DNA of 35,465 nucleotides from NCBI GenBank assembly GCA_003153975.1, contig PMBZ01000020.1:22490-57954 (forward strand), given 5' to 3'. Shown in pieces: positions 1 through 35,465 of the stretch; position 1 is the stretch's first letter; the number at the start of each line of letters is the position of its first letter. Origin of the DNA: Hyphomicrobiales bacterium (GTDB lineage: Bacteria; Pseudomonadota; Alphaproteobacteria; Rhizobiales; Rhodomicrobiaceae). The notes below the pieces were generated by a model, which worked only from the letters and a program-made list of their open reading frames with translations, made no database searches and was not told the DNA's origin. The position numbers were made by a program, and so were the translations under genes.

Positions 1-19
1 ACGCATAGCCAAATTTCAT
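1..19 (-). CDS. Possible N-terminus of a protein running off the left edge (MKFGYA...)
   Basis: Minus strand reads ...gtaggatactgtt ATG AAA TTT GGC TAT GCG T; AGGA about 8 nt upstream of ATG. Only 6 codons visible. Confidence 0.25.
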
Positions 20-517
20 AACAGTATCCTACATCCGCACTCGCAAGACCTTGCGCCGCAATATCCCGGCACGCGCTTCTTGTCGCTAGCGCTTCTTTGT
101 TCCTTTATCGTTCACATGGTAGGCTTGCATGCACCTTGTCTCGCCGCGCCTGCACGGTTTGCTTGCGCATCATGTCAACACCTCCCGGTAAAGGCGTGGA
201 CAAATTCACGTTCCGGTTGTGTTCCTGGTTGGCTGCTGCCATCTTTGGGTCGGCCGCAAAGCGGTTTCGAATTGCAGAGTATAGCAACCGTATGTCTGCG
301 GGATCTTTTAAAAGAGCGTTCGCGTAGTTGTGGTCTTTATGGGATACTGGATGATACCGGAGGCAGATTTGCTGCTTAAATGTCATTGTAGTGTTGAGTT
401 GTATTTGGCATTGGAGATGGAGAACCTATCGCTGACGGATGGCTACCCGGTCCAGCCTGCTTTATGGCGGCAAAGCGTAAATGCGCGCGATGCCGGCCGC
501 TTGAAAAGCCAATTTAT

Positions 518-574
518 GAGGAGCGCTAAACTGCCGGTAAGAGACGGTGCCGCCGGCAGCCCGCAAGTTCGCTT
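518..574 (+). repeat. Conserved non-coding motif copy A (GAGGAGCGCTAAACTgCCGGTAAGAGACGGT..CGCCGGC..), inverted relative to copy B
   Basis: Direct comparison with the reverse complement of 35409-35465: first 40 nt match at 37 positions, similarity weakens after that. Contains complementary arms CTGCCGG/CCGGCAG. Confidence 0.7.
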
Positions 575-792
575 CCGGGCTTTAGCCCGGCAATCGGCCG
601 GAGGGCACCGCGGAAGCGGGCGAGGTTACGAAGCCGTTGGCGCCGCGGATAGAAAATCGCTCCCCTTACCCAAGCGCAGCAATAAAAAGCTGGCTAAGTC
701 ACAAGACTTTTTCCCTGCTCTCTTGCCCCCTCCGCGGAACGAGGCGTTGAGGATTTCCCGCTACGGTCGCAGCCGTTGCGGAGGATTGCGAA

Positions 793-1271
793 TTGAGCGT
801 CGAAGCAAGGTTCCGGCTGGGTCTGACCCTCTTGATAATCGGCTTGGCGATGCCCAGCGGCGTCTTTCTCGTGCCGCTGACGGATTGGCCGGCGGAGGTA
901 AAGGCGGCCGTGGCGGGGATACTGTTTTTCGGCTTCGAGATCATGGCGCTTCCGGCGGCGGCGGTGATGGGCAAGGAGAACTTCGAAAGAATCCTTGCGA
1001 AATTGGGTGGCCTGCTGGGCTGCCTGAAACCTTCCGGCGAGCCTGGGCCGGTGCGCCATGCCATCGGCGTCGCCCTGTTTCTGCTGCCCATCGTCCCAAC
1101 CTACATCATGGCCTACGTGCCCTCATGGCTCCCGGACAGCTCTCCCTGGCGGCTGTGAATTTGGCCGCCGACGCTATGTTCTTGACGAGCCTTTTCGTGC
1201 TGGGCGGAGACTTTTGGGACAAGCTCCGGGCGCTGTTCGTAAGGAGGGCGCGCGCGGCGTTCCCGGAGTAG
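793..1271 (+). pseudogene. Transporter suffix domain-like small membrane protein, interrupted by a single-nucleotide frameshift near 1152
   Basis: ORF 793-1158 (RLGLTLLIIGLAMPSGVFLVPLTDWPAEVKAAVAGILFFGFEIMALP...WLPDSSPWRL*) continues at once in the -1 frame as AVNLAADAMFLTSLFVLGGDFWDKLRALFVRRARAAFPE* to 1271. Confidence 0.6.
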
Positions 1272-1351
1272 ACTTTAACCGATAGTCCGCCAGCACGGAG
1301 CGCAGAAGGAATCCATTCCTGGCGTTGCCATGATGAATTTTGCTTCGGTCC

Positions 1352-2245
1352 TCAATAATTGCCCGATGCGCCGCCGCCTCCAAAATCTCCACCGCCGCCG
1401 CTGGAGCTGCTGCTACTGCCACCGCTGCTGCTTCCGCTTCTCCTGCTGCTGCCGCCAAAGGCGTCCACCAGGGTGAGGCCGAAGGCAGCGAAAAAGTCGC
1501 GTAAGGTGCCTAGAAAACCGCCTGTGCCGCCCTGGCCTTCAGCATGGGTCTTGCGCGAACCGCGTTTTAAGCGGGCCGAACGGAGCGTGCGCCAGTTCAC
1601 ATAGAACCGGTAGAAGAAAAAGAGGATCAGGCCCGACACAACGGCGAGCGCGATAATCTCGCTCCACGTGAGCGGGCGCATCTGGCTGGCGTACGCTTGG
1701 GCGCGCTGCTTCACGGCCTCCGCATCGCCCAGCAGAACGGCCGAGATATCCTGGACGCCGTTCGATATGCCCTCCGCGATGTCGCCTTTGCGGAAGGCTG
1801 GCAGGATCGTGTTCTCGATGATGAGCGTGGACAGGGTATCGGTGAGCTGCGGCTCCAGCCCGCGCCCCACTTCGATGCGGACCTTGTGCTCGCTGGGCAC
1901 GGCGATGAGCAGGACGCCGTTGTTGAGATCCTTTTGGCCAACGCCCCAGGCGCGGCCAAGCTGGTAGCCGTAATCCTCGATGGCGTAACCCTGCAGCGAT
2001 TTGGCGACGAATACGACAAGCTGATCTGAGGATTTATCTTCCAGCGCCTTCAGCTTGGCCGCGATTTCTGCAGCCGATTGGGGAGATAGGACTTGCGCCT
2101 CATCGACGACGCGCCCTGTCATGGGCGGGAAGGCTGGGGTGGCGAGACCCGCGCCTGGCAGCGCAAGCGCTAACGGCAGCGCGATAGACCAGGTGAGGAT
2201 AAGCCCACGCAATAAGGAAACCGGCAAAGCAATTGCTTTCTTCAT
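1352..2245 (-). CDS. TPM-domain (YgcG/TPM_phosphatase-like) secreted/membrane protein with Ser/Gly-rich tail
   Basis: Signal peptide, GRVVDEAQVLSPQSAAEIAAKLKALEDKSSDQLVVFVAKSLQG..I.DYGYQLGRAWGVGQKDLNNGVLLIAVPSEHKVRIEVGRGLE, one TM helix, terminal SSSGGGGDFGGGGASGNY. Start chosen at MKKAIALP; ORF extends to 2320. Confidence 0.85.
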   Translation of the reverse strand: MKKAIALPVSLLRGLILTWSIALPLALALPGAGLATPAFPPMTGRVVDEAQVLSPQSAAEIAAKLKALEDKSSDQLVVFVAKSLQGYAIEDYGYQLGRAWGVGQKDLNNGVLLIAVPSEHKVRIEVGRGLEPQLTDTLSTLIIENTILPAFRKGDIAEGISNGVQDISAVLLGDAEAVKQRAQAYASQMRPLTWSEIIALAVVSGLILFFFYRFYVNWRTLRSARLKRGSRKTHAEGQGGTGGFLGTLRDFFAAFGLTLVDAFGGSSRRSGSSSGGSSSSSSGGGGDFGGGGASGNY

Positions 2246-2384
2246 GTTCTTCCGCCCCCATTCATCCATTGTGCCTTTGTCGAGAAAAGCCTGCCCCGGG
2301 TTCATCCGGCTCATGGACAATCGTTGCCCGCGTTTGCGAGGCCGTTACACGCGTGAATTGAGAAGGGGCTCCAGGCCACGGGCA

Positions 2385-3065
2385 TTAGGGCTCGCCTGGG
2401 AAGTCCGTTGTCCCAGCCTCTGGCGCGGCGAGCAATCCCTGCCGCAGCGCCAGCCGCACAAGCTCGATGTCCGTGGCGACGCCCAGCTTGCTCTTGACGA
2501 GATAGCGCGTATTGGCCACGGTCTTGGGGCTGACGTTAAGTGTGGCGGCAATCTCCCCGGCGGACCTCTCCGCCAGCAGCATGCGCAGGATTTCGAACTC
2601 GCGCGGCGTCAGAATATCCACGGCGGAGGGCTGGCCCGCGACATGGCTTTGTGCAAGCTCGCGATCGATATCCGCGCTAAGCGCGATGCGGCCCTTGAAA
2701 ACGTCGAAGACAGCGGCAATCAGCGCCTCTGGCGGGCTGCTCTTGGTAACGAAACCCTTGGCGCCGGCCTTGATCGCTTGCACCGCGTAGGCTGCATTCT
2801 GGTGCATGGTGAAGACGAGGATGCGCGCTTTGGGGTCCCACTGCTTGATGCGCTTGATGGCTTCGATGCCGCCCAGCCCCGGCATGGTCAAATCCATGAT
2901 GACGAGATCGGGCATGAGCTGCTTGTACAGCCGGTAGGCTTCCGCGCCATCGCCCGCCTCGGCGGCAACCTGTAAGCCCGGCTGCTTGCCGAGAAGCGAG
3001 CGGTAGCCCTCGCGGACGATCGCGTGATCGTCCACCAACATGATTTTCTTGGCGCTTGTTGTCAT
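2385..3065 (-). CDS. NarL/FixJ-family response regulator
   Basis: REC domain (MLVDDHAIVREGY, PDLVIMDLTMPG, FVTKSSPPEA) plus LuxR-type HTH (LTPREFEILRMLLAERSAGEIAATLNVSPKTVANTRYLVKSKLGV). Confidence 0.93.
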   Translation of the reverse strand: MTTSAKKIMLVDDHAIVREGYRSLLGKQPGLQVAAEAGDGAEAYRLYKQLMPDLVIMDLTMPGLGGIEAIKRIKQWDPKARILVFTMHQNAAYAVQAIKAGAKGFVTKSSPPEALIAAVFDVFKGRIALSADIDRELAQSHVAGQPSAVDILTPREFEILRMLLAERSAGEIAATLNVSPKTVANTRYLVKSKLGVATDIELVRLALRQGLLAAPEAGTTDFPGEP

Positions 3066-3079
3066 GCCATCCTCCGCGC

Positions 3080-4486
3080 TTAAGCTTCGCTGCTCGCCAG
3101 CGGCGGCGCGGGGATCGTGGCATGCAGAATCAAACCGGCTGGATGCCTGGCTTCGAAACTCAACCGCCCGCCCAAAGCAGCGATGCGCTCGCGCATGCCG
3201 ATAAGGCCCATTCCGGATTTGGTTGCGAGATCGATGCCGCTGGCCTTGCCGTCATCCGTTACCGAAAGCTCGATTTCCGGCGCGACGCCATTCGCTGCGG
3301 CGTTTGTTTCGCGCATACGGAGGCGCAGGCAAACCCGTGCCGCCTCCGCATGTTTGGCGGCATTGGTGATCGCCTCCTGGGCGATCCTATAGAGGCTTGC
3401 TCCGAATGAGGCGGGCAGGGCCTCGAAGCTGCCGCTGGCCTCGAACTCGAAGCGCGTCCGCCCGCTGCCGCGGCTGTTCCAGCCCGCAACCAGGCTTTCA
3501 AGGCTTGCGGCAAGGCCAAGCTCTTCCACGTCTGGCGGGCGCAGCCGCGTCAGCGCACCGCGCAGGGTCTCCATCATATGAGCCGCGGTCTGCGAAATGG
3601 TCCGGCATTCGGGGAGGAGCGAGGGGCATTCCGCCCGCGCGGTCTGCGAGGCGGAAGCCGCAACCGCGCCGATGGCGGCGAGGCATTGGCCGAACTCGTC
3701 GTGAAGCTCGCGGGCCAGATGCAGCCTTTCCTCGTCTTGCACGGCGATCAGCCGCCTCGTCAGCTCGGCGCGCTCGGCGAGGGTGGTTTGCAGCGTTCCG
3801 GCGAGGCTGTTGAAGACATCGCGGATTTCCGACAGCTCGGCCAGGTCGAAGGCGGGCAGGCGGGCCGAGAGGTCGTTCGCGGCAAGGCGCTTGAGACCGG
3901 CCAGAACCGTCCTTGTGGGGCGCAAGGCGCGGGCAAGCGCGGCATAGACCAGGACGCAGAGGGCCGACAAGGTAACCGCCATGAGGGTGAGCAGGCGGCT
4001 GGTCTCGCGCCAGCTTTGTGCAATCAGGTTCGCCGGATCGAGCGTCACGGCGGCGGCGCCCTCGATCCTGTTCTCGAAGACGATGGGGCGCGTGACTTCG
4101 CCGCCGGGATCGAAGATGCTTCGATAGAGGCTGGCGAAAAGGGCCGGAGCGCCGGTCTCGCCGGCTTGCGCGCCGCTGCACAGGCGTTGAAGCGTCTCGC
4201 CGTCCTTGGACCGGAAGGCGATGCAAAGGCCGGGCGTCATGAGCGGCGTCGCGATCCTTTGCAGATCGGGAAACGGATTAACCGGGGACTTCACCCAGCG
4301 GTGCTGGTTTAGCTGCAGTTCCAGATCCTTCCCGGCGATTTCAGCGATTGCCTGCGCTTTCGCCCGCGCCGTTCTGTCGAAGTCGAAGACGGCATAGGCC
4401 GAAGCTGCCAGGAAGCAAAAGGCCGCCAGCGCCACGACGCGAAGCGCCAGCCTGAGCTTGAGATCGATTGTACCCGGTATCCGCAT
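3080..4486 (-). CDS. Sensor histidine kinase, HisKA_3 (NarX/UhpB type) with HAMP
   Basis: Two TM segments around a periplasmic domain, HAMP-like linker, EERLHLARELHDEFGQCLAAIG H-box, SLYRIAQEAITNAAKHAEA and SGMGLIGMRERIAALGG ATPase motifs. Start chosen at MRIPGTID; ORF extends to 4516. Confidence 0.9.
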   Translation of the reverse strand: MRIPGTIDLKLRLALRVVALAAFCFLAASAYAVFDFDRTARAKAQAIAEIAGKDLELQLNQHRWVKSPVNPFPDLQRIATPLMTPGLCIAFRSKDGETLQRLCSGAQAGETGAPALFASLYRSIFDPGGEVTRPIVFENRIEGAAAVTLDPANLIAQSWRETSRLLTLMAVTLSALCVLVYAALARALRPTRTVLAGLKRLAANDLSARLPAFDLAELSEIRDVFNSLAGTLQTTLAERAELTRRLIAVQDEERLHLARELHDEFGQCLAAIGAVAASASQTARAECPSLLPECRTISQTAAHMMETLRGALTRLRPPDVEELGLAASLESLVAGWNSRGSGRTRFEFEASGSFEALPASFGASLYRIAQEAITNAAKHAEAARVCLRLRMRETNAAANGVAPEIELSVTDDGKASGIDLATKSGMGLIGMRERIAALGGRLSFEARHPAGLILHATIPAPPLASSEA

Positions 4487-4687
4487 CGTATTTCTTGGTT
4501 GTTGCCGCGTCCGCAAACGGCGCGTCCTCCAACGCCATTAAGCGCCAGAACTGCGCCTGCGGGAAGCCCGGGACCAAAAATCGGGAAATTTGCCCGGCCT
4601 TCTCCGGGTGAGGCGCCCTTCCGGCCTGCGCATACAAAGCGCACACTTCCCCATCTGGCCCATCGCTTCCGAAGGAGATACGCCGCC

Positions 4688-5671
4688 ATGCGCCGTTCCA
4701 CGCTTACGATCGCCGCCGCTGCTTTTTGCCAGGCTGGTTGCCTGGGTGGTGCCTGGGCCGAAGCCGGAAGCGCCGCGCCGCCGCCCGTCACGCTGGCGAT
4801 CGCCGGTTTCGATTACGCCGACACGTCGGGCGAGATGAACGATCAAAGGGCGGCGCACGAAGCGCGCTTGCAGGACTTTGCCAAAGCCTTGCAAGGCAGC
4901 CTCGCGGCAAGCGGGAAATATCGCATTGTTCCCATTAGCTGCGGGCCGGTGCCGTGCGAGGCGCGCACCGATCCTTTCGATCTGCAAAAGGCGGCGCGCG
5001 CGGCGGGCATCAAGCTCGTGGCCGTTGGCGGCGTCCACAAAGTCAGCACGCTCGTGCAAATGGGGAAGTTCCAGATCGTGGACGAGGACGGGGGCCGCAT
5101 CGTTTTCGACCGCCTGCTGACCTTTCGCGGCGACAACGATCTGGCTTGGCGGAGGGCGGAAGAATTCCTTGCACGCGCAATCCTGGAAGCATCGCCAGGG
5201 TACGGCGCGGTAGCCGGCGCGCCGCCGCGGGTTAACGTCGCCATCTTCGATTTCGAGCTTGAAGACTTCAGCGCCGCCGCCTCGCTGATCGCGATGAGCA
5301 GCGGCGACATCGAGCAGCTGAAGCGCGCCACGGACGAGGTGAGGAGCCTCATCGCGCAATCGCCAGGCTACAGCGTGGCCGATATCAGCAGCGCGGACGC
5401 GGCGCCCGTCAAGGCGCACGAGCTGCGCAATTGCGATGGCTGCGACGCCGCCATCGCGCTGAGCCTTGGCGCGGACAGGTCGCTTGTGGGGTTCGTGACG
5501 CGGCTGAGCCAGACCGAATACACGGTGGCTTTCAAGCTCCGCGATGCACGGACCGGCGCTCTCATCGCCATCGAGCAGACGGACTTGCGCATGGGGGCCA
5601 ACCACTCGTGGAACCGGGGTGCGGCCTGGCTGATCGAGAACCGCCTGCTGGAAACCGGAAGCCGGCGGTAA
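4688..5671 (+). CDS. Secreted two-module protein, DUF2380/DUF3280-like
   Basis: GAAGGAG SD before ATG at 4688, signal peptide; two related modules beginning VTLAIAGFDYAD... and VNVAIFDFELEDFSAAAS...LRNCDGCDAAIALSLGA. Family assignment from memory. Confidence 0.7.
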   Translation: MRRSTLTIAAAAFCQAGCLGGAWAEAGSAAPPPVTLAIAGFDYADTSGEMNDQRAAHEARLQDFAKALQGSLAASGKYRIVPISCGPVPCEARTDPFDLQKAARAAGIKLVAVGGVHKVSTLVQMGKFQIVDEDGGRIVFDRLLTFRGDNDLAWRRAEEFLARAILEASPGYGAVAGAPPRVNVAIFDFELEDFSAAASLIAMSSGDIEQLKRATDEVRSLIAQSPGYSVADISSADAAPVKAHELRNCDGCDAAIALSLGADRSLVGFVTRLSQTEYTVAFKLRDARTGALIAIEQTDLRMGANHSWNRGAAWLIENRLLETGSRR

Positions 5672-5683
5672 AAGGCTCAGGCA

Positions 5684-7237
5684 TCACCGTCGCGACATGG
5701 CACGGCGAAGCATCGACGGCCGTACCGCGCCGGTCAGCACCGTCGCTGCCGCGTAGGCGAGAACGCCGGCCGTCACCAGCGCGCCGAGCGCCGCCGCGTG
5801 TATCAGGTTGCTCCTGCCGTCCGCGAAGAATGGGGCAAGGCGCAGATTGGCCGCGTAGAGTGCCGCGCCCATCAAGGCGCTCGACAGCACCAGCAGCGGA
5901 AGGCGCCGCGCCAGTGCGGCGTCGAAGCGGAAGTGTCCGCGCCGCATGAGCGTGAACGAAAGCTGAAGCGCGTTGGTCCAGCCGGAAAGCGAGGTGGCAA
6001 TCGCGATACCGGCGTGGCCGAATACCGGAAAGAGGATGAGCGAGCCCGCGATATTCACGGCCACCGACACGGCCGCGAACCACATGGGCGTGGACGTATC
6101 CTCGCGCGCGAAATAGCCCGGCAGGAACACCTTGTTCATGACATAGGCCGGCAGCCCGCAGGCGTAAGCCGCAAGCGCGATGGAGACCTGGGCTGTATCG
6201 GCGGCGGAGAACGTGCCGTGCTGGTACAGCACTTGGATGATCGGCGTTGGAATGATGACCAGGGCGACGGCAGCCGGCAGCGTAAGGAGGAGCGCGAATT
6301 CGAGGCTGCGGTTCTGGCTTGCCATGGCGCCCGCCTCGTCGTGTTCCGCGAGATGCCGCGTCAGCGTTGGCAGCAGCACGACGCCGATGGCGATGCCGAC
6401 CATGCCCAGCGGAAGCTGGTTGATCCGGTCCGCAAAGTACAGGAACGAGAGCGCTCCAGCCTGGAGCGAGGCGATGGTCGTGCCGATAAAGAGGTTCACC
6501 TGGTTGATGCCGCCGGTGATGATGCCGGGTACTGCGAGGGCGAGAAGCCGGCGCGTGCTGGGCGTCAGGCGCGGCCGGCGGAAGCCCAAATCCATGCCCG
6601 CCTTGCGCGCGGCGTAGGCCACGTAGACAAGCTGGGCAAAGCCCGCGACGGTCACGCCCCAGGCCTGGATGATTCCGGCCTCGGGCTGAGCGTAGAAGCC
6701 GCAGGCCGCGGCGAACAGCGTCACCGCGATCAGAACGAGATTGAGGAGGATGGGGGTAGCGGCCGGCGCGCTGAATCTGCCGAGCGCGTTCAAAATGCCC
6801 GCCGAGAGCGCCACGAACGCCATGCAGCCGAGATAGGGGAAGGTGATGCGCGTGAGGAGAACGGCAAGCTCGAATTTCTCGCCCTCGAAGCCCATGGCCA
6901 GGCCCCTGACGAGATAGGGCATGTAAATTTCGGCCAGGATCGTGGTTATGAGCACGCCCGCGAACAGGACCGCCAGCGCCTCCTCGGCAAAGCGGCGCGC
7001 GCTTTCCTGCCCCTCGCTGCGGAGCCGCTTGGTGAACATCGGCACGAAGGCCGAGTTGAACGCGCCTTCCGCGAACAGCGAGCGGAACAGGTTCGGGAAG
7101 CGGAAGCAGACGACAAAGGCGTCGGTGACCCAGCCCGCGCCCATGACGTAGGCGAGCAGCACGTCGCGCAGGAAGCCGAACACCCGGCTCAAGGCCGTCA
7201 GCCCCCCAACCGTTATGAATCCGCGATAGAGGCTCAT
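5684..7237 (-). CDS. murJ: Lipid II flippase MurJ (MviN)
   Basis: MSLYRGFITVGGLTALSRVFGFLRDVLLAYVMGAGWVTDAFVVCFRFPNLFRSLFAEGAFNSAFVPMF is a characteristic MurJ N-terminus; 517 aa, multi-TM. Confidence 0.96.
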   Translation of the reverse strand: MSLYRGFITVGGLTALSRVFGFLRDVLLAYVMGAGWVTDAFVVCFRFPNLFRSLFAEGAFNSAFVPMFTKRLRSEGQESARRFAEEALAVLFAGVLITTILAEIYMPYLVRGLAMGFEGEKFELAVLLTRITFPYLGCMAFVALSAGILNALGRFSAPAATPILLNLVLIAVTLFAAACGFYAQPEAGIIQAWGVTVAGFAQLVYVAYAARKAGMDLGFRRPRLTPSTRRLLALAVPGIITGGINQVNLFIGTTIASLQAGALSFLYFADRINQLPLGMVGIAIGVVLLPTLTRHLAEHDEAGAMASQNRSLEFALLLTLPAAVALVIIPTPIIQVLYQHGTFSAADTAQVSIALAAYACGLPAYVMNKVFLPGYFAREDTSTPMWFAAVSVAVNIAGSLILFPVFGHAGIAIATSLSGWTNALQLSFTLMRRGHFRFDAALARRLPLLVLSSALMGAALYAANLRLAPFFADGRSNLIHAAALGALVTAGVLAYAAATVLTGAVRPSMLRRAMSRR

Positions 7238-7403
7238 GCGTCACCGGAAATGGGATTGCGCGAACCTATGAGCAGGGTTCGCAGCCTGTTGCAAGCTTGG
7301 AGTTCCGCCTTGAGGGCGGGCACATAGGCGCAGGCCGAGCTGACGGCTTCCGGCCAGGATAGGTGTGGGCAGTGCCGGAGCGCGTGCCCTAACGATACGG
7401 AAT

Positions 7404-7564
7404 CTCCCCTCACCCTGTCCCTCTCCCACGCAAGCTCGCCTTGGCGAGCTTGCCACTCAAGAGTGTCCATATCCGCAAGCGGATATGGACGGGAGAGGGG
7501 ACGCCCTGACAGCGGGCACGGCCGGACTCCCTCTCCCATGGGGAGAGGGCTGGGGTGAGGGGAG
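7404..7564. repeat. Mosaic palindromic repeat, copy 1
   Basis: Terminal inverted repeats CTCCCCTCACCC (7404-7415) / GGGTGAGGGGAG (7553-7564). Internal perfect palindromes GCAAGCTCGCC-TT-GGCGAGCTTGC, ACTC-AA-GAGT, GTCCATATCCGC-AA-GCGGATATGGAC, plus CCCTCTCCC...GGGAGAGGG arms. Confidence 0.9.
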
Positions 7565-7597
7565 GGGAGCATGGAATGGAGCACAGCTTCCAGCAGC

Positions 7598-8020
7598 CTA
7601 ATATCGCCCGCGGCGCCAATCGCCGCGCTCCTCGTCGAAATCGCCCATGCGGTCGAAGCACTGCTGCAGGTCCATGCCGCGGCCCCTGAGTTCGCCCCGG
7701 ACCGCCTCGCGGCTGACATAGCGGCACCACTCGAAATGGGTGTGCCCGCTTACATCCCAGCGCGGGCCGCCATAGCCGCAATTGTAGCGGCGGTTGGCCT
7801 CTGCCTGCACCGCCGAGAGCTGGGCGTAAACCTCGCAAGCCGCCCGCTTGCCGTCGGTGCCTCTCCGGTCGCCGCGCTCAAAACGGTAGTCGCCGGCTCC
7901 GAATTCTTCCCTGACCCCCTGCGCACGGCCGGAAACAGGGGCGGCCGCTATTGCCGCAAGCGCGGCGGTCAGTAGTATTTTTTTCGATTTCGCTGCGATT
8001 TTCACAGGCTTGCTCCGCAT
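7598..8020 (-). CDS. Small secreted protein, unknown function
   Basis: N-terminal signal peptide (KKILLTAALAAIAAAPVSGRAQG) and 4 Cys (ACEVY, YNCGY, EWCRYVSRE, QQCFDRM). Confidence 0.6.
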   Translation of the reverse strand: MRSKPVKIAAKSKKILLTAALAAIAAAPVSGRAQGVREEFGAGDYRFERGDRRGTDGKRAACEVYAQLSAVQAEANRRYNCGYGGPRWDVSGHTHFEWCRYVSREAVRGELRGRGMDLQQCFDRMGDFDEERGDWRRGRY

Positions 8021-8152
8021 TGGAAAAAGGGGAACGGCCGGCCAGGGAGACGGAACCGGCCTCCTTCACAGCGGCTTCGCATAGGGGTGAAACTAAGGCG
8101 CGATTGGGGTGTTCCATGCCGCAATTTTGCGTGGAATTCATGGTGCCAAGCT

Positions 8153-8578
8153 TCACTTGCCGGGCAGCGGCCAAGGTGTCGTGGAGCCCATCTTTTGGGC
8201 TTGCTCGTAGTCGGCGCGCAATTGGCGCGTCAACTCGCCGAGTGCCGGGTAATCCGCCGGCAGGTGCCCGGCGACGCAGGCCCCGAGGCAGATTTTGGTT
8301 TCGGCGACGGTCCGGTCCGCCACCGCACGGTTGGGGAACGTCATGTTGGCGTATTTGTCCGCGCAGAGGAATTGGCAGAAACCGCGAACGCGGCCGAAGA
8401 CCGTTTGCCGCTGCCCGTCTGTCCATTGGCTGAACGGTGCCTTGGGCAGTCCAGAAACAGGAGCCCTGACCGCATAAGCGTTGATCTCGGCCTGCGGGCT
8501 TTGCGCTATCGCGGGCGCGCAAAAGCCCGCGGCCAGCACCGCAAGCATGAACCGGACCATGCCCTTGTACGACAACAT
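8153..8578 (-). CDS. Small secreted protein with two CX3C pairs
   Basis: Signal peptide MVRFMLAVLAAGFCAPAIAQ; FCQFLCADKY and ICLGACVAG motifs. Start chosen at MLSYKGM. Confidence 0.6.
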   Translation of the reverse strand: MLSYKGMVRFMLAVLAAGFCAPAIAQSPQAEINAYAVRAPVSGLPKAPFSQWTDGQRQTVFGRVRGFCQFLCADKYANMTFPNRAVADRTVAETKICLGACVAGHLPADYPALGELTRQLRADYEQAQKMGSTTPWPLPGK

Positions 8579-8778
8579 TCCAATGCTCCCATCGCGCCCG
8601 CGCTTCGCTCGCGGGATTAAGGAATTGCAAAGTGCCCCGCCAAATTGAAGCCTCCGCTCAAGCCTTTGTATACCAAGAAAAGTTTTTAGTCCCTTTTGTG
8701 CCCAAAGACCGGGGGGCAACACTTTTTCCGCCGTGCGGGAGCCCCAATTCCGCCACCAACCTGATGGGGCATGAGGAC

Positions 8779-11700
8779 ATGTCAAATTTTAGCCGGGTTC
8801 GCGCTATGTTCAAATCGTTGCGCCTTTTCTTCACAATCCTCCTCACCGTTGCCTTCGCGGGCGCCGCCGCCGCGCAGAGCAAGCCCACGGTGGACGAGTC
8901 CATCGTCAGCGAGGCGCAAGCGTTCGAGAACACGCTGCAAACCACTTGGCCCACCAAGGGCAAGGATGCGAAAGGCTGGCTTGCCGAGGCGGGCAAGGCC
9001 GCCGGGAAAGAGGATCACAGGGCGGCGACCGGCTATTATGCCTCGTCCGCGCTTCTCGACAAGCATAACGCGGGAACCTGGCTCAAGCTTGCGCGCGAAT
9101 ATCTGGCTATCGACACCGATAAATATGGGGAGAAGAACACCTTCGCGCGCAACGCCGGCTCCTCCGCGTACATAGCCTACACCCACGGCAAGGCGCCGGC
9201 GGATCAGGCGGCGGCGCTCGCGGTTCTGGCCGATAGCCTCGGGCTCCGCGAGCAATGGCGGCCGGCGCTGCGCATCTACAAGATGAGCCTGGCGCTGGCG
9301 GCCAGCGAAGAGGTGCAGAAGGCCTATGACGAGGCCTTCAACGAGCACGGCTTCCGCATGCTCAACTACACCTCCGACAACGAGTCGAACGCCCCGCGAA
9401 TTTGCGTGCAGTTTTCCGATCCCCTCGCCAAGGGCAAGATCGATTTCGCGAACTACGTGACCGTCAACGGCGAGAAGGCGGCGTCCGTACGCGCGCAGGG
9501 CTCCCAGCTTTGCGTGGAGGATCTGCTGCATGGCAAGCGCTATGAGGTGAAGGTGCGCAGCGGCATCCCCTCGACCGAGGGCGACCAGTTGCCGAGCCCC
9601 GTCGAGCTGACCGTCTACATGCGCGACCGCTCGCCCTCCGTGCGGATCTCGGGCCGCAACTACGTGCTGCCGCGCATCGGCCAGCAGGGTATTCCGATCG
9701 TCAGCATCAACACCAAGCTGGTGAAGGCCTCGATCTACCGCATCGGCGACCGCCGCATCGCGACCGAGGTGCTGGACGGTGATTTCGAGCGCCAGCTTCA
9801 GGCTTACGAGCTGAAGCAGATCGCGGACACGAAGGGCGAGAAGCTTTGGACGGGCGAGATGCCGGTTACCTCCAAGCTCAACGAGGAGGTCACCACCGCG
9901 TTTCCGGTCGATACGCTGATGCCGAACCTCAAGCCCGGCCTCTATATTATCGCGGCAAGCGCTGCCGACGAAGCCGCGAAGCCTTCCGAGGACGGCGAGA
10001 ACGGCAGCGAGGATTCCAGCGCGAAGGCGACGCAGTGGTTCGTCGTCTCCGACCTGGGCCTGACGGCATTTTCGGGCGCGGACGGCGTGCATGTCTATGT
10101 GCGCTCGCTGGCCAGTGCTGCGCCGGTCCCGAACGCGGAAATCCGGCTGATCGCGCGCAATAACGAGGTTCTCGGCACCCTCAAGACCAACGAGGAAGGG
10201 GCCGCGGCGTTCGAGGCAGGGCTCAGCCACGGCACGGGCGGGCTTGCTCCCGCACTCGTGGTCGCGCGCGGCGCGGACAACGATTACGGCTTCCTGGATA
10301 TCACGAAGCAGGCGTTCGACCTGTCGGATCGCGGCGTCGGCGGGCGCACGCCTCCAGGGCCGCTCGATGCGATGGTGTTCACCGAGCGCGGCGTCTACCG
10401 GCCGGGCGAAAAGGTCTATGCGACCGCGCTCCTGCGCGACGCGGCGGCCAACGCCGTTACCGGCACGCCGCTTATTCTCAAGCTCTTCCGCCCCGATGGC
10501 GTCGAGGACCGGCGCCAGGCGCTGGCCGACGAAGGCAATGGCGGCCGGAGCTGGGAGATCGCCTTGCCCGAGACCGCTATGACGGGCTCGTGGCGGCTTG
10601 CGGCCTTCGCCGATCCGAAGGGCGCTTCGCTTTATGAGAAGACCTTCCTGGTCGAGGATTACGTGCCCGAGCGGCTGGAGATGAAGCTTAGCGCCTCGCA
10701 GCCAACGATCTCGGCGGCGGCCCCTGGCGTCATCGATCTTACGAGCCGCTACCTTTACGGCGCGCCGGCCGCCGATCTCGGCCTCGAAGGTGAGATCACG
10801 GTCTCGGTCAGCGACGAGCTGACGGGGTTTCCAGGCTTCCGCGCGGGCCAGCAGGACGAGAAGTTCACGACCGTCCGCAAGGAACTGGAGGCGCTGCCGA
10901 ACACCGACGAGAGCGGCGCGGCAAGGCTTTCCATAGCGCTGCCGGAGCTGCCGCAAACCTCGAAGCCGCTGAGGGCGGACGTTGCGATCCGCCTGCGCGA
11001 GCCGAGCGGGCGCGCGCTCACCGACAAGATCGCGATGAAAATAAACACAGGCAAGAGCTTCATCGGCGTGAAGCAGCTCTTCGACGGCTCCGTCGACCAG
11101 GGCGCGCCGGCCGAGTTCGAGCTGGTGGGCATTGGCCCGGATGGCAAGCAGGCCGCGCTCAATGGCGTGAAATGGGAGCTGCAGCGGATCGAGCATCAGT
11201 TCCAGTGGTATTCCCGCGACAGCCGCTGGGCCTACGAACTGGTTACGATCGAGAGCCGGGCCGGCGGCGGCACGGTGGACATCCCGGCCGGGGGAACAGT
11301 CAAGATCGCGGCGCCGGTGGAAGGCGGCCGCTACCGCCTCGATGTTTCCACCGCCACGCCGCAGGGGCCTTCGACGAGCGTTTCCTTCTACGCGGGCTGG
11401 TATGCCACCGAGGCTTCGGACACGCCGGAAATCCTGAACCTGGCGCTCGACCGCGCCTCTTATAAGCCGGGCGACGAGTTGAAGGTACAGGTCGCGCCGC
11501 GCATGGCGGGCGAGGCTCTGGTCGCCATCGTGAGCGACCGGGTGCTGGCGACGCAACTAATCAAGGTGGCCGCGTCCGGCGGCACGGCGAGCTTCAAGGT
11601 CGATCCGTCCTGGGGGCCTGGCGCCTACGCCACGGCCATCGCCTACCGGCCCATGGACAGCGCGGCCAAGCGCATGCCGAGCCGCGCGGTCGGCGCCAAG

Positions 11701-14181
11701 TGGATTCCGCTCGACACCAAGGCGCGCACGCTGTCCGTGGCGCTCGACACGCCGGCCAACGTCCGCCCCGCCGGCCCCGTCACGGTCTCCGCGAACGTTT
11801 CGGGCCTCGACGCCGGCGAGAAGGCGACCCTTGTGATCTCGGGCGTCGATCTGGGCATCCTCAACATCACGCGCTATAAGACGCCGCAGCCGGGCGCCTA
11901 CTTCTTCGCGCAGCGCCGACTGGGGCTGGAGATGCGCGACCTTTACGGCAAGCTGATCGACGGCATGCAGGGCGTGCGCGGGGCGGTGCGCTCCGGCGGC
12001 GACGAGGGCGGCTTCAGCATGGCGGGCAGGCCGCTGGCCGAAGTGCCGCTCGCGGTCTATTCCGGCCCCTTGCAAACCGATGCCAATGGCAATGCGCAGG
12101 TGACGTTCACGCTGCCTGCCTTCAACGGCACGATGCGGCTTGCGGCGCAGGTGTGGTCCGCGTCCAAGCTGGGCCATGGCGAGAAGGATGTGATCGTGCG
12201 CGACACGGTGGTGGCGCAGGCGACCCCGCCCAAGTTCCTGATGCTTGGCGATACATCCTCGCTGCATTTGAGCATCGAAAATGTCGAAGCGCAGGCTGGC
12301 ACGTACAAGCTGACGGCGAAAGCCGATGGCGGCGTCGAGGTTACCGGCCCGGCCGAGCGCGAGCTGACGCTCGGGCTCAACAAGCGCATCAGCCAGACCG
12401 TCGGCCTCAAGGGCGCCTCGGTTGGCGATGGACATGTCTCCTTCGCGCTCACCGGGCCAGGCGTGTCCATCGAGCGGAACTACGCGATCCCGGTCGAGCC
12501 GCCGGCACCCAATGTGCGCCGCCAGACGAACGAGGTTCTGGCCGCGTCCACGGGCTCGCTCAAGGTTGGCGCCGAGTTGATCCGCGATCTGGTTCCGGCA
12601 TCCGCGAAGGTCTCGGTGACGGCGAGCCGCACCGCTTCCTTCGACGTGCCCGGCCTGCTCCTGGGCCTCGACCGCTACCCCTTCGGCTGCGCCGAGCAGA
12701 CAACGAGCCGCGCGCTGCCGCTGCTCTACTACGATGAGGTGGCTTCTCGCGCGCATATCAGCAAGGAACCGAAGGCGAAGCCTGCCATCGAGAAGGCGAT
12801 TACGCGCCTCTACGAGATGCAGTCCTCGACCGGCGGCTTCGGGCTTTGGGGGCCGTCCTACGAGGATATCTGGCTTACGGCTTACGTGGCCGAGTTCCTG
12901 ACCCGCGCCAAGGAGAAGGGCTTCGCCGTTCGCGAGGTGAACTACGAGCTGGCCATCGACCGGCTGAAGAATACCGTCAACAACACGCGCGACTTCAAGT
13001 CCGGCGGCGAGACGCTTGCCTATTCGCTCTATGTGCTGGCGCGCTCCGGGCGCGGCGTGCTGGGCGATTTGCGCTACTACGCGGATACGAAGATCGATGC
13101 GTTCTCGACGCCGATCGCCAAGGCGCAACTCGCCGCTGGGCTAGCCATGCTCGGCGACAAGGAGCGCTCGGCGGTCGCGTTCAACTCAGCCCTTGCTTCG
13201 CTTGTGAAGCCCGACGCCCAAGTGCCGCTGGCACGCCGCGCCGGCGCCGATACGCCGGTGGCGCACGCAAGCCGTTCGGACTACGGCACGGAGCTTCGCG
13301 ACGCGGCGGCCGTGCTCGCACTGATGGGCGAGGGCGGCGCCAGCACGGCCCAACTCCAGAAGGCGTTCGAGATCGTCACCGCGCTCAGGGCGCAGCACAG
13401 GGATACCACGACGCAGGAAAGCCTCTGGCTCCTGCTCGCGGCCCGCACGCTCGACGCTCAGAACAGGGATCTGACGCTTGAGGTGAACGGGGCGGCCGTC
13501 AAGGGTGCGTTCCAGACGGTGCTTTCCGGCAGCGACCTTGCCGCCCCCTCGATCCCGATTATCAATGTAAGCGCCATCCTGCCGAATTCCTCCTCGCAGA
13601 AGTTCGAGGCGGCCATCAGCCAGGAGCAGTTCGCCAAGGACGGGCTGGTGGTCAAGAACACGGGCCGCGACGCCGTGCCCGCCACCGTGCTCGTCAGCGG
13701 CGAAGGTCTTGAGCTTGAGCCATCGGCGGAGAGCGGTTTCAAGATCGAGCGCAAGACCTACACGCCGGACGGCCGCGAGATCGACCCCGGCAAGGTGAAG
13801 CAGAACGACCGCATTGTCGTTGTGCTGACGGTCACCGAGGTGGAACCGAAGGCGGCGCAGATCGTTGTCGAGGACAGGCTTGCCGCCGGCTTCGATATCG
13901 AGAACCCGGCGCTGCTCAAGGGGACCGACTTGAAGAGCTTCGCGTGGCTGCCTTCGACTTACTCGCCGGTCTTCTCGGCCTTCCGCGACGACCGCTTCGT
14001 GGCGGCCTATTCGGTGGAAGGCTCGCGCAAGGTGCCCGCGGCAATAACCATGGCCTATGTCATGCGCGCGGTAACGCCGGGCGTCTACACCCACGCCGGC
14101 GCCCGCGCCGAGGATATGTACCGGCCCGGCCGCTTCGCGCGCACCGCTGGAGCCAAGGTCGAGATCGGCGGGGCGCAGTAA
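8779..14181 (+). CDS. Alpha-2-macroglobulin family protein (YfhM-like) with thioester motif
   Basis: Very long ORF; signal peptide FFTILLTVAFAGAAAAQ; MG/A2M regions (PPGPLDAMVFTERGVYRPGEKVYATALLRD; GVDLGILNITRYKTPQP; PFGCAEQTTSRALPLLYYDE thioester at about 12688-12699). Start uncertain (8779 or 8806). Confidence 0.95.
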   Translation: MSNFSRVRAMFKSLRLFFTILLTVAFAGAAAAQSKPTVDESIVSEAQAFENTLQTTWPTKGKDAKGWLAEAGKAAGKEDHRAATGYYASSALLDKHNAGTWLKLAREYLAIDTDKYGEKNTFARNAGSSAYIAYTHGKAPADQAAALAVLADSLGLREQWRPALRIYKMSLALAASEEVQKAYDEAFNEHGFRMLNYTSDNESNAPRICVQFSDPLAKGKIDFANYVTVNGEKAASVRAQGSQLCVEDLLHGKRYEVKVRSGIPSTEGDQLPSPVELTVYMRDRSPSVRISGRNYVLPRIGQQGIPIVSINTKLVKASIYRIGDRRIATEVLDGDFERQLQAYELKQIADTKGEKLWTGEMPVTSKLNEEVTTAFPVDTLMPNLKPGLYIIAASAADEAAKPSEDGENGSEDSSAKATQWFVVSDLGLTAFSGADGVHVYVRSLASAAPVPNAEIRLIARNNEVLGTLKTNEEGAAAFEAGLSHGTGGLAPALVVARGADNDYGFLDITKQAFDLSDRGVGGRTPPGPLDAMVFTERGVYRPGEKVYATALLRDAAANAVTGTPLILKLFRPDGVEDRRQALADEGNGGRSWEIALPETAMTGSWRLAAFADPKGASLYEKTFLVEDYVPERLEMKLSASQPTISAAAPGVIDLTSRYLYGAPAADLGLEGEITVSVSDELTGFPGFRAGQQDEKFTTVRKELEALPNTDESGAARLSIALPELPQTSKPLRADVAIRLREPSGRALTDKIAMKINTGKSFIGVKQLFDGSVDQGAPAEFELVGIGPDGKQAALNGVKWELQRIEHQFQWYSRDSRWAYELVTIESRAGGGTVDIPAGGTVKIAAPVEGGRYRLDVSTATPQGPSTSVSFYAGWYATEASDTPEILNLALDRASYKPGDELKVQVAPRMAGEALVAIVSDRVLATQLIKVAASGGTASFKVDPSWGPGAYATAIAYRPMDSAAKRMPSRAVGAKWIPLDTKARTLSVALDTPANVRPAGPVTVSANVSGLDAGEKATLVISGVDLGILNITRYKTPQPGAYFFAQRRLGLEMRDLYGKLIDGMQGVRGAVRSGGDEGGFSMAGRPLAEVPLAVYSGPLQTDANGNAQVTFTLPAFNGTMRLAAQVWSASKLGHGEKDVIVRDTVVAQATPPKFLMLGDTSSLHLSIENVEAQAGTYKLTAKADGGVEVTGPAERELTLGLNKRISQTVGLKGASVGDGHVSFALTGPGVSIERNYAIPVEPPAPNVRRQTNEVLAASTGSLKVGAELIRDLVPASAKVSVTASRTASFDVPGLLLGLDRYPFGCAEQTTSRALPLLYYDEVASRAHISKEPKAKPAIEKAITRLYEMQSSTGGFGLWGPSYEDIWLTAYVAEFLTRAKEKGFAVREVNYELAIDRLKNTVNNTRDFKSGGETLAYSLYVLARSGRGVLGDLRYYADTKIDAFSTPIAKAQLAAGLAMLGDKERSAVAFNSALASLVKPDAQVPLARRAGADTPVAHASRSDYGTELRDAAAVLALMGEGGASTAQLQKAFEIVTALRAQHRDTTTQESLWLLLAARTLDAQNRDLTLEVNGAAVKGAFQTVLSGSDLAAPSIPIINVSAILPNSSSQKFEAAISQEQFAKDGLVVKNTGRDAVPATVLVSGEGLELEPSAESGFKIERKTYTPDGREIDPGKVKQNDRIVVVLTVTEVEPKAAQIVVEDRLAAGFDIENPALLKGTDLKSFAWLPSTYSPVFSAFRDDRFVAAYSVEGSRKVPAAITMAYVMRAVTPGVYTHAGARAEDMYRPGRFARTAGAKVEIGGAQ

Positions 14182-14200
14182 TATGATCCCGATGCCTGCA

Positions 14201-14312
14201 ACCCCTCACCCGGCCGCTTCGCGGCCACCCTCTCCCGCAAGGGGAGAGGGTACTTGCGCTGTTGCGAGGGTTTCCCCTCTCCCCTTGCGGGAGAGGGGCA
14301 GGGGTGAGGGGT
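14201..14312. repeat. Mosaic palindromic repeat, copy 2 (between the A2M gene and pbpC)
   Basis: Perfect terminal inverted repeats ACCCCTCACCC (14201-14211) / GGGTGAGGGGT (14302-14312). Internal GGCCGC-TTC-GCGGCC and CCCTCTCCC/GGGAGAGGG arms. Confidence 0.9.
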
Positions 14313-16419
14313 GGCAACTGTGAAAACGCGAGCATTTGTCCTGCGTTCTTGCTGTGCTGCCGCGGCTGTCATCCTGCTCGCACTCGCCGCGTATAGCCTG
14401 AAGCTCTTCGAACCGCTGCCGCTCGACGCCGCAGCCTCCTCCTCGCGGCTGGTGCTCGACCGCGACGGCCACCTGCTGCGCGCCTTCACCACGCCGGACG
14501 GGCGCTGGCGGCTCGACGCAAAGCCCGAGGATGTGAGCGCGACCTATCTTTCGCTGCTCATGGCCTTCGAGGACCGGCGCTTCTGGACGCATCCGGGCGT
14601 GGACCCGCTGGCCTTTGTCCGGGCAGTCTCGCAGGGCGTCCGGCATGCGCGTCCCGTTTCTGGCGGCTCGACGCTGACCATGCAGGTCGCGCGGCTGCTG
14701 CGCGGCTCGCCAACGCATTCGATCCCCGCCAAGTTCCAGCAGATCGCGGATGCCGTCCGGCTGGAGGCAACGCTTTCCAAGCGCGAGATCCTGTCGCTCT
14801 ATCTGAAACTCGCTCCCTATGGCGGCAACCTCGAAGGTGTACGCGCCGCCTCGCTCGCCTATTTCGGCAAGGAGCCGCACCGGCTCAACATCGCCGAGGC
14901 AGCGCTCCTGGTGGCGATCCCGCAATCGCCGGAGATGCGCCGGCTCGACCGCGGCGAGGATGAGCACCGTTACGCAAACCTCGTGCAGGCGCGCAACCGC
15001 GTCATCATGCGAGCCGCCGCCGCGCATGCCATCACGCTAGCCGACGCGAAGGCCGCCACCCTGCAGGCGGCGCCGCGCGGCAGGCGGGAATTTCCAGCGC
15101 TTGCCCCGCATCTTTCCGACCGGCTGATCGCGGGCATGCCGGACGCGCTTGCAATCCAGACCTCCATCGACGGCAAGCTGCAAGAGGCCGCCGAGCAGAT
15201 CGCGCGGCGGAATGCGCAAGGCTTCGGCGAGAAGGTTTCCATCGCCGCCCTCGTGGTCAGCAACCGCACGGGCGAGGTGCTGGCGCATGTGGGCTCGGCG
15301 GGATATTTCGACGAGACGCGGCTCGGCGCCATCGACATGACGGCCGCGATCCGCTCGCCGGGCTCGGCGCTGAAGCCGTTCATCTATGGGCTCGCCTTCG
15401 AGGACGGGCTCGCGCACCCCGAGACGCTGATCGAGGACCGGCCCGTGCGCTTCGATACCTACGCGCCAGTGAATTTCGACGGTGCGTTCCACGGCACGGT
15501 GACGGTGCGCACCGCGCTGCAACTCTCGCTGAATGTGCCTGCGGTGAAGGTGTTGAACGAGGTTGGTTCCGTGAAACTCGCGGCCCGCTTCCGCGATGCC
15601 GGCATGCCGTTCCAGGTGCCCCGCAATTTGACGGTGGCGCTGGGTGGTGTGGGGCTGACCCTGGAAAATCTGACCGGGCTATATCTGGCGCTGGCCAGAG
15701 GCGGAAGCGTGATCCCTATCCGCTATCGGAAGGATAATTCCGGGCCGGTCTGGAACGCGCCCGATGCGCCTGCGCTGCTTCAGCCGGCGGCGGCGTGGTA
15801 CGTGACCGATATTCTGCGGGGCGCGCCGGTACCGGCAAGCGCGACACCCGGTGCGATCGCTTTCAAAACCGGCACGTCCTACGGGTTCCGCGACGCGTGG
15901 GCGGCGGGCTTCGACGGTGAATACACCGTCGCGGTTTGGGTCGGCCGGCCGGATGCCAGCTCGGTGCCGGGCCTCGTGGGTTTGCGGGTTGCGGCGCCCG
16001 TGCTGTTTGAACTGTTCGCCGCCTTGGGTCCGCACCGCGCGCCTTTCAGCGCGGCCCCCGCCAACGTGATCGGCCTGCGCAAGAACGCGGAGCTGCCGCC
16101 GCCGCTGCGTGTGTTCCACGAGCAAAGGCGCGACGCGCCGGCGGGGCCGGGACAGGAGGCGCCTTTGCGCATTGCCTATCCGCCGGCGAATGCGGAGGTC
16201 GAGATGGCGGCTGCGGAAGGCGACGCGGAAAAACTTCCTGTCGCGCTCAAGGCCGAGGGCGGGACGCTGCCGCTCACCTGGCTTGTGGACGGCATCCCCT
16301 TGCAATCCTCGCCGCACCGGCGCGATGCGTTCCTGAAGCCCGCCGGGCCGGGCTTCGTGCAGATCACCGTCGTCGATGCGGACGGCCGCTCGGACCGCAC
16401 GCATATCCGGCTGCGCTAA
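14311..16419 (+). CDS. pbpC: Penicillin-binding protein 1C
   Basis: Transglycosylase motifs (FEDRRFWTHPGVDPLAFVRA, GGSTLTMQVARLL), transpeptidase (SPGSALKPFIYG, KTGTSYGFRDAWAAGF), C-terminal PBP1C domain; adjacent to the A2M gene. Start could be GTG 14311 or GTG 14320. Confidence 0.94.
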   Translation: MATVKTRAFVLRSCCAAAAVILLALAAYSLKLFEPLPLDAAASSSRLVLDRDGHLLRAFTTPDGRWRLDAKPEDVSATYLSLLMAFEDRRFWTHPGVDPLAFVRAVSQGVRHARPVSGGSTLTMQVARLLRGSPTHSIPAKFQQIADAVRLEATLSKREILSLYLKLAPYGGNLEGVRAASLAYFGKEPHRLNIAEAALLVAIPQSPEMRRLDRGEDEHRYANLVQARNRVIMRAAAAHAITLADAKAATLQAAPRGRREFPALAPHLSDRLIAGMPDALAIQTSIDGKLQEAAEQIARRNAQGFGEKVSIAALVVSNRTGEVLAHVGSAGYFDETRLGAIDMTAAIRSPGSALKPFIYGLAFEDGLAHPETLIEDRPVRFDTYAPVNFDGAFHGTVTVRTALQLSLNVPAVKVLNEVGSVKLAARFRDAGMPFQVPRNLTVALGGVGLTLENLTGLYLALARGGSVIPIRYRKDNSGPVWNAPDAPALLQPAAAWYVTDILRGAPVPASATPGAIAFKTGTSYGFRDAWAAGFDGEYTVAVWVGRPDASSVPGLVGLRVAAPVLFELFAALGPHRAPFSAAPANVIGLRKNAELPPPLRVFHEQRRDAPAGPGQEAPLRIAYPPANAEVEMAAAEGDAEKLPVALKAEGGTLPLTWLVDGIPLQSSPHRRDAFLKPAGPGFVQITVVDADGRSDRTHIRLR

Positions 16420-16456
16420 GAGCTTACCAGATCGCGGCGGTCCGGGGCAGGCGCGC

Positions 16457-16723
16457 CTATGGGGCGCTACATGCGAACACCGATGGCATGTAATCGAGAC
16501 TGAAGCAGGAATTGTCCCAGCCTATTGTGCCCGACCGGAGCCGCCAGCCATTGCAGTCTATCAGGTTCCCTGCAGCGTTGCGGTGTATCGGGCAGCGGTA
16601 TGCTTCTCTCTCGACCACAGGATGATAGGCTGCGGCCCTGCCCTGGGCGGGGTTAGCGTAGGGAGGAGCGGCTGAAAGCGCCAGGCACGCAGCGATGGTC
16701 ATCAACGTGCTGTATCTGGTCAT
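16457..16723 (-). CDS. Small secreted protein, unknown function
   Basis: Signal-peptide-like N-terminus MTRYSTLMTIAACLALSAAPPYA; strong SD AGGAGG 6 nt upstream of the ATG on the minus strand. Confidence 0.6.
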   Translation of the reverse strand: MTRYSTLMTIAACLALSAAPPYANPAQGRAAAYHPVVEREAYRCPIHRNAAGNLIDCNGWRLRSGTIGWDNSCFSLDYMPSVFACSAP

Positions 16724-16929
16724 GGTTCGCCTCCTAGCGTGAGTGCTATCGGAGATAGTATCTAGCTAGATGGTGAGATTCTACTATCGCTCACGTCAAA
16801 GTAGAACTCACAAAATATCACTATCTCTTGTTCCAGCGCCGCGCCTCAGCTTTGTCATTGCACAGCCAAAGCTGACAAAATGCATGCTTATATGCCGCAT
16901 TATTACAATCAGGGTGCGCCTGGACCGTC

Positions 16930-17274
16930 CTAAGCAAATCGCTCCCACGCGGCCTGGCGCGAGATGCCGAGCGTCTTGCCGATTGCCTCCCAGCTTACGC
17001 TGCGGCGCCGCAACTCGTCGATCATGGCCTGAAGTACGGTGCGCGTTGCCTCCACGGTCGCCTCGGCGGTCTTGAGGCCTGCCAGCAGCTCCTCGTTGGT
17101 CATTTCGCCCCAGCCGCCGGCCGTGGCCGGGGTTGCTTCAAGGATTTTGTTGCAGGTTCCGACGCAGCCGCCGCAGATGTAGACGCTGGGGCCTCCGATC
17201 AGCCGTGCAAGCTCCTTCTCGCTTTTGCCGCAGAACGAGCATTTGAGGGGCGATTTCCGTATGATCGAGAGCAT
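16930..17274 (-). CDS. Stand-alone ClpX-type C4 zinc-finger protein with C-terminal helix-turn-helix
   Basis: [39 protein letters not shown] closely resembles the ClpX zinc-binding domain; C-term [23 protein letters not shown] is HTH-like; no AAA+ domain. Start at MLSIIRK (17274) or ATG 17283. Confidence 0.8.
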
Positions 17275-17306
17275 TTCGAGCATCCTTCCGGTTACGGATA
17301 CTGCTG

Positions 17307-17360
17307 TTGTCAGGGAAAGATTGACACCGCCGGCGCAGGCTGTCAAGCGCATCCTGACAA
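17307..17360. promoter_or_regulatory. Nested symmetric dyad in the divergent promoter region of the zinc-finger/HTH gene and hpnB
   Basis: TTGTCAGG(17307-17314)-N6-TTGACA(17321-17326)-N14-TGTCAA(17341-17346)-N6-CCTGACAA(17353-17360); both arm pairs share one symmetry centre. Confidence 0.7.
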
Positions 17361-17432
17361 GGGGCGCGCCATCGAAACTTGCTTGAGCGGGTTTACCCGG
17401 CTAAGGGTTTGGCTGGATGGAAAAGACGTGCG

Positions 17433-18599
17433 ATGACATTTGAGTTGGCCCTGAGCGCAGCGGGCCTGGCTGCTTGGTTGTATCTGCTTGCGGCGCGGGG
17501 GGGATTCTGGCGCGCGAATATCCGCGACGAGGCGGATTTGGCGCCCGCTCCGCCAGTGTGGCCGCCGGTTGCGGCCGTTGTGCCGGCGCGCAACGAAGCC
17601 GATACGATCGGCGCGTGCGTGGGCAGCTTGCTGACGCAGGACTATCCGGAGCCGCTCGCCGTCGTTGTCACCGACGATCAAAGCGATGACGGGACCGCGG
17701 ATGCGGCACGCTCTGCCGCGCGGGCCGCGGGCGCTTCCGGCCGCTTGACGGTTCTTCCAGGCAAGCCCTTGCCGCCCGGATGGACGGGCAAGCTGTGGGC
17801 GCAAGCCCAAGGCGTGGCGCGGGCCGTGTCGCTGACGAAGCCGCCGCACTATCTTCTGCTCACCGATGCGGACATCGCCTACGATCCGGGCGTGGTGCGC
17901 TGCCTCGTCGCGCGCGCGGAGGCGCGGAGGCTCGTGCTGACATCGCTCATGGCCAAGCTGCGCTGCGAGAGCCTGGCGGAGCGCGCGCTGATCCCGGCCT
18001 TCGTGTTCTTCTTCCAGATGCTCTATCCCTTCGCCTGGGTGAACCGGAAAGAGAATGCCACGGCTGGAGCGGCGGGCGGCTGCATGCTCGTGCGGGCCGA
18101 TGCGCTCGAAGCCGCCGGCGGTATCGAGGCCATCCGCTCCTCGCTCATCGACGATTGCGCGCTGGGCCGCGCCATGAAGCGGCAGGGGCCGCTGTGGCTG
18201 GGGCTCACGGACAGCGTGCACAGCCTGCGCCCCTATCCTGGCTTCGGAGACATCCGGCGCATGGTCGCGCGCTCGGCTTACGACCAGCTCAACTACTCGC
18301 CGCTGCTGCTGGCGGGAACCGTTATCGGGATGACGCTGACCTACCTTTTGCCGCCGGCGCTGGCGGTATGGGGGACTGGACTGGCGCAGGCCGCCGGGGC
18401 GTTGACTTGGGCGCTGATGACGGCGGCTTTCTACCCCATCGTGCGCTTCTACAAACTGCCGGCCCTTTGGGCTATGGCGCTGCCTGCCATAGCCTGTTTT
18501 TATATGCTATTCACGCTCGACTCTGCGATTCAGCATTGGCGAGGCAGGGGCGGGCTTTGGAAAGGGCGCGTGCAGGCGCGCCGTGCGGAGGCATCATGA
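17433..18599 (+). CDS. hpnB: Hopanoid-biosynthesis-associated glycosyltransferase HpnB
   Basis: GT2 fold motifs (VAAVVPARNEADTIGACVGSLLTQDYP, VVTDDQSDDGTAD, LLTDADIAYDPG), C-terminal TM helices, directly upstream of hpnCDE. Confidence 0.88.
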   Translation: MTFELALSAAGLAAWLYLLAARGGFWRANIRDEADLAPAPPVWPPVAAVVPARNEADTIGACVGSLLTQDYPEPLAVVVTDDQSDDGTADAARSAARAAGASGRLTVLPGKPLPPGWTGKLWAQAQGVARAVSLTKPPHYLLLTDADIAYDPGVVRCLVARAEARRLVLTSLMAKLRCESLAERALIPAFVFFFQMLYPFAWVNRKENATAGAAGGCMLVRADALEAAGGIEAIRSSLIDDCALGRAMKRQGPLWLGLTDSVHSLRPYPGFGDIRRMVARSAYDQLNYSPLLLAGTVIGMTLTYLLPPALAVWGTGLAQAAGALTWALMTAAFYPIVRFYKLPALWAMALPAIACFYMLFTLDSAIQHWRGRGGLWKGRVQARRAEAS

Positions 18600-19465
18600 C
18601 AACGGGGCCGGTTTGGGACCCAGGCGAGAAGACGCATCGGGACGAGAATTTTCCCGTCGCGTCCAGTATTGTTTCCGAGAAGCACCGGCCGGTTATCCTC
18701 GCCTTCTATCGGTTCGCGCGCGCCGCCGACGACATAGCGGACGACCCGGATCTTCCGGAGGCGGAGAAGATCCGCAAGCTCGACGCTTTCGAGGATACCC
18801 TTATGGGGTGGAACGACAATGTGCCGGAAGCGCTGCCGCTGCGGGCGGCGATCGCGGAGCGCGGGCTTTCGCCCCAGCACGCGCAGGATTTGCTGATCGC
18901 CTTCCGCATGGACGCGAGCAAGAACCGCTACGCCAATTGGGACGAACTCATTCACTATTGCAACTACTCCGCCTGTCCGGTCGGGCGCTTCGTGCTGGAT
19001 GTACATGGCGAGAGCCGCGACACCTGGCCCGCGAACGATGCGCTGTGCACGGCACTTCAGATCAACAATCATTTGCAGGACTGCGGCGCCGACTACCGGC
19101 GGCTGAATCGCGTCTATATTCCGCAGGATACGCTCGCCGCGCGGAACGTACCCACCGAGGCACTGGCCTGCGCCAAGTCCTCGCCGGACCTTCTGGCGTG
19201 CATTCGCGAACTTGCGCAAAAGACGGACGAGGTGCTCGATGCGGCGGATCTTTCCCGGCGAATCGGGGATCTTCGCCTGAGCCTTGAGGTGGGTGCGATC
19301 GAGGGGCTTGCGCGCAAGATTACGGCCATGCTTAAGAAGCGCGATCCGTTAAGCGAGCGCGTCCATCTTAGCAAATACGGATTCGCGCTTATTTTGACGA
19401 GCGCGGTTTGCATCGGCCTTGGACGGCGCATTTTTGGCCGCGCATATCGAGCGCAACCGTGCTAG
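18596..19465 (+). CDS. hpnC: Squalene/phytoene synthase-family protein HpnC (hydroxysqualene synthase)
   Basis: RDENFPVASSIVSEKHRPVILAFYRFARAADDIADDPDLP; ATGA overlap with the hpnB stop; next to hpnD/hpnE. Confidence 0.93.
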   Translation: MTTGPVWDPGEKTHRDENFPVASSIVSEKHRPVILAFYRFARAADDIADDPDLPEAEKIRKLDAFEDTLMGWNDNVPEALPLRAAIAERGLSPQHAQDLLIAFRMDASKNRYANWDELIHYCNYSACPVGRFVLDVHGESRDTWPANDALCTALQINNHLQDCGADYRRLNRVYIPQDTLAARNVPTEALACAKSSPDLLACIRELAQKTDEVLDAADLSRRIGDLRLSLEVGAIEGLARKITAMLKKRDPLSERVHLSKYGFALILTSAVCIGLGRRIFGRAYRAQPC

Positions 19466-19474
19466 GGGGAACGG

Positions 19475-20323
19475 ATGACCGGCGAAGCCATTGAAATCCA
19501 AGAAACTAGCGAAGTTGCCGCCCAGCGCTCGCGCAGCAGTTCCTTCTACGCCGCCATGCGGATCATGCCGCACGGCCAGCGCGAGGCGATGTACGAGATT
19601 TATTCCTTCTGCCGCGCGGTCGACGATATCGCCGACGACCCCGGAGAGGCCGATGGGCGGCTGCAGAAGCTGGAGGAGTGGCGGCGGAATATCGACGCCA
19701 TCTATATGGGCCAGAAACGCGAGGGACTAGCTGGCCTTGCAAGCGCGGTGCTGGAATTCGATCTCGATAGCAACGACTTCCGCGCCATCATCAACGGCAT
19801 GGAGATGGATGTTAAGCAAAGCATCCAGGCCCCGCCCTTTGTGGAACTCGATCTCTATTGCGACCGCGTGGCAAGTGCGGTTGGACGGCTGTCGGCGCGT
19901 GTGTTCGGGCTTCCGCTCGAAGACGGCAGGCAGCTTTCGGAGCATCTGGGACGCGCGCTGCAGCTCACCAACATCCTGCGCGACCTGGATGAGGACGCGG
20001 GCATCGGCCGGCTTTACCTGCCGCGCGAGTTTTTGATCGAGGCTGGCATTACCAGCACCGATCCCGCCGCCGTGCTTGCGCATCCCGCGCTGTCACAGGT
20101 CTGCGAACGGATCGTTTCGCTTGCGCGCTGGCATTTCGCGGAGGCCGATAAGATCATGAACCGGCATCCGCGCGGCATGGTGCGCACGCCGCGCGTCATG
20201 GGCGAGGCTTACAAGAGTATCCTGCGCGGGCTCGTGAGCCGCGGCTGGACGGCGCCCCGCGCGTGCGTGAAGCTCGGCAAGCCGCGCCTCGTATTCATCC
20301 TCCTGCGCCACTTCATTTTCTAG
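19475..20323 (+). CDS. hpnD: Presqualene diphosphate synthase HpnD
   Basis: SSFYAAMRIMPHGQREAMYEIYSFCRAVDDIADDPGE and LTNILRDLDEDAGIGRLYLPREF, trans-isoprenyl synthase motifs. Confidence 0.94.
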   Translation: MTGEAIEIQETSEVAAQRSRSSSFYAAMRIMPHGQREAMYEIYSFCRAVDDIADDPGEADGRLQKLEEWRRNIDAIYMGQKREGLAGLASAVLEFDLDSNDFRAIINGMEMDVKQSIQAPPFVELDLYCDRVASAVGRLSARVFGLPLEDGRQLSEHLGRALQLTNILRDLDEDAGIGRLYLPREFLIEAGITSTDPAAVLAHPALSQVCERIVSLARWHFAEADKIMNRHPRGMVRTPRVMGEAYKSILRGLVSRGWTAPRACVKLGKPRLVFILLRHFIF

Positions 20324-20332
20324 CGATGCAAG

Positions 20333-20465
20333 CCCCCCTTACCCCAACCCTTTCCCCAAGGGGAGCGGGGGTTAGGCCTCGGCCGCATCCGCTTGCCGAT
20401 GCGGGCATGCAAAGAGGCAAGCTCGCCAAGGCGGGCTTGCGGGGAGAAGGGCAGGATGAGGGGGT
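20333..20465. repeat. Mosaic palindromic repeat, copy 3 (degenerate; between hpnD and hpnE)
   Basis: Degenerate ends CCCCCTTACCCC / GGATGAGGGGG. Internal GCAAGCTCGCC-AA-GGCGGGCTTGC (same arm as copy 1) and CCGCATC...GATGCGG. Confidence 0.8.
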
Positions 20466-20468
20466 CTC

Positions 20469-21716
20469 ATGCCGTCTGTAACTCACATCGTAGGTGCGGG
20501 GCTCGCGGGCCTGTCGGCGGCGATGCGTCTAGCGGAGCGCGGGCGCAAGGTTGCCGTCCACGAAGCTGCCGGACAGGCGGGCGGACGCTGCCGCTCTTAC
20601 TATGACAGCGGCTTCGGCGCCGTCATCGACAACGGCAACCACCTGCTCTTGTCGGGCAACGATGCCGCCATGCGCTATCTCAAACTTGCCGGCGGGGCGG
20701 ATAAGCTCCAGGACCCTGGACGGGCCGAGTTCGCCTTTGCCGATCTGGGCACCGGAGAGCATTGGAAGCTGAGCATTGACGAGGGCCTCTGGCCGTCATG
20801 GCTGTTCGATCCCGCGCGCCGCGTGCCCGGAACCAAGCCGGCGGACTATTTGGGCGCCTTGCCGCTGATGTGGGCCGGAAGCCGCAAGACCGTGACGGAT
20901 GTGATCCGGGGCGAAGGCGCGCTCTATAAGCGCCTGTGGGAGCCTTTGTTCCTGGCCGCGCTCAATACCGATCCGCGCGAGGGCTCGGCCAAGCTTGCGG
21001 GCGCTGTCATGCGGAAAACACTGGCAAAGGGCGGAGCCGCCTGCCATCCACTGGTCGCCGAAGGACTTTCAGCCGCCTTTATCGAGCCTGCGCTCGCCTA
21101 CATCGAGGCGAGGGGCGGCAGCGTAGCCCTTGGCCGGCGCTTGCGCGGGATTGCGTTCGAGGAAGGAAGGGCGGCCGCCCTCGATTTCGGCGACGGAAGG
21201 ATCGCGGTTGAGGAAGGCGCCACAGTCATCCTTGCCGTTCCTCCGTGGGTTGCGCAAACACTTGTCCCCGGCCTCGATGCGCCGGACGAATTCCGCTCCA
21301 TCGTCAACGCCCATTACCGCATCGAGCTGCCGCCGTCGTTCCCGCCCATTCTGGGTGTCGTGGGCGGAACGGTGGAGTGGATCTTCGCCTTTCCCGGCAG
21401 ACTATCCATCACCATAAGCGGGGCCGACCGTTTGACCGGCCTGCCGCGCGAAGAGCTTGCCGCCAGATTATGGGCCGAGATTTCGGCGGTAACCGGGCTT
21501 CCGGAGAGCTTGCCGCACTGGCAGATCGTGAACGAGAAGCGCGCCACGATGGTGGCAACCCCGGCGCAGGACGCCAGGCGCCCAGGCCCCCAGACAGGAT
21601 GGCGCAATTTCTTTCTGGCGGGCGATTGGACGCAAACCGGCCTGCCCGCGACCATCGAGGGGGCGATTCTCTCGGGCGAGCGGGCCGCGGTTTTGGCCGC
21701 GCGCGCAGGAGCTTAG
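20469..21716 (+). CDS. hpnE: Hydroxysqualene dehydroxylase HpnE (FAD-dependent amine oxidase family)
   Basis: HIVGAGLAGLSAAMRLAERGRKVAVHEAAGQAGGRCRSYYD dinucleotide-binding motif; C-term FFLAGDWTQTGLPATIEGAILSGERAA; gene context. Confidence 0.93.
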   Translation: MPSVTHIVGAGLAGLSAAMRLAERGRKVAVHEAAGQAGGRCRSYYDSGFGAVIDNGNHLLLSGNDAAMRYLKLAGGADKLQDPGRAEFAFADLGTGEHWKLSIDEGLWPSWLFDPARRVPGTKPADYLGALPLMWAGSRKTVTDVIRGEGALYKRLWEPLFLAALNTDPREGSAKLAGAVMRKTLAKGGAACHPLVAEGLSAAFIEPALAYIEARGGSVALGRRLRGIAFEEGRAAALDFGDGRIAVEEGATVILAVPPWVAQTLVPGLDAPDEFRSIVNAHYRIELPPSFPPILGVVGGTVEWIFAFPGRLSITISGADRLTGLPREELAARLWAEISAVTGLPESLPHWQIVNEKRATMVATPAQDARRPGPQTGWRNFFLAGDWTQTGLPATIEGAILSGERAAVLAARAGA

Positions 21717-21732
21717 GCACAAGCGGCGTAAG

Positions 21733-21784
21733 AGGGGCAGCACAGCGGGCAAGCGATTGCCGATGAACCGCGGATGCCGCCCCT
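21733..21784. other. Intergenic stem-loop after hpnE
   Basis: AGGGGCAGCA (21733-21742) pairs with TGCCGCCCCT (21775-21784) with one mismatch, enclosing GGCAA-GCGA-TTGCC (21748-21761). Confidence 0.5.
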
Positions 21785-21876
21785 GTACGTGCGCCCGCGA
21801 CGCCAAGACCGTCAAGCCGGACAGCCCCCGGGAAGGCGCGATTGTAAGGGCTTGACTCGCAGCCCCGTAGCCATTA

Positions 21877-21891
21877 GAACGTATAGTGAAC
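21877..21891. promoter_or_regulatory. Alphaproteobacterial LexA (SOS) box GAAC-N7-GAAC upstream of ssb
   Basis: GAACGTATAGTGAAC matches the alphaproteobacterial LexA direct repeat (GTTCN7GTTC / GAACN7GAAC) and overlaps a TATAGT -10-like hexamer. Confidence 0.8.
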
Positions 21892-21997
21892 ACATGGCGC
21901 TGCCTTCCGGTGTGGAAAAATGCGCGGGCTTGGTCGTCGAAGGCTTGAGCTGGTGTAAGCTAAGGCAGCGAATCACCATCCTATGAAAGGGGCTCTC

Positions 21998-22507
21998 ATG
22001 GCGGGCTCGGTCAATAAAGTAATTCTAATCGGTAATCTTGGAGCGGACCCAGAGGTCCGTCACACTCAAGATGGCCGCGCGATCTGCAATATGAGGGTGG
22101 CGACAACCGAAAGCTGGCGCGACAAGCAGTCGGGCGAACGGCGCGAAAAGACCGAGTGGCACAGCGTTGTGGTTTTCAGCGAGCCGCTTGCCAAGATCGC
22201 TCAGCAGTATCTGAAAAAGGGCTCGAAGGTCTATATCGAAGGGCAGCTTCAGACGCGCAAGTGGCAGGACAACACTGGTAACGACAGGTACACAACGGAA
22301 ATTGTGCTCCAGAATTATGCCGGTCAGTTGACCATGCTCGATGGGCGGAATGCCAGCTCCGGGTTCAACGATGGCGGAAGCAGCGACTACGATGCGGGTT
22401 CTGGAGGCTCGGGCCGGGATAATGGCAATTTCCGGGCCGCGAAACCCCGCGTGAGCGAGGCGCCCAAGACCTTCGAAAAGGCGCTCGACGACGAGATACC
22501 CTTCTGA
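21998..22507 (+). CDS. ssb: Single-stranded DNA-binding protein
   Basis: [60 protein letters not shown]; acidic tail DDEIPF; AAAGGGG upstream. Confidence 0.97.
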
Positions 22508-22630
22508 TTTACGCGCCCGCCTGAGGGCAAGGGGCTCCAATTTTACAATAGCTTCCCTATATATTCGCGCAGGGGCACACAGCACCGTATAAGGTGCTGA
22601 AGCTGCATAATAGAAGCCAAGGACAGCATT

Positions 22631-25441
22631 TTGGCAGGGACTTCCGATAACGGTCAGGGCGATCGGGGTGCGGGCGATGTCCGGCCCGTTTTGATCACCG
22701 ATGAAATGAAGCGCTCCTATCTCGATTACGCGATGAGCGTGATCGTTTCGCGTGCGCTTCCCGATGTCCGGGACGGGCTGAAACCTGTGCACCGCCGCAT
22801 CCTATACTCGATGCACGAGACGGGGTACCAGTGGAATAAGCCCTACCGCAAATCGGCTCGCGTCGTCGGCGACGTGATCGGTAAGTATCATCCGCATGGC
22901 GACCAATCCGTCTACGATGCGCTCGTACGCATGGTGCAGACCTTCTCCATGCGCGAGCCGCTGATCGACGGCCAAGGAAACTTCGGCTCGGTGGATGGCG
23001 ATCCGCCCGCGGCAATGCGCTATACCGAGGTCAGGCTTCAAAAGATCACGGATGCGCTCCTGAACGACCTGGAGAACGATACCGTCGATTTCCAGGACAA
23101 CTACGACAATTCCGAGCACGAGCCCAAGGTCCTTCCGGCCCGTTTTCCCAATCTGCTCGTCAATGGCGCCGGCGGCATCGCTGTCGGCATGGCCACAAAC
23201 ATTCCCCCTCATAATCTCGGCGAAGTTATCGACGCATGCCTGTCATGCCTGGAGAACCCGGAGATTACCGCCGAGCAGCTTATGGAGCACGTGCCTGGCC
23301 CGGATTTCCCGACTGGCGGCATCATCATGGGACGCGCGGGAATCCGGAGCGCCTATCTTAAAGGGCGTGGCTCCATCGCGGTCAGGGCCAAGATCCATGT
23401 GGAGACCATCCGCAAGGATCGCGACGCGCTGATCGTCACCGAAATCCCCTATCAAGTTAACAAGGCGGTGCTGCAAGAGCGCATCGCCGAACTCGTCCGC
23501 GAGAAGCGGGTCGAGGGCATCGCCGAAGTGCGCGACGAATCCGACCGGGATGGCTATCGCGTCGTCATCGAGCTTAAGCGCGATGCCATGCCGGATGTCG
23601 TTCTGAACCAGCTCTACCGCTTCACGTCATTGCAATCGATGTTCGCCGCGAACATGGTCGCATTGAACGGCGGCCGGCCGGAACAGCATAACCTGCGCGA
23701 TTTCGTCGTGGCGTTCACGCAATTCCGCGAAACGGTCGTCACCCGCAGAACCAAGTTCCTTCTCTCGAAGGCGCGGGACCGGGCGCATGTCCTCGTGGGC
23801 CTGGCAACCGCGGTCGCAAATATCGACGAGATCATCAAGCTCATCCGCACCGCGCCCGATCCCGCGACAGCGCGGGAGCAGTTGATGACCCGCGACTGGC
23901 CCGCCGAGGACGTGGCGCCGCTGCTGGCGCTCATCAGCGATCCTCGCTCGGTAATTCTCGAAGGGAATGTGTACCGGCTATCCGCCGATCAAGCGAAGGC
24001 CATTCTCGACCTGCGTTTGCAAAGATTGACGGCTTTGGGCAGGGACGAGATCGGCGACGAGTTGAAGGGCTTGGCCGACAAGATCCGCGACTATCTTGAT
24101 ATTCTCAGCTCGCGCATCCGGGTTGTGGGGATCGTTCGCGATGAGCTGCTTGCGATCAAGGAAGAATTCGCGACCCCGCGCCGCACCGAAATCCTGGATA
24201 TCGAAGGCGAGGTAGAGGACGAGGACCTGATCCAAAAAGAGGATATGGTCGTCACCGTCAGCCATCGCGGCTACATCAAGCGCGTGCCTCTTTCGACCTA
24301 CCGCGCGCAACGGCGCGGAGGCAAAGGCCGCTCCGGCATGACCACGCGCGACGAGGACTTCGTAACGAGGCTGTTCGTCGCCAATACGCATGTGCCGGTG
24401 CTGTTCCTATCCTCCCGCGGCATGGCCTACAAGATGAAGGTCTGGCGCCTTCCGCTGTCGGCGCCGCAAGCGCGTGGCAAGGCGCTCATCAACCTTCTGC
24501 CCCTCCAGCAGGACGAGACGATTACCTCGATCTTGCCGCTGCCGGAGGAGGAGCGGGGTGAGACGGGCGTCTTCATTCTGTTTGCGACGCGCTCCGGCAA
24601 TGTCCGCCGGAACGAGCTGGCCGACTTCGCCGAGGTCCGGCAAAACGGCAAGATCGCGATGAAGCTCGATGAAGGCGACGCGATCGCTGGCGCGCAGCTT
24701 TGCCGGGACACAGACAATATCTTGCTGACGACGGCCGAAGGGCAGGCGATCCGGTTTCCTGTCACCGATGTCCGGATCTTCAAAGGCCGCGAGTCGACGG
24801 GTGTGCGCGGCATAAAGCTTGAGGGTGACGACCGGGTTATTTCGCTCGCGATCCTGAGGCACATGGATGCGACGCCGGCTGAACGGGCCGCTTATCTGAA
24901 ACAGGCGAATGCCATGCGCCGCGCGGCCGCGGGTGAGCGGGCGGGCGCGGAGAACGGCGATGCGGCGGGTGCGTTCGGCGAAACGGAGGAGGGCGCTATC
25001 GACGATGGCGAGGCCATCGAGAGCGGCGACATCGCCGATTTGACGCAGTCCCGCTATGCGGAGATGGGCGCGGCCGAGCAGTACGTGCTTACGGTCTCGG
25101 AGCGGGGCTTTGGCAAGCGCACCTCGTCCTACGAGTACCGCACGTCCGGCCGGGGCGGCAAAGGCATAATCGCGATGGCCGTGAACGAGCGCAACGGCCC
25201 CCTGATCGCGTCGTTCCCAGTGGAAGATAGCGATCAGATCATGCTCGTCACCAACGGCGGTAAGCTCATTCGCTGCCCGATAGAAGGTATTTCCGTCATC
25301 GGGCGTTCCGCGCAAGGCGTAACCATTTTCAGGACCGAGCCGGATGAGCGTGTAGTTTCCGCCGAGCCCGTAACCGACGACGGAAGCGGCGGCGGAAATG
25401 GCGCGAGCGGCGCCGATGGCGGCGAGGAGCCAATCGATTAA
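22631..25441 (+). CDS. gyrA: DNA gyrase subunit A
   Basis: [67 protein letters not shown], GyrA box QRRGGKG. TTG start by ORF track. Confidence 0.97.
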
Positions 25442-25475
25442 GGTTGCATCGGCTTCGAAGACTTAAGGGGCCTTC

Positions 25476-25967
25476 ATGCGCTGCGGATTTTATCCAGGAA
25501 GCTTCGATCCTCCGACCTTGGGCCATCGGGACATTATGTGCCGCGCGCTCAAAATATTCGACCGCTTGGCGGTGGGGATTGGGGTCCACCCGACGAAAGC
25601 TCCCATGTTCGCGGACAGCGAGCGGGTGGCTATGTTGGAGGAGGAACTCGATAGTCTCGGGGCGGGGGACCGCGCCGAGGTCTTGCTATTCCAGGGCCTG
25701 ACCGTGAATGCCGCCCGCAAACTTGGGGCGCAATGTATCGTACGGGGCTTGCGCGATGGGGGCGACTTCAACTACGAGATGCAGATGTCCGGCATGAATG
25801 CCCAGATGTCGCCGGATATCGAAACGGTCTTCGTCGCCGCATCGCCCGGAACCGCACATATTACAGGAACGCTGGTGCGGCAGATTGCAAGCCTTGGAGG
25901 CGATGTTTCTTCCTTTGTTTCCCCAGCGGTCCTTTACCGTATCAGGCAGAAATTCCAGGTTTCGTAG
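25476..25967 (+). CDS. coaD: Phosphopantetheine adenylyltransferase
   Basis: MRCGFYPGSFDPPTLGHRDIMCRALKIFDRLAVGIG; IVRGLRDGGDFNYEMQMSGMN. Confidence 0.95.
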   Translation: MRCGFYPGSFDPPTLGHRDIMCRALKIFDRLAVGIGVHPTKAPMFADSERVAMLEEELDSLGAGDRAEVLLFQGLTVNAARKLGAQCIVRGLRDGGDFNYEMQMSGMNAQMSPDIETVFVAASPGTAHITGTLVRQIASLGGDVSSFVSPAVLYRIRQKFQVS

Positions 25968-26040
25968 CCGTGGCCGCATTCCCGCCGCGATAGGGCATTA
26001 CGCGCTCAAAGTGTGTAATCAACCTCTACAAAGGTTTTCA

Positions 26041-26589
26041 ATGCCGCATTTCCGCTTTCTAGCGGCGCTGCTGGTGTCATTGCTTGCCCTGGCAAGCTTT
26101 GGCGCCAATGCCGCCAGCCCCGAAAACACACTCTATCTCGATTTGAAGGACGGCCGCGTCGTCATCGAGCTGCGTCCCGATCTTGCGCCGAAACATGTGG
26201 AGCGGGTCAAGCAGCTCGTGCGAGAAGGCTTCTACAACGGTTTGACATTTCATCGGGTGATCGGCGGGTTCATGGCCCAGACGGGCGATCCGAATGGAGA
26301 CGGGACAGGAAGCTCGAAATATCCAGATTTGCCCGCCGAATTTTCGCAAGCCCCGTTCAAGCGGGGAACCGTTGGCGCGGCCCGCACCGGCAACCCGAAT
26401 TCGGCCAACAGCCAGTTCTTTATCTGTTTCGAGGTTGCCTCCAACCTGGATGGCCAATACACGGTTTGGGGACAAGTTATCGAAGGAATGCAGTTCGTCG
26501 ACGGCGTCAAGAAGGGGCAGGGGGCGAATGGACGAGTGGCTAATCCGGACAAGATTATAAAAATGCAACTTGCATCGGACGCCCGTTAA
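26041..26589 (+). CDS. Exported peptidyl-prolyl cis-trans isomerase (cyclophilin)
   Basis: Signal peptide LLVSLLALASFGANAAS, then cyclophilin core FHRVIGGFMAQTGDPNGDG...NSANSQFFICF. Confidence 0.92.
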   Translation: MPHFRFLAALLVSLLALASFGANAASPENTLYLDLKDGRVVIELRPDLAPKHVERVKQLVREGFYNGLTFHRVIGGFMAQTGDPNGDGTGSSKYPDLPAEFSQAPFKRGTVGAARTGNPNSANSQFFICFEVASNLDGQYTVWGQVIEGMQFVDGVKKGQGANGRVANPDKIIKMQLASDAR

Positions 26590-26676
26590 TCACCACATTC
26601 CTAATCGGAATTGAAATGTCAGCCGCCGCATAGTCTTGGGAGTTTTCTGGCTAGCGGAGCGAGGAAAGAGCATAAC

Positions 26677-27144
26677 ATGGCATCTGCGAATAGCGAAAAC
26701 ACATTGGTCCTGGAAACAACTCAAGGCCGCGTAACGATTGAAATGCGGGCGGATCTTGCGCCGAATCACGTAGCGCGGATCAAGGAGCTGGCTCAGCAGG
26801 GCTTTTACGACGGCGTGGTCTTTCATCGCGTAATCGATGGCTTCATGGCGCAAACCGGCGATCCGACGGGAACGGGGCGCGGCGGGTCCGGAAAGAACCT
26901 GAAGGCCGAATTCAGCAAGGCGCCGCATGAGCGCGGAACCGTCTCGATGGCCCGCGCAAATCATCCCGACAGCGCCGACAGCCAATTTTTCATCTGCTTC
27001 GACGATGCCCGCTTCCTGGACGGCAAATATACCGTCTGGGGCCAGGTCACCGAAGGGATGGAGAACGTGGATAAGATCAAGCGCGGCGAGCCGGTAAAGG
27101 ACCCGGACAAGATCGTTTCCATGCGGGTTGGAACAGCCAGCTAG
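26677..27144 (+). CDS. ppiB: Cytoplasmic peptidyl-prolyl cis-trans isomerase (cyclophilin)
   Basis: No signal peptide; FHRVIDGFMAQTGDPTGTGRGGSGKNLKAEF...DSADSQFFICFDD. Confidence 0.92.
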   Translation: MASANSENTLVLETTQGRVTIEMRADLAPNHVARIKELAQQGFYDGVVFHRVIDGFMAQTGDPTGTGRGGSGKNLKAEFSKAPHERGTVSMARANHPDSADSQFFICFDDARFLDGKYTVWGQVTEGMENVDKIKRGEPVKDPDKIVSMRVGTAS

Positions 27145-27195
27145 CAGGAAAGCTGGTTTATGTAGCGCGATTGCAATCCGGCACCGGAATTAGCA

Positions 27196-28275
27196 GTGCT
27201 CCTCAAGGACTTCGATTTCGAGTTGCCGAAGACGGCAATCGCGCTAAGGCCCGCCGCGCCCAGGGACGCGGCAAGGCTGCTTGGCGTCGACCCGCGTGGC
27301 GGCAATCCCTTCCTGGAAGCGCGAGTCCGGGACTTGCCGGCCTATCTAAGGCCCGGAGATGTCATGGTATTCAACAATACCAAGGTGCTCCCGGCTGTGC
27401 TTAGCGGGGTCCGGCCGCCCAGGAGCGATGACGCACCGGCGGTAGAAGTCTCCCTGACGCTTCTCGAAAGACAGGCGGATGGCGCGTGGCAGGCATTCGC
27501 ACGCCCCGCCCGGCGATTGCGAGTTGGGGATGCCGTAATTCTGGGGGCCGGGGAAGAGCAGGCGGCGCTCAGGATAACGGGGAAAGAGCCGGACGGAGCA
27601 GTAACGGTTGTGGCCGCCGGCGCCGGGCAGAGCGTTGAAGCCCTGATGGCAAGGTTCGGGGCGATGCCCCTTCCGCCATATATCGCCCGCGAGGCCGATG
27701 ACCGCGACTTTACGGATTATCAAACCGTATACGCGAGCAGGGAAGGTGCTGTCGCGGCGCCTACGGCCGGGCTTCATTTCACGCCGGAACTCCTTGAGCG
27801 TCTGACGGCAAGGGGCGTGCGTTCAGCCTTCGTGACCCTGCATGTCGGCGCGGGCACGTTCCTTCCCGTAAAGACCGAAAATGTCGCCAGTCACCACATG
27901 CACGCGGAGCATTGCGACATCGGGGCCGAGACCGCGGGCCTTATCAACGAATGCCGCGAGCGCGGCGGCCGGGTCGTGGCGGTGGGGACAACCTCGCTGA
28001 GGCTGTTGGAGACGGCGGCGCGAGAGGATGGCTTCATTGGTCCCTATCGCGGCGAAACCCGGATTTTCATAAAGCCTGGCCATCGTTTCCGCATAACGGA
28101 CCTGCTCCTGACGAACTTCCACCTGCCAAAGTCCACGCTCTTCATGCTTGTTTGCGCTTTCGCTGGAACAGCGCTGATGAAAAATGCCTATGCTCTCGCC
28201 GTGGCAGGCGGTTTCCGGTTTTATTCATATGGCGACGCTTGCCTGCTCCACCGCGCGGAAAGTGAAATAGTGTGA
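27196..28275 (+). CDS. queA: S-adenosylmethionine:tRNA ribosyltransferase-isomerase
   Basis: [63 protein letters not shown]; followed by tgt. Confidence 0.96.
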
Positions 28276-29426
28276 CATCTGCATTTTCATTCAAGCTACT
28301 GGCGACCGATGGCGGTGCGCGCCTGGGCGAGATCGGCACGCCGAGGGGCACGATCCGTACACCCGCCTTCATGCCGGTGGGCACAGCCGCGACCGTGAAG
28401 GCCGTTTTCCTCGACGATGTGAGGAGAACCGGCGCCGATGTTATTCTCGGCAACACCTATCACCTGATGTTGCGGCCAGGGGCGGAACGCGTCGCCCGGC
28501 TTGGCGGCCTGCATCGCTTCATGCGGTGGGACGGGCCGATCCTCACGGATTCCGGCGGCTTTCAGGTCATGTCGCTCAGCCAGCTCCGCACCGTGACAGA
28601 GCAAGGCGTCAGCTTCCGCTCGCATATCGACGGCGCGCTTTACGATCTAAGTCCGGAGCGCTCGATCGAGGTGCAGAACCTGCTTGGCGCGGACATTCAG
28701 ATGCAGTTCGACGAATGCACGCCGTTCCCCGCGACCTTCGAGGAAGCTGCCCGCTCGATGGAGCTTTCCTTGCGTTGGGGCGAGCGTTCGCTGGCTGCAT
28801 TTCGTGAGCGGGCGCCGGCTGGCCGTGCGCTGTTCGGCATCGTACAAGGCAGCGTCTATCCGGAACTTCGCACACAATCGGCGCAGGCGCTCGTGGCCAT
28901 GAATTTCGATGGATACTCCATCGGCGGTCTTGCGGTTGGCGAAGGGCAGAACGCGATGTTCGAGACGCTTTCCCATACCACCCCGCTGCTTCCCGAGGGC
29001 AAGCCTCGTTATCTGATGGGAGTGGGAACGCCGGCGGACATTATTGGCGCGGTCGAGCGCGGTGTCGATATGTTCGATTGCGTGATGCCTACGCGCTCAG
29101 GCCGGCACGGTCAGGCCTTCACGTGGAGTGGCAAGTTAAACATGCGCAATGCCGTCCATATGGAAGACATGCGGCCGCTCGACGAAACCAGCGAATGCCC
29201 CGCCGCGCGCGACTACTCGCGAGCCTATATTCATCATCTCCTGCGCGCGGGCGAGTATCTTGCGCCCATGATCCTGAGCTGGGCCAATACGAATTTTTAT
29301 CAGGAATTGATGGCCGCGATCCGGCAATCGATACGCGAAGGCAATTTTGCAGAGCTTGCGGCCCGTGTCCGCGGCGCCTATCCCTCTGCGGAAAGCCATA
29401 CACATGCCGCCACCTCGAAGGGCTGA
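28272..29426 (+). CDS. tgt: Queuine tRNA-ribosyltransferase
   Basis: [66 protein letters not shown] overlap with queA. Confidence 0.97.
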
Positions 29427-29496
29427 GGTGTAGCGCCACGGGCGCTGGCAGTGCAGGCAAATCCCGCGACTATCGCTTCAACTTGTCCATGCGGAT

Positions 29497-29535
29497 GGCT
29501 GCATGAACGCTGGCCTGAGCCGGCGCCATGCAGCC
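29497..29535. terminator. Extended hairpin between convergent tgt and the downstream minus-strand gene, possible bidirectional terminator
   Basis: GGCTGCATG-aa-CGCTGGC-CTGA-GCCGGCG-c-CATGCAGCC; 9-bp outer stem and 7-bp inner stem with one G:T. No long U-tract. Confidence 0.5.
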
Positions 29536-29552
29536 CCATCGCGTGTCCTATT

Positions 29553-30674
29553 CTATTTGACTTCCGTACCCGCCGGGTTGTTTTTCTGGGCAATCAGCAA
29601 ATTCGACGGCTTGCCCCAGTGATATCCGACCGAGAAGTCGAGCGGTGCCGGGTGTTCTTTGCGGTAGAGTTCCCACAGCTTGGGCTGATCCGCGTGCCAG
29701 AATTGACGGATCGGGTGCAAGTAGGTTCCATAGGGCCGGAGCTTCCAGTCCGCATCGCCCAAGTACTTGACCGGGATGCCGGTGTCGTCTTGCAGGATCG
29801 CGACGCTGTTCTTGAGCAGAAAGTCCCGGACATCCGAAAATCCAGGGTTATGCAGGAGATAGGAGGCACTCTTTACAAGGCTGTCGCCCGTGCCGAACTC
29901 CTGGCAGAATTTCAGGTAGCCGCTCGCGGCCACACCTTTGTTTGAAAGGTCGGTCCTGAAATAATACAGCGTGCGTTCCTGGCCGTCGCTTCCCGCGTAA
30001 ACGATCTTTACGCCCGATGCGTAGCTTTTCACGCCGGCTTCGTCTTGAGGGTGCGGCTTGCCCTCCGTGTCCAGCGCGATCAGGCTCACGTCATGGATCG
30101 TCTTTCCGGACCGTGCCAGGAACAGATAGATCACGGGCAACGTGCCGTAGAGCCTGCTGCGGGAAAGCTGGGAGCCCATCTCGCTGGTGATGAAATAGCC
30201 GTGCTTCAGCAGGTTGCCGAGCGAAGCGCGGATGCCGCCAAGCTGGCCGCTCATGGCGCGCGCGTTGATGTCGCCAGCCTGCGGTATCGGGCCGGGGGGC
30301 TCAAGGCCGCTCATGATGATGGTCTTCGCATTGGGGAAGAATGCGTCGGCGTACAAAATATCGGGGCCGCTGAACATGTAGTAGAGGGTAGCCTGCGACT
30401 GCTTGACGTTTTCGGTGGACCAGGCTCTGACCTTGGAAAGGTTCTTGTCCTCAAACTCTTTCCAGCTCGTGTTAAAGAAGGCCTCGTGCCGTTTCCATTC
30501 GGCGTCGGCCGTAAGTGCCGCGAGCGGTGAATCGGCCGAGGGACGCATGCCCGCGATGAAATGCGCGATGTCGTCCGCCGTCTTGCCGTCAGCCGCGAAG
30601 GCGCCACTTGCAGCTAGAATCAGAATCGCAAAAGCGAGCGCGAGATGTTTCGCGAGTGAATTCACTAAGGTCAT
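29553..30674 (-). CDS. Secreted protein of unknown function
   Basis: Clear signal peptide (LALAFAILILAASGAFAADG), 373-aa ORF; no family recognised by eye. Confidence 0.75.
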   Translation of the reverse strand: MTLVNSLAKHLALAFAILILAASGAFAADGKTADDIAHFIAGMRPSADSPLAALTADAEWKRHEAFFNTSWKEFEDKNLSKVRAWSTENVKQSQATLYYMFSGPDILYADAFFPNAKTIIMSGLEPPGPIPQAGDINARAMSGQLGGIRASLGNLLKHGYFITSEMGSQLSRSRLYGTLPVIYLFLARSGKTIHDVSLIALDTEGKPHPQDEAGVKSYASGVKIVYAGSDGQERTLYYFRTDLSNKGVAASGYLKFCQEFGTGDSLVKSASYLLHNPGFSDVRDFLLKNSVAILQDDTGIPVKYLGDADWKLRPYGTYLHPIRQFWHADQPKLWELYRKEHPAPLDFSVGYHWGKPSNLLIAQKNNPAGTEVK

Positions 30675-30689
30675 TGGCCAGGAAGTCTC

Positions 30690-32060
30690 CTATGGCGCCT
30701 TGCGCCCGTGTCTTACCGAGATCGCGTATAAAAGAAAACCCGCAAGCATGGTGCAGAAGCTGGCCAGGGATTGCAGCGGCCGCACCGTGGCGAGGTGAGT
30801 AAGCACAAAAAGCGTTACAGCCAAAAAGATAAATGGAGTCGCCGGGTAGCCCCAAGCCTTGTATGGCCTTGGCAGATCCGGCTGGCGGAATCTTAGCACG
30901 ATTACGCCAAGAACGGTAAGGAAGGAGCTGAATGTCAAGGCGAACTGAATAAAGTCGAGCACTGCCTCGAAATTTTGCATCAGCAAGAGAGCCGCCACGA
31001 CGGCGAGCTGAGATAAAAGGGCTACGGCCGGCACGCCGTTTCCGGTTTTCCTCGCGAAAACCCGCAGCAAGGGGATGTCCTCGCCCATCACCATGGTGAC
31101 ACGCGGCCCAATCCACATCATTGCGCTGATGGATGAAACAAGCCCGATGCAGATAAATGCCGCGACCACACGGCCGCCCGCCTCGCCGAATATGTGCCGC
31201 CCGGCAATCAGTCCCACATCGATCTGCCCTTTCAACTCGTCGATAGGCGTGGTGTACAGGAACACGGCGTTCAGCAGTACATAGAGGCCGGTGACGATCA
31301 CAAGGGATGCGATGATGGAGCGCGGCAGGCTCTTGTGGGGCTCGTGGATTTCACCCGCGATGTAGGTTGCCGCGTTCCAGCCGGAATAGGCGTAGAGCAC
31401 GAAAACGAGGCCGATCGCGAATGGCGTGCCCGTGATGTATCCAAAATCAGCGGCCGACGGAACGAATGAAATGTTTTGCGGCTGTCCCCAAACCAAGCCG
31501 GCAATAATCAAGACCGCGATCAGGCCGAGCTTCATGAACGTCGATATGTTCTGAAGTATGCTTCCCCGGTGAGTGCCCGACAGGTGAACGAGCGAGACCA
31601 GGATCGTAACCCCAAGGCCCAAAACGAGCGGAGGGGAGCCTGGCACCACCCCGGCGAAATATTGGCCGAAAGCCATGGCCGCGAGTGCGACCGGCGCCGC
31701 GAATCCAACCGTTGCCGAAATCCAGCCGGCAAGAAAGCCGATGGCTGGATGGAAGGTGCGGGATAGAAAATTATATTCACCGCCCGAGCGGGGAAAAGCC
31801 GCCGCCAGCTCGGAGTAGGAGAGTGCGCCGCACATCGCGACCACGCCTCCCACCACCCATAACATCAATAGGGCAAAGCCGGAGGGGATGTCCCGGACCT
31901 GGAAGCCCAGGCTGGTGAATACGCCGGTACCGATCATGTCGGCCACGGCCAGCGCTAGCGCCGTGACCGCGGAAACCCTCGGAATCTCGAACAGCCGGGC
32001 GCCGGCGGTGTTTACACCATCGGGGGCCGGCTCCTGAATAGCAGCTGATGCGTCGCTCAT
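30690..32060 (-). CDS. APC-family amino acid permease
   Basis: ALALAVADMIGTGVFTSLGFQ, YSELAAAFPRSGGEYNFLSRTFHPAIGFLAGW; about 12 TM helices. Confidence 0.93.
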   Translation of the reverse strand: MSDASAAIQEPAPDGVNTAGARLFEIPRVSAVTALALAVADMIGTGVFTSLGFQVRDIPSGFALLMLWVVGGVVAMCGALSYSELAAAFPRSGGEYNFLSRTFHPAIGFLAGWISATVGFAAPVALAAMAFGQYFAGVVPGSPPLVLGLGVTILVSLVHLSGTHRGSILQNISTFMKLGLIAVLIIAGLVWGQPQNISFVPSAADFGYITGTPFAIGLVFVLYAYSGWNAATYIAGEIHEPHKSLPRSIIASLVIVTGLYVLLNAVFLYTTPIDELKGQIDVGLIAGRHIFGEAGGRVVAAFICIGLVSSISAMMWIGPRVTMVMGEDIPLLRVFARKTGNGVPAVALLSQLAVVAALLLMQNFEAVLDFIQFALTFSSFLTVLGVIVLRFRQPDLPRPYKAWGYPATPFIFLAVTLFVLTHLATVRPLQSLASFCTMLAGFLLYAISVRHGRKAP

Positions 32061-32326
32061 GCAGAGGTCTTACCAAGCCTTCGTGTTTTCAACAATACCG
32101 GGCGCTCTTAGTGTTCCGGTAGTTGCCCAATGGCAACTTGGACTGGGCGAGCCCTCGGTGCTATGGTAGCGCGCGTTTCCTGTAAAAAGCCCTTCGCGGT
32201 CAGCGCCCAGTATCCGGCGCTCATGATATGGACACGATTCCCCTGTAAAAGCGGCGCAATATCCGATGACGGGGCGGGCTGGCTTGAGTGAATGAATTGA
32301 TGCAAGCAGCAGCGGATTGCTGGTGG

Positions 32327-33484
32327 ATGATTCAAAATAGGTTACACTTACTTCGCTATCCGGCGGTCATCTTGCTTAGCGTTTTAGCTTGTGCGTGCAG
32401 AAATGACGCCAATAGCTTAGAATTCGTCCAAGAGAACGCGCGGCCAAGCGCAAGCGTTGGCGGAGAAGGCGTGCCGGTTGCCGACCGGCTCAACAGAATG
32501 GCAAAACAGGGTTTCCAGAAACCGGCCCCCGCCCCAGAAGCGGTGGAAGCCGGGTTTATACCTGTGAAGATGGTCAAGAAGGCGGCTACGATAAAAGCCG
32601 AGCCCCCTCTCGCTCCGCTGCGGCATACACGGACCAAGCTGGCGGAGTTAGAGAATGGGCCGTTTCCCTATCATGGCACGGTTCCAAGCACAGGGCGGCC
32701 TTTTCTGGACGTAAACGAGGACGGCCGGCGCGGCCATCGCACATTCAGCGGTACTGTCTACTGGGAAGACAAGACCTATGGCGACAGCAAGACCCTCCTG
32801 CATATACCGAAAGGCTTCGACGTACGGCGTCCGTCGCTCATGGTTGTCTTTCTCCATGGCCACGGGGCGACGCTTCAGCGGGATGTAATCAGCCGCCAGC
32901 GGGTGCCCGAGCAGGTTTCCGAATCGGGGGTGAATGCAGTTCTGGTGGCGCCCCAGCTTGCATCCGATGCGGCGGACTCGAGCGCCGGCAAACTTTGGGA
33001 GCAGGGCGGCTTCCGCCGCTACCTGGAGGAAGCGAGCGCCGAGCTGGTCAAGCTGCACGGCGATCCGCGCTCCAAGCGGGTGTTCGACACGATGCCCATC
33101 GTGATCGTCGCCTATAGCGGGGGGTATATGACCGCGGCCTCTTGCATCAAGCAGGGCAACGTTGGGGAGCGGGTGCGCGGCATCGTGCTGCTCGATGCTC
33201 TTTATGGAGACGTCGACACCTTCGCGAGCTGGATTTCGTCGCGGCAAAAGGCCTTCTTCGTGAGCGCCTTCGCGAATTCGACGAGGGCCCACAACTCGGA
33301 GCTTCAGGAAATCCTCAAAGGCCGCGACGTGTCCTACAATACCTCGCTGAAGGGACAGCTCAGGGGCACGGTCAGCTTCATCTCGACGGCGCCCGAGACC
33401 GAGCACAGGGACTTCGTGACCCGCGCATGGGCGCATCATCCGGTGAAGGATTTGCTGCTAAGGCTGAAGGCCGAAGCGCGCTAG
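32327..33484 (+). CDS. Putative lipoprotein with alpha/beta-hydrolase-like domain
   Basis: LLSVLACACRN lipobox; VVFLHGHGAT, nucleophile-elbow-like IVAYSGGYMTA, LLDALYGD, TEHRDF. Start GTG 32288 or ATG 32327. Confidence 0.7.
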   Translation: MIQNRLHLLRYPAVILLSVLACACRNDANSLEFVQENARPSASVGGEGVPVADRLNRMAKQGFQKPAPAPEAVEAGFIPVKMVKKAATIKAEPPLAPLRHTRTKLAELENGPFPYHGTVPSTGRPFLDVNEDGRRGHRTFSGTVYWEDKTYGDSKTLLHIPKGFDVRRPSLMVVFLHGHGATLQRDVISRQRVPEQVSESGVNAVLVAPQLASDAADSSAGKLWEQGGFRRYLEEASAELVKLHGDPRSKRVFDTMPIVIVAYSGGYMTAASCIKQGNVGERVRGIVLLDALYGDVDTFASWISSRQKAFFVSAFANSTRAHNSELQEILKGRDVSYNTSLKGQLRGTVSFISTAPETEHRDFVTRAWAHHPVKDLLLRLKAEAR

Positions 33485-33500
33485 GGCGAAGCTTGGCCTC

Positions 33501-34685
33501 CTATGCTGTCCGGGTCCACGCTTTAAGCCTGCGGGCCGCCTCGCGCATATTCTCGAAGGTGCCCGCATAGCTGAAGCGCACGAAATGCCGCCCCTCGGCC
33601 TCGTCGAAATCGATGCCGGGCGTGGCGGCGACGCCGGTCTCACTCAGCATCCGCCGCACGAAGCCTTCGCTGCCGTCCGTCAGGTGCGCGACGTTGGCAT
33701 AGAGATAGAACGCACCGTCGGCGGGCGCGAGGCTGCCGAAGCCCGTTTCTGGCAGCTCGTTGAGCAGCATTTCCCGGTTCCTGGCATACGCGGCCTTATA
33801 TGCCTCCAGCTCTTCCGTGGCGTCGAAGGCGGCGATGGCGCCAAGCTGCGAGACGGTGGGCGGCGCGATATAGAGGTTTTGAGCGAGGCGCTCGAAAACG
33901 CGCGTCAGCCGCTCCGGCACCACCATCCAGCCCACGCGCCACCCCGTCATCGAATAATATTTCGAGAAACTGTTGATGACGACGGCGTCATCCCAGTAGG
34001 AGAGGGCAGTGGCGGCTGGACCCGAATAGGTGAGGCCGTGGTAGATTTCATCCGAGATGAACCAGGAGCGGGTTTCCCGCGCCGCCTTCACCAGGTTTTC
34101 AAGCTCCGCCGGCCGAAACATCGTGCCCGTGGGGTTGGCGGGGCTGGCCAGGAGCACAGCGCTTGCCTCGCCGCTGTCGAGCACCAGGCGTGCATCCTCC
34201 GCGCGTGGCAGGAAGCGGCTTTCCGCCCGAGCCGGCAAATGAACTGGCCGCAGCCCCAGCACCCGCGCGATTTGGCGGTAGCAGGGATAGCCTGGGGCTG
34301 GAAGCGCGATCCCCTGGCCTGGATCGAGCAGGGCAAGAAAGGCGAGGATGAAGCCCGCCGAAGATCCAGTGGTTACGACGATCCGCGATGGCGCGATCTC
34401 GAGTCCGTAGGTGTCGCGGTAATGCCCGGCAATCCGCTCGCGCAAGCCAGGGTGGCCGAGCGCGTCGGTATAGCCCAGCGGGGCGCCCGCTATGGCCTTC
34501 ATCGCCGCTTCGCGCACAAGCCGGGGCGCCGGTGTTCCAGGCTGGCCAACCTCCATGTGGACAGTGTCCTCGCCGGCAGCCTGGCGGGCGTTCGCATCCC
34601 TCATGAAATCCATTGCGACGAAGGCGCTGATAGCGCTCCGCAGCGACGGCGGGATCGTTCCGCGATCCGTAGCGCGCTCTGTCAT
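33501..34685 (-). CDS. PLP-dependent class I/II aminotransferase
   Basis: HMEVGQPGTPAPRLVREA, YTDALGHPGLRERIAGHY, LASPANPTGTMF, SDEIYHGLTYSG, VINSFSKYYSMTGWRVGWMV (PLP lysine). Confidence 0.94.
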   Translation of the reverse strand: MTERATDRGTIPPSLRSAISAFVAMDFMRDANARQAAGEDTVHMEVGQPGTPAPRLVREAAMKAIAGAPLGYTDALGHPGLRERIAGHYRDTYGLEIAPSRIVVTTGSSAGFILAFLALLDPGQGIALPAPGYPCYRQIARVLGLRPVHLPARAESRFLPRAEDARLVLDSGEASAVLLASPANPTGTMFRPAELENLVKAARETRSWFISDEIYHGLTYSGPAATALSYWDDAVVINSFSKYYSMTGWRVGWMVVPERLTRVFERLAQNLYIAPPTVSQLGAIAAFDATEELEAYKAAYARNREMLLNELPETGFGSLAPADGAFYLYANVAHLTDGSEGFVRRMLSETGVAATPGIDFDEAEGRHFVRFSYAGTFENMREAARRLKAWTRTA

Positions 34686-35408
34686 TCAGGCTCCTGGTAT
34701 GCTGCGCGGCGGGGTCCGCGGGAAACGATCCGGCGCAAGCGCTTTCCCGTGGGAACTTGCGCGGCGAGCTGGCGGGCCGCCTGGCGGTAACGTCCGGCTA
34801 ACTCTACCATAGCTCTTTTTGCCACTTTTCGGCTACTCCAGGATGATGCCCGCTTTCGAAGCAATATAGCAGAAAAAGCCGAGGTAGTCGTTAAGTGCGC
34901 CATGCTATTAATATATCGTGCAAAACAGTGTCCTAAGGGGTTTGGCTGCTAGCCCGGTCTTGTTAAGAGCCAATATTAGACTATATTTAACGGGGTTTTG
35001 AACTGCGGAAATCGGCCGCCCAAAACAAGAAAAAATCAGCAGAAATGCGCGTCTGGAACACATGTGGCCCGTGCGTTTACCGCGTGCGTATTTACCATGA
35101 TAAGCTCCCACCCGAAATCAACCCTTCGTTAATGCGGCGGCGGAAGCCGCGGAGCACCGTTCTTCGTCGCTGGCGGCCGTTTGGCCGCGGCGGCACTGCA
35201 TGCCCCGGTTTGGCCGGGAGGCCGAATTCGCCCAGCCGGATGGCGGACGCAAGAGCGCGCGGCTGCGCGCTTGGCACGGCTCCCTTATTGCCGCAATCCG
35301 CGGACGGATGAAAACAGAGCTGCCAAGCTTCGCCAGCGTTTGGGCTTCCCCCTCACTGGTACTTCGTAGCCCTGGCAGCAATGACCAATGGGGGGCGCTC
35401 AAGGCCGG

Positions 35409-35465
35409 GACCGGACTTACGGACCGCCGGCGATACCGTCTCTTACCGGGAGTTTAGCGCTCCTC
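35409..35465 (-). repeat. Conserved non-coding motif copy B (reverse orientation), reaching the right edge
   Basis: Reverse complement GAGGAGCGCTAAACTcCCGGTAAGAGACGGTatCGCCGGCggtCCGtAAGT matches copy A at 518-574. Confidence 0.7.

Follow-up and report, generated by a model that had tools for sequence, protein, structure and literature searches.

In ClpX the zinc domain forms a dimeric receptor for adaptors and certain substrates, and the tail of SspB is one of its ligands. ClpC2 (Rv2667 and M. smegmatis ClpC2) was shown experimentally to repress its own synthesis and to act as a sponge for cyclomarin A (PMC10030653). The ClpC2 operator, CGTCAAC-N5-GTTGACG, often occurs in two copies over the promoter, and binding of cyclomarin A to the ClpC1-like domain of ClpC2 releases repression (PMC10030653). 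The authors proposed that the C-terminal domain, not the HTH, contacts DNA, and a change of R57 impaired dimerisation as well as DNA binding (PMC10030653). Another described protein, RelI (Rv2664), is an antitoxin paired with the toxin RelS; its authors found the upstream region free of inverted repeats and could not assign the protein a clear mode of DNA binding (PMC13284704). Here we describe a gene that joins a ClpX-type zinc domain to an HTH related to those of both proteins. In the open-access literature, which was the part covered, we found no description of this family; searches on the ClpX zinc finger plus HTH and on hpnB regulation gave nothing useful, and searches by motif letters returned oligonucleotide noise only.

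The window analysed, a stretch of 35,465 nucleotides from a Hyphomicrobiales bacterium, carries on its minus strand (16930..17274) a gene for a protein of 114 aa, the presumed binder of the sites described below. GGAAGG stands nine bases upstream of the start codon at 17274. The protein consists of a C4 zinc finger (aa 11-46), a helical linker and a C-terminal HTH (aa 60-113), and its only Pfam domain is PF06689 (zf-C4_ClpX; E 3.5e-15). The AlphaFold model (mean pLDDT 86) shows a long helix at 60-90 and two short HTH helices at 95-113. Searched with Foldseek, the model matched solved structures of the ClpX zinc-binding domain over its N-terminal part, with more than 50% identity; the ClpX zinc domain alone gave matches and the HTH gave none above noise. 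The N-terminal 40 residues thus have the fold of the ClpX N-terminal zinc-binding domain (PDB 2ds5, 1ovx), whereas the AAA+ ATPase module of ClpX is absent, and therefore the protein cannot unfold proteins. The clpX gene of the same genome is cut by the end of a contig (G000:C232:30657-31181; contig of 31181 bases).

By its sequence the protein is a member of an uncharacterised ClpX-zinc-finger/HTH family annotated as 'ClpX C4-type zinc finger protein'. It has the family signature, a ClpX-type C4 zinc finger followed by a C-terminal HTH ending in RQ[AS]AWERF. Alignment of 55 family members demonstrated that the four cysteines of the zinc finger are invariant, as are R106, Q107, A109, W110, E111, R112 and F113 of the recognition helix, across phyla. 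The gene was absent from 120 order-level relatives including four congeners, in which the matches were ClpX itself; relatives of the same order were therefore rejected as a footprinting set, all matches outside the window genome being ClpX. A class-wide sample gave an HTH match in 5 of 386 genomes, the window genome included and one match being weak. The gene is thus patchily distributed and probably acquired, even though it resembles the genes around it in GC3 (0.81). It is flanked by hpnB and, on its other side beyond a small unassigned stretch, by PBP1C; no RelS-like partner was noticed.

Upstream of the gene lies an inverted-repeat element (17307..17360, no strand assigned) that the first-pass annotation had described as a nested dyad. 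Its sequence was confirmed letter for letter, with outer arms of 8 bp, inner arms of 6 bp, spacers of 6 nt and a centre of 14 nt. The distances given for it also hold: 33 bp separate the element from the ATG at 17274, and 73 bp, against the earlier estimate of about 70 bp, separate it from the homologous hpnB ATG at 17433. The symmetry is real, but the description as one single dyad is not kept; judged from the sequence, the 54-bp element is better parsed as two tandem 19-bp palindromes of the form TGTCARG-N5-CYTGACA, 33 bp apart from start to start. Reading half-sites, TGTCA...TGACA occurs twice, as TGTCAGGGAAAGATTGACA at 17308-17326 and TGTCAAGCGCATCCTGACA at 17341-17359. The distal operator, O1 (17341..17359, minus strand), reads TGTCAGG-ATGCG-CTTGACA and matches the family site at 14/14 arm positions, and the proximal operator, O2 (17308..17326, minus strand), reads TGTCAAT-CTTTC-CCTGACA and matches at 13/14, one arm base being non-consensus. 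Because any two palindromes placed side by side are symmetric about their midpoint, the shared centre needs no extra explanation.

A genome scan showed how rare these sequences are. In the 4.77-Mb assembly the exact pattern TTGTCAGG-N6-TTGACA occurs only at the element, once per strand, and TGTCA-N9-TGACA occurs at 3 places, 2 of which are the element copies; this rarity argues that the element is not a product of chance.

The arms are kept upstream of homologous genes. In another phylum, the full-length homologues of a Streptomyces plasmid and of Nonomuraea each have two TGTCAGG-N5-CCTGACA palindromes (or one base off) just upstream. Scanning of genome contigs added 80 loci from Alphaproteobacteria, other Pseudomonadota, Binatota and Actinomycetota, and the family set comprised 86 homologues from Pseudomonadota, Actinomycetota and Binatota. 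After correction of start sites, 76 of the 86 loci have an upstream site and 70 have at least two (two or three). When sites were scored over 14 arm positions and counted at 13/14 or more, before four Binatia loci were re-placed, there were 130 in 14.6 kb of upstream DNA versus 2 in 450 kb of control DNA. With the shorter test pattern GTCA-N9-TGAC we counted 146 pairs in 15.1 kb upstream (9.7/kb) versus 20 in 448 kb of flanking DNA (0.045/kb), a density about 215 times higher, and every other gap from 0 to 26 gave at most 7 pairs upstream. TGTCARG-N5-CYTGACA sites directly upstream, as at the window gene, are thus a second feature of the family, established in this analysis. The distance between copies varies from 18 to 48 bp among relatives (most commonly 26-28 or 33) while the interior of each copy is fixed, indicating that what is conserved is the individual 19-bp site rather than the nested dyad. 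Invariant residues in the recognition helix are paired with operator arms that hardly vary. The loci are not independent, since many come from related species, about a dozen from Methylocystis or close to it; judged from the sequences, the spread over three phyla is not explained by that relatedness.

These data bear on two other explanations of the palindromes. Inverted symmetry would also be expected of a terminator or a cruciform, or could arise by chance; the element, however, has divergent genes on either side, a scan for terminator-like sites in it came back empty, and arms with this geometry are seen again upstream of homologues but almost nowhere else, so that this explanation can practically be dismissed. 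We infer the binding of the palindromes by the adjacent protein, and a regulator encoded elsewhere might instead bind them and control the ClpX-zinc-finger/HTH gene. This is very improbable: the site goes with the gene across three phyla while the rest of those genomes has hardly any copy, and where a related HTH is combined with other domains, the gene concerned again has sites of this layout. Together the results point very probably to O1 and O2 as the operator pair of the adjacent ClpX-zinc-finger/HTH protein, which would repress its own synthesis. The footprinting across three phyla thereby lends strong sequence support to the first-pass proposal that the adjacent HTH protein regulates itself through an operator of four half-sites.

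In 18 genomes that carry the family, sites with at most one mismatch are almost confined to the family gene. We looked for a wider regulon in the window genome, and the two best other sites (on contigs C138 and C193, one mismatch each) fall within long open frames or at their end and seem to be there by chance. In Methylocystis suflitae a perfect site, TGTCAAGGGTAGCCTGACA, is found away from the family gene, just before a long primase-polymerase-like open frame (L161 1501-1519). The sequence TTGTCAGCAGCGGTTTGAAA, with one base different in C76, stands at the very end of five contigs of the window genome (G000 C104:7-26, C105:4933-4952, C76:6-25, C247:7-26 and C264:6-25), where it probably marks the edge of a multi-copy element at which the assembly broke.

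The position of the sites relative to the promoter was examined in the window and in relatives. The first-pass annotation had noted that TTGACA, read on the minus strand, could serve as a -35 box. This candidate box (17341..17346, minus strand) lies inside O1, and a candidate -10 box, CAATCT (17318..17323, minus strand), lies 17 nt from it, inside O2. The suggestion is plausible by analogy with relatives: among 57 loci whose first site has TTGAC at its end, 16 have a TAnnnT box 16-18 nt further on (1.2 expected from other offsets), and among 32 with TTGTC at its beginning, 15 have such a box at the same distance (0 expected). In the window itself, however, CAATCT is a weak -10 box and a consensus promoter scan of the region found no promoter, and for these reasons we treat the window promoter as a candidate.

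Most arrangements at family loci place the second site over the -10 or start region. An operator upstream of and over the -35 box would also fit a protein that activates its own promoter. We consider such positive autoregulation quite improbable, given the second site over the -10 or start region and the fact that ClpC2, the closest studied relative, represses (PMC10030653). With both operators over the gene's own candidate promoter, the protein would repress its own synthesis.

The divergent neighbour of the gene is hpnB (17433..18599, plus strand), which encodes a hopene-associated glycosyltransferase and starts hpnBCDE. The first-pass annotation had suggested that the HTH protein could also control hpnBCDE, and hence hopanoid synthesis. 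The position of the sites would suit a shared operator: a single intergenic region separates the divergent genes, and the sites are within it, 73 bp away from the start codon of hpnB. However, hpnB lies within about 3 kb of no other family locus and adjoins no other family member examined, the divergent neighbours of other members are unrelated, and four congeners have hpnBCD without a ClpX-zinc-finger/HTH regulator. Moreover, no plus-strand promoter was found that O1 and O2 would cover, and the stretch upstream of hpnB in one of the genomes (G003) has no site. Since the pair of hpnB and regulator is present in no other locus examined, control of hpnBCDE is unsupported and we regard it as unlikely. 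Judging from its neighbourhoods, hpnB is probably an accidental neighbour of the ClpX-zinc-finger/HTH gene, outside the system. A search for conserved neighbours among family loci turned up no more than synteny inside genera and GFA-domain genes that recur loosely.

The HTH of the family is homologous to that of a ClpC2 orthologue (hhalign probability 96%, E 1.5e-9) and to the HTH region of RelI (PDB 9sdc; E 2e-9), although RelI has no zinc finger and the window protein has one of the ClpX type. When six actinobacterial genomes were searched with the family profile, three ClpC2 orthologues were recovered, each preceded by CGTCAAC-N5-GTTGACG twice, about 29 bp apart, one copy having one arm mismatch. 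By count, R57 of ClpC2 aligns with R89 of the window protein, a residue present in at least 90% of the family. ClpC2 and the window system thus have in common a homologous HTH, a 7-5-7 self-operator with a GTCA core, and fusion of the HTH to the substrate-receptor domain of a Clp unfoldase. They differ in the receptor: ClpC2 has a ClpC1-type Clp_N domain following its HTH (the orthologue shows PF02861), and the window protein has a ClpX zinc domain ahead of its HTH, Clp_N being absent and zf-C4_ClpX the only domain found. The operator arm is CGTCAAC in ClpC2 versus TGTCARG in the window family, the corresponding recognition-helix sequences being KQAAQKRF and RQAAWERF, and ClpC2 has been studied in actinobacteria, whereas the ClpX-zinc-finger/HTH family occurs also in Pseudomonadota and Binatota. 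The window protein is therefore not a ClpC2, but as far as the DNA shows it works like one.

The 7-5-7 layout is common to the window family, to the ClpC2 orthologues and to the sites of an HTH protein without a zinc finger (L202, below). As the HTH is the common denominator of the genes with such self-operators, and the only part that the window family shares with ClpC2, it is the likely reader of the DNA; the comparison suggests that in ClpC2, too, DNA contact falls to the HTH rather than to the C-terminal domain. If the view of the ClpC2 authors is right, the analogy with ClpC2 is weakened. Autorepression is nevertheless the best reading of the window gene, because its HTH is homologous to that of a self-repressor with the same operator layout. 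In the mechanism we propose, the C-terminal HTH of a protein dimer would read each 19-bp palindrome, a dimer at each site, and the effect would be repression rather than activation. For a family named in databases by its zinc finger only, this gives a precise pair of operator and regulator, and ClpC2 would become one case of a wider design in which the receptor domain of a Clp unfoldase is joined to a self-repressing HTH.

The role of the zinc domain, as ligand sensor or as sponge or decoy, is a matter of speculation. Since the ClpX zinc domain is dimeric and binds the SspB tail and certain substrates, it could supply both dimerisation and sensing. A ligand on the N-terminal domain might abolish DNA binding, upon which the protein would be made in quantity as a decoy. 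We tentatively consider, while holding it to be somewhat doubtful, that the family is a widespread, undescribed class of inducible ClpXP decoys, in which a free ClpX receptor domain is fused to the repressor of its own gene. A ligand such as an adaptor tail, a phage protein or a natural product would then occupy the receptor domain, the decoy would become abundant and ClpX would be spared. If so, ClpX would have its own equivalent of ClpC2 and cyclomarin. Should the zinc domain sense ligands, the operator-promoter would provide a ready-made reporter for molecules that bind the ClpX receptor domain.

Several loci depart from the common arrangement. One locus, L055, has no site. Eight Nocardioides members (L103, L109, L111, L112, L123, L125, L128 and L136) lack the upstream site and have one conserved site, e.g. 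TGTCAAGGTACGCTTGACG, just past the stop codon, at about +395 to +406 counted from the start of the gene. In Binatia (L089, L090, L093 and L100) the full gene does not follow the two sites directly: a ClpX-type zinc-finger stretch in a different frame comes first, probably a tandem duplication with a change of frame. At about 13 loci, genes of the cluster that holds GFA-domain (PF04828) proteins stand no more than 3 kb from the family gene, in either orientation (a raw count, one case being confirmed by Pfam); these loci include L063, L064, L066, L067, L068, L073 and L120.

We also noticed other combinations of the HTH. L202 (L168 2001-2786), recovered in the same profile search of six actinobacterial genomes as the ClpC2 orthologues, encodes a protein of 246 aa with the family HTH, no zinc finger and no Pfam domain, and its gene is preceded by two TGTCA-type sites, TGTCAAGGAATCCTTGACG and TGTCATGGAAATCTTGACG, 28 bp apart at -45 and -17. 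In Saccharopolyspora (L192; G521:C55, about 151310-151618) an HTH-like stretch is followed by two ClpX-type zinc fingers. In Herbidospora (L194/L189; G514:C22, about 413188-413568) the order is reversed, HTH then ClpX zinc finger, and a palindrome at the 5' end, TGACAAC-N5-GTTGTCG, is an arm variant of the same layout.
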